Shown here in pieces: positions 1 through 64,000 of a stretch of DNA of 64,000 nt. Position numbers and translations under genes: made by a program. Each line of letters begins with the position of its first letter. The stretch's first letter is position 1. Source of the stretch: Lignipirellula cremea (GTDB lineage Bacteria > Planctomycetota > Planctomycetia > Pirellulales > Pirellulaceae); assembly GCF_007751035.1 (NCBI RefSeq), contig NZ_CP036433.1, positions 3,949,001 to 4,013,000 of the forward strand, in the 5' to 3' direction. The notes beneath the pieces were generated by a model. It was not told the origin of the DNA. It saw only the letters and a program-made list of their open reading frames with translations, and did not search any database.

Positions 1-611
1 GCCGCGGTCATGCCAGCCTCATGCGTGACGAAGAAATAATAGGGGTCCGTCCAGTGCACCTCGCCCGCAGTAGACGTTTGATAATAGGGACGGCTGCGTG
101 GGTCGTAGCTCTCCAATTCCGGCGGCAACGGCCCTCCGCGAACCAGCTGGAAGTCGCTGGCCCAGCGAGCTTCAAAACCGGATTCGGGACCGCGATCCGC
201 CCAGACCACGCGGTTGTACCAGGCGTAGTCATCGCCGCCGCGGGGATCGCTGAGCAGCAGGTATTCAAAGCCGCCGTCGTGCGCCAGCATGACCGAGGAG
301 AGCTGATCGTGCTCTTCCAGCAAAGGGCGATAAATGGCGTTGATGCGTTCCAGGTCGGACCTGCTTTTATACGCGATCAGGCCGCCTTCCCACCAGCCGC
401 GGGAGGCGGCCAGCAGTTTCTCCACCGAGTCGAAGAAGCGACCCATGTTCTCTTCCGCGCGATCGGACGACTCGTCAATCAGTCGCTCGGAAAGCTCACG
501 CACCGAACGCTGGGCGTCAATCAGCAACAGAACGAGGATCGTCACGGAGATCCCCAGCACCAGCGCCAGGAAATTGCGCATCAGACTGGTGCGGATGCTG
601 ATTTTTTTCAT
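1..611 (-). CDS. Membrane sensor protein, N-terminal part (runs off the window)
   Basis: The reading frame is open from an ATG at 611 to the window edge, giving 203 residues of N-terminus only. A short basic start (MKKISIRTSLMRN) is followed by one hydrophobic helix at about residues 12-31, and then an extracytoplasmic domain rich in Trp, Tyr and Asp. The string PYYQTSTAGEVHWTDPYYFF (about 168-187) resembles the ligand-binding segment of dCache sensor domains. Such proteins normally continue into a second membrane helix and a cytoplasmic histidine kinase, cyclase or methyl-accepting output domain, but that part is outside the window. It is divergent from the TPR gene, with about 480 bp between the two starts. 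The membrane sensor call is fairly secure; the output type is unknown. Confidence 0.7.
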   Translation of the reverse strand, partial: MKKISIRTSLMRNFLALVLGISVTILVLLLIDAQRSVRELSERLIDESSDRAEENMGRFFDSVEKLLAASRGWWEGGLIAYKSRSDLERINAIYRPLLEEHDQLSSVMLAHDGGFEYLLLSDPRGGDDYAWYNRVVWADRGPESGFEARWASDFQLVRGGPLPPELESYDPRSRPYYQTSTAGEVHWTDPYYFFVTHEAGMTA

Positions 612-1089
612 CGGCGTTGCGCCACAAATCAGGGAGAAAACGGCAGCGGACCCTTAGGCCTTCCGCCCGCTGCGGAGGTCGCCGAACCGGGAGAGATCCC
701 TGTCGCCCCCGCTGGATCGGCCGTCGCATTGTACTGGCTGCCCGCCCTGCCCTCGACCGGCGTCGACTTCTACCGCTCACAGCACCCGTCAATTCCGCGT
801 GAACGGCAGCTCGACGGGCTCATCACCGCCCGCTCTTCGCCCTGGCCAGATCGGCCGCTAAACCCTGCAGAGCCGCCAGCCTGCCCCGCGCTCAACGTTC
901 CCCGGTCAGAAAAAAGGTCGGATGCAAACGCTTTTCGGGTGGAGAAGTCCGTTAGAATACAACCTTCGGCTGAATGTGCGGCAGTCGTTGGAGGCAGCGA
1001 ATACTTCAACCCAGATCCGCAGGGCAGAGGCGATACCCGTCAGAGGCGACCCGACCAGGGGCCATGCTTCTCCAACTCAAGGGTTCATC

Positions 1090-3303
1090 ATGATGTTCAA
1101 GCAATGGGCGAGCCTGGGACTGGCATTCCTGCTGGCAGGGGAAATCGCGGCGACAGAAGGTCTTCAGCGCGGTGATCAGGTGATTGTGCTGAAGGCGACT
1201 TCGCTGCAGCCGCCAGGCGACAAGGAAGCAATCCCGCTGGCGCCAGGCCAGGTGCTGGAGATTGCCGAAGTCGAGGATTCCCGCCTCCGAACACAACACG
1301 GACCGACCGGCTGGATCGAGGAAAAACAGACGGCGCGACTCGACCAGGCCGCGGTCGAAAGCTTGACAGCCCTGATTGAATCGCAACCCAGAACGGCCCT
1401 CCTTTATGCGGGTCGGGCTGCGGTATGGCAAGCACTGGGCAAAACCGACAAGGCCGCCGCGGACTACGCCGAAGCGATTCGCAGGGAACCTTCCGGCGCC
1501 ATGTACCTGGCGCGGAGCCAGTTCTGGAACTCCCAGTCCAAATTTGGCAGGAGCTATCAGGACCTGCTGGAAGCGATCCGCCTGGAGCCGCAGAACGCGG
1601 TCGGCCATTTCCGGATGGGCATGGTCATGCGACAGACGGGTGAACGGGCAGGTGCGATCGAGAGTTTCGACCAGGCGGTGCAGCTCGACCCGAACTACGC
1701 GGACGCCTGGCATTTGCGGGGAATCACGTATTTCGGACTCGCGAAATTCACGAATGCCTTCGATGACTTCAATCAGGCCGTAAAGCTGGACCCACGGAAC
1801 GCATCGAACTGGCAATCCCGCGGCCTGAGCTACGCCCATGAAGGATCCTACGACAAAGCCCTGCAGGACTTTAACACGTCGATCGACCTGGATCCCCAAG
1901 ACCCCATTTCGTATTTCTACCGCGGAAATATGCTGCGCAAGATGGAGAAACTAGACCAGTCGCTGGCCGACTACACCAGGTCGCTGGAACTGGATCCCAC
2001 CTTGACGCCGGCGTACTTTAAGCGCGGTGAGGTTTCTATCTTGCTGGGGCAACCTCAGCAAGCGATCGTCGATTTCAATGCGTGCCTGCGGCTCACGCCA
2101 GAGTTCAGCGCCGTTTTTTACTCCCGCGGCAATGCCTGGCAAGACCTGCAGGAGTACGCCAAGGCAATTGACGATTTCTCTCGATTTCTTAAAGTGAATC
2201 CAACCAGCGCTGAAGGCTATAGCGAGCGCGGCAAATCCTATCTGGCCCTGGCCGAGCTGGGCCAGGGCGATGTGGACCTGGCAATCCGCGACTTCAGCGA
2301 GGCGCTGCGACTGGAACCAACCGGATACGTCGGCTGGCATTACCGGGGCAATGCCTGGCGGATCAAACAGGACTACGTAAAGGCCATCGCCGACTATGAC
2401 CAGGGCCTGAAACTGGCCCCGGAGATTGCCGAGGGCTACTACTGCCGCGGACTCGCGCGGCATGCACTGCTCCAGCTCCCGCAGGCAGAGACCGACTTTA
2501 CCCGCGCCATTGAACTCGATCCGAAAATCGGGAACGCCTGGTTCAACCGCGGCCAGGTCCTGGAACGCCAAGGCCGCCTGAAGGAAGCGATTGCCAACTA
2601 CGACGTTGCGATCAAACTGCTTCCCCTGGAGGCGGACTTCTACGCCCAACGCGGCGGAGCCTGGCGATCCCTGGGCGACTACGACAAGGCCTTTGCCGAT
2701 TTCGCCCAGGCGCTTCAGTGCGATCCCAAGTGCGTGTTTGCGTTCAGCAAACGCATTAACGCCTGGGAGGACCTCGACGAAATCGAGAAAGCGCTTGCCG
2801 ATTACGAGGAAATCGTGCGTCTTTCGCCCGACGACAACCTTCTCTATCTCATGCGATCCGTCGCCCAGATGAAACGCCGGATGCCGGACTCCTTGGCCGG
2901 CTTTCGCACGCTCTTGGAAAAGGAAGGCTACGAGGGAGAAGACGCCGGCCTGACCGTCATCTGGGGGCATCTGGCCGCACGCCAGCTCGGCGACGAAGCA
3001 GCGGCAAAACAATTTCTCGACGCCGCCGCCGGCAAGCTGAAAAAGACCTGGCCGCACCCCGTCGTACGTTTCCTGCGAAAAGAAATCGACGAATCCGAAC
3101 TGCTCCTGCAGGCCGTCGATCGGGACAAACGGACCGAAGCCTACACGTTTCTCGGAATAGATCACAGCCTGGCCGGCCGGAACGACCAGGCCCGCGACTG
3201 CTGGACCTGGGTCATCGAAAAAGGGAACAAGAACTTCACCGAGTACAACGTCGCACGGTCCGAGTTAAAACGGCTGGAGTCCGACCACTCCGAAAACCCC
3301 TGA
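1090..3303 (+). CDS. Secreted/periplasmic tetratricopeptide repeat protein
   Basis: The protein has 737 residues. The start at 1090 (or the adjacent ATG at 1093) is preferred over the upstream in-frame ATG at 922 because a signal peptide begins there: MMFKQWASLGLAFLLAGEIAA. An SH3-like stretch follows (about 25-85, GDQVIVLKATS to GWIEE). About fourteen tandem TPR units then run from about residue 90 to 640, with the usual A-x-x-Y/F and L-x-P landmarks (e.g. AIESFDQAVQLDPNYADAW). The C-terminal 100 residues are helical and not clearly TPR. TPR arrays are protein-binding scaffolds; no catalytic motif is visible. The gene stands alone, converging on the ATPase-acetyltransferase gene 45 bp away. 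Partners are unknown. Confidence 0.85.
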   Translation: MMFKQWASLGLAFLLAGEIAATEGLQRGDQVIVLKATSLQPPGDKEAIPLAPGQVLEIAEVEDSRLRTQHGPTGWIEEKQTARLDQAAVESLTALIESQPRTALLYAGRAAVWQALGKTDKAAADYAEAIRREPSGAMYLARSQFWNSQSKFGRSYQDLLEAIRLEPQNAVGHFRMGMVMRQTGERAGAIESFDQAVQLDPNYADAWHLRGITYFGLAKFTNAFDDFNQAVKLDPRNASNWQSRGLSYAHEGSYDKALQDFNTSIDLDPQDPISYFYRGNMLRKMEKLDQSLADYTRSLELDPTLTPAYFKRGEVSILLGQPQQAIVDFNACLRLTPEFSAVFYSRGNAWQDLQEYAKAIDDFSRFLKVNPTSAEGYSERGKSYLALAELGQGDVDLAIRDFSEALRLEPTGYVGWHYRGNAWRIKQDYVKAIADYDQGLKLAPEIAEGYYCRGLARHALLQLPQAETDFTRAIELDPKIGNAWFNRGQVLERQGRLKEAIANYDVAIKLLPLEADFYAQRGGAWRSLGDYDKAFADFAQALQCDPKCVFAFSKRINAWEDLDEIEKALADYEEIVRLSPDDNLLYLMRSVAQMKRRMPDSLAGFRTLLEKEGYEGEDAGLTVIWGHLAARQLGDEAAAKQFLDAAAGKLKKTWPHPVVRFLRKEIDESELLLQAVDRDKRTEAYTFLGIDHSLAGRNDQARDCWTWVIEKGNKNFTEYNVARSELKRLESDHSENP

Positions 3304-3348
3304 TCAACAGCAGAGCGTCGTCGCCAGCGGGCTTCCCGCGTTTCCCCT

Positions 3349-4812
3349 CTATAACATCTCCCCTCGCACGCGTTGCTGTTCGGCCAGGGCGTAATCGACC
3401 AGCTCGCCGGCGACCTCTTCCAGCAGGTGGATCAGGTCCCGGGCGACCGGCTCGACCAGGTATCCCATCCGCAATACGTCGCCTCGCGGAGAGAAGTGGG
3501 GGGCCACGCCCAGGAAGCCAAAGCCGTCCAGCTCCAGCTGTTCCGCAATGACACCCGTGGACGGGTCGGCCAGGGGCAAGTCGACGTAGACCACTTCGGC
3601 ATGGCCCAGCTCGACCAGTTCCCGTCGGGCCTGACAGATCAGTTGCACCGTGTTTTCCCCCAGGACTTCCGGAGTGATCCGCGCCCTGGCAGCGCCGGCG
3701 TCGACTTTGACGACGAGCGTTCCTTGCCCCAACGGCGCGGCGCTGGCGCCGAACTCGATCGGACACTGCAGACCCTGATAAATGCGTTGCAGCATCTCGT
3801 GATGCCGCACCGGCGCATGCACCGTTCGCTTGCCAGGCGGCTGGAGCCAGTGAAAAAACAACAGGCAGGTCACCCGTTGCGCCTGGGCGTTCTGGTCGAA
3901 GTGTTCCTTCTTGGGCGCAATGGCCAGTTCCACCGCCGTCAGCTGGCCGCCATGGGCGACGTTGGATTTTTGCGTAAAAGTGTGCACCGTCACCGCGTCC
4001 GCATACCACCCGGACAGCTCCAGGCGTGCGGCTTCTTCCATGGCGACGGTTTTCATCCGATCCAGCAGGCCGCGTCCGCGGTGCGTCGGATCGACAACCG
4101 CTTGCCCGCCTTCGGCCACCGGCCCGGTCTGGTTCCGCTCCAGCGCATAGTGACCGGCCACGTCGCCGTCCTCGCCGACAGCGACAAACGACAAGATCAC
4201 GCCGCGTTCGTTCTGCGCGGCGACGCGATCAGGGTAGTATACGTCCTCATTGAAATAGCTGTTGCCGTAGGTGCGGTACATCAGCTGCGAAACCTGCTCC
4301 GCCTCGTCGGCTCGCATCCGTCGAATCGTATAGGTCTGCTCCCGCGCCAGCGGCGGGGCCTCGGGAGTCGGGGCCAGTTGCTCGGCAGTCGCGACATCGG
4401 CAATATGCGTCTCATGCAGCCACTTCACCACCTGCAGCGCCTTCCCTTCCGGTCCGAACGACCGCCAGTGCACCTCATCGGCCACATCGGCCAGCGAAGA
4501 CCCCCGACCTTTCGACGGCCGTCGGGCCGCCTGCAGCCGCCGCTCCATTTGCTGGACATCTTTGGGGATGCCGTAATCGCGGACCTGGATCTCCAGCCTG
4601 CCGTGCTGTTCCTGGATCGAAAGGTTAATCGCCCCAGGAGAGGTCGCCGGATACGCATGCAAGACGGCCTCTTCCACTGCCGCATCGATGTACTTCTCCA
4701 GCTGGCCGATCGTCTCCTGCGGCAAGGGGAACTGCTGCATGGTCGCCTTGAAGAACGCCCTTACGCTGGGCAGATGGATCAGATCATTACCGAAGGTCAG
4801 TTCCAGTTGCAT
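3349..4812 (-). CDS. RsbW-like ATPase domain fused to GNAT acetyltransferase
   Basis: The protein has 487 residues. Residues 1-137 look like an anti-sigma-factor type HATPase_c_2 domain: the N-box helix has EEAVLHAYPATSPG, followed by IQVRDYGIP (G1-like) and a Gly/Ser-rich GRGSSLADVADEV. From about 158 a GNAT fold follows (YTIRRMRADEAEQVSQLMYR), with the acetyl-CoA loop HRGRGLLDRM near 245. The remaining 230 residues are less clear and may contain a second GNAT-like unit. The start is supported by AGGAGGA eight bases upstream. Its stop lies close to the TPR stop on the other strand, and ferredoxin lies upstream on the same strand. The kinase-like half suggests partner-switching regulation and the other half acylation of a small molecule or protein; substrates are not evident. 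Confidence 0.75.
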   Translation of the reverse strand: MQLELTFGNDLIHLPSVRAFFKATMQQFPLPQETIGQLEKYIDAAVEEAVLHAYPATSPGAINLSIQEQHGRLEIQVRDYGIPKDVQQMERRLQAARRPSKGRGSSLADVADEVHWRSFGPEGKALQVVKWLHETHIADVATAEQLAPTPEAPPLAREQTYTIRRMRADEAEQVSQLMYRTYGNSYFNEDVYYPDRVAAQNERGVILSFVAVGEDGDVAGHYALERNQTGPVAEGGQAVVDPTHRGRGLLDRMKTVAMEEAARLELSGWYADAVTVHTFTQKSNVAHGGQLTAVELAIAPKKEHFDQNAQAQRVTCLLFFHWLQPPGKRTVHAPVRHHEMLQRIYQGLQCPIEFGASAAPLGQGTLVVKVDAGAARARITPEVLGENTVQLICQARRELVELGHAEVVYVDLPLADPSTGVIAEQLELDGFGFLGVAPHFSPRGDVLRMGYLVEPVARDLIHLLEEVAGELVDYALAEQQRVRGEML

Positions 4813-4950
4813 CAGGCATTCCTCCTTGAAAAGACGACACGAAGCGGGCCAGCCGCGGGCGCCGCCGCACCTGGCCGGGTCATGCTACTGACGGTTCGCC
4901 ACCAGTTCAACGGGACTATCCGCAGGTCGGCCCGCGTTCCGCCGTCCCCA

Positions 4951-5241
4951 TCAACCCGGAGGCTGCAGATCGGCCAGCGGCGTCTTCCTCTCCAGGATCA
5001 CCGGACAGGTCTCCACCATCTGGGCATTGAGCGCGATGAACTCCCGCCACGGGGCCGGTACATTGTCCTCATGGTAGATCGCTTCCGTGGGGCACTCGGC
5101 CGCGCACGCATCGCATTCGATGCAGCTATCCGGGTCGATGAACAGCATCTGCTCTCCCTCGTGAAAACTTTCACAAGGACAGACGGTAACGCAGTCGGTG
5201 TAACGGCAGCCAAAGCACGGTTTGGTAACGACAAAGGTCAT
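4951..5241 (-). CDS. fdxA: Ferredoxin, 7Fe-8S type (FdxA-like)
   Basis: A 96-residue ferredoxin. The first cluster motif is CFGCRYTDCVTVCP near the N-terminus and the second is CIECDACAAECP around residues 40-51. The spacing and the C-terminal extension after the second motif (APWREFIALNAQM) match the FdxA family of [3Fe-4S]/[4Fe-4S] electron carriers. GAGGAG lies eight bases before the ATG. It is in the same direction as the ATPase-GNAT gene downstream (138 bp gap) and divergent from the sigma factor gene. It is a cytoplasmic electron carrier; its redox partner is not indicated by the neighbours. Confidence 0.9.
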   Translation of the reverse strand: MTFVVTKPCFGCRYTDCVTVCPCESFHEGEQMLFIDPDSCIECDACAAECPTEAIYHEDNVPAPWREFIALNAQMVETCPVILERKTPLADLQPPG

Positions 5242-5413
5242 GAGTTCAGCTCCTCAACAGGAAACTCCGTGGGAAAACAGGGCGGCTTGCCCTCCGTGGA
5301 TGCCATTCCGCACCAGGAACCGGCCAGGATTCTCAAAAACTTCTGCAGATTCCGTTAGAATCATGGCGAGCACCGACGCCCGCAGCAGCAGCCAGCAACG
5401 GCACAAGGCAGTC

Positions 5414-6031
5414 ATGACGAACAACCCCCAGGCGCCGGAACCCCAACAACACGGCACATCCGCGGAACTCTTCACCCGTTACCAGGCCGGGGACCAACTG
5501 GCGGCGGAGGCGATTTTCCAACGTTACCTGGAACGCTTGACGCGGCTGGCTCGTAGTCGGCTTTCCCCCAAACTCGCCAGCCGGACCGATCCTGAAGATG
5601 TGGTCCTCTCGGCCTGGAGAAGCTTTTTCCTGGGCGCCCGGTCGGGAACGTTCGCCCTCCGCCGCAGCGGCGATCTGTGGCGGCTGCTGGCCTCCATCAC
5701 TCTGAACAAGGTCTACCGGCAAGTCCGCCGGCACACGGCAGAAAGGCGTTCCATCGGACGGGAAGAACGCCTGGACCTCCGGCAGGAGTTCTCCCCGGCC
5801 GTGGATCAGGAGCCAGGCCCCGCCGAAGCACTGGCGTTGGCCGAGGAACTGGAAGCGCTGATGGGCGGCCTGGACGCTCTGGGACGAAGGGTGCTCGAGC
5901 TTCGCCTGCAGGGCGAAACGCTGGCGGCGATCGCGGCCGATACCGGACGATCGGAACGCACCGTGCGGCGCACTGTGGCCCAGCTGCGCGTACGACTGGC
6001 TCAGCGAAGGGACGCCGAATTTGATGACTGA
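5414..6031 (+). CDS. ECF-type RNA polymerase sigma factor
   Basis: A 205-residue sigma-70 family protein. The region 2-like part has LFTRYQAGDQLAAEAIFQRY and the DPEDVVLSAWRSFF helix that recognises the -10 element. Region 4 contains LRLQGETLAAIAADTGRSERTVRRTV, a helix-turn-helix for the -35 element. I chose ATG 5414; an in-frame ATG at 5363 would add 17 residues. Its end overlaps the start of the Ser/Thr kinase by 8 bp, so the two are co-translated. Planctomycetes have many such sigma factors paired with kinases in place of classical anti-sigma factors, so the kinase probably modulates this factor (inference). Confidence 0.88.
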   Translation: MTNNPQAPEPQQHGTSAELFTRYQAGDQLAAEAIFQRYLERLTRLARSRLSPKLASRTDPEDVVLSAWRSFFLGARSGTFALRRSGDLWRLLASITLNKVYRQVRRHTAERRSIGREERLDLRQEFSPAVDQEPGPAEALALAEELEALMGGLDALGRRVLELRLQGETLAAIAADTGRSERTVRRTVAQLRVRLAQRRDAEFDD

Positions 6032-7340
6032 CCCTCTGGAACCGGAGGAATTCGAAGCGACCGTCCGGTCCTTCGAGCAGGCCTGGCAGGGAGAGTCGCC
6101 GCCTGGCATCGGGGAGTTCGTGCCGGCCTCGCTGTCGCCCGGCGATCGACTGCGTCTGCTCTGCGAGCTGGTTTGCCTGGATTTGGAATATCGCTGGCGA
6201 CCGTCCCCGACTAGCGGCCGGCCTGCCCGTTTTTTGGTGGAGGACTACCTTGATCGGTTTCCCGAACTGGGCCGCTGGCGGGAACAAACTCTGGAACTGA
6301 TCGGCGAAGAATACCGGGCCCGTCATCGCGCAGGAGACGCGCCTCAACACGCTGAGTTTCTGGCGAGATTTAGGGAACAGCGGGAAGCGATCGCCCTGCT
6401 GCTGCCGCAACTCGACAAGGAACTGGCGGCTGAACAGGACGAAGCCGCGCCACGCATCGAGACGATCATCGCCACGGCAAGCGGCCGGACGTACGACCCT
6501 CGCGCCCCGCTCCCTTATGCCGACTACCTGCTGCAACGGTTGATCGGGGCCGGTCGCATGGGCAAGGTCTATCTGGCCCGGCAGCGAAGTCTCGATCGGC
6601 GGGTGGCCGTCAAATATCTGCGGAAGGCGTTCCTGAACGATCCGCATGCCATCGGCCGTTTTCTTAATGAGGCGCGCACGGTCGCTCGTTTTCAGCATCC
6701 GCACATCGTCGGCGTCCACGGACTCGGCCGCACGCCGGCCGGCGGCTACTTCCTCGCGATGGACTGGATCGATGGCCCCGATCTGGCGAAGATCCTGGAG
6801 CGAGAACGCCCCTCCCTTTCTCAGGCCGTTCGCTGGACGATCGCCGCCTGTGAAGCGATCGAAGAGGCCCATCGCCACGGCGTGATCCACTGCGATCTCA
6901 AGCCGGCCAACCTCCTGCTGGCGCCCGGCGAGCGGATCCGCGTAACGGACTTCGGCCTGGCCCGTTCCCTGGCCGACGACACCCGCACCGAGGACGGGAT
7001 CGCCGGCACGGCCCCGTTCATGGCGCCGGAGCAAGTCTCCGCCTGGTGGGGACCCACCAGCCCACAAACAGACGTCTACGGCCTGGGCGCAGTGCTCTAC
7101 ACCCTGTTAACCGGCCGCCCTCCCTGGACCGGCCGCACCCTGCCCGACGTGCTGGCCGCCGTCGTCTCCGCCACGCCGGTCCGTTCGCCCGCCGCCCTTC
7201 GCTGCGATCTGCCGTCGGCGCTGGTCCAAACCTGCCAGCAAGCGTTATCCAAGCCGCCAGCAGAACGGTTTGCCGATGTAGCGAAACTGCGACAGGCGCT
7301 CGAAGCGACGCTGGCCGGTTGTGCGAGCGGGGGATCGTGA
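6024..7340 (+). CDS. Serine/threonine protein kinase, non-RD type
   Basis: The protein has 438 residues. An N-terminal 165-residue helical region precedes the kinase domain (about 168-435). Visible motifs are the glycine loop GAGRMGKVYLA (176-186), the catalytic lysine in VAVK (197), the catalytic loop HCDLKPAN with Asp291, DFG (309-311) and APE (334-336). The residue before the catalytic Asp is Cys instead of Arg, so activation-loop phosphorylation may not be needed. No transmembrane helix follows the kinase domain, so it is cytoplasmic. ATG 6024 lies inside the end of the sigma factor gene; the preceding TTG was not used. It probably forms a regulatory pair with that sigma factor. Confidence 0.9.
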   Translation: MTDPLEPEEFEATVRSFEQAWQGESPPGIGEFVPASLSPGDRLRLLCELVCLDLEYRWRPSPTSGRPARFLVEDYLDRFPELGRWREQTLELIGEEYRARHRAGDAPQHAEFLARFREQREAIALLLPQLDKELAAEQDEAAPRIETIIATASGRTYDPRAPLPYADYLLQRLIGAGRMGKVYLARQRSLDRRVAVKYLRKAFLNDPHAIGRFLNEARTVARFQHPHIVGVHGLGRTPAGGYFLAMDWIDGPDLAKILERERPSLSQAVRWTIAACEAIEEAHRHGVIHCDLKPANLLLAPGERIRVTDFGLARSLADDTRTEDGIAGTAPFMAPEQVSAWWGPTSPQTDVYGLGAVLYTLLTGRPPWTGRTLPDVLAAVVSATPVRSPAALRCDLPSALVQTCQQALSKPPAERFADVAKLRQALEATLAGCASGGS

Positions 7341-7414
7341 GAATCGACCAGAGCAGTCCGACGAAGGGGCGACACACCGCACGCCTCCTGCTTGTAACGC
7401 GGCCGCAGGCTGCC

Positions 7415-7774
7415 CTACGGCAAGGGCGAGGACGCTGGGTCGCGGCGATCTTCTGACGTACCGCTTGTTGCCAGCCAGGGTAGTTTGCCAAGTTCCCACA
7501 AGGCAAGCGCCGCCGCGATCATTGCGGCGAGACCTGGCGTAGCAAATAACACCAGCCGATTGACGGTCATTGCTGAATAATAGTCGGCGATCCGCGACTG
7601 CACTTCTTCCGGCGTCTGGGCGCCACGAATCGCATGCTCCAACCCTTCGGCGGCAGTATACGGAGAAACAACACCGTACGAGACGCCGAAAAACGCGGAC
7701 AGGCCAGAGAACGTGAATGCCAGGAAACAGTAAAGACGAAGCCGGCTAACCATGGAAGGAACTCTCTCGATCAT
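7415..7774 (-). CDS. Small two-helix membrane protein, unknown function
   Basis: A 119-residue protein with two hydrophobic helices (LYCFLAFTFSGLSAFFG near residue 15, and LVLFATPGLAAMIAAALALW around residue 75). These are separated by a polar loop with PEEVQSRIADYYSAM. I do not recognise a family. The start could also be the ATG at 7753, which has GAGAG upstream and begins directly before the first helix. The C-terminus is polar and converges on the kinase gene. About 75 bp lie between the two stops, with no clear hairpin. Confidence 0.55.
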   Translation of the reverse strand: MIERVPSMVSRLRLYCFLAFTFSGLSAFFGVSYGVVSPYTAAEGLEHAIRGAQTPEEVQSRIADYYSAMTVNRLVLFATPGLAAMIAAALALWELGKLPWLATSGTSEDRRDPASSPLP

Positions 7775-7932
7775 GGTTCGTCTTCTGCAATTCAACGATC
7801 CTCGGTTCGAACGGCCAGTACTGCGACGTTTCCGACATCTCGATCCTTTCCCATTAACGCCGGGCGGGCAGGCGAGCCGCATTGCTTGATTTTAGCCGAC
7901 ACCTTCCCGCAAGGTCCACGTAAACGCACTGA

Positions 7933-8064
7933 CTAGTGGTGCGTCAAACCCTAAAATCAGGTTTCTCTCAATCAGCCGCCGGGCGCTAGCCCCCGGTTTT
8001 TTTGGCAGCACAGCAGCACGGCCGAAATCGATCACTCTAAGATGGAAGTTTGACGCACCACTAG
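7933..8064. repeat. Inverted-repeat-flanked short element (MITE-like)
   Basis: A perfect 17-bp inverted repeat (CTAGTGGTGCGTCAAAC) occupies 7933-7949 and 8048-8064 and encloses 98 bp. The centre contains the palindromic GCCGGGCGCTAGCCCCCGG followed by T7. There is no coding capacity. The size and terminal repeats suggest a non-autonomous mobile repeat or a REP-like unit. The right arm overlaps the last codon and stop (TAG, 8061-8063) of the neighbouring gene. Whether it is repeated elsewhere in the genome cannot be seen here. Confidence 0.6.
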
Positions 8065-8453
8065 CCTGGAAATGAATCGACAAAGCGCGCAGCGCCCGAC
8101 GCCTCACATCGGGCCGAGGCTGCTGAAACAGTGAGTGACGCTCCGGATTGGAATACTAACTCCGCTGTGACTGCAGCCGAAGAGGCAAATGGTAAGGCCA
8201 GCAACGAGAATCGCTGCCCCTCAAAAGCAATGTAGCCATCGGAAATCTCGCCATGGGCGCGAGCCAGATCGCCGAACGAAGACGCTTCAAAAAAGACCAA
8301 CTCGGCGGAACGGATGACCCCGACGCCAGGGCTCACACCGGGGTCGCCGGTCGACCGATGGACATACGCCTTGGAGAAGCGAACGACCAGATCGCCTCCG
8401 ACAGCACGGACGCAGCTGACCGTGGAATCGTGAAATTCTATCGACTCGTTCAT
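8061..8453 (-). CDS. Hypothetical protein (possible IR-supplied stop)
   Basis: A 130-residue protein of mostly beta-type composition (SIEFHDSTVSCVRAVGGDLVVRFSKAYVH). The pattern FHDS near the start is seen in several small bacterial domains of unknown role, but I cannot assign one. The start is ATG 8453; a TTG directly upstream was disregarded. It lies 54 bp downstream of the DUF6000-like gene and in the same direction, so the two may be co-transcribed with the SUMF1 gene. The stop codon lies in the arm of the 7933-8064 repeat, so the C-terminus may have been altered by that element. Confidence 0.55.
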   Translation of the reverse strand: MNESIEFHDSTVSCVRAVGGDLVVRFSKAYVHRSTGDPGVSPGVGVIRSAELVFFEASSFGDLARAHGEISDGYIAFEGQRFSLLALPFASSAAVTAELVFQSGASLTVSAASARCEASGAARFVDSFPG

Positions 8454-8507
8454 CAAAGCCCGGTTCTGCAGCGAGAGTTTTCCGCCTGTCGGCTGTGCAT
8501 GCTGCGT

Positions 8508-9107
8508 TTACAACGCCATGAAATGCTTGCGACAATATTCCATGGTACGCCAGAAGCGTTTCCTGTTCGAGTCGATCGTCCAGGCCTGATTGTCGTCAGG
8601 CGTCACTTTGTCCGCGGTGAATTGATCCCAAAGACCGCCCGGAGCCAAGAATGGTTCAGAATGGTTTGTGGAGTTATCGTGGTCAATCCATAGCAACGAA
8701 GCCATCACCCAGTTCTGGTCGTAGATACAGTCGGGTCGCCTGAGATAGGTGTCGAGGTATCGCGTGAGATACTCCACGCTTGTGTCATCAGCAAAAGACG
8801 CCATTGCAAGCGCGTGCGATTGACCCGCGTAGCAGGCGCTGGACGCCAATAGTCGTTCGCCAATTTGATGCTGAAACTCCGTGTATTTTTTCAGGCCCGC
8901 GAACCAGCTTCCCGTAATGGCCTCCCGCCACTGACCGCGAATAAGTCTTGCTGTGATAGTCGGGGTGATTGCATCGAGTGCACGATGGACGTCGGAATGG
9001 AACTTTTCAAGCTCGTCGCCCACGATGACTTGAGTGGCGTAATTGCCGTGGAGTATCTTCAGATAGAACGGAAACACCCATTGTTCCATGAAAAGCGTAT
9101 CGTGCAT
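8508..9107 (-). CDS. DUF6000-like protein of unknown function
   Basis: A 199-residue protein. I chose ATG 9107, which has the strong site GGAGGAAAGA before it and begins 20 bp after the SUMF1 gene stop. A much longer frame open upstream is only the shadow of the SUMF1 gene. Features are WVFPFYLKILHGNY (about 10-23), RLIRGQWREAITGSWFAGL, and a run of helices around SACYAGQSHALA and YLTRYLDTYLRRPD. This pattern fits my recollection of DUF6000, often found in contact-dependent or immunity-like neighbourhoods. No catalytic motif is visible. It is likely co-transcribed with the SUMF1 gene. Confidence 0.65.
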   Translation of the reverse strand: MHDTLFMEQWVFPFYLKILHGNYATQVIVGDELEKFHSDVHRALDAITPTITARLIRGQWREAITGSWFAGLKKYTEFQHQIGERLLASSACYAGQSHALAMASFADDTSVEYLTRYLDTYLRRPDCIYDQNWVMASLLWIDHDNSTNHSEPFLAPGGLWDQFTADKVTPDDNQAWTIDSNRKRFWRTMEYCRKHFMAL

Positions 9108-9127
9108 TCTTTCCTCCGAAACCCGCT

Positions 9128-11881
9128 CTACTCCCCAGCCATCACCAGGGCGATGCGGAAGCCGAGGCCGCCGGGGGAACTGCGGGCGGATTGGGGATCG
9201 CGCACGGCGGATCGGGCGTTGTAGTAGCTCGATGCGGCGTGCCCGCCACGGGCGACTTTCACTTTGCCCTGACTCGGGCCGGCGGGATCGTTGGCCGGCG
9301 ATTGCTGGTAGTAGTCTGGCGCGTACCCGTCCGCGCAAAGCTCGCTGACGTTGCCGTACATGTCGTACAGAGAGAAGGGATTGGGACGCTTCTGGCCTGG
9401 CGGTTGGGCCTGGGGTAGCTGCAGCTCTCGCGGTTTGCTTTCGATCGTCCAGCCGTAGTCGCCAATGTCGTCCTGGCTCGAGTAGAAGAACGGCCCAGCC
9501 GTACCTGCCCGACAGGCGAACTCCCACTGGGCTTCGGTCGGCAAGACAAATTCCATGCTGGTCTGGGGCGAGGACTGATTCAGCTTCTCCAGAAAAGTCT
9601 GCACCAGGGCATCGTCAACGCCGTGAACGGGCAGCTGCGGACCTGGCGTGGCGGAAGGATTCTCGCTCATAAGAGCGCCCCACTGCGACTGGGTCGTCTC
9701 GAACGTCGCCAGATAAAACGGCTGCGTCAGATAGACCTGATGCTGCGGGCTCTCGTCCAGCAGTTTGCCATGGTGCTCGTCCAACTGGCTGGCTCCCATC
9801 ATGAAATCGCCAGGAGGAATCAGCGTCAGCTTCAGTTCGACGCCATTGGGCAGCGCAACCGTTCGCTCGACCGGTTGTTTCAGATATTTTGACCAGGCGG
9901 CCTGGTAGTTGCGGGCTTGCGATTCCGTGAACGGCGCCCTGGCAAGAGCCGGCGCGTCGGCCGGCCAGTCGCGACCTCCGTCGGGATGCAAAACGGGAGC
10001 CGGATACTGGACCGCGGGAACGGTCAGTACGGGACGAAAACCGACGCCCTGATGGCCTACTCTTTCTTCGTACCGGCCGCGATGCGTGGAGCAAGACTCC
10101 TGGGGATGCGCACGGACGCTGCCTCCGCGGGCGCCGCCGTAGCGAGCCGCCTCATCGTTCAGGGGATCCACTCCCCTGGGCAACGGGTGATCGGCCCAGT
10201 CCAGGACGGCTTCCGCTGCGTTCCCGTAAATGTCATACAAACCGAATGGATTCGGCTTTTTCTGAGCCACCTCCTGGACATCACTAAGGCGCTCGTCGGA
10301 GCCGGCCGTCTCACGGAGCCAGGCGTATTCATTCAAAGGCGCTGCATCTTCTCCAAAGAAAAACTTCGTGTCGGCGCCGGCCCGACTGGCAAACTCCCAT
10401 TGCGCCTCGGTCGGCAGATCGAAGCGATAACCGTTCGGCAAGCTGTCCTGTTCCAGACGCGTCAACGTCTGGCAGTATTCCAGCATGTCCAACTGGTTGC
10501 TGCCAACCTGTGGGCAACGCGGAGTCAACTTCGCCCTCATGTAGGACGCCATTCGCGACGGGGTTTTCACCACCGCATCCCACTGGGCGATCGTCACCTC
10601 TGTTTCGGCAATCCAGAACAGCCTGGACAAAATCACCTGGGACTGCCGCTCGACAGGCAGATCGCCCATCATGAACTCGCCCGGCGGAATCAGAATCATC
10701 TTCAAAGGCTCCCCGCCGGGCAGCATAAAGATTCGCTCTACCGGCACGCCTGCATAGTCGGCCCAGGCCTGCTGGCGAGCTTTCGCACCGGCCGCGTCAA
10801 ACGGAATGACGGCCGGCGCCGGAGCACCCGGCGGCCAACCCTTTCCCGATTCGTACGACGCCCCCTTCACCACCAGCGGCGGTTGAGGAATCGACGGCGT
10901 CGGAACAGGAACCGGCGCTACAGGCGCTGTAATCGGCGACTCGGGCGGACGGACGGGCTCTGGCGGCTTGACCCGGGCGACGGGCGGCCGGCTGTCTGCC
11001 AGCGTCGTGACGGGAGGCTGCTGCGTCGTCGCGACCTGCGTGGCCTTGTCGATCGGGAACGTGCCGATCAACGCTTCGTTCTGCCGGACGCGGATTCCGC
11101 CGGGGATGGAATCGATGGCGACCAGCACGCGGTCGCCCGGGCCGACGACGAACTTTTCGGTTTCAAACACCTTGGCTCCCCGCTTCACCGTCAACGAGTA
11201 GTCACCCGCCGGTAGTTCCACCGCGCTCGCCGGACCGTCGACCTGCGTCCCGCGGCGAGCGATCGCGAAATCCGTCCCGTTCACCGCAACTTCGACATCC
11301 GGAATGGCCAGCTGAAAAGTCATCGTCGCTTCCGGCGACGGCATGGCGTAGAACAGGATCGCCGCCAGCAACACGACTCCGAGAAGCCCGCCCGTCGCCA
11401 ACCCGATGTGCAACGGGGAAAGCCGCGATGCCTTGGCTGAAGGCCGACGTTGCGACGGCGTAGCGTCCGCCGCTATCGCGAGTGGATCCGGGGCCATCGG
11501 CTGCAATCGCGCCGCGGGGCGAGAGCCAGGCGGAGACGTAGCAACCGGCACCACCACCGGGAACGCGGCCGGTGGGGCCGTCTGTTTCGCCGCCGCGGCA
11601 GATTCTTTCGCACGCAACTGGGCGTCGTAGGCCGCTTTCTGGTCGTCGCGCAGCAGACAAACCCGGGCGGCCGAAACCTCGTTCAGCAGCCGCTGGCAAT
11701 GAGCTGCCTGCTTGCCGTTCTGGAAGCTGCGTAAATGCGCCATCCGCTGATCCGCGCCATTGGAGATCACATCTCCATCTGACTCAAACTGCGGTATTCC
11801 CAGCAATTGATAATGATTAGGCGGTTGCTGCTCGGGCGAGATGCCCAGCCATTTGTGATAGGGATTAAAACCACTGTTCAT
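9128..11881 (-). CDS. Membrane protein: J-like domain, PEGA-like region, two SUMF1 domains
   Basis: The protein has 917 residues. Residues 1-90 form a J-domain-like module (NPYHKWLGI, NHYQLLGI, KAAYDAQLRAKE) that lacks the HPD of true DnaJ proteins. A proline/alanine-rich linker is followed by one membrane helix (about 158-180, IGLATGGLLGVVLLAAILFY). A beta-rich PEGA-like segment (about 182-270) and a second Pro-rich linker come next. Two formylglycine-generating-enzyme-like (SUMF1) domains follow at about 360-620 and 650-910, each with MVLIPPGEFMMG-type and PTEAQWEFA/CRAG signatures (second copy FVLPTEAQWEF). The domain order suggests an extracytoplasmic C-terminus. A paralogue with the same architecture lies at 15609-18590. 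Enzymatic activity is not established; many SUMF1 domains are non-catalytic binding modules. Confidence 0.85.
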   Translation of the reverse strand: MNSGFNPYHKWLGISPEQQPPNHYQLLGIPQFESDGDVISNGADQRMAHLRSFQNGKQAAHCQRLLNEVSAARVCLLRDDQKAAYDAQLRAKESAAAAKQTAPPAAFPVVVPVATSPPGSRPAARLQPMAPDPLAIAADATPSQRRPSAKASRLSPLHIGLATGGLLGVVLLAAILFYAMPSPEATMTFQLAIPDVEVAVNGTDFAIARRGTQVDGPASAVELPAGDYSLTVKRGAKVFETEKFVVGPGDRVLVAIDSIPGGIRVRQNEALIGTFPIDKATQVATTQQPPVTTLADSRPPVARVKPPEPVRPPESPITAPVAPVPVPTPSIPQPPLVVKGASYESGKGWPPGAPAPAVIPFDAAGAKARQQAWADYAGVPVERIFMLPGGEPLKMILIPPGEFMMGDLPVERQSQVILSRLFWIAETEVTIAQWDAVVKTPSRMASYMRAKLTPRCPQVGSNQLDMLEYCQTLTRLEQDSLPNGYRFDLPTEAQWEFASRAGADTKFFFGEDAAPLNEYAWLRETAGSDERLSDVQEVAQKKPNPFGLYDIYGNAAEAVLDWADHPLPRGVDPLNDEAARYGGARGGSVRAHPQESCSTHRGRYEERVGHQGVGFRPVLTVPAVQYPAPVLHPDGGRDWPADAPALARAPFTESQARNYQAAWSKYLKQPVERTVALPNGVELKLTLIPPGDFMMGASQLDEHHGKLLDESPQHQVYLTQPFYLATFETTQSQWGALMSENPSATPGPQLPVHGVDDALVQTFLEKLNQSSPQTSMEFVLPTEAQWEFACRAGTAGPFFYSSQDDIGDYGWTIESKPRELQLPQAQPPGQKRPNPFSLYDMYGNVSELCADGYAPDYYQQSPANDPAGPSQGKVKVARGGHAASSYYNARSAVRDPQSARSSPGGLGFRIALVMAGE

Positions 11882-12123
11882 AGAAGATGCCCGGCAAGGT
11901 CAACCCAAAACTCCTCGCTCTCCTGCCTGGGAGAGCTCTCATTGGCAGTTTAACAGAACAACGCAATGGACGGGGACCGCACCTGCGGACGGGTCTCCAG
12001 AAACCGCCAGGGTGTCGATGTTCTGTGAGGAATTTCCCAGGAAGTTACGCGTTCTGCTGTTCCCTCCCAGCCGCAGACAGCAAGCCGGAGAGTGGCAGGG
12101 GGCGTTCGTACATCTGACGTGCT
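11882..12123. other. Intergenic region, no gene seen
   Basis: This 242-bp stretch lies between the SUMF1 gene start and the corA stop, both leftward. It should contain the SUMF1 promoter. I see no clear promoter boxes, terminator hairpin or small gene. Confidence 0.4.
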
Positions 12124-13137
12124 TTAGAGCCAGCCGACCTTGCGGAACCAGCGGTAGAGCAACGTGCAGATGCCGACCATGATGGTCATCACAAAGGGGT
12201 AACCGTACGCCCATTCGATCTCTGGCATCGTCTTGAAATTCATGCCGTACAGACCGGCGATCAGGGTCGGCACTGCCAGAATGGCCGCCCAGGCGGCCAG
12301 TCGTTTGGTGTCATCGTTCTGGGAAACAGAAATTAATGCCAGGTTCGCTTCCAGCGCGATGTGCGAAAGCTGCTGCAGGTTGTCAATCAGCCCGGCAATG
12401 CAGATGACATGGTCGTGGACGTCCTGAAAATAGAGCCGCGTATCGGGCGGAATCAAATGGGATTCGCTCCGTGACAGATGGGACGAAACATCCATCAACG
12501 GCGTAACGCATTGCTTCAGCGACAGCAAATCACGCTGCACGTGATAGAGTCGGGCCGTCACGCTCCGCACGAACTTGCCGCAGAAAATCTGCTCCTCCAG
12601 TTCATCCAGCTCGGACTGCAGCGCATCGACGATGGGAAAATACTGATCGACAATAAAGTCCATCAACGCGTGCAGCACAAAGCCCTCCCCTTTGGCCAGC
12701 AGCTGGGGGACCGCTTCACACCGGGCGCGCAAGCCCACGTGCGACTTCATGGATCCATGTCGCACCGTCACCACATAGCGCGGCCCCAGGAACACATGCG
12801 TTTCGCCAAACTCGATACGGACTTCGCCTCCGTCGGAAAGCCTCGCTGTGCAGAGCACCATAAACAGGGAGTCGTCGTAGACCTCCAGCTTGGGACGCTG
12901 ATGGGCCTGATGGGCGTCTTCAATCGCCAGGTCGTGAAGACCAAACGCCTCCTGAATGTACGACAACAACTGCTCGCTGGGCTCGTACAGCCCCACCCAG
13001 ATAAAGCGATCCGAATGACGCCACGCATCGCCCAGATCGGGGATCGGAACATTCGCCACGCGGATGCCGTTACTGTACGCGGCCGAATTAATCACCCCGC
13101 TTCGCGAAGGCGCGGCAGGGTTCAAACCAGGAGTCAA
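12124..13137 (-). CDS. corA: CorA-type magnesium/cobalt channel
   Basis: The protein has 337 residues. It has a large N-terminal cytoplasmic domain (WVGLYEPSEQLLSYIQEAFGLHDLAIEDAHQAHQRPK). The CorA signature YGMNF follows the first of two C-terminal membrane helices (LAAWAAILAVPTLIAGLYGMNF and YPFVMTIMVGICTLLYRWF). Mg2+ enters through a homopentameric pore, with GMN as the selectivity filter. No ATG occurs near the start. I used TTG 13137, which has GAGG nine bases upstream; a GTG at 13095 is an alternative. The basic tail WFRKVGWL is typical of the family. Confidence 0.92.
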   Translation of the reverse strand: MTPGLNPAAPSRSGVINSAAYSNGIRVANVPIPDLGDAWRHSDRFIWVGLYEPSEQLLSYIQEAFGLHDLAIEDAHQAHQRPKLEVYDDSLFMVLCTARLSDGGEVRIEFGETHVFLGPRYVVTVRHGSMKSHVGLRARCEAVPQLLAKGEGFVLHALMDFIVDQYFPIVDALQSELDELEEQIFCGKFVRSVTARLYHVQRDLLSLKQCVTPLMDVSSHLSRSESHLIPPDTRLYFQDVHDHVICIAGLIDNLQQLSHIALEANLALISVSQNDDTKRLAAWAAILAVPTLIAGLYGMNFKTMPEIEWAYGYPFVMTIMVGICTLLYRWFRKVGWL

Positions 13138-13485
13138 AGGCGTTACCTCACCGAAGGGGAAACCAACCGCAGTTTACTCGATCCCACCGCCGCTTTCGAC
13201 GCGTCCATCCGGGAAAACAGCCGCGCGCCCGGTTCGACGCATGAGCGCAGCGGGCAGAAGCAGTAATCGCTTGTAAGTACAGAAGCAGAAAACTATAAAC
13301 ATCACAACAAGAGTCGTGACCACCTCAAGCCGGAAATCGCAGCTTTCCAGGTTTTCCTTTCTTCTCTTCGGCGGGATTCTGTGGTCGGCAAGTTCAAGCT
13401 CCCTGCCTGCACCGTGATCACTTGCCCGCACGCGAGGCGACGTGCCCCATTCCCATCCACGAGACGTCAACGACGGAACCTGCAA
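13138..13485. other. Divergent intergenic region between corA and the beta-helix gene
   Basis: A 348-bp divergent region that must hold the promoters of corA and of the secreted beta-helix protein. The frame open across it on the plus strand lacks a signal peptide or domain and is treated as non-coding. No convincing operator was seen. Confidence 0.35.
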
Positions 13486-15384
13486 ATGAACCGCACTTTT
13501 TCTCTGGTAATGCTGGCGGCCATTTTGACAATCCCTGGCGCCTTTGCATATGCCGACAGCGTCGAGTGCAACGCGTCTGGGAAGATCATTCCCTGGGAAA
13601 CGGAGACTCCGGCCAATGAAAACGCCGTGACCCCGGGAACAATGTACGTCGAGCCCGCAACGCTGCACTCGCTGGGATTTGAATGGATGATCCAAGGCGA
13701 CGCGAACCGCAACGCCCAGGTCAGCGTCCGATACCGCCAAGCCGGTGAGACTGCGTGGCGCAGCGGCATGGATCTGTTGCGGATCAAGGGCGAGCTGGTC
13801 AATCCCGATGTCTTTGTTCGCGGGGAGCTGAAGTTCGAGGGGATGAATTACGTTTGCCCCAATATGTTTGCTGGCAGCGTGCTGTTTCTGCAGCCCGGCG
13901 CGACATACGAAGTCGAACTGAAGCTCAGCGATCCCGATGGCGGCGCGTTTGAACGCATCGTACGCGTTCCGACGAAATCCGAACCGCGCATGTTCACAGC
14001 AGGCCGTCCCCTGCATGTCTACCCTGCCGACTACCAAGGCCAGCCGGAGCAACCTGTCTTCGACAACCTTGCCGCCGCCTACGACCAGGCTCAACCTGGC
14101 GACAGAATCCTGCTGCACGCGGGCGAGTACGCGACGCCCACCTTGGCGCTGAACAAAAAGAATACCCGCGAACGACCGATCGTCATCATGGATGCAGGCG
14201 ACGGGGTCGTCACCCTGCGTGCGCCCGAGCAGGAAGGCGGTCGGCCGCCTGGTTTCGATGTCACCGGCGGCCAGTACCACTGGATCGAAGGACTGCGGCT
14301 CACGGGCTATTACGCCGGTGTCTGGGGCACGCAAAAGGCGCCGACCATCGGCCTGACGGTGCGCCATTGCGAGTTCCTTGACACGGGGTGGGCCGGAGTG
14401 CTTATCGCCGGAACCCTGCATCGGGATTTGTACATTGCCGACAACGTGTGTCGTCCGTCCGAAGTCAAATGGCTGGTCCCCAATGAAGACGGCGCCCGCA
14501 AGTTTCCGTACAAAGGAGTATGGGTGGGCGGACAAGGGATCGACGTTTGTTACAACCTGGTCATCGGCAGCAAGGATGGGGTCAGCGTCCACCAGCCGTC
14601 GAGCCGCCCGTTGGAAGCGGGCTTCCCTGAAAAGATGGTGGCGCTGGATTTCTACAACAACGATATCCGCCAGATGGATGACGATAACGAAGCGGACGGC
14701 GGCCAGCATAACATTCGCTTCTTCCACAATCGCATCGTCGATCAATACGTCGGATTAAGCGCCCAGCCAGTCTTCGGCGGCCCGTGTTACTTCGTGCGGA
14801 ACGTTCTGCATAACATCGTCCGCGGAACCGCCCTGAAGTTCAATCTGCAGCCGGCAGGCGTCGTCGCACTGAACAATACGATCCTGGGCGCCGCGTCGAC
14901 CAGTCGAAACTGGAGCAACTGCCACTTGCACAACAACCTGTTCCTGGCCGCGACTCCGGAAGACCCCACGTTCTCTGGAGGGCCGCTTGATCCCGAGGTT
15001 TCGACGATCAGTCACAACGGCTTTCTCGCAGCCGGTCCGGTTAGCTGGCTGACAACCCATCCGACCAAACCGGGACAATTCAGGCTGGACAATCGAATCA
15101 AAACTTTAGCCGATCTCAAGAAGCACGGAGTTACCAATTCCGTCACCGTTTCCTACGACGACTTTGTCGGCGTCAAGCGACCGCTGGGCGTGGAGCATCC
15201 CAACCTGGACGGAAACGTCGGCGACTTTCGGCTGAAACAGGACGCCCCCGCAATCGACGCAGGAAAGCAAATTCCCAACGTGACCGACAACCACTCCGGC
15301 GCCGCCCCCGACCTCGGGGCGTGCGAATTCGGAACAGACCTCCCCCACTACGGCCCCCGAAAACGAGCAGAACCAAAAGATTAG
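13486..15384 (+). CDS. Secreted right-handed parallel beta-helix protein
   Basis: The protein has 632 residues. The start at 13486 gives a clean signal peptide (MNRTFSLVMLAAILTIPGAFAYA). A fibronectin-like segment (about 40-170: TMYVEPATLHSLGFEWMI, VSVRYRQAGETAWRSG) precedes DNLAAAYDQAQPGDRILLHAGEY, the usual entry to pectate-lyase-like beta helices. Short coils with Asn ladders follow (DFYNNDIRQM, RFFHNRIVDQYVGLS, HLHNNLFLA). The C-terminus has the APAIDAGKQIP and PDLGACEF strings common at the end of such proteins. It probably binds or cleaves polysaccharide outside the cytoplasm; the specific substrate cannot be told. Upstream in-frame codons were rejected. Confidence 0.85.
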   Translation: MNRTFSLVMLAAILTIPGAFAYADSVECNASGKIIPWETETPANENAVTPGTMYVEPATLHSLGFEWMIQGDANRNAQVSVRYRQAGETAWRSGMDLLRIKGELVNPDVFVRGELKFEGMNYVCPNMFAGSVLFLQPGATYEVELKLSDPDGGAFERIVRVPTKSEPRMFTAGRPLHVYPADYQGQPEQPVFDNLAAAYDQAQPGDRILLHAGEYATPTLALNKKNTRERPIVIMDAGDGVVTLRAPEQEGGRPPGFDVTGGQYHWIEGLRLTGYYAGVWGTQKAPTIGLTVRHCEFLDTGWAGVLIAGTLHRDLYIADNVCRPSEVKWLVPNEDGARKFPYKGVWVGGQGIDVCYNLVIGSKDGVSVHQPSSRPLEAGFPEKMVALDFYNNDIRQMDDDNEADGGQHNIRFFHNRIVDQYVGLSAQPVFGGPCYFVRNVLHNIVRGTALKFNLQPAGVVALNNTILGAASTSRNWSNCHLHNNLFLAATPEDPTFSGGPLDPEVSTISHNGFLAAGPVSWLTTHPTKPGQFRLDNRIKTLADLKKHGVTNSVTVSYDDFVGVKRPLGVEHPNLDGNVGDFRLKQDAPAIDAGKQIPNVTDNHSGAAPDLGACEFGTDLPHYGPRKRAEPKD

Positions 15385-15432
15385 AGCAAACCGTCCGACG
15401 CCATGAGGGCATTCCACCGCCACGACAAGTGA

Positions 15433-15578
15433 GAGGACCGGCAGACGGCCGGCAAGAAACGCCAATCGCCTAAGCCGTTGCAAATTGCCGACTTAGGCGA
15501 CGCTGTGCGAACCGATGCGACGGTTCGCGAAAATAGCGGAGGAGGGATTCGAACCCCCGACACGCGGATTATGATTCC
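15433..15578 (+). pseudogene. Integrase 3'-end relic with tRNA-Met attachment core
   Basis: These 146 bp match 45890-46035, the end of the intact integrase gene plus attachment core, with about seven differences. The reading frame is conserved (GKKRQSPKPLQIADLGDAV, then ENSGGGIRTPDTRIMIP) but nothing upstream encodes the rest of an integrase. The last 45 bp (15534-15578) equal the 3' part of the tRNA-Met gene. After 15578 the sequence no longer resembles the tRNA. It is the right end of a related, otherwise lost element. Confidence 0.8.
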
Positions 15579-15608
15579 CGTTCCGCTTTTGCCGCTCCTC
15601 TTCTAGTG

Positions 15609-18590
15609 CTAGTTGGCGTTGATCTTCAGGGCCAACCGCACGCCGACGCCGGAACTGCCGCCGCTGTGCTCGCTCCGATTGACCGACGACGTCATGTCGT
15701 GCTGGTGATTGCTGGCGCCGCCGCGGGCGACCACCGTTTTGCTTATCGGAGCCAAGGGATCGTTGGCAGGGGAATGTTGGTAGAAATTCTCGTGGTACCC
15801 GTCGGCGCACATTTCTCCAACGTTGCCGAGCATATCATGCAGCCCAAAAGCGTTGGGCTTGAGCTTGCCCACTTCGTTGATTTCTGAACGTTGTTTCGCC
15901 CGGAAATCCGAAAACCAGGCGTACTCCGTCAATTTCTCGCGCGGCGCATGCCACATCTCGGTGGTTCCTGCGCGGCAGGCAAATTCCCATTGTGCTTCCG
16001 TAGGCAATGCGAAGGTGAATTTCGGCGAGTCGAAGGTCTTGTTGAGTTGTTCGATGAAGACCTGCGCATCATCAAAAAACATCATATAGGCGGGAATCCG
16101 GGGGCCCGCGGGCCGAAGCGGCTTATCTCCCTCTCCCATTACTGCGGTCCAAAACTCTTGGGTGACTTCATGTTTGGCAAGGTAAAACGGCTCCGTTAGC
16201 CAGACCTGATGTTGCGGGAAAGCGTCCAGCCAAAAACCTTTGCTTTTTTCATTGCTACCCATCATAAAGTCGCCAGGCGGGATTAACACGAACTCACAAC
16301 TCTCACCGCTGGATAGAGTGATGGTTTTCTCCAGGGGCAGATTCAAATACGCCGCCCAGGCTTGTTGCAGTTTCGCTGCTTCGGCTTGATCAAACGGACT
16401 GGTCGCCCGAGCCGGCGCGTCGCTGGGCCAGGTTTTGCCGCCGTCGGGTTTCTTGACAATCAGCGGCGGAGCATTTGTGGGAGGAACCAGCGCCAAGCGA
16501 TAACCGAATTTGCCATAGAGATAGGAGCTAATCGATGTTCGTTCACTACTACCAAGTCGGCGAACATCAACCGAGAATTCCCCCCCGCGCCCTACGCGAT
16601 AATCACGAGGAACAAAGCAGACAGGGTCGATTCCATAGCTCGCCCTGTTGGTCATGTAGTCCTGGCAGGTTTCAACGACGTTGCCATAGAGGTCATACAA
16701 TCCCCAGCGGTTCGGTTTCTTCAGTTTGACGGCGTGGATTTTGCCGCCCTCGCCTTCAAGCCAGGCGTGTTCATCGAGCTGCGCCTCGTTTTCGCCAAAA
16801 TAGAATCTCTCTGCAGAGCCGGCGCGACAGGCGAGTTCCCATTGCGATTCGGTGGGTGCATCGTATTGGTAACCGTCCGGCAAGCGTCCTGCCGCGCGCT
16901 CGATTTCATTCAACTTCGCGCAGAATTCCTGGAACTTGTCGTACCAGACTTTCCGCACCGGCTCGGACGGATCCTCGTTTTCCATTTCTTGCGGAGTCGA
17001 GCCTAGAACCGCGGTCCACTGTCCGATCGTGAGTTCCGTTTCCGCCAGCCAGAACGGCTGGGTCACGATGACGGGAACCGGCTCCCCATGACGGTCCGTC
17101 TGAAATTCGCCAGCGGGAATCAAGACCATGTTGATCTGTTCCTTTCCGCCAGGCAACGGGATCGTCTTGAGAGTGGGCGCGTCGAGATGGTCCGCCCAGG
17201 CTTTCTGAAAGGCGTCGGCTTGAGCCGCATCAAAGGGAACGATAGCAGGCGCCGGCGCCTGGTCGGGCCAATCATAATCGCAGCCGACGACAACCATTTC
17301 CCGCTTCACAAACCGTCGGGCTGGCGGCGGCAGTTGTCTGGGCGGCGGCGTTGGATTGGATGGCGGAGTTGGATTGGATAGCGGCAGTTGTCTGGGCGGC
17401 GGCGTTGGATTGGATGGCGGCGTTGGATTGGATAGCGGCGTTGGATTGGATAGCAGCGTTGGATTGGATGGCGGCGTTGGATTTGGATTTGGATTTGGCG
17501 GGTCGGGCTGCACAGATGCGATTTGATCAGGCGGCGTGGGAGTTGCCGGCGCCGGGCCGGGCGAGGGCGTCGGATCGGCAACTTCCGCCGCGGGGGGCTG
17601 GGCGGCGATCACGCTGGGGCTTGGCGTCGAATTGGCGCTGCTGAGCAATTGACCATCCCGCTCGACTTCGATCTTTCCTCCCTTGCGCCGCACGCTGAGG
17701 ATCGTTCGCTCCCCTTTTTTGAACTCGAACGAATCCGTTTCAAACTGAAAATCGCCGCGACGGACAACCAGTGTCTGCGGGCCGGGCGAAAGCTGGATTC
17801 TCTCTTCGCCGGCGCCGTCGATGACGATCTCGGTGCCCTTTACCGCGACTTGCAGTTCTGGGTCGTCAATTCGCACTTCGACATAACCGCTGTCGGTTTG
17901 CAGCAACAAGACCACCACGCCACACAACAGCAGCAGACCGAACAGTCCGCCGCCTACTGCAGCCAATTGCCAGAGCTTGACGCGTCCCACGCTGGAGCGC
18001 CGTGCGGGCTGATAACCGGTATGAATTGGGGCCGGCTCCGCCTGCGCCCAGGCGCCGACGGCTTGACCCCACTCCGCGGGTGAGACCGCGGTCAAGCCTG
18101 TCGCTGGCGCCTGGGCCAGCTCAGGTCGCGGGGCGGGACGCCGCTGAGGCGTTGGAACCGTCGCGATCGGCGCTGCGGTCGTCAAGCGAGATTCCCGTTG
18201 CGACTGCGGTTTCTCCGCCAGAGGTTTCTCAGTCTTGGCGCGCGGCGGCGCTGATTTGGCGGCAGGCGCCGTTCGCTCTATTGTCGGTTTGGCATGGGCG
18301 GCCTTGGCTTTTTCCGTAAGCGCCAGTTGAGCGTCGTAGGCGGCCTTCTTTTCGGGGTTGAGCATGCAATTGCGAGCCGCAGCCACTTCATTGAGCAGCT
18401 TCTGACAGTCCGCCGAGCGTTTTCCCGTTTGAAAGTTCCGCAGATGGAGCATCCGCTGATCGGCCGCGTTGGAAATCACATCGGCGTCGGTTTCATCGCG
18501 GTCGACTCCGAGCAACCGATAATGGTTGGCAGGTTGATGCCGTAGCGGAATTCCAAGCCATTTATGGTAGGGATTGAAAGCGTCACTCAT
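15609..18590 (-). CDS. Membrane protein: J-like domain, Pro-rich repeats, two SUMF1 domains
   Basis: A 993-residue paralogue of the protein at 9128-11881. The ATG at 18590 was chosen because MSDAFNPYHKWLGI aligns with the paralogue start; the longer frame is discarded. The J-like module (1-90) has no HPD. A Pro/Ala linker leads to the membrane helix (about 206-230, LWQLAAVGGGLFGLLLLCGV) and then a PEGA-like beta region (236-310). A Pro-rich stretch includes tandem NPTPPS hexapeptides. Two SUMF1 domains follow (about 455-690 and 715-985; FALPTEAQWEFACRAGT in the second, APTESQWELACRAGSA in the first). Topology implies extracytoplasmic SUMF1 domains. It lies between the integrase relic and the island, so it may be resident or carried by the lost element. 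Confidence 0.85.
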   Translation of the reverse strand: MSDAFNPYHKWLGIPLRHQPANHYRLLGVDRDETDADVISNAADQRMLHLRNFQTGKRSADCQKLLNEVAAARNCMLNPEKKAAYDAQLALTEKAKAAHAKPTIERTAPAAKSAPPRAKTEKPLAEKPQSQRESRLTTAAPIATVPTPQRRPAPRPELAQAPATGLTAVSPAEWGQAVGAWAQAEPAPIHTGYQPARRSSVGRVKLWQLAAVGGGLFGLLLLCGVVVLLLQTDSGYVEVRIDDPELQVAVKGTEIVIDGAGEERIQLSPGPQTLVVRRGDFQFETDSFEFKKGERTILSVRRKGGKIEVERDGQLLSSANSTPSPSVIAAQPPAAEVADPTPSPGPAPATPTPPDQIASVQPDPPNPNPNPTPPSNPTLLSNPTPLSNPTPPSNPTPPPRQLPLSNPTPPSNPTPPPRQLPPPARRFVKREMVVVGCDYDWPDQAPAPAIVPFDAAQADAFQKAWADHLDAPTLKTIPLPGGKEQINMVLIPAGEFQTDRHGEPVPVIVTQPFWLAETELTIGQWTAVLGSTPQEMENEDPSEPVRKVWYDKFQEFCAKLNEIERAAGRLPDGYQYDAPTESQWELACRAGSAERFYFGENEAQLDEHAWLEGEGGKIHAVKLKKPNRWGLYDLYGNVVETCQDYMTNRASYGIDPVCFVPRDYRVGRGGEFSVDVRRLGSSERTSISSYLYGKFGYRLALVPPTNAPPLIVKKPDGGKTWPSDAPARATSPFDQAEAAKLQQAWAAYLNLPLEKTITLSSGESCEFVLIPPGDFMMGSNEKSKGFWLDAFPQHQVWLTEPFYLAKHEVTQEFWTAVMGEGDKPLRPAGPRIPAYMMFFDDAQVFIEQLNKTFDSPKFTFALPTEAQWEFACRAGTTEMWHAPREKLTEYAWFSDFRAKQRSEINEVGKLKPNAFGLHDMLGNVGEMCADGYHENFYQHSPANDPLAPISKTVVARGGASNHQHDMTSSVNRSEHSGGSSGVGVRLALKINAN
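17337..17506. repeat. 18-bp coding minisatellite (NPTPPS hexapeptides)
   Basis: Inside the SUMF1 gene the unit GGATTGGATGGCGGCGTT and close variants repeat in tandem, interrupted twice by a GGCAGTTGTCTGGGCGGCGG block. On the minus strand this encodes NPTPPS, NPTLLS and NPTPLS hexapeptides and two PPPRQLP inserts, forming an extended Pro-rich spacer before the SUMF1 domains. Copy number is likely to vary by slippage. Confidence 0.8.
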
Positions 18591-19368
18591 TAGCGGCGGC
18601 TGCCTTATGAAAACATACTGGGGAATGTTGCCCCTGCCCGATATTCTCCAAGCACTATCATAGCAATTCTGCCCCGCGCCAGAAAGCAGCCAAAATCGGG
18701 CCAGCTGTCGTGCGGTAGCAAGACAGATTTCCGGAAGTGGGTGGTGCTGCTTTGGCAAACGCAAATCGAAGAATGAATTGCGGAACGGCAGAATAGAAGT
18801 CGGAGGTCGCCGTCAACTTCTCGGAAGGGAACGCCCCCTCGGCGGCAATCCTCGCCGCTCAGCCGTTGAACAGTCTAAGAACGATCGCCAGTCGGCCTTG
18901 GAGGAATGATTGGTTCAATTCGCCGCCGAGATGCAAACCGCCCGTATGCTACGCCGCTTTAGATGGCCACATGGGATGCGGAGTACGCGATTGAGGCCTC
19001 TACATGCCAGATGTGGTCGGCGCTGGCGACGACGGCCCCATAATCGACCAACGTTCACCGCAACCTATTGCATTTTGCATCGGTCGGGCGGAGCGCATTC
19101 AATTCGGCGACGTCCACGCCCAGTACGCCAGCGACGTCCTTAAATGAAACCAACTGTCCGCGAACCCGATCCTCAACACACGTCGAACCAGACACACACC
19201 TGTCGCCCAATTCTGCCGGGTCATGTGGGTAAAACACTGACTCACCAATCGTCCGCCACAACGATCCCAATCACGTCTTCCTGCGCCCACGAGTTTGTCC
19301 ATTTTGACACGACGCCGTTGCAATTCTGGTTGCGAATCGTTTCAGACGGCACTGCCGGAAATCGCATT
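18591..19368. other. Gene-poor stretch left of the island
   Basis: About 780 bp without a gene I can defend. Short frames exist on both strands. One on the minus strand (19055-19270) has a protein-like tail (LVSFKDVAGVLGVDVAELNAL) but no ribosome site or recognisable domain, so it may be a gene remnant. The promoter of the leftward SUMF1 gene should lie near 18591-18700. Confidence 0.4.
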
Positions 19369-19404
19369 AAAAAAACCCCGCCACAACGTGTTGCTGTGAC
19401 AGGG
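19369..19404 (-). terminator. Rho-independent terminator, original tRNA-Met terminator
   Basis: On the minus strand CCCTGTCACA (19404-19395) pairs over 10 bp, with two G-U pairs, with TGTGGCGGGG (19385-19376) around a 9-nt loop, and is followed by T7 (19375-19369). It lies 10 bp beyond the 3' end of the tRNA-Met fragment at 19414. It is best explained as the native terminator of the tRNA-Met gene, now separated from it by the inserted island. Confidence 0.8.
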
Positions 19405-19410
19405 CTTAGT

Positions 19411-19460
19411 AAATAGCGGAGGAGGGATTCGAACCCCCGACACGCGGATTATGATTCCGC
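19411..19460. repeat. Left attachment site of the island (tRNA-Met 3' end)
   Basis: This 50-bp stretch is identical to 45988-46037 in the same orientation. It comprises the T-arm, the 3' half of the anticodon arm and the acceptor 3' strand of tRNA-Met, read on the minus strand. Together the two copies delimit a 26.6-kb integrated element. The copy here is the displaced tRNA 3' end, next to the native terminator. Confidence 0.9.
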
Positions 19461-19642
19461 CCGCTACCCTCGAAAATACGGGGGAAAACGCGAATTCTCC
19501 GGGCTGCGCAGCGCCAGACGCAGCAAATGGACGCGGAAACGGCCCCCTGGAAGGCGATCTACTGGCGGTCGTCGACGCCTGGCCGACCTTGCCGCCGGTG
19601 ATCAGGGCTGGCATCTTAGCGATGATCCGGGTGGCGGACTGA
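19461..19642 (+). other. Detached integrase C-terminal tail, joined to int only in the circular form
   Basis: The integrase frame, carried through the attachment core at 19451-19460, continues open here for 60 residues to a TGA at 19640. It ends DAWPTLPPVIRAGILAMI plus four residues. A similar ending (LPLAIRADILAMVGSG) occurs in a relic at 29701-29752. There is no start signal of its own except the ATG inside the core. In the excised circle this would extend the integrase from 484 shared residues to about 544. It is untranslated or silent in the integrated state (inference). Confidence 0.65.
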
Positions 19643-19803
19643 GAGGAGGGGCGAATTCGCAGCTGGAGGAATTTTGCTTTGGCCGTGAACCCGAAAGCAA
19701 ACCGTTCAGTCATGAGCGACCATAAATGAATACAAATGAATTTATCAAAAAGACGCTGTACGTCGGATTCGCCGCCACCCTACACCCCCCGACAGTACAC
19801 GAT

Positions 19804-19841
19804 GCGACGCCCTGCAATTTGCGAGGCGTCGCTTTCTTTTT
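19804..19841 (+). terminator. Hairpin terminator downstream of the integrase tail
   Basis: GCGACGCC (19804-19811) pairs perfectly with GGCGTCGC (19825-19832) and is followed by TTTCTTTTT. It is positioned to stop a rightward transcript that reads from int through the circle junction. Confidence 0.65.
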
Positions 19842-19942
19842 GACGGGCAAGGTCGGCCAGCGCCGGAGTGCTGTTGAGTGTTCATTGAGTGTTGGTTGAA
19901 TGTCAGGACGCCGCCGGCCCATGCCGTTGCTGGCAAGAAACG

Positions 19943-20022
19943 AAAAAAGCCGACTGACATCGACGCCCGCATGTGGAGTAGCGGGCGCCGTTCAGGGTTT
20001 CTCTTCCCCTAGTCAGTCGGCT
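19943..20022 (-). terminator. Composite terminator of the leftward operon
   Basis: On the minus strand an 11-bp stem (20022-20012 with 19958-19948, AGCCGACTGAC) encloses an inner 6-bp hairpin (GCCCGC/GCGGGC, 19986-19981 with 19970-19965). It is followed by T6 (19948-19943). It begins 20 bp after the last stop of the operon at 20043. Confidence 0.7.
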
Positions 20023-20042
20023 CATGTTCGCGGGCAGGATCA

Positions 20043-20387
20043 CTACGCCAACCGGAACAGCCGGTCGATCTCCGCGTCGTGAATCTTGCGGGTGGCGTCA
20101 ACCGCGGTCTGGATGCCGCAAGCGTACCCGGCGTTGAGGTATTCCAGTGCGACTAGCAGTTGGTCGAAGGGCAGCGGCTCCCTCTCCATTCGCACGCCAT
20201 CGGGTTGAAGGATGACGAACTGGTCGACTCCCACCTCCTCAAAGTTGTAGCAGGGCAGGTCTTCGATGGCGATCTTGTCTTCAGGTTGCGTCATGGATTT
20301 TTCCTTGGGGGGATTACCAAACGCTCCTGCTCCCAATTTCCGCATTTTCTGGCGGAGCAGTTCGTCGGCTTCTTCACGAAAGGTCAT
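20043..20387 (-). CDS. Hypothetical protein, last gene of the island operon
   Basis: A 114-residue acidic protein. I chose ATG 20387 (AAGGAAGACTAAC before it). An internal ATG at 20294 with AAGGA upstream could give an 83-residue form starting MTQPEDKIAIEDLPCYNFEE. No recognised domain; predicted mostly helical at the C-terminus (FDQLLVALEYLNAGYACGIQTA). Its start overlaps the translational region of the preceding small gene (1 bp between stop and start), so it is translationally coupled. Confidence 0.6.
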   Translation of the reverse strand: MTFREEADELLRQKMRKLGAGAFGNPPKEKSMTQPEDKIAIEDLPCYNFEEVGVDQFVILQPDGVRMEREPLPFDQLLVALEYLNAGYACGIQTAVDATRKIHDAEIDRLFRLA

Positions 20388-20388
20388 G

Positions 20389-20562
20389 TTAGTCTTCCTT
20401 CTCAAGCGGTGCGTCGATATCCTCCATGCCGGGTAACTCCTGCTGTCCTGGCAGGCAGTCCATGCCTGAGAACAGTTTGGCCTGTCTGGCGGGAACGGTT
20501 TCGAACCGCATGGGAACCGGCTTCTCGGCCGGCTGTCGGGTGAGTAGGAAGGGTTCTGTCAT
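20389..20562 (-). CDS. Small hypothetical protein, 57 residues
   Basis: A 57-residue frame (MTEPFLLTRQPAEKPVPMRF at the start, ending PLEKED) preceded by CTGGAG. Its TAA lies 1 bp before the next gene start. Spacing and a ribosome site like those of its neighbours support a real gene. Function unknown; no motif beyond a single Cys. Confidence 0.55.
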   Translation of the reverse strand: MTEPFLLTRQPAEKPVPMRFETVPARQAKLFSGMDCLPGQQELPGMEDIDAPLEKED

Positions 20563-20602
20563 TGGGAAACTCCAGGGGAATGAATCGGCGTCGACGGAGC
20601 TT

Positions 20603-20908
20603 CTACAGCCAATGCCGCTCCAGCCATCGCCGCTCGACTTTCAAAGCCGTGCGGCGCTGACCGAAGTTGCCAAAGATGGGGCCGCCGACTGGCGTCAAGT
20701 TCACCCGCCAGCGACAAGGCCAGCAGCGAGTCCACTCCGACCAGCTACCGCTGTCGCAAACTTGCGAACGAATCGCACGGAACAACAGTCGCAACAGCGG
20801 GTTGACGGGTTCGATGAGGCTGGCCCGCTTTCGCTCGCCGGTCAGCTCCAGGTCGCCGTCGATGAACCGCGTTTTCCCGTTAGCGTCGATCGTACAAAGT
20901 GGTCTCAT
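20603..20908 (-). CDS. Hypothetical basic protein, overlaps DUF2997 gene
   Basis: A 101-residue Arg/Trp-rich protein (MRPLCTIDANGKTRFIDGDL at its start). The ATG at 20908 overlaps the TGA of the DUF2997 gene (ATGA), so translation is coupled. The upstream continuation of the frame is a shadow. No known domain; several Cys and Trp residues (SGSWSEWTRCWPCRWRV) could suggest a metal or nucleic-acid contact, but this is speculative. Confidence 0.6.
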   Translation of the reverse strand: MRPLCTIDANGKTRFIDGDLELTGERKRASLIEPVNPLLRLLFRAIRSQVCDSGSWSEWTRCWPCRWRVNLTPVGGPIFGNFGQRRTALKVERRWLERHWL

Positions 20909-21090
20909 TGCTGCCCCTGCTGCCTGGGTGCGGACTGGTAAAACTCGGGTTTCTTCTGGTGGTCGCCGACCGTGCCCAGGGCTTTCTCCAGCTGCCTGGT
21001 CAGATCCTGGCACACCTTCCCCCTGGCGCCTTGCACGTCCAGGGTGACTTCGCCGGTTTCCGAAACGGTGATCGTAACTTGGGGTTTCAT
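20905..21090 (-). CDS. DUF2997 family protein
   Basis: A 61-residue protein starting MKPQVTITVSETGEVTLDVQ, with KVCQDLTRQLEKALGTV in the middle and PEFYQ near the end. The pattern of a two-strand start, a Cys-containing helix and a short tail matches DUF2997. In other bacteria this family sits beside DUF1257, as here. It is of unknown function. AAGGA lies upstream of the ATG, with 7 bp to the DUF1257 stop. Confidence 0.75.
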   Translation of the reverse strand: MKPQVTITVSETGEVTLDVQGARGKVCQDLTRQLEKALGTVGDHQKKPEFYQSAPRQQGQQ

Positions 21091-21097
21091 GGCGTCC

Positions 21098-21454
21098 TTA
21101 CTGACAGATGAGTTGAATGGAACCGTCTTGCTGCACCTTTTCGCGAACTCGCAGCCCCTGCTTGCGGGCCTGGCGCTTGGCCCGCTCCACGGCGTACGCT
21201 TGCTTGAAGCGGTCGAAATGGACGGGTTTGCCCCAACTGCCGCCGTAGTTGTCGTAGTAGGCTTCCCCCTTGGCGGTGTCGATGACGACCGGGAATACCC
21301 AGCCTTCGAGCTTCACGCCCAAGCCGGTAGCCGTGTTCTCGTCGAACAATTTGTGTACACCCTTCGTCGGAGCCGGCAGGCCCAGTCGCTTGCAAGCATC
21401 GACGATCGCCTGCTCATCGTTGAACTCGCAAGCCACTGTGGTCGTGTGTGACAT
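21098..21454 (-). CDS. DUF1257 (Ycf35-like) protein
   Basis: A 118-residue protein beginning MSHTTTVACEFNDEQAIVDA, with the core YYDNYGGSWGKPVHFDRFKQ and the C-terminal helix YAVERAKRQARKQG then VREKVQQDGSIQLI. This is the DUF1257 pattern, which includes the algal and cyanobacterial Ycf35. The CTTGGGAG ribosome site recurs upstream of several genes in this operon. The pairing with a Ycf46-like AAA protein and DUF2997 is the same as in other phyla, so these probably act together; the biochemical role is unknown. Confidence 0.8.
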   Translation of the reverse strand: MSHTTTVACEFNDEQAIVDACKRLGLPAPTKGVHKLFDENTATGLGVKLEGWVFPVVIDTAKGEAYYDNYGGSWGKPVHFDRFKQAYAVERAKRQARKQGLRVREKVQQDGSIQLICQ

Positions 21455-21529
21455 GGTGAATCTCCCAAGGAAAGAAGTAAAACTGCCCAGCGACGACCAC
21501 CCCGCAGAGTGGCCGTACCTGGAAAGTTT

Positions 21530-22441
21530 CTAGTCGTCGAAACGGAAGGCACGGGAAGGCTTATTGACGATCAGCTCGTCGATGCCCCCCTGGATTCGTT
21601 CCATCTGAATCCGCACCGCGTTCCGCAGCCCTTCGCTGTCATGCAGCGAGTCATAGCCGCCGCAATCGGAAACCAGCTCCTGGGCGGTCGCCACCAACGC
21701 ATCGAGATCCCTGTTGCTTCTGACCGACAGGGCGGAGAAGCGATCGAAGAACGCAGACAGGTTTTCGATCGTCGACGGCTTGAACTGCTTGATCCTGCCG
21801 TCGTCGCCCGGCGTCAGTCGTTCGGTGAGATGCGCCACCAGCTTCTGGAACTCGTCCATGAACGCCTGCTCGGCCATCTGCACTGCTTCATCGAAACGGG
21901 ACTGGATGCGGCGGCATTGTTCCTCGTACAACCGCGGGCTCAGCTCCCTGAGATATTCGGCCGTATCGAACGTCACGGGCTCCCAGTCGATCGTGAATTC
22001 CCCAGTGATGCTGCCGGGGTAGTCGTTCGGATCGAACAGGTCGCCCAGTCTTTCCCGGGCGTCCCATCGCAGCGTCTGGTACTCTTCGTCCAGGGCGGCC
22101 AGCGCCTGGTCGAGTTGCTGCTGGTAGCGGGTCATCTGGTCGGAAAACGCTTGCACGGCGTCGCGGCGAATCAGACGGATGCCGTCTTCCGGGTAGGGGA
22201 TCGTGCTGTCCTTCCAGGTCGACGCCGCGGCGGACATGATCGCCGTCACCGCACGGTACTTCTGGTTGCGGGTGTCCAGCAGCTTCTTGCTGGCGGAGAT
22301 GAACTTCTTGTCGGCGCTCACCGAATCGGAAATGGACTGGTGAACCCCGCCCTTGATCGAACGCCGCACGCCGAACTGCGACCGTCGCAAACGAATCGCC
22401 AGCGTCTCATCCATCAACTGTTGCGAAAAATCATCAGACAT
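21530..22441 (-). CDS. Hypothetical helical protein of the AAA/DUF1257 module
   Basis: A 303-residue protein starting at ATG 22441 after TTGGGAGTTTGCTC. It is mainly helical (SDQMTRYQQQLDQALAALDE, EEQCRRIQSRFDEAVQMAEQ), with a conserved-looking TIPYPEDGIRLI and FDPNDYPGSI. The overall layout is like that of DUF3150-type proteins, which partner MoxR-like ATPases, but I cannot assign it. It lies between the Ycf46-like ATPase and DUF1257, so it is a likely partner or substrate of that ATPase. Confidence 0.65.
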   Translation of the reverse strand: MSDDFSQQLMDETLAIRLRRSQFGVRRSIKGGVHQSISDSVSADKKFISASKKLLDTRNQKYRAVTAIMSAAASTWKDSTIPYPEDGIRLIRRDAVQAFSDQMTRYQQQLDQALAALDEEYQTLRWDARERLGDLFDPNDYPGSITGEFTIDWEPVTFDTAEYLRELSPRLYEEQCRRIQSRFDEAVQMAEQAFMDEFQKLVAHLTERLTPGDDGRIKQFKPSTIENLSAFFDRFSALSVRSNRDLDALVATAQELVSDCGGYDSLHDSEGLRNAVRIQMERIQGGIDELIVNKPSRAFRFDD

Positions 22442-22647
22442 GAGCAAACTCCCAAGGGAAAGAACCAGAAAACCACTGCTCAACCAACCAGTAGCCCAAC
22501 TGCCGGAAAACCCGCAGAATTTTGTTGAGAAGATCGCGGATAACGCATGAAATACGGGGAAAAATAGAGAACTCCCTAGAACTCCCTATAGACATCGCAA
22601 ACAAGCGAAGAACGCTCGCCTTTCAACGAGCGTATTTCGACTGCTGG

Positions 22648-24102
22648 CTAATTCAGGCGGAACTTACGACCGTTCGTCTTATTGGCCGTGTAAACGCCAT
22701 CACGACTGGCGGACAGGAAACGTCCCTCAGCCTGCTCTCGCAGGGCTTGCAGATCCATCGCCCCGCTAACCGACTCGGAGATCACGAATCTGGAAGCGTC
22801 TTCCAACGTGCAACCCATGTCCCAGGCGTTGGCACAGCATCGCTGCACGTTGCGGCCCGACCATCCAGAAACATCCGGCGTGGCGTCGTCGATTCCAAAC
22901 GCCCGTTTCTGGGCGTCCCAGATGGCCGGCAGTTCGTCATCGTTAAGGTCGAAGAAGAACGTATCGGTGAACCTTGATTTGAGCGCCGCGTCGAGTTTGT
23001 CGACGCTATTGCTGGTCGCCAGCCACAAACTGTTGCCGTCGCCGACCGCGGTAATCACCTTCAAGGCGTCCCGCAGGTTCTGCTCCGACTGGCCAACGAT
23101 GCCGCCCTTCATGGCGCCCATGTCGAGCCGGATCACCAGGCGGTCAAACTCGGCCGCCATCGCTTTGCAGATCGCCGACTTGCCGCTGCCAGGAACGCCC
23201 AGCAGCATCACGCCGAACGATTTGTAATCTTCCATGTAGGTCAGCACCTGGCCCAACTGGTCAGAGTTGACCCCCGACAGGTCGCCGGTATTGGCCAGTC
23301 CCGACTTTTCGATTTCGTCCAGCCAGACCACGACGTTCGGCTTGCGGCGTCCGTTCATTCGCAGCCGCATGTATTCCTTGACGGCTTCCAGGCCGCCCAG
23401 ACCATCGAAGCGGTCGCCGCCGTGGTAAACCGACAATCCGGAAGTCTGCTGGACCGTGGCGATCTTGCGTGCCCACAAGGCGTCGAAGTCCAGGGCCCCA
23501 TTGCGGATACTCATCGCCACCGACTGTTCCGCCTCAAAGACCGACAAGCCTTTGCAGGCCCGAATCACGGCCCCAACGTCATCGACCACCAGGGGCGGCA
23601 ATTCGCAATCGGATTGCTCCAGCGATTCGTTGTAAGCGGCCAGGCAGTCTTCGACCGTCTGCTGGATCGAAGCATCGTCGGGCAGCGGTTCTTTCAGCAC
23701 CAGAACGTCACGCTTCAAGACGGTCGGCAGTTTGAATCCCGCCGACAGCAAAATGACCGTCACGCCGCTTGCTTTGGCCGTATCCCGCAGATTGGCCAGG
23801 GACCGAGCAAAGAGCAGGTCGCCAACCAGGTCGCCAGCATCGAGCATGTAAAACACGCCGTTTTCGACCTGGTTCATGGCGGCCAGAGCGCCGGTAGGAT
23901 CTTCGCTGGCGTCTGGCAGTCCGCCAATCGCACGACTAGCGTTGTTGAGCGGCGTGAATCCGTTCTGCATATCCCAGGCGATCTGCGGCGCCGAGCCATT
24001 GATGCGAGCCGAGATTGACCGCACCGAAGCCCATAAGTCGGGCGATTCGACAGCGATCAGGGGAGCCCCAGCACGTCTGGCGGACAGTAGTTGTTCGATC
24101 AT
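22648..24102 (-). CDS. Ycf46-like AAA+ ATPase
   Basis: A 484-residue protein. The N-terminal half is a degenerate ATPase-like domain (LIAVESPDLWASV, VENGVFYMLDAGDLVGDLLF, LLSAGFKLPTVLKRDVLVLK). The C-terminal half is the active AAA+ unit: DRFDGLGGLEAVKEYMRLR, Walker A GVPGSGKS, DMGAMKGGIVGQSEQNLRDAL, sensor 1 WLATSNSVDKLDAALKSRF and an Arg-finger-like SRF. A possible Walker B (VVVWLDEIEKSG) lies before Walker A, which is unusual. The split-domain layout is that of chloroplast/cyanobacterial Ycf46. The start is ATG 24102, preceded by CCCGGAG; the longer frame was rejected. Confidence 0.8.
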   Translation of the reverse strand: MIEQLLSARRAGAPLIAVESPDLWASVRSISARINGSAPQIAWDMQNGFTPLNNASRAIGGLPDASEDPTGALAAMNQVENGVFYMLDAGDLVGDLLFARSLANLRDTAKASGVTVILLSAGFKLPTVLKRDVLVLKEPLPDDASIQQTVEDCLAAYNESLEQSDCELPPLVVDDVGAVIRACKGLSVFEAEQSVAMSIRNGALDFDALWARKIATVQQTSGLSVYHGGDRFDGLGGLEAVKEYMRLRMNGRRKPNVVVWLDEIEKSGLANTGDLSGVNSDQLGQVLTYMEDYKSFGVMLLGVPGSGKSAICKAMAAEFDRLVIRLDMGAMKGGIVGQSEQNLRDALKVITAVGDGNSLWLATSNSVDKLDAALKSRFTDTFFFDLNDDELPAIWDAQKRAFGIDDATPDVSGWSGRNVQRCCANAWDMGCTLEDASRFVISESVSGAMDLQALREQAEGRFLSASRDGVYTANKTNGRKFRLN

Positions 24103-24172
24103 CAGTACACTCCGGGAGGGGAAAGAAACAAAACAAGGCGACGTTCCGCAGAACGCCGGTTCGGGCTGTCGC

Positions 24173-24811
24173 TTATTCCATCGCACAAAGTTCCGCATGC
24201 TCCTCGAGCCGAGCCAACGCAACCCGCATGGAGAATCGCTCTTTGTCGCGGACTCCCCAGAATCGCCAGCCGGACGGCATGTCGCGATCGCCGAATCGCT
24301 CAACCCACAAGGCGGCCAGTCGGTCCTGGCAAGACTCCTGGAAAGGACCCCCGCAGGAGTAAGACAGGATGCGAAACCGCTCCAACAACGCCTTGTCGAT
24401 GCCGTAGCAGGAATTGCTGGTGGCGATCACCGTGCAGCGATCAGGCAAACGTTCGAGAGCCACTTTCAGGAATCGCTCGACGGCCTTACTTGCCACCCCG
24501 TCCAGTTCTTCGATCACCACGACTTTCCAGTCGCCTCCAAACAACAGGGAGTGCCGAAGGTGCACATCAAACAACTGCCGACAAGCGTCAATCGTGAGTT
24601 CACTGGCGGGAATCACTGAGAGCCCCGTGAAGTCGTCAACGCATCCGAGATCTGCGGCGAGGCACTGGGCGGAATGACTCTTGCCAACGCCCGGTTCGCC
24701 TTCGAGTAGGAAGCATCGGGAAGGACGATTCGGCAGTCGCAAATACGATTGGAGGAACCGAACATTCGGCTGCCCCACGACATTACTGAGATGTGTGGAA
24801 CGTGAGATCAT
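24173..24811 (-). CDS. AAA+ ATPase, clamp-loader or MoxR-like
   Basis: A 212-residue ATPase starting at ATG 24811 (AAGGAG eight bases upstream). It begins MISRSTHLSNVVGQPNVRFL, which resembles the start of RFC/RuvB-type AAA modules. Walker A is EGEPGVGKSHSAQ, Walker B is VVVIEELDG and sensor 1 is TVIATSNSCYGIDKALLERF. Only the core fold is present; the lid is short. It is the first gene of the leftward operon, 70 bp before the Ycf46-like gene. It is probably a remodelling ATPase working with the other operon products; the substrate is unknown. Confidence 0.75.
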   Translation of the reverse strand: MISRSTHLSNVVGQPNVRFLQSYLRLPNRPSRCFLLEGEPGVGKSHSAQCLAADLGCVDDFTGLSVIPASELTIDACRQLFDVHLRHSLLFGGDWKVVVIEELDGVASKAVERFLKVALERLPDRCTVIATSNSCYGIDKALLERFRILSYSCGGPFQESCQDRLAALWVERFGDRDMPSGWRFWGVRDKERFSMRVALARLEEHAELCAME

Positions 24812-25012
24812 TTCAAAACTCCTTGAGAAGAAACCAGAACGAGCCAGGCAAACCAAAGCCGTCTGTCCAACATCAAGACCGAGCCGCAGAAAAGCGGACA
24901 AACAAGCTGGTTGTCGATCGCAAACGAGAGCCGCACAGCCGCGAATTATCTTTCTGGCGGGATAGGTTAGTCGCGATATATCGAGTACACAGATGTCCAC
25001 CGTTTTTTCTCC

Positions 25013-25068
25013 TTGACAGTGTTCGCGCGTACACTCAGACAGGAGAACTATAGGGAATGGCCCTATAG
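25013..25068. promoter_or_regulatory. Palindromic operator-like sites upstream of the AAA operon
   Basis: Two palindromes lie side by side: AGTGT-8-ACACT (25018-25035, CGCG centre, preceded by TTGACA at 25013) and CTATAGGG-5-CCCTATAG (25048-25068). They sit 200-260 bp upstream of the first operon gene. They could bind the XRE-type or other regulators on the island. I see no well-spaced -35/-10 pair. Confidence 0.4.
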
Positions 25069-25323
25069 GCCAGAATCAGCGAGAATGCCCCTGGAATCGC
25101 ACGCTATGCTGCAATGGGTGTTGCGACACAATTTCAAGATAGCCGCTTGCTTGTGGCGTATTGTGTCGTTTGCTGGGGTGTCCGGTTGATAGATAGCCTG
25201 GCAGGGCAGGGACCGGACAATTTGAGAGGGGCGATTGCGCGAATAGGGCAGGGCGGCGCCGTTTTGGTTGGACCTGGCTTTCCTGGTTGAAAGATCGTCG
25301 GCCCTGGTTGGAAACAGCGCACG

Positions 25324-25352
25324 AAAAAACCGCAGGAGGGTTGCTCCTGCGG
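25324..25352 (-). terminator. Rho-independent terminator of the 25385 gene
   Basis: On the minus strand CCGCAGGAG (25352-25344) pairs perfectly with CTCCTGCGG (25338-25330) and is followed by T6. It lies 32 bp beyond the stop of the gene at 25385. Confidence 0.85.
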
Positions 25353-25384
25353 TCAAGTTGGTTTTCAGTTGTCGACCTGGTTGC

Positions 25385-25798
25385 TTACTTCGCACCGATC
25401 AACGACAGCGATTCGTCGGTTTGCAATGCGGCCGCAACCTTGCGCCAGTTTTCGGGTGTCTTGAAAATCTGCTTTCCGGCGCCGCACAATTTCAGAACCA
25501 GCGTTCCGTCGTCGAATTTGTGCGGTTCCAGGTAAACGCCTTCGCGCTTGGCGGGTTTCGCTTTCGCCTTCTTAGCCGCAGGAGCTTTCGCCTTACTGCG
25601 AACCGATTGTTTGGCGAGCGGAACGATCGGCGCCGGTTCAATGGCGCCCTCAACGGCGCGGATCGCTTCACGGCATAGTGCGCGGTCGCTATCGCTCAAT
25701 TCTTCGCGGTTCATCACCAGCAGTTGTTTCGCGGTGATAGTGTCGCCATCTTCGCAAAACTCGCAAATGGTAGCGACGATAGGATTCTGATTCGACAT
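25385..25798 (-). CDS. Hypothetical protein with Lys/Ala linker
   Basis: A 137-residue protein. The N-terminal helical part has CEFCEDGDTITAKQLLVMN. A basic linker of repeated KAKA/AKPAK motifs at residues 68-84 leads to a C-terminal beta-rich part (GVYLEPHKFDDGTLVLKL, ENWRKVAAALQTDE). The linker suggests DNA or RNA contact. Unrecognised. It is transcribed leftward after the sigma-like gene 54 bp upstream and ends in a strong terminator. Confidence 0.65.
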   Translation of the reverse strand: MSNQNPIVATICEFCEDGDTITAKQLLVMNREELSDSDRALCREAIRAVEGAIEPAPIVPLAKQSVRSKAKAPAAKKAKAKPAKREGVYLEPHKFDDGTLVLKLCGAGKQIFKTPENWRKVAAALQTDESLSLIGAK

Positions 25799-25852
25799 AG
25801 GAAAAACTCCAATTGAGAAACGAAAACTTTGTGAGACAAGAGGGGAAGGAAT

Positions 25853-26377
25853 CTATCGGGACAAGAGCGCCAGGCGACAATCGGCTTGCCATCGTCGCGC
25901 GGTCCGATCGGACACCCCGACGATACGCGCCGCCTGGCGTTGGGTGGCGCCGTAAGCGATCATGCGCAAGTAGCTGGAAAGCATGCGGGCTTGCGCTTGT
26001 CGATACTGCAACCGCTCTTGAATTTCGCGAAGTAGTGCATTAGGCGGCGCAACCAGTACACATTCCTTGCGACTGGCGCCTTCCATAAAGCATTCCACCG
26101 AATGCCGTTCCTTGCGTTGTCGTCGCTGTTCATCCCGAACCAGACGTCGACATTGGCGACGCAGCACGCCATAAGCGTATCGTACCCCTAGAATCTGCCG
26201 ATCGCCTAAGGTGGCGTAGAATTGCCAACTCGCCTCATTGGCAAGCGATTCGACGTCGACACTGGCGCCGCGCTGCTCCGCTGCAACCGCAACCATGCGC
26301 TGCGCCATTGTGAATACCTGGCGCCGATACGTGGCGTACGTGGTGAACCATTCCACTCGCAAGATAGTTCCGAACAT
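25853..26377 (-). CDS. Sigma-70-like / HTH regulatory protein of the island
   Basis: A 174-residue basic protein. The middle (VDVESLANEASWQFYATLGD and GVLRRQCRRLVRDEQRRQRK) resembles the region 2 helices of small sigma factors. The C-terminus YGATQRQAARIVGVSDRTARRWQ is a region-4-like helix-turn-helix. The spacer is long, and a clear core-binding motif is not evident, so it may be a sigma-like regulator without sigma activity. The start is ATG 26377 after AGTGGAG; the TTG two codons earlier was rejected. It may control the leftward operon. Confidence 0.6.
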   Translation of the reverse strand: MFGTILRVEWFTTYATYRRQVFTMAQRMVAVAAEQRGASVDVESLANEASWQFYATLGDRQILGVRYAYGVLRRQCRRLVRDEQRRQRKERHSVECFMEGASRKECVLVAPPNALLREIQERLQYRQAQARMLSSYLRMIAYGATQRQAARIVGVSDRTARRWQADCRLALLSR

Positions 26378-26875
26378 AATCAAACTCCACTTGAGAAAAC
26401 TTCTGCCGCGACCACTACGGTTGCGGACTGATGAAATTTCTACAGTGGAAAATTGACTAGGCGAGCGGCTATCGGAATTGACCGCAGCTTTCGCTGCGAA
26501 TCAGCATATTTCTAACTCCCCCAAACCAATACCTATCAACACATTAAGTCAACATAAAACAATCCTGAGAAAATGTTATTTTGATTGTTGCGGAAAAAAA
26601 CTATGCGAATTGCGAGAGACAGGCCGCGACCTAAAGTGTTTCATTCAAACAACTTGTGAACCCAGCCATGCCCGGGGTGGGGGCGACCCCCGCTGGCCAC
26701 AGGCCCCTTATGTATATCCCAGCCATAGATTTTTCAGAAATGTTCGGACGCGTCCTATAACAATATCTGTTGGTAAGCAATCGGGTTTCTCTAACCTACT
26801 TGCCACTTCCCATCTTGTTCTGGGATAATGACCGCGAAGAAAGCGGCAGTTCCTGATCAACCTGGGAGAAATGAA
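26378..26875. other. A+T-richer divergent intergenic region in the island
   Basis: About 500 bp, more A+T-rich than its surroundings, between the leftward sigma-like gene and the rightward disrupted gene. It holds the promoters of both. A plus-strand frame (26478-26828) has no ribosome site and atypical composition, so it is not called. No repeat array was found. Confidence 0.4.
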
Positions 26876-27189
26876 ATGGATTCAGAGCACGCACGCATTC
26901 TGGCTGAACTACTCCGCTTGCATCGCTGGGCAGGCGGCGATTCGACATCCGCCGCCCGCGTCTTCGGTCTCATGCACGGATTTGAAACGGCCCTGAGGCA
27001 GGAGTCGGAATCGTTTGGCATCAGCGAAGAGACGCAGGACCTTGTTGAAGACATGCTCGACGATGTTGAGAACGGAAAGCAATCCGCGGACGGTCCGTCA
27101 ATCAAGAGCAGGCTGCACGCTGCGGGTGTTGGCGAAGTTGACGCCGGCGCAGTGATGCGGTTGTGTCTTTTACAAAGTCAATTTCTAGA
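26876..27189 (+). pseudogene. Hypothetical gene interrupted by IS1380 element
   Basis: The start ATG 26876 has GGGAGAAATGAA in front (an in-frame ATG at 26828 is less likely). The frame encodes a helical acidic protein (HARILAELLRLHRWAGGD, EETQDLVEDMLDDVENG). The IS inserted after CAATTTCTAGA. With the IS, translation would run into it and stop at 27224. Removing the IS and one TCTAGA copy rejoins the frame to 29045-29090, giving a C-terminus GIKQIVHGQGSVFF and an original length of about 121 residues. Function unknown. Confidence 0.65.
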
Positions 27190-29038
27190 CCTTAAACAAG
27201 CGACAGCCGTGCCCTTTTTAGCTTGAATTTTACGGGCGACTGGCGCGCAGGGCGAGGCGGGCCAGCCTGGCTGGCGGTGGGATTCGGAGGTGGGGTGCTC
27301 ATCGCTGGGGATGTCTTGGGGGTGAGGCGTTCAAGGCGGTATCAGTGCGTCCAGACACTGACTTCAAGGGGCTGGCGATTAGCATCGCAACGGACGATGC
27401 ACGGCGGCGTGGATTAACAGCAACGCGTCGACGCTCGGACGGTAACTCATCAAGCGGTACACCAGACGGCGACTGGTGCGTAGGATCTGCGCGGGGATCA
27501 TGAGGATGCGGTCGCGGAACGTCGTGAAGTCCATCGCCAACAACTGCATTTTTGTCGCCCTGTGTTGGGCCGCCGCGCGACCGCAAGGCTGGATCAATAA
27601 CGCCGACCAAGCCTTCAGGCTCCATGCGAGCGAGGCGATCGTCATGTACGCCCAGTTGCTGAGCAGGCTGTCCAGCGGCGCGGCCAGGCAACACTGTTTT
27701 AACTGCGCGATGTTGTTCTCTTGATTGCAACGAGCATTGGCGTCGAGCACCACCTGACGCGCCGGCTTGTCCGACTGCGCGGCGTTGGTGATGTAGAAGA
27801 AGTAGACCGGCTCCTCCTGGTCGAACAGGCGCAGTTGGCCGCGCGTTTGATGAATCTCTTTGTGCAGCACCACCACGCGATACGTCTGGCCGCACTTGCC
27901 AGGCTGATAGTCGAACTCGGCGATCCGCTCGGCAACCAGCTTCTTGTTGAGATAACCGTTGCGTTCGACGATCGGCTCTTTGGAGTTCGGCCGTCTGGCC
28001 CGTTGTCGCTCCGGCGGGGTCGGCTCGCGTCGTGAGCGATCGAGCGATTTCCACGCCGATTCCGGCAAAGTTGCGGCGATATCGACCAGTTTCGGCATGG
28101 CGTCGATCCCGAACACAAACTCGACTCCCTCCGCATCCCAGCGATCGAAATTCTCCGTCAGCGCGAAGTCGGTATCGCCGCGCAAGACGATCTTGCGAAA
28201 GCCGGCTTGGCGACAACGCTCCACGGCCAGGTCCAAGTAAAACGCGGCGTGTTCATGGCTCGGCCGATTGCCGCTGCGGTTAGCGATAAACAGCGGTTCG
28301 CGCGTGTTGGCCAAGGTGACCACCAGCGGATGGTAGCCCCACTGGCCTTTATAATTGATGCCGATGCCTTGCTTCTTTTCACCGGAAGTCTCCACCTGCG
28401 TGCCGTCGGCTTCGAGGATCGCACAATCCAAGAACGCGTCGGGCTGTTGCTTCCACACCTTCTGTCGGATGCGATTGAAGCCACTTTGCAACTGCAGGAT
28501 ATCCAACTCCGAAAATCGCCGACAAAAATCGCCCGCCGTCGTCGGGTCCGGGATACGCTGCGCCCCGACGGCGTTGAGATAAGCTTCATCGCAGCGTCGG
28601 TCTTCGAGGTGTTCGAGACAACTGCCGCCAGCGAGCAGATTCAAAGCGATATTGAAAACGTGGTCGGCTTCATCGTAGGGCAAGTGGAGCTTGAGGAGGG
28701 AGACCGAGCGGTTGATCTCTTGCCGGACCCCCAGCTGATTGAGCAGTTGGACGATCGCGCCCAAACCTCCGGCGGCGATGGCTTGTCCGCGCTCGGCGAT
28801 TTCGTATTGCACGTTGTCTGGCTGGATCATGGGCGACTGTCCGTTCCAGTTCGCCTTATCGATTCGTTGTTGCATTCGGCGCTTGCGTTGCCGAGCTTTA
28901 CGTCGTAGTTTAGCGCTCACTCGAAACCCTCGTTTGCGTGCGGTAGTTCGGTTGTGTGGTAACTCCAAATTACCGCAAAAACGCCGAGGGCTTCGAGCCT
29001 TCTTATAAAAATACGCCTCAAGCTACGCTTGTTTGAGG
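27190..29038 (-). mobile_element. Insertion sequence of the IS1380 family
   Basis: The element is 1849 bp. Terminal repeats CCTTAAACAAGCG (27190-27202) and CGCTTGTTTGAGG (29026-29038) match at 12 of 13 positions. It is flanked by a 6-bp direct target duplication TCTAGA (27184-27189 and 29039-29044). It contains one transposase gene on the minus strand. The preserved target duplication and intact frame indicate a recent insertion. Confidence 0.85.
27379..28968 (-). CDS. IS1380 family DDE transposase
   Basis: A 529-residue protein. The N-terminal basic region (RKRGFRVSAKLRRKARQRKR) is followed by the IS1380 signature NLLAGGSCLEHLEDRRCDEA and AQRIPDPTTAGDFCRRF. Acidic candidates for the catalytic triad are in LEADGTQVE, LRGDTDFA and the CNQENNIAQLK segment. 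It catalyses cut-and-paste transposition of the surrounding element. The first in-frame start is TTG 28968; no ATG occurs until codon 32. It appears complete. Confidence 0.88.
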   Translation of the reverse strand: MELPHNRTTARKRGFRVSAKLRRKARQRKRRMQQRIDKANWNGQSPMIQPDNVQYEIAERGQAIAAGGLGAIVQLLNQLGVRQEINRSVSLLKLHLPYDEADHVFNIALNLLAGGSCLEHLEDRRCDEAYLNAVGAQRIPDPTTAGDFCRRFSELDILQLQSGFNRIRQKVWKQQPDAFLDCAILEADGTQVETSGEKKQGIGINYKGQWGYHPLVVTLANTREPLFIANRSGNRPSHEHAAFYLDLAVERCRQAGFRKIVLRGDTDFALTENFDRWDAEGVEFVFGIDAMPKLVDIAATLPESAWKSLDRSRREPTPPERQRARRPNSKEPIVERNGYLNKKLVAERIAEFDYQPGKCGQTYRVVVLHKEIHQTRGQLRLFDQEEPVYFFYITNAAQSDKPARQVVLDANARCNQENNIAQLKQCCLAAPLDSLLSNWAYMTIASLAWSLKAWSALLIQPCGRAAAQHRATKMQLLAMDFTTFRDRILMIPAQILRTSRRLVYRLMSYRPSVDALLLIHAAVHRPLRC

Positions 29039-29043
29039 TCTAG

Positions 29044-29355
29044 ATGGAATCAAGCAGATTGTTCACGGGCAGGGCTCCGTGTTTTTTTGAACTTGATCTT
29101 GAGAAGGAGCCTGAGCAGAGTTGGACGGGCGCCATTCACTACATGGAGCTCGTCGATTGTACGGAAGGCGCACACACGAAGTTACATTCGGTGCTCGCGC
29201 CCGTAGTCCCGCGTATCGGAGAAATGGTAACGCCTCAAAAGGGGTCACGCATGCGGGTGGTTGATGTCGAACACGTCGTTGTGTCTCAAGGCGGCAACTA
29301 CCAAATGATCCCCTACGTCTACCTTGAAACTGAGGAGGCGGATGAAGATGGTTAG
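29044..29355 (+). CDS. Hypothetical protein directly downstream of the IS
   Basis: A frame of 103 residues whose ATG (29044) overlaps the right target duplication. An alternative start is the ATG at 29143 (MELVDCTEGAHTKLHSVLAP). The region GEMVTPQKGSRMRVVDVEHV and VSQGGNYQMIPYVYLETEE is beta-rich and ordinary in composition. Before the IS arrived it would have overlapped the end of the disrupted gene in another frame, so the two formed a coupled pair. Function unknown. Confidence 0.5.
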   Translation: MESSRLFTGRAPCFFELDLEKEPEQSWTGAIHYMELVDCTEGAHTKLHSVLAPVVPRIGEMVTPQKGSRMRVVDVEHVVVSQGGNYQMIPYVYLETEEADEDG

Positions 29356-29491
29356 CGTTCGCAGAAGCAAGCAGAGAATACCGCGGCGGATTCCCCCAGA
29401 ATTTGGTCCGGTCAGTCGGCGACTATCGCACCCGCTGACCTGCTCCCCTTTTCTGAGCCAAGGGTCGTGAGAAAAAGGCGGGCTGGGCGCC

Positions 29492-29752
29492 GTGGTGCAG
29501 ACGTCCCGGCAGCTGGACTTGTGGCAGGCGATCAACGATTTGATCACGCTGTCCAACCTGCATCGGCCTTGTGACGAGGGTGGCAATGTGCTCAGCATCT
29601 CGCAGAACCTGCTGGCCGGCGACCGTTGCCTGGAGCATTTCAAATACCGTCGCCAAGACGAAGCGTATCTCAACGTACTCGGCGCGGAGCGAAACCCCGG
29701 CCCTCCCTCTGGCGATCAGGGCCGACATCTTGGCGATGGTCGGTTCTGGGTA
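29492..29752 (+). pseudogene. Relic: IS1380 transposase fragment and integrase-tail fragment
   Basis: The frame from 29492 carries LLAGDRCLEHFKYRRQDEAY, plainly the IS1380 transposase motif, but has neither N- nor C-terminal parts. From 29701 another frame reads ALPLAIRADILAMVGSG then stop, closely matching the detached integrase tail at 19605-19642. These are two truncated remains side by side. They leave no functional gene between 29356 and 29862. Confidence 0.7.
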
Positions 29753-29862
29753 GTAACTGAGGCGTCAACTTTCGCCGGGGCGATTCGGCGGCTAGACTAC
29801 CCCGCTGGGGCGGCGATGGTGGGCTGGCCCCTTCAATTTCCCGGGGACTGGTAGAAAGCGGC

Positions 29863-31329
29863 ATGTTTGAACAAGCCTTTAAGAATATCGACGACGTCCT
29901 GTGGAAAGAGGCCGGCTGCACGACCGAGCTGGATTACACCGAGCAGACGTCCTGGCTGCTGTTCCTGAAATACCTCGACGGGCTGGAGCAAGACAAAGCC
30001 GACGAAGCCTCGCTGGAAGGGAAGCGGTACGCCTTCATTCTGGAGAAACCGTATCGCTGGGAAAGCTGGGCCGCCCCCAAGGGGAAAGACGGCAAGCTGG
30101 ACCACAACACGGCGATGGTGGGCGACGACCTGCGCGACTTCGTCAACCTGAAGCTCTTCCCCTACCTGGAGGGTTTTCGGCAGAAGGCCAGCGGGCCGAA
30201 TACGATCGAGTACAAGATCGGGCAGATTTTCGGCGAGATCAAAAACAAGATCACCAGCGGCTACAACCTCCGCGAGATCATCGACCACATCGACGAACTG
30301 CGGTTCCGCTCGCAGACCGAGAAGCACGAGCTGTCGCACCTGTACGAAGCCAAGATCAAAAACATGGGCAACGCCGGCCGGAACGGCGGCGAGTACTACA
30401 CCCCGCGGCCGCTCATTCGCGCCATGGTGCAAGTCGTCCAGCCGCAGCTCGGCGAACAAATTTACGACGGAGCGTGCGGTTCGGCCGGCTTCTTGTGCGA
30501 GTCGTTTGACTATCTCACCGACGAGAAGCAGCGGAAGAAAAAGCTGACCACCAAGGATTTGACGACGCTCCAGGAACGCACGTTCTACGGCAAGGAGAAA
30601 AAGTCGCTGGCGTACGTGATCGGCATCATGAACATGATCCTGCACGGCATCGAGGCGCCGAACATCCTGCACACCAACACGCTTACGGAGAACCTGGCCG
30701 ACGTCCAGGAGAAGGACCGCTACGACATCGTGCTGGCCAATCCGCCCTTTGGCGGCAAGGAACGTAAGGAGGTGCAGCAGAACTTCCCGATCCGCACCGG
30801 CGAAACGGCGTTCCTGTTCCTGCAGCACTTTATCAAAATGCTCAAAGCGGGCGGGCGGGGCGCCGTGGTCATCAAAAACACGTTCCTGTCGAACACCGAC
30901 AACGCCTCGACCAGCCTGCGGAAACTGCTGCTGGAAAACTGCAGCCTGCACACCATCCTCGACTGCCCGGGCGGCACGTTCATCGGAGCCGGCGTCAAAA
31001 CCGTGGTGCTGTTCTTCGAGAAAGGCGCCCCCACCCGCAAGGTCTGGTACTACCAGCTCGACCCCGGCCGCAACATGGGCAAGACCAACCCGCTGAACGA
31101 CGACGACCTGGCCGAGTTCGTCCAGCTGCAGAAGAAGTTCGCCGCCTCCGACAAGTCATGGACGGTGGACGTGAAGGACCTCGACCCGAAAACGTTCGAT
31201 CTGTCCGTGAAGAACCCCGACGGCGGCGAAGAAGTCGTGCTTCGCACGCCGCAGGAGATCATGGACGAGATTGCGGAGTTGGATAAAGAGAGTGCGAAAG
31301 TGCTGGCGACGATTCGGGGGTTGTTATGA
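29863..31329 (+). CDS. hsdM: Type I restriction-modification methyltransferase subunit HsdM
   Basis: A 488-residue N6-adenine methyltransferase. The helical N-terminal domain (FKNIDDVLWKEAGCTTELDY) is followed by NGGEYYTPRPLIRAMVQVV, AdoMet motif I YDGACGSAGFL (about 201-211) and the catalytic NPPFG in DIVLANPPFGGKERK (about 285-299). It forms the M2S methylase with HsdS and M2S R2 nuclease with HsdR. Its stop overlaps the hsdS start (ATGA). It is the first gene of the hsdM-hsdS-DUF262-hsdR operon on the island. Confidence 0.95.
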   Translation: MFEQAFKNIDDVLWKEAGCTTELDYTEQTSWLLFLKYLDGLEQDKADEASLEGKRYAFILEKPYRWESWAAPKGKDGKLDHNTAMVGDDLRDFVNLKLFPYLEGFRQKASGPNTIEYKIGQIFGEIKNKITSGYNLREIIDHIDELRFRSQTEKHELSHLYEAKIKNMGNAGRNGGEYYTPRPLIRAMVQVVQPQLGEQIYDGACGSAGFLCESFDYLTDEKQRKKKLTTKDLTTLQERTFYGKEKKSLAYVIGIMNMILHGIEAPNILHTNTLTENLADVQEKDRYDIVLANPPFGGKERKEVQQNFPIRTGETAFLFLQHFIKMLKAGGRGAVVIKNTFLSNTDNASTSLRKLLLENCSLHTILDCPGGTFIGAGVKTVVLFFEKGAPTRKVWYYQLDPGRNMGKTNPLNDDDLAEFVQLQKKFAASDKSWTVDVKDLDPKTFDLSVKNPDGGEEVVLRTPQEIMDEIAELDKESAKVLATIRGLL

Positions 31330-32678
31330 AGAATGGGTGGGAATCGAAAGAACTAAAAGCGGTTTCGGCCATCAATTACGGTTACACCGAAAGCGCTTCC
31401 GCTGATCCCATCGGTCCCCGGTTTCTTCGGATTACCGATATTCAGAATGACAATGTCGAATGGAAAAACGTCCCATACTGCAATATCGCGAAGGACGACT
31501 TGCCGAAGTATCGCTTGAAAGCCGGCGACATCGTTTTTGCACGGACCGGCGCGACTACAGGCAAGAGTTTCCTGGTCAGCGATCCGCCCAAAGAAGCCGT
31601 GTTCGCATCGTATTTGATTAGGCTTCGGTTGCTCGACAAGGATCTTTCGCCGGAGTTCGTGTCGTTATTTTTTCAGACCGCCGAATACTGGCGAGCGATC
31701 AAGGAAGGATCATCCGGCAGCGCGCAGGGCGGTTTCAACGCATCGAAACTGGGCGCGCTATCAATCCCCTTTCCACCCATTCCCGAACAGCGGCGGATCG
31801 TGGGCATCCTGGACGAAGCGTTTGCCGGCATCGCCACCGCCAAAGCCAACGCCGAAAAGAACCTCCAAAACGCCCGTGCCCTCTTCGAAAGCCACCTCAA
31901 CGCCGTCTTCACCCAACGCGGCGACGGCGAGTTGCCTACGGGCGAGCGATCCGCGAAACTTAGACCCACTGACGCCGCAAAGGATGAGAAGAGAGTAACG
32001 AGAACTGGTGGACGCGATGCAACAACGCGTCACATTGCTCCTGAATTGGCACTGGCGGTAGGAATGCCAGTGACACGGCCTTCCAGGAATTGGAATTGGA
32101 CTGCCTTGACTGATCTTGCACGACTAGAGTCAGGGCATACCCCTAGCCGCCGGCATCCAGAGTATTGGAACGGTCAGATTCCATGGATTGGAATCAAGGA
32201 TGCGAAGGTCAACCACGGCCGACATATTGTCGATACGGAGCAAAAAACCAACGACCTTGGGCTCGCTAATTCATCAGCAAGACTGCTTCCGAAGAACACC
32301 GTTTGTCTATCACGAACCGCCTCAGTTGGGTATGTGGTGGTAATGGGTAAACCAATGGCAACAAGCCAAGATTTTGTGAATTGGGTCTGTTCGAACCGTT
32401 TGGTTCCGGACTTTTTGAAATATGTGTTTCTGGCGGAAGGGCGCGAGGGATTCTTTCGCTATTCGAGTGGTGCGGTCCATCAGACGATTTACTACCCTGA
32501 GGCAAAAGCATTTCACATTGCCCATCCCGACATCGCCGAACAGCAGCGAATTGTACTCGAATGCGATGAATTGCGAGCTAAGTCACAACGCCTCGAATCC
32601 ATCTACCGTCGCAAACTCGCCGCGCTCGACGAGTTGAAAAAGTCGCTGCTGTTCCAAGCTTTCAGCGGACAACTTTAG
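31326..32678 (+). CDS. hsdS: Type I restriction-modification specificity subunit HsdS
   Basis: A 450-residue protein with two target-recognition domains and two conserved spacers. The first TRD begins at the N-terminus (KAVSAINYGYTES) and ends with GALSIPFPPIPEQRRIVGIL. The second starts near ARLESGHTPSRRHPEYWNGQ and ends with AHPDIAEQQRIVLECDELRA. It determines the bipartite recognition sequence. The central region is long (about 200-250: residues after the first helical spacer), so a recombination or fusion between half-genes may have occurred. It overlaps hsdM by 4 bp. Confidence 0.93.
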   Translation: MKNGWESKELKAVSAINYGYTESASADPIGPRFLRITDIQNDNVEWKNVPYCNIAKDDLPKYRLKAGDIVFARTGATTGKSFLVSDPPKEAVFASYLIRLRLLDKDLSPEFVSLFFQTAEYWRAIKEGSSGSAQGGFNASKLGALSIPFPPIPEQRRIVGILDEAFAGIATAKANAEKNLQNARALFESHLNAVFTQRGDGELPTGERSAKLRPTDAAKDEKRVTRTGGRDATTRHIAPELALAVGMPVTRPSRNWNWTALTDLARLESGHTPSRRHPEYWNGQIPWIGIKDAKVNHGRHIVDTEQKTNDLGLANSSARLLPKNTVCLSRTASVGYVVVMGKPMATSQDFVNWVCSNRLVPDFLKYVFLAEGREGFFRYSSGAVHQTIYYPEAKAFHIAHPDIAEQQRIVLECDELRAKSQRLESIYRRKLAALDELKKSLLFQAFSGQL

Positions 32679-32715
32679 AGTCGCTCGTTACGGAAGAAGC
32701 CCCAGGACCATCACC

Positions 32716-34827
32716 ATGAAAGCCACAGAAGCCCGACTGCTCGACTTCCTGAAAAAGTCGCCGCAGTTTGTCATTCCGATCTACCAGCGCACCTATTCCT
32801 GGACCGTGAAAGAGTGCCAGCAGCTTTGGGAGGACATAGTTCGCACAGGTAATAATGACGGCATCTCTGTGCATTTCGTCGGATCAATCGTCTACATTGA
32901 GCAGGGGATTTCGCAGGTCACGCATCAATCACCTCTGCTCGTGATTGACGGCCAACAACGCCTGACGACGACAACGCTGCTGATCGCGGCCTTAGCCGAA
33001 GCAGTCGGCGATTCCGAGCCCATCGAAGGGTTCTCGTCCGAGATGCTGCGCGGATACTACCTGCTTAATCCCTTGGAGAAGGGAGACCGAAAGTACAAAT
33101 TGCTGCTGTCACAATCCGACAAATCCACGTTGACTTCGATTGTGGCTGGCCTGGAAACACCGAAAGAACATTCCTTGCGGGTTATGCAAAACTACGAGCT
33201 GTTCGCGTCCTTGCTGGCAGGCTGTAATGGGGACTTTCAAGCGGTGTGCAAGGGATTGGCAAAACTGGTCGTGGTCGACATTGCACTAAACCGCGACCAG
33301 GACAATCCGCAGCTCATCTTTGAAAGCATGAACTCGACCGGCAAGGAATTGAGTCAGGCGGATTTGATCCGCAACTTCATCCTGATGGGGCTTGATCCGG
33401 AGTTGCAATCGCGGCTTTACGAGCAATTCTGGCGACCAATGGAAGTTGATTTTGGGCAGGAGGCCTACGGCACGCATTTTGATGCGTTCATGCGGCATTA
33501 CCTGACTGTGAAGTCGGGCGAGATTCCTCGCCTCGATGAAGTCTACGAGGCGTTCAAATCACACGCCCGATCGCCCAAAATCGCCAGCGCTGGCGTGGAG
33601 GCATTGGTCAAGGATATCCGCGATTTCGGTCGTTACTTCTGCGCGATGGCGTTGGGTGCGGAATCTGACCTGCAGCTGAAAACGGCATTTCACGATCTGC
33701 GCGAACTGAAGGTCGATGTGGCCTTTCCGTTCCTGCTGGAGCTTTATCACGACTATATGGCAGGGGATTTGTCTCAGGTTGATTTCCTGGCGACAGTACG
33801 GCTGATTGAGTCTTACGTTTTCCGCCGGGCTATTTGCAATATCCCAACGAACTCGATGAACAAGTCGTTTGCGACGTTCACCAAGACACTCAAGAAGGAC
33901 CGGTATTTCGAGAGTATCCTGGCGAATTTCCTGCTCTTGCCGTCTTACCGCCGTTTCCCGTCGGACGAAGAGTTTCGGCGGGACATCCAAACTCGCGACC
34001 TTTACAATTTCCGCAGTAGAAGCTACTGGCTGCGTCGCCTAGAAAACTTCGGCCGCAAAGAGCGCGTGCAGGTTGATGAATACACGATTGAGCACATCAT
34101 GCCACAGAACGCGAATCTTTCATCGGAATGGCGTGAAGCCCTGGGGACGGAATGGCAACGAGTCCAGGAAACCTGGCTTCATACACTCGGCAACTTGACG
34201 CTCACCGCATACAACGCTGATTACAGCGACCGTCCGTTTCTCGAGAAACGCGACATGCCTCAATCGCCAGAGAAGGGGCTGAAACAAAGCCCACTTAAAG
34301 TCAACCAAGGACTTAGTTTGCTAGAGACGTGGAATGAGGCGGAAATCAAAAACCGCGCGACCAGATTGGCGAGCCTCGCAGTTGGCGTTTGGACGGCCCC
34401 CGATCTCGCTCCCGATATCCTGGACGCTTATCGGCCTCAAAAAGATTCTTCGACCGAGTACAGCGTTAAGGACCATCCCCACCTGCTCACGCCCACCATG
34501 CGACCTGTGTACGAGGCTTTTCGGAAAGCGGTACTTGCACTCGATCCGTGTGTGACGGAGGAATTCCTGAAGCTCTACGTCGCATTCAAAGCGGAAACTA
34601 ATTTTGTCGATATCGTTCCGCAAGTAAAACGATTCCGGGTTTCCCTCAATATGAGATTTGCGGACGTGAACGACCCTAAGGGACTGTGCAAAGACATTAC
34701 AGGCATCGGCAGGTGGGGTAATGGGGATGTCGAAATAGGACTGTCAAAGCTCGACCAACTGCCCTATGTGATTGGCCTGGTGCGACAATCCCTGGAACTG
34801 CAACTCGGCAATATTGGTGAAGCGTGA
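32716..34827 (+). CDS. DUF262-DUF1524-DUF5655 protein (GmrSD-like nuclease)
   Basis: A 703-residue protein. The DUF262 N-terminus has VIPIYQRTYSWTVKECQQLW and LLVIDGQQRLTTTTLL, the ParB-like NTPase-type motif of GmrS. DUF1524 has the HNH-type YTIEHIMPQN and HTLGNLTLTAYN, the nuclease half as in GmrD. The last 120 residues (LKLYVAFKAETNFVDIVPQV, GIGRWGNGDVEIGLS) fit DUF5655. GmrSD proteins cut DNA with modified bases. Its place between hsdS and hsdR, with a 4-bp overlap with hsdR, indicates co-expression as a second defence layer. Confidence 0.88.
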   Translation: MKATEARLLDFLKKSPQFVIPIYQRTYSWTVKECQQLWEDIVRTGNNDGISVHFVGSIVYIEQGISQVTHQSPLLVIDGQQRLTTTTLLIAALAEAVGDSEPIEGFSSEMLRGYYLLNPLEKGDRKYKLLLSQSDKSTLTSIVAGLETPKEHSLRVMQNYELFASLLAGCNGDFQAVCKGLAKLVVVDIALNRDQDNPQLIFESMNSTGKELSQADLIRNFILMGLDPELQSRLYEQFWRPMEVDFGQEAYGTHFDAFMRHYLTVKSGEIPRLDEVYEAFKSHARSPKIASAGVEALVKDIRDFGRYFCAMALGAESDLQLKTAFHDLRELKVDVAFPFLLELYHDYMAGDLSQVDFLATVRLIESYVFRRAICNIPTNSMNKSFATFTKTLKKDRYFESILANFLLLPSYRRFPSDEEFRRDIQTRDLYNFRSRSYWLRRLENFGRKERVQVDEYTIEHIMPQNANLSSEWREALGTEWQRVQETWLHTLGNLTLTAYNADYSDRPFLEKRDMPQSPEKGLKQSPLKVNQGLSLLETWNEAEIKNRATRLASLAVGVWTAPDLAPDILDAYRPQKDSSTEYSVKDHPHLLTPTMRPVYEAFRKAVLALDPCVTEEFLKLYVAFKAETNFVDIVPQVKRFRVSLNMRFADVNDPKGLCKDITGIGRWGNGDVEIGLSKLDQLPYVIGLVRQSLELQLGNIGEA

Positions 34828-37217
34828 ACGAATCCGAAACCCGCGCCGAACATATCGACCCCGCGCTCGCTGCGGCCGGCTGGGGCGTTGTGGAAGGCAG
34901 CCGCATCCGACGGGAATACGTCATTGTGCCGGGCCGGCTGGAAGGTTTTGGACGACGGGGGAAGGTTCTCAAAGTCGACTACGTGTTGATCTATCGCAAC
35001 ACGAAACTGGCCGTGGTTGAGGCCAAGGCCTGGGAAGAACCGCTGACCCTGGGCGTCGCCCAGGCGAAGAACTACGCCGACAAGCTGGAGATTCGCTTTG
35101 CCTACGCCAGCAACGGCCAAGGCGTCTACGGCATGGATCTGCAGGAGGGGACCGAAGGCGAGCTGCCCGGCTTCCCCACGCCGGAAGAGTTGTGGAACAG
35201 GACGTTCGCCGTCGCCGATGCCTGGCGGGACCGCTTCGCCGCCGTGCCGTTTGAGGACCGCGGCGGTTATTTCGAAGGCCGTTACTATCAGGATCTGGCG
35301 ATCGATCGCGTGCTGGAGGCGATCGCCGGCGGGCAAGACCGCATCCTGCTGACTCTGGCGACCGGGACCGGCAAGACGTTTATCGCCTTCCAGCTGGCCT
35401 GGAAGATGTTTCAAAGCCGCTGGAACCTGCCCGACTGGAAAGCGGGCCGCGAGCCGAGCCGGCGGCCGCGCATCCTGTTCCTGGCCGATCGGAACATCCT
35501 GGCGGACCAGGCATTTAATGCTTTCTCCGCCTTCCCCGAAGACGCCCTGGTGCGGATCGAACCGGGAGAAATCAAAAAGAAGGGCCGCGTTCCGACCAAC
35601 GGCAGTCTGTTCTTTACGATCTTTCAAACCTTCATGTGCGGGCCGCCGCAGGACGGTCAGCCTTCGCCCTACTTTGGCGACTATCCGCCCGACTTTTTCG
35701 ACTTTATCGTGATCGACGAATGCCACCGCGGCGGCGCCCAGGACGAAAGCAACTGGCGGGGAATCCTGGAGTACTTCGCCCCGGCCGTGCAACTCGGTCT
35801 GACGGCCACGCCCAAACGGCGGGATAACGTCGACACCTACCGTTACTTCGGCGAGCCGGTATTTATCTACTCGCTCAAAGACGGAATCAACGACGGCTTC
35901 TTGACGCCGTTCAAGGTCAAGCAGATCTCCACCACGCTGGACGAGTACGTTTACACCTCGGACGATCTGGTCGTCGAAGGGGAAATTGAAGCCGGCAAGC
36001 GTTACGAAGAAAAGGACTTCAATCGGATCATCGAAATCAAAGAACGCGAGCAGAAGCGGGTGGAGATCTTCATGCAGCAGATCGACCATCGCGAGAAAAC
36101 GCTCGTCTTCTGCGCAACGCAGCTCCACGCGCTGGCGGTGCGCGACCTGATCAACCAGATCACCATCAGCGGCGACCCGAACTACTGCCAGCGGGTGACG
36201 GCCGACGACGGGGCGCTGGGCGAACAGCATTTGAAGGCCTTCCAAGACAACGAAAGAACCATTCCCACGATCCTCACCACGTCGCAAAAGCTGTCGACGG
36301 GAGTCGACGCCCGGAACATCCGCAACATTGTCCTGATGCGGCCGATCAACTCCATGATTGAGTTCAAGCAGATCATCGGGCGGGGAACGCGACTGTACGA
36401 CGGCAAAGACTATTTCACGATCTACGATTTCGTCGAGGCCCACCAGCACTTTAGCGACCCGGAATGGGACGGCGAACCGCTGGAGCCCGAAGCATGCGGC
36501 GCCTGTGGGCAGCGTCCCTGCGTCTGTGAGCGGCCTGCGCCGGCGCCTTGCCAGGATTGCGGCGAGCGGCCCTGCGTCTGCGAGAAAGGCCCTTGTGAGC
36601 GATGTGGGCAGGCCAAGTGCGAGTGCAAGAAGAAAGCGACTGTCCAGCTGGCCGACGGCAAGGGACGAGCGATCCAGCACATGATGTCGACCAGCTACTG
36701 GCATCCTGACGGCACGCCGATGTCGGCTGCGGAATTCATGCAGTCCCTGTACGGCGAATTGCCGAATTTCTTCCAGAACGAGGCCGAGCTACGCATCCTG
36801 TGGAGTGCGCCCGACACGCGGTCCAGGCTTCTGGAAGGGCTGGCTGAGAAAGGCTTTGGCGCCGAACAGATGGCAGAGATGCAGCGGATCATCGACGCCG
36901 ACAAGTGCGACCTGTTCGACGTGCTGGCCTATGTCGCCTACGCGCTCCCCACGCTGACCCGCGAGCAGCGTGCCGCGACGGCAAAGGTCGAGATCAACGC
37001 CCACTTCGATGCGAAGCAGCAAGCCTTCCTGGACTTCGTGCTGGCCCACTACGTCAGCGAAGGGGTGGGGGAACTGGACCAGGACAAGCTGACTCCGCTC
37101 CTGCGGCTGAAATACAACAACTCGATCGCCGACGCCGTGGCGGACCTGGGCCGTCCCGAAAAGATCGGGCAAGTGTTTGCCGGCTTCCAGCAGTACCTTT
37201 ATCGAGGAGTGGCGTAA
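34824..37217 (+). CDS. hsdR: Type I restriction endonuclease subunit HsdR with Cys-rich insert
   Basis: A 797-residue protein starting at GTG 34824, overlapping the previous stop (GTGA). The nuclease domain has DYVLIYRNTKLAVVEAKAW (the D...ExK core). The translocase has TLATGTGKT (about residue 178), DECHRGG (DEAD-like), TATPKR, and LTTSQKLSTGVD plus QIIGRGTRL in the second RecA fold. Unusually, residues about 556-602 carry repeated CxxC-type units (CGACGQRPCVCE, CQDCGERPCVCE, CERCGQAKCECK) that look like a zinc-binding insert. The rest is a helical C-terminal domain for HsdM contact. Confidence 0.93.
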   Translation: MNESETRAEHIDPALAAAGWGVVEGSRIRREYVIVPGRLEGFGRRGKVLKVDYVLIYRNTKLAVVEAKAWEEPLTLGVAQAKNYADKLEIRFAYASNGQGVYGMDLQEGTEGELPGFPTPEELWNRTFAVADAWRDRFAAVPFEDRGGYFEGRYYQDLAIDRVLEAIAGGQDRILLTLATGTGKTFIAFQLAWKMFQSRWNLPDWKAGREPSRRPRILFLADRNILADQAFNAFSAFPEDALVRIEPGEIKKKGRVPTNGSLFFTIFQTFMCGPPQDGQPSPYFGDYPPDFFDFIVIDECHRGGAQDESNWRGILEYFAPAVQLGLTATPKRRDNVDTYRYFGEPVFIYSLKDGINDGFLTPFKVKQISTTLDEYVYTSDDLVVEGEIEAGKRYEEKDFNRIIEIKEREQKRVEIFMQQIDHREKTLVFCATQLHALAVRDLINQITISGDPNYCQRVTADDGALGEQHLKAFQDNERTIPTILTTSQKLSTGVDARNIRNIVLMRPINSMIEFKQIIGRGTRLYDGKDYFTIYDFVEAHQHFSDPEWDGEPLEPEACGACGQRPCVCERPAPAPCQDCGERPCVCEKGPCERCGQAKCECKKKATVQLADGKGRAIQHMMSTSYWHPDGTPMSAAEFMQSLYGELPNFFQNEAELRILWSAPDTRSRLLEGLAEKGFGAEQMAEMQRIIDADKCDLFDVLAYVAYALPTLTREQRAATAKVEINAHFDAKQQAFLDFVLAHYVSEGVGELDQDKLTPLLRLKYNNSIADAVADLGRPEKIGQVFAGFQQYLYRGVA

Positions 37218-37362
37218 AACGTCGGTGGTTTACCTGTCCACTATTTGTCGACAACAGGGCCTGCTGTCGGCGAGTTGGCAAGCTGTGCCTCCCCATGACG
37301 TCCAGCCTCTCGATGTATATCCGTCGCTGGGAATTTTTCAAGATCTTCGGGCGATCCCGGAA

Positions 37363-39135
37363 TCACTCGCCATACAGTTCGTGGACGTACTGTCGATCAG
37401 CGTCGCTTAGTTTATCGAGAGGGACTTCAACTACTGTACCGTCGACGTTCTGGAGGGACACTTTGTCCTGAACGTACCCTGCTAGTCGGGCTTCGAGTTT
37501 GTAACCGCCGGTGCGGGCGTTCCATTCTCTCGACGACAGTTGGAGGGCGGGAGGCAGGTCTGAACCGTTGATGTTGGCAAGCCACGCCTTCGCCTGCTCT
37601 GCGGCGAACGACTCAGGGTGTTCATTAATTACTTCGGTGAATCGCTCCTTTGCAGCGGAAGACTTAGCGGCCCAAAGGTTTTTCGCCAGGACCAGCTTTC
37701 GGCGAGCGATCGTATCCTCCTCGCGCGGAGCCGCGAGTCCACGGGCGAGATTCTCTGTTTTTTTAAGCTGCTTTTCCAAAGTTTTCAACTGCGCGAGCAA
37801 ACCATTGCGTGTGGACTCTGCCTGAGTGAGGAAATCCAAGTAGGGCTGCTGCTTTACCAGGATTGGGGCCAGCTTGTTGTCGGCAATGAATGTCTTCTGG
37901 TTGACCAATTCGTTGATGCGGCCCTCAAACTGGGTTCGCATAAGTTCGTGGCGGCGAAGCGCCTCCTTACTGAGTGACTCATAGCGGAGGGTCGTGATTT
38001 GATGATCAGCTCGGTAGGAGTCGAGGAGCGTTTGCTGATCTGTTCCCTGACCGAATTGTCTCTGCCGTTGATACGTACTGTCCAGCTGGGCGATTTCTGC
38101 CGCATACTGCTGCCGGAGCTGAGCGATCGTCAAGCCTATCTGGCGATTGGCGGCGGCAAGTTGGCCTTGCTGTCGCAAACCCTCCTGATTCAAATTGGCG
38201 ATCTGAGCCGTAAAGACAGCCGCCTCGGCTTTCGCCGACAGGTAGGCGGCGCGACCCGGATGCCTCAATGCTTCTTCTTCAACCTGGGCCTCGAAGTTTG
38301 CGATGTGTACTCGCCATCTTTCCAACTCCGCCATAGCGTCGGCAATATCGCCATCACGTTCTCGCCGTTCCACCTCGTATGAATCCGTGGACGGGGCCTC
38401 CGTTTCTTTCTTGGTTTCCCGAGGGGGAGGCAATTTCGAGAAAGGCAGCGACTCCCGCGGCGCTGCAACCGCGAGCGAGGACACGTGCGCAGCCAGCACG
38501 GCAAAGTTCAGATTCTCGCCCCGGAGGAGTTTGAATGTATTCACGCCGACAACCTGGCCGGCTTCATTGACAAGCGGCCCGCCGCTATTGCCTGACGAAA
38601 CCGGTGCTGAGGTCTGGATCCAATCCGCATCCAGATCGTATCCCATTTCTTTTCGATACGGGTCGCGATCACCGTCTGCGAGCATTCTTTGCAATTCGCT
38701 TCCAGTGCGAGTAGCGCTCACAATACCGTCGCTTACGGAACCTTCCAGCCCCAGGGGCGCGCCAAAGGCGAAGACCTTGTCTCCCTTATCAGGCGGGCGG
38801 GCTGCAAGGGGCAGCGGCACGACACCTTCGGGATTCTTTGCTACCACCAACAGAGCGAGGTCCTTGCCCTGGGAGATTGCTCGAAACCCGATTGCAGGAA
38901 CAGAAGACTTGTCATGGAAGATGATGTTCACTTCACCAGCGCCTTCAATGACGTGGTAGTTTGTCGCGATGGTCCCGTCGCGGTCGATGAAGAAGCCGCT
39001 TCCGGTTCCGCGTCCCGGCACTTGGATCGTGACCACTGAACTCTCAACTCGCTCAAAGAACGACGGCGTTTCGTCAGCGGCGACGGAAGTTGAGACGCAA
39101 ATAGTGGCTGCAATCAGCATTAACCGTGGATTCAT
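37363..39135 (-). CDS. Secreted HtrA-like serine protease with coiled coil and SHD1 domain
   Basis: A 590-residue protein. ATG 39135 gives a signal peptide (MNPRLMLIAATICVSTSVAA). The trypsin-like domain (about 25-225) has all three catalytic residues: His in TNYHVIEGA, Asp in GKDLALLVV, Ser in SSGNSGGPLV. A 250-residue helical coiled region follows (QLRQQYAAEIAQLDSTYQRQ). The C-terminus (REWNARTGGYKLEARLAGYV, VPLDKLSDADRQYV) is an SHD1 domain, common in planctomycete exported proteins. No PDZ is visible. It is leftward, convergent with hsdR, and looks like chromosomal-type cargo in the island. Confidence 0.85.
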   Translation of the reverse strand: MNPRLMLIAATICVSTSVAADETPSFFERVESSVVTIQVPGRGTGSGFFIDRDGTIATNYHVIEGAGEVNIIFHDKSSVPAIGFRAISQGKDLALLVVAKNPEGVVPLPLAARPPDKGDKVFAFGAPLGLEGSVSDGIVSATRTGSELQRMLADGDRDPYRKEMGYDLDADWIQTSAPVSSGNSGGPLVNEAGQVVGVNTFKLLRGENLNFAVLAAHVSSLAVAAPRESLPFSKLPPPRETKKETEAPSTDSYEVERRERDGDIADAMAELERWRVHIANFEAQVEEEALRHPGRAAYLSAKAEAAVFTAQIANLNQEGLRQQGQLAAANRQIGLTIAQLRQQYAAEIAQLDSTYQRQRQFGQGTDQQTLLDSYRADHQITTLRYESLSKEALRRHELMRTQFEGRINELVNQKTFIADNKLAPILVKQQPYLDFLTQAESTRNGLLAQLKTLEKQLKKTENLARGLAAPREEDTIARRKLVLAKNLWAAKSSAAKERFTEVINEHPESFAAEQAKAWLANINGSDLPPALQLSSREWNARTGGYKLEARLAGYVQDKVSLQNVDGTVVEVPLDKLSDADRQYVHELYGE

Positions 39136-39225
39136 CGCGTCTGCCCTCTGCTCTAAAAGTCTGAATTTGGCGGCGTTCGCCTCCCCCGAAAGTGTAGTCG
39201 ATGCGTTACGACGGTTCAACGCGAA

Positions 39226-39684
39226 TCAATGACTCGCCTGTTTACGGCGTTCAAAGTTTTGGAGTTCGTGGAGAAGTTCATCGTCGCTCATCTCGCAGAC
39301 CTTGGGGCTGCTTTGGTCGAGGAACTGCATTAGGCGGAACAGCACTTCGTAGCAGCGAAATTTGGCGAGTCCGCGGGCCTGGGAATGGTAGTTGACCCAG
39401 GCGTCCGCAAGGCCCTGGTGGCCGCCGAACTGCTCGAGCATGGCGCCGACGATTTGCTGGATTTGCTCCCGGCTGGCGCCCTGGGCGCGGCGAAAGAAGG
39501 CGTTGAGGCGGGCGTGGGTGCGATCCTGTCGGGCGGCAGCGCGACGGACCCGTTCGGCCCGGTTGTGGCAACTGCGGCAGTCGGAAAGCCGGACGTTACT
39601 ATCGCGGCGCCGGCGGCGGAACTGGTCGAGCGACAACTCCCGGTGGCAGCAGCGACAGGATCTGCGGTCGATGGGATGCGTCAT
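39226..39684 (-). CDS. Small zinc-finger-like protein
   Basis: A 152-residue protein starting at ATG 39684. Its N-terminus has two Cys pairs (CRCCHRELSLDQFRRR and CRSCHNRAERV), as in HNH-associated or phage-type zinc fingers. The remainder is helical (REQIQQIVGAMLEQFGGHQG, WVNYHSQARGLAKFRCYEV). It probably binds nucleic acid; no catalytic HNH residues are clear. It lies 90 bp upstream of the protease gene in the same direction. Confidence 0.65.
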   Translation of the reverse strand: MTHPIDRRSCRCCHRELSLDQFRRRRRDSNVRLSDCRSCHNRAERVRRAAARQDRTHARLNAFFRRAQGASREQIQQIVGAMLEQFGGHQGLADAWVNYHSQARGLAKFRCYEVLFRLMQFLDQSSPKVCEMSDDELLHELQNFERRKQASH

Positions 39685-39960
39685 GATGGATGCTTTCGTA
39701 TATACGACAGCGCCGGTCAAGCGGCCGCAGGGATACTTTCCTCCCGGCCCTGGAGCGGCCTAACTTCAATCCCAATAAAATTTTACGCTATGCTGAAACT
39801 GAAGTGAACCACTCTGCGCACCATGCGCGGTACTGTAGTTGAACCATCGGGAAGCCACGGCGGGTTGCAAACCACCGCGGCAAGCGGCTGAGCCGGACGG
39901 GGCGTTCTTGCCTTCTCTCCGTTCGGCTCGACCGGCCCGATCCCACAGAAAGGCGAGATC

Positions 39961-40719
39961 GTGTCGGACTCTTTACGGCCGGAGAGCGGTTCCCCTGCGC
40001 CAGATCCCTTTGGCGTTCCGCAGCGTCAGATGCTCTTCAATAGTATCTTTGCCAACATCGGCTCACTTGCTGATGATCAAAAAAGGCAGCTAAAGGAACT
40101 GCATGGATCAGGTCTGTCGCACTCTGAGCAGAACGACATCGACGAAAAAAACCTGGAAAAGCTAAAAAAGGCGATCGATGACGCGATCGAAAAAGCTATC
40201 GGGTTTGAGCGGCGCCGCGCAGAGTATCTTCGCGGTAGAAGGGAGATTGCTCCAAAAGAATTCGCCGAAGCGGCAGGAGACGATCGTGGGGTGTGGTGGG
40301 GGAATCAATTCAAGTTGCTTCAGCAGTATGCAGGAATGCCGCCGTCTATCGTTGTGGACTTGATCCAAGCGTGCGCGGAAATTTGGGCGGACTTGATCAT
40401 CGAAGCCGGCAACGCGGAGCCTCCTGAGAATGAAGCCGAGCCGATCCAGACTGTCGCCCATTCAGTCGACTTTCGGTCGTTGCAATGGTTCGGCACGCCC
40501 TACACGTTTACCGCAAATCAAGCCCCGGTCGTGCGCCTGCTATACGAACACTGGAAAACCGGTACGCCCGAGGTAGGCGACGAAACACTGCTTTCCGCCG
40601 TCGATCCCGAAGCCCCGCCTGCCCGCATTGATACCCTTTTTCGAGACCACCCCGCTTGGGGAGTGATGATCGTGCGGGGCAGTACAAAAGGGACGCGACG
40701 TCTCGCGAAACCTGAATAA
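39961..40719 (+). CDS. Hypothetical protein, possible winged-helix C-terminus
   Basis: A 252-residue protein with GTG start at 39961 (AAAGGCGAGATC before it). It has a helical middle (EKNLEKLKKAIDDAIEKAIG). The C-terminal part RSLQWFGTPYTFTANQAPVV, LLYEHWKTGTPEVGDETLLS and DHPAWGVMIV resembles a winged-helix domain found in other planctomycete mobile elements. It is the first gene of the right-hand rightward block. Regulatory role is suspected only. Confidence 0.6.
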   Translation: MSDSLRPESGSPAPDPFGVPQRQMLFNSIFANIGSLADDQKRQLKELHGSGLSHSEQNDIDEKNLEKLKKAIDDAIEKAIGFERRRAEYLRGRREIAPKEFAEAAGDDRGVWWGNQFKLLQQYAGMPPSIVVDLIQACAEIWADLIIEAGNAEPPENEAEPIQTVAHSVDFRSLQWFGTPYTFTANQAPVVRLLYEHWKTGTPEVGDETLLSAVDPEAPPARIDTLFRDHPAWGVMIVRGSTKGTRRLAKPE

Positions 40720-40836
40720 AACGTCTAGCGCGCAGCAAACTCATCATTTAGCGCACAGGTAGCGCACATCGTTTTTTCTAACATTCATCGCGTGCTGGCT
40801 GCTTTGGCCAGCTGTTCTCTAATTGAGGAAATTGCG

Positions 40837-41034
40837 ATGGATGAATTGTTGTCACTTTCTCGACTTGCGCGGCGACTGGGGGTCACCCAGCAGTGGTTGC
40901 GAAGCCAAGCTGACGCTGGAAACCTTCCCTGCCTGATCGCTGGCAAACGCTACCTTTTCAGTCTCGCCGCAGTTGAAACGGCCCTAGCCGCCAAAGCTGC
41001 CGAAACGCGACAAGGGGGGCACGATGAACTCTAG
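40837..41034 (+). CDS. Excisionase-like HTH protein
   Basis: A 65-residue protein. ATG 40837 has GAGGAAATTGCG before it. SLSRLARRLGVTQQWLRSQA then AGNLPCLIAGKRYLFSLAAV is the MerR/Xis-like winged helix layout of helix-turn-helix and a beta wing. Its end overlaps the next gene by 11 bp. Such small proteins assist element excision or act as repressors. Confidence 0.75.
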   Translation: MDELLSLSRLARRLGVTQQWLRSQADAGNLPCLIAGKRYLFSLAAVETALAAKAAETRQGGHDEL

Positions 41035-41227
41035 CACCCCCGCGAAACCGCTGCTCTTGCTGACGCCTCAACAGGCGGCCGACGCCCTGGCAATCAGCCC
41101 ACGCAAGTTGTGGGCGATGACCGCTTCGGGCGAGATTCCGCACGTCCGACTGGGGCGATGCGTTCGCTATCCGGTCGATGTCCTTCAACGGTGGATCGAA
41201 GAGAACAAGAAGGGGGGTGAGCGATGA
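41024..41227 (+). CDS. Excisionase/AlpA-like HTH protein
   Basis: A 67-residue protein with LTPQQAADALAISPRKLWAM and SGEIPHVRLGRCVRYPVDVL then QRWIEENK. This is the HTH_17 (AlpA/Xis) pattern. It overlaps both the gene before (11 bp) and the primase gene after it (ATGA). Two such proteins in tandem may form the recombination-directionality factor and a regulator. Confidence 0.8.
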   Translation: MNSSTPAKPLLLLTPQQAADALAISPRKLWAMTASGEIPHVRLGRCVRYPVDVLQRWIEENKKGGER

Positions 41228-42132
41228 GACGCGATACTCCCTGGCGGCGTGTGACGCGGGCGGAGCGCTGTCCAATCTGCGACAAACCCGACTGGTGTTT
41301 GGTGAACGGGCCGACGGGCAATCCTACGGAGGCGATCTGTGCTCGCAACGAATCCGACAAAATAGTCAAGTCCGACAAGGGACTTGAAAACGTCGGCTGG
41401 CTGCATCGGCTGCAAGTTGATGACGCCTGGCGGCCCCAACGAGTGCGGACGGTGCGCGTGGCGCCCCCGGCCCCGACGGCGCAGTCGGATTTGACGGCGC
41501 TGGCCGAGCGGTCCGAAACGGCGATCGGCCTCGACGCTCTGGGCCGCCTGGCGGACTCCCTGGGACTGTCTGTCGCGTCTCTGCAGCGGCTGGGGGTTGG
41601 CTGGTCGGCCGAGCATGGGGCGACGACCTGGCCGATGAGAGACGTCACCGGCGTCGTGCTGGGGATTCGGCTACGGCTGGCCAGCGGCCGCAAGTTCGCG
41701 GTGCGCGGCGGACACGAGGGACTGTTCTTGCCACGCGATCTCCCTGATGGCGGTGTGCTGCTCATCTGCGAGGGACCGACCGACACGGCGGCGATGGTCG
41801 AATTGGGTTTCGCGGCTGTCGGGCGTCCGAACTGCACGGGCGGCGTTCGCCTGCTGGTCGATCTTGTGCGGTGCCGCTCCGCCGGCGAAGTGGTGATCGT
41901 CGCCGACATAGACCCCCACGGCGCAGGACGCCGCGGCGCAGACAGCCTGGCGGCCGTCCTGGTCGCCTACTCGACTACGGTGCGCGTCATCGAGCCGGGA
42001 ATAGGCAAGGACGCCCGTGAGTGGTTGCAACGCGGAGGGACCCGGGCTGATGTTCTGACAGCGATCGACGCCGCACCCGTGCGGCAGTTGTTGGTCCAAA
42101 CGAGAAAGGTAGGACCCGATGCCCGACGATAG
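41224..42132 (+). CDS. Toprim-domain primase-like protein
   Basis: A 302-residue protein. An N-terminal zinc-binding motif (CPICDKPDWCL then AICARN) precedes a linker and a Toprim domain: LLICEGPTDTAAMVELG (catalytic Glu) and VVIVADIDPHGAGRRGADSL (DxD). This is the phage/plasmid primase layout without a helicase domain. It overlaps the next gene by 14 bp, and the two probably form a primase-helicase pair for element replication. Confidence 0.85.
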   Translation: MRRDTPWRRVTRAERCPICDKPDWCLVNGPTGNPTEAICARNESDKIVKSDKGLENVGWLHRLQVDDAWRPQRVRTVRVAPPAPTAQSDLTALAERSETAIGLDALGRLADSLGLSVASLQRLGVGWSAEHGATTWPMRDVTGVVLGIRLRLASGRKFAVRGGHEGLFLPRDLPDGGVLLICEGPTDTAAMVELGFAAVGRPNCTGGVRLLVDLVRCRSAGEVVIVADIDPHGAGRRGADSLAAVLVAYSTTVRVIEPGIGKDAREWLQRGGTRADVLTAIDAAPVRQLLVQTRKVGPDARR

Positions 42133-43576
42133 CGGATTGACAATTGACTACGCCCCGAGCGGGCGCAACGGGACGGCGACTCTGACGGCGCATTTGAACG
42201 GCGTGCCAATCGCGTTTGATACAGTAAATCTCGCGAAGCAATCGGCCCGCGCGAAGTTCGCGGCGCAGGTTTGCGACGGCCGACAGGGCATCGACGCCGC
42301 GGCAGTCGAAGGCGACTTGCTGAAAATTGGAGCTGACTTGGCGAGCCAGGCCAGAACAGCGAGCGATAGCGAACCTGATTCGACGGCGGACGATCGGTTG
42401 GCGGCGATGCCAAAGTCAATCCTCGCCGAAGCCAACGCCATGCTAAGAGACAAGCACCTGACGAAGCGAATCATCGACGATGTGGCGTCGATGGGCGTGG
42501 CTGGCGAGCGCGAATTGGTCGCGACGGTCTATCTTGTCGGCGTGTCGCGACTGCTCGACAAGCCCCTGGCGGCGATTGTGCAAGGGCTGTCGTCGTCGGG
42601 CAAGAGCTACGTGCCCGAACTCGTGGCCTCTCTGTTTCCTCCCGAAGCTGTGTTGCTGGCGACGCAGCAAACGCCGCAGGCGTTGTTCTACATGCCGGCT
42701 GGCAGCTTGTCGCATCGGTTCATCGTCGCAGGCGAGCGCTCGCGCATGGAGCAAGACGACGCCGCCGAAGCGACTCGGGCGCTACGCGAAATGTTATCGG
42801 CGGGCAAGCTGTCCAAGTTGATCCCGATGAAAATCGACGGTCGGATGGAAACGAAGCTTATCGAGCAAGACGGTCCCATCGCTTACATCGAATCAACGAC
42901 CCTTAAAAAGATCTTTGATGAGGATGCAAACCGTTGCCTTATGTTGAACACCGATGAACGGCCCGAGCAAACGCGGCGCATCGTGGCGACGATGGCCAAG
43001 CGGTACGTCGACGGCGTGCGCGGCGGTGATTCCCAGCGGATCGTGGATCGCCATCATGCCATTCAGCGAATGTTGCAGCCGTTGCCGGTCATCATCCCTT
43101 ATGCCGATCGCATCGGCGACCTGTTCGACAGCGAACGTATCGAGGTGCGGCGAGCATTCTCGCAGCTCATGTCGATGATCCAAGCATCAGCACTGCTGCA
43201 TCAACACCAGCGGCAAATCGACGGCGGCCGGCTGATCGCGTCGGAAGACGACTATCAATTGGCGCGCCACCTTTTAACGCGGCCGTTCGCGCGAACGTTG
43301 GGCGGCGGGCTGTCGGATTCCGCGCAGCGATATTTTGAACGGCTGACGGCTTGGGCGAGTGACGACTTCACGACGACGGACGCAAAGAACAAGGAATCGG
43401 CGAGCGGTCGAGCGGTGACGGGCTGGCTGTGTGAGCTGACCGACGCGGGACTGGTCGAGCAACTGGAGCCCCACAAAGGAAGCAAACCGGCGCGGTGGCG
43501 ACTGACGGGCGAGAAGCCGGACGATGCGGCCAGCGACTGCCACGCGTTGCCAGCGGTCGAGCAAGTATTTCCATAA
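42119..43576 (+). CDS. P-loop ATPase, helicase-like partner of the primase
   Basis: A 485-residue protein with Walker A GLSSSGKSYVPEL near residue 160 and a Walker B-like IVAGERSRM. The C-terminal part has a region resembling a DNA-binding winged helix (ASGRAVTGWLCELTDAGLVE). AGGACCCG precedes the ATG inside the primase end. The family looks like the replication ATPases of integrative elements and phages, but I do not know its precise class. Confidence 0.7.
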   Translation: MPDDSGLTIDYAPSGRNGTATLTAHLNGVPIAFDTVNLAKQSARAKFAAQVCDGRQGIDAAAVEGDLLKIGADLASQARTASDSEPDSTADDRLAAMPKSILAEANAMLRDKHLTKRIIDDVASMGVAGERELVATVYLVGVSRLLDKPLAAIVQGLSSSGKSYVPELVASLFPPEAVLLATQQTPQALFYMPAGSLSHRFIVAGERSRMEQDDAAEATRALREMLSAGKLSKLIPMKIDGRMETKLIEQDGPIAYIESTTLKKIFDEDANRCLMLNTDERPEQTRRIVATMAKRYVDGVRGGDSQRIVDRHHAIQRMLQPLPVIIPYADRIGDLFDSERIEVRRAFSQLMSMIQASALLHQHQRQIDGGRLIASEDDYQLARHLLTRPFARTLGGGLSDSAQRYFERLTAWASDDFTTTDAKNKESASGRAVTGWLCELTDAGLVEQLEPHKGSKPARWRLTGEKPDDAASDCHALPAVEQVFP

Positions 43577-43792
43577 AGTCACTTCCGACAATCCGACACG
43601 GTCTAAACCACGGTGGAACAGGGTTTTTTATCGGTAGTTGGCCTGTTTGTTGGCAGTGTTCCGGCTAGCGGTTCAAGTCGTTTCGGAAGCTTGCCGGCAA
43701 ATGATCTATTTTCCAACAAATACCCCGAAAAAACGGGAAAACAGAGGTGTTCGGCTTGTTGGAATGTCGGAACTTGAGTTTGGAGTAGAAGA
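43577..43792. other. Intergenic region with TTGTTGG repeats, possible origin
   Basis: 216 bp between the replication genes and the zinc-ribbon gene. TTGTTGG occurs at 43646 and 43756 and inverted at 43713. The two direct copies extend to an imperfect 18-bp match (TTGTTGGCAGTGTTCCGG and TTGTTGGAATGTCGGAAC). Position next to primase and helicase genes would suit an origin. Weak evidence. Confidence 0.3.
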
Positions 43793-44308
43793 ATGTTGGA
43801 CCTGGAATTGATTTTCGCGCCTGACAAGGCTGCCCCTCCACTCGGCGACAGCCCGACAAACGACCTCGCCCCCTCACCGTCGGTCGATGACCTTGCATCC
43901 GAACCATGTGCCGACGTAAACGAGGCGGACGCGGAAACCCGAGAAGAACGAATCGCGATTGCCCAGGAAGGTGGTGATTGCGATCCCGTACTTGCGTTCG
44001 ACTCGTCCGACGCTGGGGCCGTCTGGCAAGCCGCATTGGACCATCTGGATGGCGATCCACGATTCCCGCCTGATTTGATGGACTCTCTGCGGACGGCCGA
44101 TGCCCGGTGGGCCGACGTACCCGAAGGTGACGATTGGGGTGAATTAATCGAAGTGATTGACCCGCCCGACCCGTGCCCGAATTGTGGAACACTGGAACGA
44201 TGGCAATCCCTGGCTGGCAACTGGCGGTGCATGCGCTGCGACCCGCCCGCTGTCGCGTTGCGACTTCGCGAACGAGCCGAAGTGATACGACGTCAAATTA
44301 AGCCTTAA
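43793..44308 (+). CDS. Hypothetical protein with C-terminal zinc ribbon
   Basis: A 171-residue acidic protein after TTTGGAGTAGAAG. The N-terminal two-thirds is low in structure signals. The C-terminus has CPNCGTLERWQSLAGNWRCM and RCDPP, a single zinc-ribbon knuckle pair, followed by a basic helix. Similar proteins occur upstream of integrases in planctomycete elements. Unknown function. Confidence 0.65.
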   Translation: MLDLELIFAPDKAAPPLGDSPTNDLAPSPSVDDLASEPCADVNEADAETREERIAIAQEGGDCDPVLAFDSSDAGAVWQAALDHLDGDPRFPPDLMDSLRTADARWADVPEGDDWGELIEVIDPPDPCPNCGTLERWQSLAGNWRCMRCDPPAVALRLRERAEVIRRQIKP

Positions 44309-44347
44309 ACACTGGACTTGAAGACCAGCACCCGGTAGGATGAAATA

Positions 44348-44581
44348 ATGGCGAAACCAAAGCAAACCACCTTGGCCGACCAGTTCCGCCAAGCCATCGA
44401 CCAGTCCGGGCAAACGCGGTACAGAATCGCGCAGGCGACGGGTATCGACGAATCCGCCCTGGCGAAGTTCTACAACGGGCATCGCGGTCTTACCCTCGAG
44501 AACCTGGAGCGGCTGTTCGAGCACCTTGAACTTCAGATTGTCTCGAAACGTCAACCGAAACCGAAACAGGAAGGGCAGTAA
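44348..44581 (+). CDS. XRE/Cro-type transcriptional regulator
   Basis: A 77-residue protein with a classical helix-turn-helix (TRYRIAQATGIDESALAKFY, then NGHRGLTLENLERLFEHLEL). It is the Cro/CI fold and begins 40 bp after the zinc-ribbon gene and ends 3 bp before the integrase start. It probably regulates int and excision. Confidence 0.88.
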   Translation: MAKPKQTTLADQFRQAIDQSGQTRYRIAQATGIDESALAKFYNGHRGLTLENLERLFEHLELQIVSKRQPKPKQEGQ

Positions 44582-44584
44582 ATC

Positions 44585-46045
44585 ATGGCATCGGTATTCA
44601 AACGCGGCGGCAAGCGAGCCAAAGGCTTCTGGTATGCGTCCTGGAACGACGCGGCCGGCAAGCGGCAAACCAAGTGTACGCACACGACCGACAAGGCGAC
44701 CGCCGAACGCATCGCCCGAAAGCATGAAGCGGATGCGGCCCTGCGTCGCGACGGCGTGATCGACCCGGCCTTAGATGCGATCAGCAAAGAATCGCAGCGG
44801 ACGATCGAATCGCATCTGACCGACCACGAGAACAAGCTCCGCGCAGCAAACCGGACCGATAAACACATCACAAGCACGACCAGTTTTATTCGCTGGATCG
44901 CGGACCACGCCAATTTCCAAACGGCGGCAGATATTTCGGCCGACGGTGTCAATCGATACGCCGGCAAGCTTAGGGATGAAGGCAGATCGGCGCGAACGAT
45001 CCAAGCGCACCTAAATGCGATGAAGGCGTTTACCAAGTGGCTGACCGAGCATCACAAATTGCCCCGCGATCCGCTGGCATCGGTAAAGAAGCCGAACCCC
45101 AAATCCGACCGGCGACGCGAGCGGCGCATGCTGCTGCCCGAGGAATGGCGACGGCTGGAAACGGCGACCGAGGCCGGCCCCGAATGCTACGGCATGTCGG
45201 GCGACGAGCGAGCGCTGCTCTACCGCACGGCGATCCAAACAGGCCTGCGATCGAACGAATTGCGCAGCCTAACCCGCGGGCGGTTGTACTTCGATTCGGA
45301 ACCGCCCTATGTGCTTTGCAAAGCGGGCTCCACCAAGAATCGCAAGGAAGCTCGCCAGTATATTCAGCCCGAGCTAGCGGCAAGCCTGAAGGCCCACATC
45401 GCCACTAAAACGCCCAAGGCGCCGGTGTTCAACTTGCCCCACGAATCGAATCTTGCCCGTATGCTGCGCGACGATCTGGCCCAGTCGCGTAAGAATTGGA
45501 TCGCCGAGGCGATCGACGATCCCCACGAATACGCCCAGCGCGAGCAAAGCGACTTTCTGGCCGATGAAAACCACGAAGGCGAAATCACCGATTTTCACTG
45601 CCTCCGGCATACCTGCGGCGCTTGGCTGGCAATGACCGGCGCCCACCCCAAGGTCGTGCAGCAAGTGATGCGGCATCAGTCAATCGTTTTGACGATGGAT
45701 ACCTACGGGCACCTGTTCCCAGGGCAAGAGGCCGACGCGGTCGGACGGATGCGAGAAATGCTTGTCGCTCCGCCGGCGGACCTACGAGCGACCGGAACGG
45801 ACGATGCGACAGTGGACGATCACAAAGCAGCGCAGCGCCAGGCGCAGCGCGCGGCAAGCGAAAGACGGCGATCAGCTGCGACGGGGTGCGAGGACCGGCA
45901 GCCGCCCGGCAAGAAACGCCAATCGCCTAAGCCGTTGCAAATTGCGGACTTAGGCGACGCTGTGCGAACCAGTGCAACGGTTCGCGAAAATAGCGGAGGA
46001 GGGATTCGAACCCCCGACACGCGGATTATGATTCCGCTGCTCTAA
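44585..46045 (+). CDS. int: Tyrosine recombinase (integrase) of the island
   Basis: A 486-residue protein. An N-terminal SAM-like DNA-binding domain (about 75-165) precedes the catalytic domain, with Arg222 (TGLRSNELRSL), His338 and Arg341 (FHCLRHTCGAWLA), His364 (MRHQSI) and Tyr374 (MDTYGHLFPG). The last 15 codons lie in the attachment core and on the antisense strand of tRNA-Met (GGGIRTPDTRIMIPLL). Removal of the core join would extend the frame at the other end of the element. It mediates integration into the tRNA 3' end. Co-directional with the XRE gene. Confidence 0.95.
   Translation: MASVFKRGGKRAKGFWYASWNDAAGKRQTKCTHTTDKATAERIARKHEADAALRRDGVIDPALDAISKESQRTIESHLTDHENKLRAANRTDKHITSTTSFIRWIADHANFQTAADISADGVNRYAGKLRDEGRSARTIQAHLNAMKAFTKWLTEHHKLPRDPLASVKKPNPKSDRRRERRMLLPEEWRRLETATEAGPECYGMSGDERALLYRTAIQTGLRSNELRSLTRGRLYFDSEPPYVLCKAGSTKNRKEARQYIQPELAASLKAHIATKTPKAPVFNLPHESNLARMLRDDLAQSRKNWIAEAIDDPHEYAQREQSDFLADENHEGEITDFHCLRHTCGAWLAMTGAHPKVVQQVMRHQSIVLTMDTYGHLFPGQEADAVGRMREMLVAPPADLRATGTDDATVDDHKAAQRQAQRAASERRRSAATGCEDRQPPGKKRQSPKPLQIADLGDAVRTSATVRENSGGGIRTPDTRIMIPLL
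45988..46037. repeat. Right attachment site of the island
   Basis: This is the 50-bp copy identical to 19411-19460. It restores the 3' half of tRNA-Met here and also supplies the end of the integrase coding region on the opposite strand. The related copy at 15531-15578 shares its first 48 bp. Confidence 0.9.
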
Positions 46046-46064
46046 CCAACTGAGCTACTCCGCC
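45991..46064 (-). tRNA. tRNA-Met (anticodon CAT)
   Basis: A 74-nt cloverleaf on the minus strand: acceptor GGCGGAG with CTCCGCT (a G-U at 1-72), D-arm GCTC/GAGC with AGTTGGTTA loop, anticodon stem GCGGA/TCCGC around ATCATAA, T-arm GGGGG/CCCTC with TTCGAAT. The CCA is not encoded. CAT could also be the tRNA-Ile2 that is modified to read AUA. Its 3' half is contributed by the island's attachment core. Confidence 0.93.
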
Positions 46065-46269
46065 GCTTTGAACAAGTGAAGATTTTAAACTATCGGCCGT
46101 AGCCTGCAAGGCGGAGAGCGAAAACGTTTTTTCAGCCTGTTTTCGACCCCCGAATGCGGCCCAACGTCGGATCGGAACGGTCCTGACGATTGGCCCGGAA
46201 GCGATTCCCAGGCGCACCGCCCGGTCGCTTCCACGTGACGCCGGGGGCAGGCTGACAGCTGGGAGCGGC

Positions 46270-47355
46270 TTACACGCGGCGGAGTTTGGTGATGCGGCCG
46301 GTCGAGACCCATTCGGCGATGAAGATGTCGCCGTTGTGGCCGAAGCAGGCGTCGTGCGGGTGGACGAAACGGCCGTCCTGCCAGCGGCTGCGGTCGTTGC
46401 GGATCCCTTTTTCGCCCGTGACCCGTTTCACATCGTCTCCCAGCTGGGCGACGACTTCGTTCTTCTCGTTCAGCAGCGTCACCCGGGCGTGCAGCTCGGG
46501 CGCCACCAGCAGGTTCTCATAGGTGTCGACATTCGCCGGCAAGCCGAAGCCGGTGAGCGTTTCCCGGTGTTCGCCGTCAAGCGTCAGGTACTGCAGGGTG
46601 TGGTGCGCCCGATCGCAAACGACTACCAGCTCCTCGCGGCCGGGTCGGCGGTCGATCCAGACGCCGTGCGGCGTGTTGAACTTCCCTTTGCCGTCGCCAG
46701 GACCGCCGAAACAGGAGACCCACTTTGCATCCTTGTCGAAGCGATGGATGAAGTACGAGCCATACCCGTCGGCCAGCAGAAAACCGCCGTCGGACAAAAA
46801 GGCGAAGTTGGTCGGCAGGAAGCGATCACGTCCCCACACTTTTTGCGGGTTGGTGTTCTCCCCTTCGGCATAGACGCCCGACTCCATTGGAGCGAACTGC
46901 CGCCAGACGGTTTCCCCCTTGAGCGTCAGTTTGGCGAAGCTCTTCACTTGTTGATAGGCGCACACATAAAGGAACTCTTCGTTCCCTTCTTCGCGAACTT
47001 CAATGCCGTGGCCGCCTCCCTGGAACTCGTTGCCGAAAGCCCGGACAAACTTCCCCTGGGGATCGAAGACAAAGATCGACGGATGATCTTTCAGCTCGGC
47101 TTTGCCTTCATGGATTACGTACAGATTGCCCGACTTGTCGACAGCCACATTGTGCGTGGTCTGCCACGTATAAGGGCTGGGCAGTTCGGGCCAGTCATGG
47201 TGGACCTGGTAGCGGTAGTCGCCTTCTCCCAGAATCACTTGCGAGTCAGTTTTGCTCGCGGTCAGGATCGAAGGTCCCGCCAGCACCGCGGCGCCGGCCA
47301 GGCCAGCTCCCACAAATTCCCGGCGAGTAAGCGAAGCAGCAGGACGAGGTTTCAT
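46270..47355 (-). CDS. Tat-exported NHL/six-bladed propeller protein
   Basis: A 361-residue protein with a twin-arginine signal (LTRREFVGAGLAGAAVLAGP). NHL-like blades follow (VDKSGNLYVIHEGKAEL, SIFVFDPQGKFVRAFGNEFQ, GGFLLADGYGSYFIHRFDKD, KFNTPHGVWIDRR, HDACFGHNGDIFIAEW). It probably binds a ligand or acts as a hydrolase/lyase like peptidyl-alpha-hydroxyglycine lyase-type propellers; specific activity is unknown. It stands immediately right of the tRNA. Confidence 0.85.
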   Translation of the reverse strand: MKPRPAASLTRREFVGAGLAGAAVLAGPSILTASKTDSQVILGEGDYRYQVHHDWPELPSPYTWQTTHNVAVDKSGNLYVIHEGKAELKDHPSIFVFDPQGKFVRAFGNEFQGGGHGIEVREEGNEEFLYVCAYQQVKSFAKLTLKGETVWRQFAPMESGVYAEGENTNPQKVWGRDRFLPTNFAFLSDGGFLLADGYGSYFIHRFDKDAKWVSCFGGPGDGKGKFNTPHGVWIDRRPGREELVVVCDRAHHTLQYLTLDGEHRETLTGFGLPANVDTYENLLVAPELHARVTLLNEKNEVVAQLGDDVKRVTGEKGIRNDRSRWQDGRFVHPHDACFGHNGDIFIAEWVSTGRITKLRRV

Positions 47356-47483
47356 CGAAGGGCCTGTTGAAGGAGGAAGGGACGAGCAACAGTGCTCTAT
47401 GTTAGTCGCCCGAAAGAGCCAATGCGACCGTCAACGCCAGTCGGTTTTGGCGTCACGATGAGAGCATTGCACGACGGTCCGCC

Positions 47484-48473
47484 TTACGCGTCCGGCAAGT
47501 ACATATCCAGCAGCAGGGCGGACTGGGCGGAGGTGATCTGTACGGCTCCGGCGCCGGCGGGAAGGAGCAGCGTCTGGCCGCGGCGGAACGGTTCGCCGGA
47601 AGGATCGCCGGCGACGGTGGTTTCTCCTTCGAGCACCGCCAGAATGTGGCAGCGGTCGTCGCCGCCGAAGGACGCGTCGCCCTGGAACCGGTAGCGGTCC
47701 AGCACGAATTTATCGCACGCCACCAGCCGCTCGGCCTGTACGTTCTCGCCGCTGCGGTCAGGCAAAGCCTCCGGCGTGACCGGTCCGACGGGGCCGGCCT
47801 GGTAGTCGATCGCGTCCAGTCCCTGATCGATATGCAACGCACGCGGCTGGCCGTCGGCGCCGACGCGGTTCCAGTCGAACAGACGAAAAGTGGTGTCGCT
47901 CGCCTGCTGGATCTCGGCCACCATCACGCCGGCTCCCAGGGCGTGAACCGTGCCTGCCGGAATAAAGAGGCAATCGCCAACCGCCGGGGTAAACCGATGC
48001 AGGCATAGCTCCGTCGTACCGCGGCTCATCTCGCGCTCCAGGGCGGGACGGTCGAAGCCCCGTTTCAGCCCAGCGTAGAGCAGACTGTCAGGCTCGGCGT
48101 GCATGACGATCCAGGCTTCCGTCTTCCCCAGGTCGGGCGGATCAAGGAGCGCGCCGCCGGCGTCGTCGGGATGGACCTGCACCGACAGATGCTTGTGGGC
48201 GTCGAGAAACTTGAAAAGCAGCGGGAACTGCGTTTGCGGATAATGCCGGCCGAGCAGCGAAGGGCCCTGTTCCGTCACCAGCTGATGCAACGTCTTGCCG
48301 GCGAGCGGGCCGGCCGTCACCACGCTTTGATCGTCGCCGTGATCGACCACTTCCCAGGCTTCGGCAAAATCGTCGCCATCGCCCAGTCGTTTGTCGAGAA
48401 CCGTTTCCAGCCGTCGTCCGCCCCAGATAGCCCGGCGGATGATGGGCTCGAAGCGTAAAGGATAATTTGTCAT
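47484..48473 (-). CDS. manA: Mannose-6-phosphate isomerase, type I
   Basis: A 329-residue cupin enzyme interconverting mannose 6-phosphate and fructose 6-phosphate. Zinc-ligand motifs are HLSVQVHPDDA and the KTEAWIVMHAEPDSLLYAG segment; GDCLFIPAGTVHALGAGVMV is the second metal-site strand, followed by EIQQASDTTFRLFDWNR. This is close to Firmicutes/planctomycete ManA. It follows fwdC by 121 bp in the same direction but is likely an independent unit. Confidence 0.92.
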   Translation of the reverse strand: MTNYPLRFEPIIRRAIWGGRRLETVLDKRLGDGDDFAEAWEVVDHGDDQSVVTAGPLAGKTLHQLVTEQGPSLLGRHYPQTQFPLLFKFLDAHKHLSVQVHPDDAGGALLDPPDLGKTEAWIVMHAEPDSLLYAGLKRGFDRPALEREMSRGTTELCLHRFTPAVGDCLFIPAGTVHALGAGVMVAEIQQASDTTFRLFDWNRVGADGQPRALHIDQGLDAIDYQAGPVGPVTPEALPDRSGENVQAERLVACDKFVLDRYRFQGDASFGGDDRCHILAVLEGETTVAGDPSGEPFRRGQTLLLPAGAGAVQITSAQSALLLDMYLPDA

Positions 48474-48594
48474 CGGTAGTATCCCGCTAGTGAATCATCA
48501 TGAAGTTGGTTGCCCCGCAGGAGCAACGTCCGCCCTTCCCACTGAGGGAAAGAACGATCGTGATGGTCGTATTCTACCAGCTGGAGCAATCGCG

Positions 48595-49419
48595 TCAGGC
48601 CGTGTCAGCGGGACGCCAGATGAGGATCTCTCCTTTGCCGGGCGCCGACGAGTCGCCCTGGTACAGATCATACGCGCCGTGGTGGGCCGCGTAAGGAAGC
48701 GTGACGCCGTGCGGCTGCAGGTCGCGAGCCAGCACGCGGACGATATCAGGGCTGTAGCGGCAAGCGTAAGAAAACGTCGGCAACAGGGCGAGCGGCTGCA
48801 GGGAAATGATCGTCCCCCGCATCATCCAGGCGCCGGTGCGAATCTCCGCTCCGCTGAGCAGCACGATCGTGCCGCCTTTCATCTGCAGGCCGGCAAAGTC
48901 GCGCACACGTCCGCCAATGATGATGGAGCCGCGCCGCATCCGCATGCCGACTTCCAGCCCGGCCGAACCGCCGATCATGATCACGCCGTTCCGCATGCCG
49001 GCCATGCTGCCGCGATAGGCGGCCCCCACCTGGCCGCCCGCGTCTCCATGCACGCGGATAAAGCCGTGCGTCATTTCCGCGCCGATCCAGTCGCCGGCGT
49101 CGCCATGGACTTCGATCCGGCCGCCGCCCATGTAGGCCCCCAGATGCATGCCGACGCCGCCGTACACCGTCAGGCTGCCGCGGGTCATGGCCCGGCCGAT
49201 CCATTTGACCCGGCGGAGATCGCCGTAAATATGGACGTTGTCGCTACGTTCTCCTGTGATGGTGAAGTAGTCATCCAGCCGGCGGCGACGCTTGCCGTGG
49301 TAAACGGGGCTCGCGCAGATTTCTTCATGCGAGAGTTCCGCAAACACGTCCGGCGACAGACATTCCGCTTCCAGCTGGATCTTCGGGGGCTCTTTCAGCT
49401 TCAGGGTGATCTTGCTCAT
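48595..49419 (-). CDS. fwdC: Formylmethanofuran dehydrogenase subunit C
   Basis: A 274-residue right-handed beta-helix protein with the GXXGXXXG-type repeat pattern (GGVGMHLGAYMGGGRIEVHG, IGAEMTHGFIRVHGDAGGQV, VGMRMRRGSIIIGG). In the Fwd/Fhc complex subunit C binds to A. Start ATG 49419 (CTGGAGGTGGA upstream) overlaps the fwdA stop by 4 bp. Last gene of the fwd cluster. Confidence 0.92.
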   Translation of the reverse strand: MSKITLKLKEPPKIQLEAECLSPDVFAELSHEEICASPVYHGKRRRRLDDYFTITGERSDNVHIYGDLRRVKWIGRAMTRGSLTVYGGVGMHLGAYMGGGRIEVHGDAGDWIGAEMTHGFIRVHGDAGGQVGAAYRGSMAGMRNGVIMIGGSAGLEVGMRMRRGSIIIGGRVRDFAGLQMKGGTIVLLSGAEIRTGAWMMRGTIISLQPLALLPTFSYACRYSPDIVRVLARDLQPHGVTLPYAAHHGAYDLYQGDSSAPGKGEILIWRPADTA

Positions 49420-51050
49420 TCCACCTCCAGGCAATCGCGAAGGTGCGGTTCCTCGATCCGATCCAGTTCGACCGGGTAATTCTCAAACGACATCGTGTAC
49501 ACATCTTCGAAACGCGGTTTGATGAACGCCTCGATCGTTTCGTCGTACTGCGGCCGCAGAATCGATTCCCGCCCTTGCGGCGTGGCCAGAATATCGCCTT
49601 CGGCAATCACAATTTCGCCCCCTTTGATCACGTAGCGAGGATGGCCGAACATGCGAGCGATATCTTTATCTTCATTATAGATCACCAGGTCCGCATCGGC
49701 CCCCACGCCCAGCTGGCCCTTCTCTTTCAGGCCGAGGGCCCGGGCGGGACCGGCTGACATCACCGTGGCGATTTCGTACAGCGTGTACTCGCGATCCAGT
49801 TCCGGCAGATAAATGTTCTTGAGGGCGCTGGGGGTAATTTGCGAGATGCACTCCCGACGGAAATCGGCGCACATGAGCAGCTGGATGATCTCTGGATAAC
49901 GCCAGAAGCAGGCGCCATTGGGGTGATCGGTCGTGAGGAACACCCGCCAGGGATCCTCGATCAGCAGCATCAGCTCCAGGCCAGCCGCCCACTGCACCGC
50001 ATTGACCAGATTGCTGGGACGGTAGGTATAAGGAACAATGCCGCAGCCCGTTTCGTTCTCGACATCGACGTTCCCCCATTTGCGACCCGTCAGCTTGTAG
50101 AGCAAATGCTGCCAGGGGCCGTCGGCCGTGATGGTGACCGTATCGCCAAAGAGCACGGCGCCGGCGTCGCAGGTGAAGTTGGGATGCGCGTTGAAGTACT
50201 CGGCCAGCTGCTTCGTTTCCGAGCGGATATTCGACCAGTCGTCGCCGCCGTACGCATGGTACTGCAGATGGGCCATGTGGGCCCGCCGGCCTTCCAGGCT
50301 GCGCATCGTTTCCAGCGTGGTCGAAATATTGCCCGGCGCGCCCAGGTTGTTGCAGTGCAGGTGCAGCGGATGCGGCAGGCCCAGTTCGTCGATAATCTGG
50401 GCCAGGCCGGAAACGATCGTTGCTGGCGTGAGCGTGTTGTAGCCGGAGATCGGATCGGTCAGCTGCTTGGAGTCATCGCCCCATTTCCAGGAGGCGACGC
50501 CGCCGGGATTCACGGCCTTTACGCCGTAAGCTTTGGCGGCCCAGATCTGCCAGGCGACGACGTGCTTCGCCCGTTCCATTTCGCCCTCTTCGAGCAGGTC
50601 GAGAAGGATCTCATTGTTGGCGAGCAGCACCAGGCAGCTTTTGTCGACGATCGGCACATCGGCCAGCTCTTCGTGCGTATGCCGGGCGGACAGGATCGGC
50701 ACGGCCGCCTCGTTGACGGTCGTCCAGCCCATGCCGGCGTACAGATAGCCGGTGGCGAACGTCGTTGGGGCCATTCCCCCCAGACCGGCCCGCCGGGACT
50801 GGGTGCGAATGAACGCGGTCGTGCGGCGATGATCTTCCGGCGTCATCGCCCGGGCGAAGTTGATGGAGCCGCCAGCGACGTGCGTATGCACATCGACCCC
50901 GCCAGGAAACACAATCATGCCGGCCGCATCGAGTTCGCGGCCGCCCTCCATCGAGGCGACCACCTTGCCGTCGACGATGCAGATATCACGGACTTCGCCG
51001 TTGATGCCGTTAGCCGGATCGTAAACCTTGCCGCCGGTAATCCGTAGCAT
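49416..51050 (-). CDS. fwdA: Formylmethanofuran dehydrogenase subunit A (amidohydrolase)
   Basis: A 544-residue zinc amidohydrolase. It has the metal motif GVDVHTHVAGG (about 50-60), LHLHCNNLGAPGN, MAHLQYHAYGGDDW and FLTTDHPNGA. In archaeal Fwd, A interconverts formate and N-formylmethanofuran, with formate travelling through a tunnel to or from the B subunit. It lies directly after fwdB (110-bp gap) and overlaps fwdC, so they are one operon. Confidence 0.94.
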   Translation of the reverse strand: MLRITGGKVYDPANGINGEVRDICIVDGKVVASMEGGRELDAAGMIVFPGGVDVHTHVAGGSINFARAMTPEDHRRTTAFIRTQSRRAGLGGMAPTTFATGYLYAGMGWTTVNEAAVPILSARHTHEELADVPIVDKSCLVLLANNEILLDLLEEGEMERAKHVVAWQIWAAKAYGVKAVNPGGVASWKWGDDSKQLTDPISGYNTLTPATIVSGLAQIIDELGLPHPLHLHCNNLGAPGNISTTLETMRSLEGRRAHMAHLQYHAYGGDDWSNIRSETKQLAEYFNAHPNFTCDAGAVLFGDTVTITADGPWQHLLYKLTGRKWGNVDVENETGCGIVPYTYRPSNLVNAVQWAAGLELMLLIEDPWRVFLTTDHPNGACFWRYPEIIQLLMCADFRRECISQITPSALKNIYLPELDREYTLYEIATVMSAGPARALGLKEKGQLGVGADADLVIYNEDKDIARMFGHPRYVIKGGEIVIAEGDILATPQGRESILRPQYDETIEAFIKPRFEDVYTMSFENYPVELDRIEEPHLRDCLEVE

Positions 51051-51160
51051 GCGAACCCTTCGAACTGCTCAGGTGCGGGGAGTAAATCAGGACGAGTCCC
51101 GTCGCTGCCGGGAGATCGCAGCGAGTGCGATCGACCAGACAAGGGGCCGGCGGGAGGAGG

Positions 51161-52495
51161 TTAAACCTGGTGCGGAATCGATTGGCCGTTGGCATGGATC
51201 CAGTCCGGCTTGGCGGCGACCGCGGCGTGAATGCGGCGGATGACTTCCTCATCGGTCGGATAAGGCGACTTCAGTGCGGGACGCAGCGGCAGCGGCACTT
51301 CATCCATCCGATAGCCTGTGCCCGGAGCGCTGATGCCGGTGGCCGCCGTGGTGATGTGCACCCGCGACAAGCGACTGGTATGCGTTACCTTGGGGTCGAG
51401 CACGATCGTCGGTACGCGGGCGAGGTGATCGATGGCCGGCTGCGGCATAGTGGCGCCCGGATCGGCCCCCAGGATCAGGGCCGCATCGCAGTCGCCGCGG
51501 ACGAGCAGATCCACGGTGGAAAATTCGCCCGGGTTGTAGCGGGGATATCCCCGGTTGAAGTTAATGCCGAACGGATAGCCCGTCTGCCAGCGCATGATGA
51601 CGTCGGCGCCGGTCACGTTGCCGTGGCCCCGCATCGGCATGGCGACAAACTTGGTAAAAGCGTTCATCTCTGCGGCCAGCGTCAGCAGCGCCGCCGAGTT
51701 CATATGCTTGCCGCGGGTCATGGACAGCCCCATGCCGAAGAACATGACGCCAAATTTGCAGCCCTTCATCCGCGCGACCAGATCCTGCAGCTGCTCCAGC
51801 GTGAGGCCCGTTTCGGCCAATAACGCCAGGTCGACTCGCTGCTCTTTGATCAGGGCGCGTAAAATCGTAAGGACTTCAAAGTCCTTGCCGGGACGCACCT
51901 GCAGGAAAATGTCGGCCGCCTTGACGCTTTTCGTTTCTCGAATGTCGACCAGCACCACGGTGCGGTCTTTCCGCCCGTTCGGCAGATGGCGACTCTTGGG
52001 CATCAGGGCGTATTTGGTGAAATGCCGCGGATGGCATTCGGCCGGGTTGCCGCCCCAGTACATGACAAAATCGGCCCGGTTTTTTACTTCACCAAGCGTA
52101 CACGTGACTTTACCGCCCAACTGAGCGGCGATTTCGGTGGGACCATGTCACAAAGAGGTGTGGCTGTCGACCACGCCTCCCAGTCTTTCTCCCAGGGCGA
52201 CCGCTTCGCGCTGGGCTTCGCAGGTGATGTTGCTCATGCCGTAGACCAGCGGCAGATCGGCCGCATCGAGATATTCAGCTGCGGCCTGGATCGCCTCTTC
52301 GACGGTCGCTTCTTTCCCGTCGATCAGGGCGTCGGGATACAAGTGCTCGGCCGTGTGGTTCAGGAACCAGGCTTTGCCCAGCACGCAGGCCCGTTTGGCC
52401 TCGACAATGCGTTCTTCGTTGGCGTGCAACTCGATATCGTCGCACACGCACCCGCAGAACGTGCAGGTGGCGTTATTTACAATGTTGAGACTCAT
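51161..52495 (-). CDS. fwdB: Formylmethanofuran dehydrogenase subunit B, selenocysteine at codon 116
   Basis: Read through one in-frame UGA (52148-52150) the protein has 444 residues. The N-terminus has the [4Fe-4S] motif CTFCGCVC with Cys11, 14, 18 and 37. Then come VVDSHTSL-Sec116-HGPTEIAAQLG and CTLGEVKNRADFVMYWGGNP, the FwdB signature, and PRHFTKYALMP. In archaeal FwdB the residue at this place (Cys118 in Methanothermobacter wolfeii; Sec in some methanogens) ligates tungsten or molybdenum. The frame continues without other defect on both sides, so this is a selenoprotein and not two genes. It catalyses CO2/formate redox chemistry on a bis-MGD cofactor. Confidence 0.85.
52112..52129 (-). 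promoter_or_regulatory. Candidate bacterial SECIS hairpin in fwdB
   Basis: Eighteen nt after the UGA, the mRNA can form a 7-bp stem GCCGCUC/GGGCGGU (two G-U pairs) with the loop AGUU. The apical loop starts 25 nt from the UGA and contains a GU, both consistent with the general features of bacterial SECIS elements. It is a structural inference; no other conserved hairpin was tested. Confidence 0.6.
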
Positions 52496-52745
52496 GCAGA
52501 CTCCCTGGGGGCGGCCTCATGCGGTCGGCCCAGACGGCGCAGGAACCGCGGGGCCAATTGACGGCGTTTCTCAAGACAAAGTGAAGAGGAAAGCGTTGGT
52601 GTGAACGCAATCGCGACTTCTGGCGACAACCGCGGCCAAGGTCAGCAGCGGCCATCCGGGACGACGACGTTTATTCGGGTCGATCTGCAGCAGGCGGAGC
52701 AGGCGCGGCGGAGCCGTCCGAACCGGACGGCGGAACGACGAAAGC

Positions 52746-52910
52746 TCATCCCAGAGCGCGGCCCACGCAACTGCCGCGTACGCGGCGGGGCATATAACGG
52801 CCCGGATCGACTTCTTCCCAAGCCGGGCCGTTGTCGCCCGGTTGGGGGATCTTGAAATGCGGGCTGTTGTCGCCCGCCAGATCCAGGTCGGACTCGTTCT
52901 GGTTTTCCAC
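52746..52910 (-). CDS. Small conserved-looking protein between fwdD and fwdB
   Basis: A 54-residue frame with GTG start 52910 (GAGGAATTCCACC before it). It reads MENQNESDLDLAGDNSPHFK, then IPQPGDNGPAWEEVDPGRYM and PRRVRGSCVGRALG. Its coding strand, ribosome site and position in the fwd operon suggest a real gene. No domain is recognised; one Cys. A role in assembly or electron transfer is speculation. Confidence 0.6.
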   Translation of the reverse strand: MENQNESDLDLAGDNSPHFKIPQPGDNGPAWEEVDPGRYMPRRVRGSCVGRALG

Positions 52911-52980
52911 GGTGGAATTCCTCACAGGTAAGGGTTCACATCGGGGCTGCAGAGAACCTGCAGCCGTTGTCGAAGGCAGC

Positions 52981-53328
52981 TTACTGATTATTCCTGATCG
53001 GTTCGATTTCAATTTCCCAACCTTTGGAAGTCGGCATGCCGGTTCCATCGGTTCCTCCCCCCATGAGCTTGCAGGTGGGCGGGCCGTACACCACAAAGAT
53101 GATTCCGTCGGGCACTTTGCCTGACTCGCACGTAAACTCCGCCTCGCCATGCTCTGTTCGAACGCGGACCGAATCCCCCTGGGCGACGCCTAAATATTCC
53201 ATGTCGGCCGGGCTGATCGTCAGCGTGGTCGTCATTTGAATATAAACGTCGTCGTCCTTGCTGATGTTGATCTGGGCGCCCTGTTTTGCCGTGCGGGAAG
53301 GATTGAGGAGAAACTTTCTCGGTTCCAT
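52981..53328 (-). CDS. fwdD: Formylmethanofuran dehydrogenase subunit D-like (molybdopterin-binding)
   Basis: A 115-residue protein with the molybdopterin-dinucleotide-binding fold, as in FwdD/FmdD: EYLGVAQGDSVRVRTEHGEA and VYGPPTCKLMGGGTDGTGMP then TSKGWEIEIEP. In archaea FwdD completes the bis-MGD site of B. First gene of the operon fwdD-small-fwdB-fwdA-fwdC. Its presence argues that the complex holds the redox cofactor. Confidence 0.9.
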   Translation of the reverse strand: MEPRKFLLNPSRTAKQGAQINISKDDDVYIQMTTTLTISPADMEYLGVAQGDSVRVRTEHGEAEFTCESGKVPDGIIFVVYGPPTCKLMGGGTDGTGMPTSKGWEIEIEPIRNNQ

Positions 53329-53639
53329 GAGTCAACTTTCGCACGGCGGCAGGGAATGGCCCTGACGACCACAACGGCCAAGGTGAGGAAATCGCATCTG
53401 TAAACGTTAGTGTATCCGATTAAGAGCCCGGTGCAATTTCCAGAACGACGCAATCGGGAAGCTCCTGCAGACTGCGTCGTTTTAACCCGCATCTTCCGGC
53501 CAGGAAAAAAATTGCGGGACGGATTTTTCGACGCTTCGCTGCCAGCCGCCCGGTCGATTGCGACGACGCGCCCGATTATGCTGCGGTATCTATTTTTGCT
53601 GTCGATAGGCGTGCAATACCCTGTACAGAGAGCCGGCCC
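53329..53639. other. Divergent intergenic region between fwd operon and hydrolase
   Basis: About 310 bp that should contain the promoters of both the fwd operon and the exported hydrolase. No riboswitch or clear operator was seen. Confidence 0.35.
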
Positions 53640-54641
53640 ATGTCCCGAAAAGCTGCTCGAACGATTCCGCGTCGCACCTTCCTTGCCGCCGGCGCAGGGC
53701 TTGCCCTGGCGGGACCGCTGGCCAGCCTGTCGCGCGCTGCGGCGCCGCCGATCGTTATGAAAACGCATACGTATAAAAAGGTGGGCGACTTGGAGATCCA
53801 GGCCGATGTCTACCGGCCCGACGATGATCGCCTGCGGCCCGTGGTGGTCTGGATCCACGGGGGAGCCCTGATTGTCGGCTTTCGCGAAAGCGTCAGCCAG
53901 CGCGTGAAAGACTGGGCGGCGGAGGCCGGCTATGTGCTGGTTTCGATCGACTATCGCCTGGCGCCGGAAACGCAACTGCCGGGCATTATCGAAGATTTGG
54001 AAGACGCCTTCGCCTGGATCCGCCGCGAGGGTCCCGGCCTGTTCTCCGCCGATCCTTCCCGAATCGCGGTCGCTGGCGGTTCGGCCGGCGGCTATCTGAC
54101 GCTCGCCAGCGGCTATCGGGTTACGCCGGCGCCGACGGTGCTGCTCTCCTTCTGGGGATACGGCGATCTGATCGGGCCTTGGTTCAGCCAGCCCAGCCCG
54201 CACGCCCGGCATCGCACGCAGGAAGTCACTCGCGAAGAAGCCCTGAAGCAGGTCGCCGGCCCGCCGATCTCCGACTCTCGACAGCGGGCCGGCAACGGCG
54301 GCGCCTTCTATCAATACTGCCGTCAGCAAGGCGTCTGGCCCCAGCTGGTCAGCGGCTGGGACCCAAAGAAAGAAGCGGCGAAGTTCTATCCGTATATGCC
54401 GCTGAAGAACGTCACCAAAGACTACCCGCCGACGATGCTGATGCACGGCACAGCCGACACCGACGTGCCGTTCGAACAGTCGCAACTCATGGCCGCCGCC
54501 ATGAAACGCCACGGCGCACCGCACGAACTGCTCCCCATCGACCGGGGCGAACACGGCCTCAAAGGCGGCGACCCCGCCGCCATCAACGCCGCCTACGCCC
54601 AGGCGTTCGCCTTTGCCGATCGCTACATGAACGCCGACTGA
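53640..54641 (+). CDS. Tat-exported alpha/beta hydrolase (HSL/esterase type)
   Basis: A 333-residue protein with a twin-arginine-like leader (TIPRRTFLAAGAGLALAGPL). The HSL-family oxyanion motif HGGA is in VVWIHGGALI, and the nucleophile is in GGSAGGYLTL. The Asp/His are likely in GTADTDVPFEQSQ and DRGEHGLKGG. It hydrolyses an ester or an acetyl group; substrate unknown. Convergent with the oxidoreductase gene 48 bp away. Confidence 0.85.
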   Translation: MSRKAARTIPRRTFLAAGAGLALAGPLASLSRAAAPPIVMKTHTYKKVGDLEIQADVYRPDDDRLRPVVVWIHGGALIVGFRESVSQRVKDWAAEAGYVLVSIDYRLAPETQLPGIIEDLEDAFAWIRREGPGLFSADPSRIAVAGGSAGGYLTLASGYRVTPAPTVLLSFWGYGDLIGPWFSQPSPHARHRTQEVTREEALKQVAGPPISDSRQRAGNGGAFYQYCRQQGVWPQLVSGWDPKKEAAKFYPYMPLKNVTKDYPPTMLMHGTADTDVPFEQSQLMAAAMKRHGAPHELLPIDRGEHGLKGGDPAAINAAYAQAFAFADRYMNAD

Positions 54642-54689
54642 CGACCGCCAATTGCACGACGGCCGTCGGTCCTGCATTACCACATCTGA

Positions 54690-56012
54690 CTACGACAGGT
54701 TCTCGACTTCGAACCCTTTGCGATACTCGCGCTTGATGAGCTTGTTCGCTTCGGGCAGGTTGGTGACCTCGAGCGCTGCCGCGTCCCATTCCAGCTTCGT
54801 ATCGGGGAAGCGATTAGCGACCACGCCCAGCAGCAGGGCTTCGGTCAAGGGTCCGGCGTAGCTGAAGCTGGCGCTGGTCTGCCCTTCGCCCAGACAGGCG
54901 TCGACCCATTGATGGTAATGGTTCTGACCGTCGATGACGGGCGGCTGATAGTCGGCGAATTTTTTCTGCGGGAAGAGCACCGGTTCGCTGACGTGCGGCA
55001 GCAGCATGTAGCCGCCTTCGCCCACAAACAGCGAGCCCTGGCTGGGCAGTTTCAGGTCGGCTGGCAGGTCGAGTTCGTCGCTCTTGGGCGGGGCGAACGA
55101 ACCGTCGTACCACTTCCACGACATGGAATCGGTCGTATGCTTCGTGCCGGGGAATTCGTACTCCACCAGGTTCCGCTCCGGATGGCCATAGCCGGTCGGC
55201 GGACGGCAGGTGGTCTTGGCCCACTTCGGCGCCGTCAGTTCCAGCGCGGCGTAAGGCGTGTCAAAAATGTGCACGCCCATATCACCCAGGGTGCCGGTGC
55301 CGAAGTCGATCAGCTTCCGCCACGATCCCGGATGGTGGCCCGGCATGTAAGGACGATCCGACGTTACGCCCAGCCACAGATCCCAGTCCAGCGTCGGCGG
55401 CGCCTCGGACGAACTGATGGGCGGCGCGCCATCGTAGCCCCAGTTCTTCCCCGACCAGGCATGCACCTGACTGACCTTACCGATCACGCCGGACTGGATC
55501 ATCTGCACTGCCCGGCGGTACGGATTGCTGGAGTGCACCTGGATGCCCATCTGCGTGACGAGTTTCTTCTGCTCGGCAATCTTGCGCAGCTGACGGGCTT
55601 CAAACACTTCGTGTGTGAGTGGTTTCTGGCAGTAAACGGGCTTGCCAGCCAGCATCGCCCGCATGGCCGCCGGGGCGTGCGTGTGATCGGGAGTGGAGAC
55701 AACCACCGCGTCGATCTGATCGCCCAGGGCCGTGATCATTTCCCGATAGTCCACGAACGTTTTGGCATTCGGGTGACGCATCGACGCCCCCTTCAAACGG
55801 GCCGCATCGACATCGCATAGCGCCGCCACCTCGACCTGCTTGTGCGACGAAACCGAGTTCAAATCGGAACCGCCCATGCCGCCGACGCCGATGTGGGCGG
55901 TGCGCAACACGCCATTGGCCGACGCCGCCTGGACGCGGGAAGGAAGCAGATTGACGGCCGCCAAGGCAGCGCTCGCCTTGAGGAAATCACGACGTTGGAA
56001 CTGGGAGGACAT
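54690..56012 (-). CDS. Tat-exported Gfo/Idh/MocA-family oxidoreductase
   Basis: A 440-residue protein; start ATG 56012 gives a signal sequence (QRRDFLKASAALAAVNLLPS). The Rossmann start is RTAHIGVGGMGGSDLNSV, followed by DAVVVSTPDHTHAPAAMRAM and GKPVYCQKPLTHEVFEARQL (the EKP-type Lys). It is an NAD(P)-dependent sugar dehydrogenase-type enzyme, one of the many planctomycete copies. GGAG lies upstream. Likely in glycan metabolism outside the cytoplasm. Confidence 0.9.
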   Translation of the reverse strand: MSSQFQRRDFLKASAALAAVNLLPSRVQAASANGVLRTAHIGVGGMGGSDLNSVSSHKQVEVAALCDVDAARLKGASMRHPNAKTFVDYREMITALGDQIDAVVVSTPDHTHAPAAMRAMLAGKPVYCQKPLTHEVFEARQLRKIAEQKKLVTQMGIQVHSSNPYRRAVQMIQSGVIGKVSQVHAWSGKNWGYDGAPPISSSEAPPTLDWDLWLGVTSDRPYMPGHHPGSWRKLIDFGTGTLGDMGVHIFDTPYAALELTAPKWAKTTCRPPTGYGHPERNLVEYEFPGTKHTTDSMSWKWYDGSFAPPKSDELDLPADLKLPSQGSLFVGEGGYMLLPHVSEPVLFPQKKFADYQPPVIDGQNHYHQWVDACLGEGQTSASFSYAGPLTEALLLGVVANRFPDTKLEWDAAALEVTNLPEANKLIKREYRKGFEVENLS

Positions 56013-56298
56013 GGGCGGAAACTCCAGGTTGTAAAACGGGGGGAAGGGAACCGACCGCAAGCGACGGCCGGCTCCTGGCGAGCCATGTCAGGGACGACTC
56101 GCGACGTCGATTCCTTTTACGACGACTTCCTCCGCGACCGGCCGGACACACCAATGGTGCGTCGCTCGGCCGGCGAGAAGAAGCCGCATCGCCTCTAACG
56201 GATAAACCGTCGCGTCGATTCTTTTCGCGTTCCTTACCTTATCGGGCGGCCCGGGCGCAGCCAAGTCTTTTCAGCCCCGGCGTCGAAAATTTGTACCG
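56013..56298. other. Intergenic region, no gene seen
   Basis: 286 bp between the oxidoreductase start and the CocE stop, both leftward. It should hold the oxidoreductase promoter. No hairpin or small gene is convincing. Confidence 0.35.
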
Positions 56299-58191
56299 CT
56301 ACGGCAGCACCCGCACCTGCACCCGCGAAGCTTGCTCGGGCGTACGGTACACGCGCTGGATGGCAGTCTGGAAATCCGCTTCCTTGGCCTGGTAAATATC
56401 GACAAAGGTCTGCGGATTCCGATCGACCAGCGGGAACCAGCTGCTTTGCACCTGGACCATGATCCGATGCCCGCTGCGGAAGCAGTGGGAAGTGTCCGGC
56501 AGCGTGAACCGCACCCGGGTCGGCTGGCCTGGCTCAAACGGCTCCGGTTTGCTCAGGCTATTGCGGAACTTTCCGCGCATGACGTCGCCACGGACCAGCT
56601 GCTGGAATCCGCCCATGCGGACCCTGGTCGGGTTCTCGGCCGGGTCGGGGTAATCGTCAGGATAGACGTCGATCAGCTTCACGACCCAGTCGCTGTCGCT
56701 GCCGGTGGTGGAAACGACCAGATCGACTTCGATCGGTCCGGCCAGGGTCAGATCGGCCTCCAGCTCCGGCGTCTGGTAAACCAGCACATCGGTTCGACGG
56801 GAGGCGAAACGCTGATCGGCCAGCATGTACTCCGCCGGCATGCCGATATCGGTCCAGTCGATGAACGGCGTCGGTTTGGCCGGATCGCTCACGTACGTGT
56901 CAAAGCCCGGCCCGGGTTCCGCCTCCTTCGGCGGGGATAATGATAGCCCCTCGTTCGCCTGGAAGTACAGGTTCTGAAGGCGTGACTCGGCCGGCGGCCA
57001 GGCGGTGTACTGCTTCCACTGGTTGGTCCCCGTTTCAAACACCCAGGCCTCCGGGTGCGGCAGCTTGCCCTGCTGTTTCAGGTGAAACTGGAAGAACGGG
57101 AACTCGATCTTCTCCCGGTAGAACTCGGCCGTCTTCGCATTGAACGGTACATGCCCCAGCGAAGAGCCCTCGTCGCGAGCCCACTGGCCATGCCGCCACG
57201 GCCCCATCACCAGCGTATTGCCGGCGCTGGCGGGACTGTGGGCTTCAATCGATTTGTACGTATGCAAGGCGCCAAACAGATTCTCCGCGTCGAACCAGCC
57301 GCCAACCGTCATCACCGCGGGACGGATATCTTTCAAGTGCGGACGCAGATTGCGGGACTGCCAGAAGTCGTCGTAATTGCCGTGCTGCATCGCTTCGTTC
57401 CAGAACGGAATCTTCTCATGGAAGTAGCGGGCATTGGCGTTGGAAAGCGGTCCCAGCCGGCGGAAAAACTCATAGCCGTCCGGTGTATCATGATCAAAAG
57501 GGTGCTCGAACTTTTTCGTCGGCTCCGGCCGTTCGTAGCCGAACTTGGCCATAAAGTTGAACATGTGCGGCAGGAAGAACGCACCGTTGTGATGCCAGTC
57601 GTCCCCCTGGAACCAGTCGTTAATCGGGGCCTGGGGCGATGCGGCCAGCAGGGCCGGATGTGCATTAATGACTCCGGCCGCCGTGTAGAAACCGGGGTAA
57701 GAAATACCCCACATGCCGACCCGCCCGTTGCAGCTGGGCAGATGATGAACGAGCCACTCAATCGTGTCAAAGGCGTCAGTGCTTTCATCGATCGCCTGGG
57801 GATCGGCTGGCTGCGACAACTGCGGTCGCATGTTGACAAACTCGCCTTCGGACATCCAGCGGCCGCGTACATCCTGGTACACAAAAATGTACCCTTCCTT
57901 GCCAAACAATGGCGACGGCCCGAGGTCGGCCCGGTACTGATCCGCCCCGTACGGCTTCACGCTGTACGGCGTACGGCTGAGCAGCAGCGGCCACTTCTGG
58001 CTGGAATCCTTCGGCACATAGACGGCCGTAAACAGCCGCTTGCCGTCGCGCATGGGGATGCGGTACTCAAATTTGGTGTAGTTGGCTTTCACATACTCCA
58101 GCCCTTGCCCGGCCGACATGCCTGGGAAAAGCAGCACGGCGGCGAATAGCCCCAGCAGTCCGGCAAGCGAACAAGCGGCATGTCTCAGCAT
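56299..58191 (-). CDS. Secreted CocE/NonD family hydrolase
   Basis: A 630-residue protein with signal peptide (SLAGLLGLFAAVLLFPGMSA). The S15/CocE fold shows TPYSVKPYGADQYRA, the QDVRGRWMSEGEF oxyanion region and the nucleophile in GMWGISYPGFYTA. The C-terminal jelly-roll has DLTLAGPIEVDLVVSTTGSD and SHCFRSGHRIMVQVQSSWFP. Cleaves acyl bonds of esters or peptides; substrate unknown. Confidence 0.9.
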   Translation of the reverse strand: MLRHAACSLAGLLGLFAAVLLFPGMSAGQGLEYVKANYTKFEYRIPMRDGKRLFTAVYVPKDSSQKWPLLLSRTPYSVKPYGADQYRADLGPSPLFGKEGYIFVYQDVRGRWMSEGEFVNMRPQLSQPADPQAIDESTDAFDTIEWLVHHLPSCNGRVGMWGISYPGFYTAAGVINAHPALLAASPQAPINDWFQGDDWHHNGAFFLPHMFNFMAKFGYERPEPTKKFEHPFDHDTPDGYEFFRRLGPLSNANARYFHEKIPFWNEAMQHGNYDDFWQSRNLRPHLKDIRPAVMTVGGWFDAENLFGALHTYKSIEAHSPASAGNTLVMGPWRHGQWARDEGSSLGHVPFNAKTAEFYREKIEFPFFQFHLKQQGKLPHPEAWVFETGTNQWKQYTAWPPAESRLQNLYFQANEGLSLSPPKEAEPGPGFDTYVSDPAKPTPFIDWTDIGMPAEYMLADQRFASRRTDVLVYQTPELEADLTLAGPIEVDLVVSTTGSDSDWVVKLIDVYPDDYPDPAENPTRVRMGGFQQLVRGDVMRGKFRNSLSKPEPFEPGQPTRVRFTLPDTSHCFRSGHRIMVQVQSSWFPLVDRNPQTFVDIYQAKEADFQTAIQRVYRTPEQASRVQVRVLP

Positions 58192-58371
58192 CGATCAAAT
58201 CCTGGTCAGCAAGGAAGACGAACGGGGATGCAATTCAAAAGCAGGCAGAAACGAGGTCGCAGAACATGGCGACAAGCGTCCCTGCCCGACAAGCATAGCA
58301 AAGAGCCGCCGCGTTCTGTATCATCGCAGGAGCGCCTTCATTTTCGCGCCTGCCCCGTTTATTCTGAGTCG

Positions 58372-59010
58372 ATGCCGATGTCCGATGATCCGACGCCGTC
58401 CACCATTGAAACCGTCGAACAACTGCGTGAGCATTACCGCCAGCCCTCGGCTTCGCTGCTGGCCAAGTTCCTGTCAGAGCTCGACCAGCACTGCGTTTCG
58501 ATGATCAACCGCGCCACGTTCGTCAGCGTCGCCACCCGTAGCGAAGAAGGCATGCTGGACGTATCCCCGCGGGGCGATCCGCCCGGTTCGATCCTGGTGC
58601 TCGACAAACAGACGCTGTTGATCCCCGACCGCACCGGCAACAACAAACTGGACATGCTCACCAACCTGCTCACCCACCCGGAAATCGCCTTGCTGTTCCT
58701 GGTTCCCGGCATTATTGAAACGCTCCGCGTCAGCGGCACGGCGAAGATCATCTGCAACGACCCGCGACTGGAAGCCTGTTCCGTCAACGAGAAAACGCCG
58801 CGGGTCGGGATCCTGGTCACCGTGCAAAAGGCCTGCCTGCAGTGCGGCAAGGCCGTTATTCGCAGCGGCCTGTGGGAGGACAAATATCGGGTGCAAAAAG
58901 GAGAGCTGCCTTCCTTCGGTCAGATGCTGGTCGACCAGACCGGCGGCGATCGCTCCGTCGCAGAACTGGACGCGGCCATCCAGGAATCGTACGACCAGCG
59001 ACTGTACTAA
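58372..59010 (+). CDS. Pyridoxamine 5'-phosphate oxidase family protein
   Basis: A 212-residue flavin-binding split-barrel protein (MSMEG_1061 type): SMINRATFVSVATRSEEGML, DVSPRGDPPGSILVLDKQTL, RTGNNKLDMLTNLLTHPEIA, LRVSGTAKIICNDPRLEACS. The last part has an unusual KACLQCGKAVIRSGLWEDK. ATG 58372 or 58378; upstream frame rejected as it overlaps the CocE start. Cofactor FMN or F420-like. Confidence 0.85.
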   Translation: MPMSDDPTPSTIETVEQLREHYRQPSASLLAKFLSELDQHCVSMINRATFVSVATRSEEGMLDVSPRGDPPGSILVLDKQTLLIPDRTGNNKLDMLTNLLTHPEIALLFLVPGIIETLRVSGTAKIICNDPRLEACSVNEKTPRVGILVTVQKACLQCGKAVIRSGLWEDKYRVQKGELPSFGQMLVDQTGGDRSVAELDAAIQESYDQRLY

Positions 59011-59069
59011 AGGGCGCAGCAAGGCAACATACGACCAGACGCCAGAACCTGTCACTCTGACAGAATCTG

Positions 59070-59957
59070 TCACGGTGTTTCGTCCAGGACGCGCCGTTTA
59101 ATCTCGGCGATCTTGCGCACCGTCAGCCAGCCGCGGAGCAGGTAGCCGCTGCGACGCACGTTCTCTGGCGTCGGCTCGGAACCGGGGCCGACTTCGCCGT
59201 CGCTCGCGGTCAGATGGATACGATCCATCAGCGGCCCAAACCAGTCCTCCGGCCGCCGCGTGAGAATCTCCCGTTCCAGGTCCAGCACCGGCAGGCCGCG
59301 TTCTTTGGCCAGCGACCGTAACGCTACATTGAACTGGGCCGTGCGCTCGCGCTGGGCGCGAAACGGCGGAATCGTATTCAGCAGCGGGATGGCGCCGGCG
59401 GCCAGAATCTGGTCGAGCGCCTGGGCCATGTTCCGGCGGTAAACTTCCAGCGAGACGCCGTCTTCGACATCGTAAATGCCGCACTCCAGCGTGACGATCC
59501 GGGGACGATAATCCTGAAGCATCGCGGCCAGCGTGGGCAATCCGCGTTTGCCGCCCGCCAGCAGCATGGCCGACTTCAGACCGCTTTCGCTGGTGTAAGC
59601 CCGATAGTGCTCCACCTCGGTCCGGCACAGCCACCAGCCGTCGGTCTTGTCGCGTGCTTCCGTATGCATCCACTTGAGAACTGCCGCATCCTCCGGCGTT
59701 TTCCCCTTGCCGCTGCGAGCCCAGGTTCCGTACGGGTTGGCGATCGTCATTGACCCGCCCACATGCAGCACGACCCCTTCCCGCCCCTGGAATGTCGCCG
59801 CCGTCCGCCGCATGGCCGGGGCATAGTCCCAGTCCTCCGCCAGCGGTCCCGTTTCCTGGCTAACCAGCGTCGGATCCGCCGCCCGCGCGTGTGTCGCCGT
59901 CACAATGACAATGATCGCGAGTAGCAAGGAACGGAAATTAACTTGAGTGCGCATCAT
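59070..59957 (-). CDS. Exported SGNH/GDSL-like hydrolase
   Basis: A 295-residue protein starting at ATG 59957; signal sequence VNFRSLLLAIIVIVTATHAR. The first block is VVLHVGGSMTIANPYG (variant of GDS with Ser), then IVTLECGIYDVEDGV (block III position) and DRIHLTASDG (catalytic DxxH). SGNH hydrolase or acetyl esterase for carbohydrates. The first in-frame TTG at 59984 was rejected. Convergent with the flavin gene. Confidence 0.75.
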   Translation of the reverse strand: MMRTQVNFRSLLLAIIVIVTATHARAADPTLVSQETGPLAEDWDYAPAMRRTAATFQGREGVVLHVGGSMTIANPYGTWARSGKGKTPEDAAVLKWMHTEARDKTDGWWLCRTEVEHYRAYTSESGLKSAMLLAGGKRGLPTLAAMLQDYRPRIVTLECGIYDVEDGVSLEVYRRNMAQALDQILAAGAIPLLNTIPPFRAQRERTAQFNVALRSLAKERGLPVLDLEREILTRRPEDWFGPLMDRIHLTASDGEVGPGSEPTPENVRRSGYLLRGWLTVRKIAEIKRRVLDETP

Positions 59958-59984
59958 CAAAGGAATCCAGCAAGGGTGATTCAA

Positions 59985-61240
59985 TCGGTCTTAATCCACG
60001 GCGTAAAAAGTCAGGCTGCCAGATCGAGCGTTCGCAAAGCCGCCTGCATACCCTGACAATCTATGCCGCGTCGCTGGCTGACGCTGCTTTGCCACAAAGA
60101 CAAACGTCTGGTCAAGGAGTTGGGGAAAAATAACTTCGGAACGCGGGAAAAATAACTTCGGTATTTTTCTCGACAGGAACCACGAAACCTGAGCAGCCCA
60201 AGCCGGCTGATCCTGTGAGCCGAACGCGCTAGCGTCGGGCCGTTCTTCGGAATGAGGGAAAAAAACTTCTTCGGTTTTTGTATAACAGCGATGACGTTCA
60301 ACTTTTACGTATGCTTCACCTGGTGATCAAACCGCCAATCTCTCCTGCAACGGCTGGAAGATAAAATGAGCGGGTTGAAAAATCGGCATCGCGGAAAAGG
60401 GGAACTCACGCAAAGGCGCGAAAGCGCAAAGAAGGAGGAAGAGGTGTGAGAAGGAATTCGCCACGACCCTTGTGGATGTCGCGTTTCCGATTCCGGCCAA
60501 ACGGGAAAAATCGCCGAAGTTATTTTCCCCCGATTCCCAAGGGGTCTCGACGGCGATTGTCGCCTTGCGCCGCCGCAAGGAACTGGGGAAGAATAACTTC
60601 GGCTCACAGGAGTAGAACCTATACAAAAACCGAAGTTATTTTCCCCTCGTTCCTTCGGCTATTTCCCCCATCTGGTCGGAGTCTGAAACGCGACATCCCC
60701 CAGGGTCGCGGCCAATTTATTCTCACAACTTTTCATCCTTCTTTGCGCCTTCGCGCCTTTGCGTGAGCGCCCATTGACGCGAGGGAAATTCTTCAACCGG
60801 CTCAATTTTTCTTCTCGCCGTTCAAGGACGGATTGGCGGTTCTGTCACGAAGAGGATCTCACGCAAAGGCGCGAAGGCGCAAAGGGCCGGTCGGCAGCGG
60901 ATCGTCCTTGATGAAGTCGGCCAGACTGGCTCTTTCGGCACAGGTCACGACGTGGTTTCAAGCAGGCTCGCTTTCCGCAACGTCCTCGGTGTTATACAAA
61001 ACCGAAGTTATTTTCCCCTCGTTCCCAAAAAGCGAAGCGGAGCCGCCACCCGGAGTTCGGTCCTGCGAACGCCCGAAACACACGGCGGCAATTCCCCTAG
61101 TCTGATTGGGGTCAGATGTTTGCTTTTGCGCCGGATTTGCGGATAATGCGATTCGAATCGGGACGGAGGCGCCTTGCAGTCGTCGCCTACCTTTGCTGAC
61201 TTTGTTTGGTAACAGGTTGTTTAGTAACAAGGAGCAAGCG
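59985..61240. repeat. Non-coding region with two families of dispersed inverted repeats
   Basis: About 1.25 kb without a defensible gene. Family 1, core CCGAAGTTATTTTCCCC or its complement, is present at 60122, 60145, 60255, 60512, 60585, 60620 and 60993, in both orientations. Family 2, CTCACGCAAAGGCGCGAAGG with following GCGCAAAG, is at 60405 and 60858 (plus) and 60737 (inverted). Paired opposite copies could form long hairpins. ORFs here follow the repeats and are not called. The promoter of the gene at 61241 is at the right. Confidence 0.7.
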
Positions 61241-62326
61241 ATGAAATTTATGTGGGCGATTGCTTTCACGGCCGTCATGGCGATGGTTTCTGCAGCGTCG
61301 GTTCAGGCGGCTGAATGGGGATTGAAACAGGGCTCGGTCGATCTGAAATCAGCGGGTCAGCTGGCCTTCGGACCCGATGGCGTGCTCTTTATCGGCGATT
61401 CGAAAGCCGCCGTCATTCATGCCATCGCCACCGGCGGCGAAGCGCCCAATGCGCTGGTGAACTACAACCTGCAGGATCTCGAAGCCCAGCTTGTCAAAAC
61501 GTGCGGCGCCGCCGCCCAGGTGAGCGACATGGCTGCGAACCCGCAAACCCAGGAACTTTTCCTGTCCGTTACGGCCGGCGACAAGCCGCAGATCGTACGC
61601 GTGAGTCGTTCCGGCGAGTTGAGCCTGGTCGACCTCTCCAACGTGAAGTGCTCGATGGTCGAACTACCGAACGCGCCGGAAGACAAAGTCTTCACCAGCC
61701 GCGGCCGTAGCCGGAACAATCGCGATTCGGCCATCACGGACCTGGCCTACCATGAAGGAAAAGTCATGGTTTCCGGTCTGTCGAACGCCACCGCCTCGTC
61801 GACCATTCGCGAAGTGGTGTTCCCCTTCGCCAAAGCCGACGGCGGCGTGAGCGTGGAAATCTACCATGGAGCCCATGGACGCTACGAAGATTCGGCTCCC
61901 GTGCAAACGTTTGTGCCGTTCAACATTAACGGTGAAGCCAACCTGCTGGCCGGTTACACCTGCACGCCCCTGGTGAAGTTCCCCGTGTCGGAATTGACCC
62001 CGGGCGAAGACAAAGTCCGCGGGGTGACCGTTGCCGAACTGGGCAACCACAACCGCCCCCTGGATATGATCGTCTATGAAAAGGACGGCAAGAGCTGGCT
62101 GCTCATGGCCAACAGCGCCCGTGGCGTGATCAAGGTCAGCACCGAGAACATCGAACGTTCCGAAGGAATCAGCGAAAAGGTCAAAGGCGAAGTCGCTGGC
62201 CAGAAGTACGATACGCTCGCTTTCCTTGGTGATGTAACCCAGCTGGATCGGCTGGGCGCCCACCAGGCCGTTGTCATGACCGAGAACGACGGCACCCTGG
62301 CGATCAAAACGTTTGAGCTGCCGTAA
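61241..62326 (+). CDS. Secreted propeller-like protein of unknown function
   Basis: A 361-residue protein. ATG 61241 has AAGGAGCAAGCG upstream and a signal peptide (WAIAFTAVMAMVSAASVQA). The mature part has repeated beta-strand units (LAFGPDGVLFIGDSKAAVIH, LFLSVTAGDKPQIVRVSRSG, KVMVSGLSNATASSTIREVV), suggesting a propeller. It is followed by a strong terminator. Function unknown. Confidence 0.8.
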   Translation: MKFMWAIAFTAVMAMVSAASVQAAEWGLKQGSVDLKSAGQLAFGPDGVLFIGDSKAAVIHAIATGGEAPNALVNYNLQDLEAQLVKTCGAAAQVSDMAANPQTQELFLSVTAGDKPQIVRVSRSGELSLVDLSNVKCSMVELPNAPEDKVFTSRGRSRNNRDSAITDLAYHEGKVMVSGLSNATASSTIREVVFPFAKADGGVSVEIYHGAHGRYEDSAPVQTFVPFNINGEANLLAGYTCTPLVKFPVSELTPGEDKVRGVTVAELGNHNRPLDMIVYEKDGKSWLLMANSARGVIKVSTENIERSEGISEKVKGEVAGQKYDTLAFLGDVTQLDRLGAHQAVVMTENDGTLAIKTFELP

Positions 62327-62360
62327 GGCCTACGGTCCGTATTCTTATCGAACCGTTTTA

Positions 62361-62393
62361 CGCGACGCCGCTGGCCGGCGTCGCGTTGCTTTT
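62361..62393 (+). terminator. Rho-independent terminator
   Basis: CGCGACGCC (62361-62369) pairs over 9 bp with GGCGTCGCG (62377-62385) around a 7-nt loop, followed by TTGCTTTT. It lies 35 bp after the stop of the gene at 61241. Confidence 0.8.
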
Positions 62394-62592
62394 CACGGCC
62401 GGAACTATCCTCGTGAAAGGCAGTCTTCCCTGCTGCCGCTCACACAGGAGCGCATCCATCATGTATGGCGCGCCCCAGGGCGACGCGAGACGCTATGGGC
62501 TAATCCGTTGCCCCGCCTCCGGCAGGCGACTATATTCAAAGGAGTGGATTCCGTCCGCCCTTCTTCTCTTTTCCTTGTTCCAGGGCGAGTAC

Positions 62593-64000
62593 ATGTTGGG
62601 TACTTTTCGATCGACCACAGCCTGGCTGTGGTTCGCGGTCATGATCTGCGTCGCAATCTGGCCCGCGTCCGTCTTTGCACAGACGCAGATTCGCGTGCTG
62701 GAAAATCTCAGTCTCCAGGGAGAGATCCGCAGCGTGTCGCCGGGTGTGATCGCCATGGTCGAAAGCGACGGAACTGAGCATACCTTCAAAATTCAAGAGA
62801 AGGACGAACAAGGCGTATCGCTGGCCGGCGCCGCGGTGATCATCAATCTGCCGGCCAAGGTCAGCCTGACCGGACAGAAAGATGTCGCCGATATCAAGCC
62901 GAATGAACTGCTCCGCTTCCGCTGCCTGGTCAACCGCTTTGGCGCCACCGACGGCGAACTCCAGGAACTGGAATCGGTCGAAAGCGACGCCGCCGCCGCG
63001 GCCGGACTGGAAGTTGTCCGTCAGGCCGATACGGCCAAGGAGTTCTCCGACTGCACGCTGACCGGCACTTTCTCTCGGCTGATCAACGGCCGTCTGCTGA
63101 TCAACACGCCCAAGTCAAGCCTTACCTCGCGCAGCCCGCTGTCGTTCAAGGTGGCCGACAACGCCACGGTCAAGTTTTCTTCCGACGACTACCGTCGAGC
63201 CAGCCGCGGCGACAAGATCGTGAAGCTGATCGCCATGAAGCTTTCCACCGGCGACTCTGTCATTCGCGAGCTGGAAATCGTCGCCGGCAGCCAGACCGCC
63301 GCCCGGACCAGCGCCGAAGATGAATTGCTGGCGAAGTACCGCGCCCTGTCCGATGAACCGTCGGCCCCGCGCGACGTCCGCTCTCGAAACTTCCTGCTGC
63401 ACACGGATCTTTCCGATCGCGAATCGCAGATTCTGCTCGACAAACTGGAAACCATGATCACGCTGGTGTCGGGCTACTTTAATGCCCCTCCCGGCGGCCT
63501 GATTGAATGCTACGTCGTCCAGGATCTGACGAAATGGCCGGCCAACTCGCTCGATGCAGGCGGAGCCGCCAAGATCCAGGCCGGGGAAGGGGTCACCATG
63601 TCCCGCTCGCTCGGCCGCACCCGCCGTTCGATCGTTTACTCCTGCGACAAACATACGGTCGTGCAACACGAGGCGATCCACGCTTACTGCTTTCTCACCT
63701 TCGGCTCGACCGGGCCGACCTGGTATTCCGAAGGCGTCGCCGAACTGGGCGCCTACTGGAAGCGGGGCAACCTGGCCGTCAACATCGACCCGGTGGTGAT
63801 CGATTACTTGAAAAACGCCCCGCCTAAAGGGTTGCTGGAAATTGTCGCCGCCGGCCAGATCACCGGCGATTCCTGGCAGGCCTACGCCTGGCGCTGGGCC
63901 CTGTGCCATATGCTGGCCCAGAATCCCAACTATGCTGAACGTTTCAAGACACTCGGCATTGCCATGATGAACAGCACCCCCGGCGCCGCATTTGAGGGCG
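62593..64000 (+). CDS. Secreted zinc metallopeptidase-like protein (DUF1570 type), 3' end missing
   Basis: The frame is open from ATG 62593 to the window end (469 residues). A signal peptide (WLWFAVMICVAIWPASVFA) is followed by a beta-rich domain to about residue 240. The peptidase-like part has HEAIHAYCFLTF (HExxH) and TWYSEGVAELGAYW, where the Glu is the probable third zinc ligand. This layout is typical of planctomycete DUF1570 proteins. The C-terminus lies outside the window. Confidence 0.85.
   Translation, partial: MLGTFRSTTAWLWFAVMICVAIWPASVFAQTQIRVLENLSLQGEIRSVSPGVIAMVESDGTEHTFKIQEKDEQGVSLAGAAVIINLPAKVSLTGQKDVADIKPNELLRFRCLVNRFGATDGELQELESVESDAAAAAGLEVVRQADTAKEFSDCTLTGTFSRLINGRLLINTPKSSLTSRSPLSFKVADNATVKFSSDDYRRASRGDKIVKLIAMKLSTGDSVIRELEIVAGSQTAARTSAEDELLAKYRALSDEPSAPRDVRSRNFLLHTDLSDRESQILLDKLETMITLVSGYFNAPPGGLIECYVVQDLTKWPANSLDAGGAAKIQAGEGVTMSRSLGRTRRSIVYSCDKHTVVQHEAIHAYCFLTFGSTGPTWYSEGVAELGAYWKRGNLAVNIDPVVIDYLKNAPPKGLLEIVAAGQITGDSWQAYAWRWALCHMLAQNPNYAERFKTLGIAMMNSTPGAAFEG

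Follow-up and report, generated by a model that had tools for sequence, protein, structure and literature searches.

In archaeal formylmethanofuran dehydrogenases (Fwd/Fmd), the FwdB subunit is established to carry out CO2/formate chemistry and to exchange formate with FwdA, and to our knowledge no small open reading frame (ORF) of the kind described below occurs in these systems. The bacterial FhcB protein of the formyltransferase/hydrolase complex has lost the catalytic metal site, the residues of which remain in the FwdB analysed here. Its sequence relation to this FwdB is weak (6s6y, E 5.3e-12), and its 361-residue chain aligns in part. A closer precedent is the planctomycete P2 (Rhodopirellula), for which a selenocysteine (Sec)-containing FmdB, encoded in an operon of the order fmdD-fmdB-fmdA-fmdC, was already described in 2016 (PMC4807772). 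The P2 system resembles that of our locus in family, gene order, the Sec in FmdB, the possession of a second fmdB form in the genome and the Sec machinery. Unlike the DNA analysed here, no small ORF or second UGA is mentioned between fmdD and fmdB in the parts of that report compared (PMC4807772). The role of selenium in FwdB is described as unknown in the text taken from PMC13188914.

The fwd operon and the UGA codon of fwdB

The window analysed, 64,000 nucleotides from Lignipirellula cremea, carries on its minus strand an operon ordered fwdD - small ORF - fwdB - fwdA - fwdC. The genes fwdA (49416..51050; TIGR03121, 690.7 bits) and fwdC (48595..49434; TIGR03122, 251.2 bits) accompany fwdB, as does the first gene of the operon, fwdD (52981..53328), which scores 72 bits against NF042908 and thus below that model's cut-off of 175. 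Contrary to PMC5020050, an excerpt of which gives fwdD as absent from planctomycetes, the operon has a recognisable, although sub-cut-off, fwdD. In contrast to archaeal Fwd/Fmd, no polyferredoxin gene was seen by eye among the fwd neighbours. The gene for FhcD (400.7 bits) lies at another site in the genome, which also carries two copies of fwdA, so that a second, scattered gene set exists besides the operon.

The frame of fwdB (51161..52495, minus strand) holds a sole internal stop, the TGA at 52150-52148 (52148..52150 on the forward numbering), which is codon 116 and is followed by His-Gly-Pro. ORF calling under table 11 returns two ORFs of 115 and 319 amino acids, whereas the read-through product scores 482 bits against TIGR03129 (cut-off 327.8) and is thus a FwdB. 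The N-terminal CxxCxxxC motif is C11/C14/C18, and together with a fourth cysteine, C37, it is invariant in 16 aligned rows, as expected of an Fe-S cluster site. In the alignment, the UGA faces a Cys in two FwdB chains of known structure, 8rja_B and 5t5i_B, and an X, presumably Sec, in 9sfi_Q. The ligand position and Fe-S cysteines of the archaeal enzymes (5t5i, 8rja, 9sfi), whose ligand is Cys or Sec, align with those of the FwdB here, and archaeal FwdB chains are 32-38% identical to it in structure alignments (rows 1-5, which exclude 9sfi). These results bear out what an earlier note on this DNA had claimed of fwdB, namely one frame divided by a single UGA, a gene caller's two pieces, an intact cluster motif and a UGA at the archaeal metal-ligating Cys/Sec. 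FwdB would be a Mo/W-bisMGD formate-dehydrogenase-like subunit with Sec116 as its probable metal ligand. The predicted FwdB model is silent on the Sec site, since residues 113-130 have pLDDT values below 50. In a fold comparison Fwd chains rank first (Z 24.7-25.9), but the rmsd of 17.7-17.8 leaves this ranking little weight.

Scanning GTDB contigs yielded 415 confirmed relatives of fwdB, the nearest from Pirellulaceae and other planctomycetes. The best 80 of these 415 were examined at the codon level, and all 80 have TGA at codon 116. With ten loci from a search of the phylum, one of them the window's own gene, they make up 90 Sec-type loci, a few of which are identical in sequence. Between codons -115 and +300 relative to the UGA, as far as the loci extend, none of the 90 has a further in-frame stop. 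The UGA of fwdB is thus more than a chance event. A lone UGA does resemble a point lesion, as if fwdB were a pseudogene or had been mis-sequenced at codon 116; we give this reading next to no credence, as the same UGA in 80/80 loci of other records (again the best 80 of 415) was taken as already refuting it, fwdB shows no other lesion, and the Sec machinery is present.

Sec and Cys also exchange at this position. A fwdB of any kind scored above the family cut-off in 25 of 392 genomes sampled from the phylum, and a UGA-fwdB did so in ten. Across 31 fwdB copies the ligand residue is Sec in ten, Cys in ten, Gly in five, Ser in one and deleted in five. Matches to TIGR03129 below 75 bits with one TGA resemble formate dehydrogenases and were left uncounted. 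The Cys form is found in sister operons of the same phylum (L101, L102, L103 and L106), whose FwdB is 56-62% identical to that of the window and which share the D-B order but differ in their Cys ligand and in the D-B spacer discussed below. It is also found in the genome's own second fwdB (G000:C1:7545344-7546582; L131:7315-8619), around which no fwdA, fwdC or fwdD was found in 17 kb. In other phylum genomes, the fwdB copies L119 and L121-L130 have Gly, Ser or a deletion at the ligand place and no fwdA, C or D within approximately 1.5 kb; perhaps the metal site has been lost repeatedly in such stand-alone copies. In the final tree, from which the long-branch rows L127-L130 were left out, the 38 Sec rows used form one clade (100/98). 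A group uniting Sec- and Cys-type rows to the exclusion of the archaeal ones had weak support in an earlier tree (86/69) and was not recovered in the final one, so we make no ruling between a Sec-first and a Cys-first history. For the family at large, PMC7331816 argues that the ancestral ligand was Sec.

Directly behind the fwdB UGA lies a SECIS-like hairpin, GCCGCUC-AGUU-GGGCGGU (52112..52129, minus strand), with a G in its small apical loop, as the bacterial-type element is described in the relevant part of PMC1088965; the same source places the archaeal SECIS in the 3' UTR, in contrast to the position here. All 90 genes (90/90) have CAG at codon +9 and TTG at codon +10 past the UGA, although over these genes as a whole the share of CAG among Gln codons is 73% and that of TTG among Leu codons 19%. 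Codon entropy at the TTG column is 0, compared with 1.35 bits for the next lowest of 14 conserved Leu columns. These two codons make the tip and closing pair of the consensus GCYGCYC-AGUU-GGGYGGY. All seven pairs are present in 82/90 rows, against about 9% expected when AAQLGG is recoded by the genes' own codon usage, a comparison that is not a probability since the rows are related. The peptide AAQLGG itself occurs in 92/95 Sec rows; the Cys and archaeal rows have AxQxxG instead, a difference suggesting that the RNA may determine the peptide over the hairpin. The fold energy of single stretches gives no signal against shuffles (z -0.78, -0.63, 0.36 and -1.62), and the case for the fwdB element rests on codon-level conservation. 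Three diverged loci of the G421 group (L164, L165 and L166) keep both UGAs of the operon and differ in the peptide over the fwdB element, which reads AVQVGG or ATQLGG, and in the small protein.

A second in-frame UGA between fwdD and fwdB

The earlier note was right about the UGA of fwdB and overlooked a second one some 600 bases upstream. It lies in a small ORF between fwdD and fwdB (52671..52910, minus strand) that has a GTG start, a TAA stop and a Shine-Dalgarno-like GAGGA at 52919-52923, read by eye. Translated through its UGA at 52746..52748, this candidate new selenoprotein gene would encode 79 residues with Sec at position 55; standard ORF calling terminates it at that UGA.

Besides the window, 90 Sec-type loci were inspected for fwdD: 85 have it upstream of fwdB, and the other five, in which it was not found, stand outside the spacer counts. 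The resulting 86 Sec-type operons showing fwdD have fwdD-fwdB spacers of 193-645 nt, apart from four longer ones (878 to 1,760 nt), in contrast to -6 to 64 nt in the four Cys-type loci showing fwdD. Four of the 86 spacers repeat another, leaving 82 distinct. In an ORF comparison across the 86, each of 15 listed ORFs matched one in all 85 others. An initial pattern blind to stops matched 54 spacers, with TGA in 54/54, and a final pattern naming neither the stop nor a residue at that place matched once per spacer in 86/86, always with UGA.

The peptide around this codon follows the pattern GR[FY]MPRR[VI]RGSxxGRxLG-U-xF, and the frame is under selection on both sides of the conserved UGA. Over 77 rows, in-frame pN/pS amounts to 0.195 across the 18 codons that precede the UGA and 0.435 across the five that follow, compared with 1.0-2.5 in shifted frames. 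Within 11 codons past the UGA, none of the 82 distinct rows has a stop in frame, whereas 5 and 20 rows have one in the two other frames. The second residue after the UGA is Phe in 82/82, encoded by TTT in 41 and TTC in 41, and 13 positions including the Sec are invariant over 30 rows. The N-terminal part and the tail are variable, as is, widely, the distance to fwdB. An AlphaFold model of the small protein is poor (pTM 0.31) and silent on the Sec site. From these sequence comparisons, the small ORF looks to be translated past its UGA.

Behind this UGA, too, lies a SECIS-like hairpin, with a GGUU apex (52714..52730, minus strand) and compensatory changes. The covariation test used 78 rows aligned with MAFFT, six pairs and 500 shuffles. 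The hairpin pairs in 95.5% of cells, compared with 87.7 in the shuffles (0/500 as high) and 24-49% in slid versions. Neither the 54 cells changed on both sides nor the covariation score of 0.366 (against 0.214) was reached by any of the 500 shuffles, and the 10 further pair types were reached by 11/500; the number of pairs with two-sided change, four, was not significant (99/500). The loop, which contains a G, is mostly GGUUC, GGUCC or AGUUC (60/68 distinct rows), a count made on 80/82 rows and, like that of the offsets, with one row (L089) mis-set. The hairpin lies mostly at two offsets, exactly one codon apart.

A UGA is normally a stop, and the codons over the hairpin show weak protein-level constraint (pN/pS 0.79), as would be expected if the small ORF ended there and the hairpin were an mRNA element for regulation or stability instead of a SECIS. 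We regard this as improbable. The UGA was recovered in 86/86 spacers by a pattern that does not name it, UAA, UAG and Cys codons were never seen in its place, beyond it the frame is still open and selected, and the hairpin's two main offsets differ by one codon. Our preferred reading, to which we assign a probability of roughly 87%, is that both UGAs of the fwdD - small ORF - fwdB - fwdA - fwdC operon are read as Sec, Sec116 being a ligand in FwdB and the small ORF giving a 79-residue selenoprotein. The UGAs and their conservation, the two hairpins, the genes of the machinery and the pattern of co-occurrence are observed, whereas Sec insertion at both codons is presumed. SelB carrying Sec-tRNA(UCA) would be recruited by each hairpin, whose loop lies approximately 18-25 nt behind its UGA.

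Selenocysteine machinery and distribution of the two UGA genes

The source genome, a single contig of 9.57 Mb, encodes all four components of the Sec machinery that the earlier note had proposed searching for, at sites apart from one another: a tRNA-Sec (71 bits, ARAGORN anticodon TCA), SelA (546 bits), SelB (356 bits) and SelD (245 bits). The 743-residue SelD (L018:310-2541) carries an N-terminal fusion to a pyridine-nucleotide-disulphide oxidoreductase domain. A further tRNA-Sec candidate, L002 (49.6 bits), proved to be a tRNA-Ser.

Machinery and UGA-fwdB were compared in the 43 phylum genomes with a FwdB match above 158 bits, one fragment (G079) being excluded. SelA scores above cut-off in 10/10 UGA-fwdB genomes compared with 4/33 genomes with other fwdB genes. 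A tRNA-Sec was found in 9/10 and 4/33, respectively; the one UGA-fwdB genome in which it was not found is 62% complete, and the count of four takes in a match of about 50 bits (G061) that may be a tRNA-Ser. Of the 40 genomes behind 40 of the 80 relatives' loci, SelA was seen in 38 and not seen in two; at least two of these genomes also belong to the 43-genome set. Two genomes (G130 and G315, the former with 6% contamination) have SelA and tRNA-Sec yet Cys in their fwd operon; presumably other selenoproteins keep Sec decoding there.

The amino acid at the UGAs is deduced from sequence, which leaves room for decoding by near-cognate readthrough or as Trp. We consider this very improbable, given a tRNA-Sec with a TCA anticodon alongside SelA, SelB and SelD, a ligand residue that is Cys in 10/31 fwdB copies and Trp in none, and two hairpins of the SECIS type. 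The earlier note's central claim, that the genome makes a Sec-containing FwdB, is thus supported by the machinery, by Cys exchange and by UGA conservation, and is less new than implied, given P2 (PMC4807772, in the part compared).

The distribution of the small ORF is narrower than that of Sec decoding. When the 392 phylum genomes were searched with alignment A2, strong matches (E <= 7.4e-18, one TGA each) fell in exactly the ten genomes with UGA-fwdB, the next-best match having E 0.0018. No match was found in G130 or G315, in spite of their SelA and tRNA-Sec, so the small ORF would appear to track Sec-FwdB rather than Sec decoding per se. Nor was one found in the genomes of the four Cys-type operons (L101, L102, L103 and L106). 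In a second group of 297 genomes, from the phylum of G421 (Acidobacteria), the genome of locus L089, the small ORF occurs in six, each time with TGA and beside a UGA-fwdB; one of the six loci, L089, was already in the query alignment. No Cys form was found in the 689 genomes (392 + 297) at the thresholds used, under which up to 17 (392 set) or 23 (297 set) first-look candidates were scored per genome, such that a diverged Cys form could be missed.

A candidate partner of Sec-type FwdB

A selenoprotein is usually recognised by its cysteine homologues, which published searches make use of although they are not strictly defining. One method, described in PMC1088965, retained candidates only given Cys homologues, and a filter of this type would hide the small-ORF family. 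The hypothetical proteins in the excerpt of PMC12013277 have Cys homologues. The part of PMC13188914 that holds a table of 119 families lists FwdB and has no matchable entry for the small ORF; most of its "hypothetical" entries carry NCBIfam numbers. Matches to Pfam (best E 0.14, one of 30 rows), NCBIfam 20.0 (best E 0.026, one of 30 rows, and E 0.096) and PDB sequences (E 3.6) were not taken as real, plasmids and PADLOC gave no match, and no description was found in open-licence papers. We read the small ORF as an undescribed selenoprotein family and a putative partner of Sec-FwdB. The operon would thereby contribute a candidate selenoprotein for which no Cys counterpart was seen, a class that is prone to be missed by methods that depend on Cys/UGA pairs.

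The main competing interpretation is that only fwdB is a selenoprotein gene, and that the small ORF is a selenium-sensing leader peptide whose UGA and hairpin tune translation of fwdB, its product having no independent function. The position of the small ORF directly upstream of fwdB in all 86 Sec-type operons showing fwdD fits such a leader, as do its variable N-terminal part and tail and its poor structural model. The strong selection on the peptide before the UGA, the 13 invariant positions including the Sec, the Phe at +2 kept through equal use of both codons, and a distance to fwdB that varies widely, unlike that of an attenuator, all argue against it, and we hold it to be unlikely.

In the Sec-type complex, CO2/formate chemistry most likely takes place at a Mo/W-Sec site of FwdB; formate would be exchanged with FwdA, so that its formyl group can pass to a carrier of the methanofuran type. 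The complex as a whole would interconvert CO2 and formylmethanofuran or a methylofuran analogue. The small protein would most likely be a subunit or maturation partner of this enzyme. More tentatively, and at somewhat less than even odds, we propose that the family exists in the Sec form only and with Sec-FwdB only, and that it serves as a dedicated partner, its own Sec working on, or together with, the Sec-ligated metal site in assembly, oxygen protection, or electron or proton relay. Were this so, two selenocysteines of two polypeptides would cooperate in one enzyme, and the family would have escaped notice owing to the reliance of published searches on Cys homologues. The small ORF, present wherever a Sec ligand coincides with a visible fwdD and not found with a Cys ligand, offers a handle on the role of selenium in FwdB. 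It also bears on annotation, as ordinary ORF calling cuts fwdB in two and shortens the small gene to its UGA.

Elsewhere in the window, an ORF for a phage-type integrase (44585-46045; Pfam Phage_integrase) overlaps a tRNA-Met (45991-46064) on the opposite strand, possibly marking an integrated element with its attachment site.
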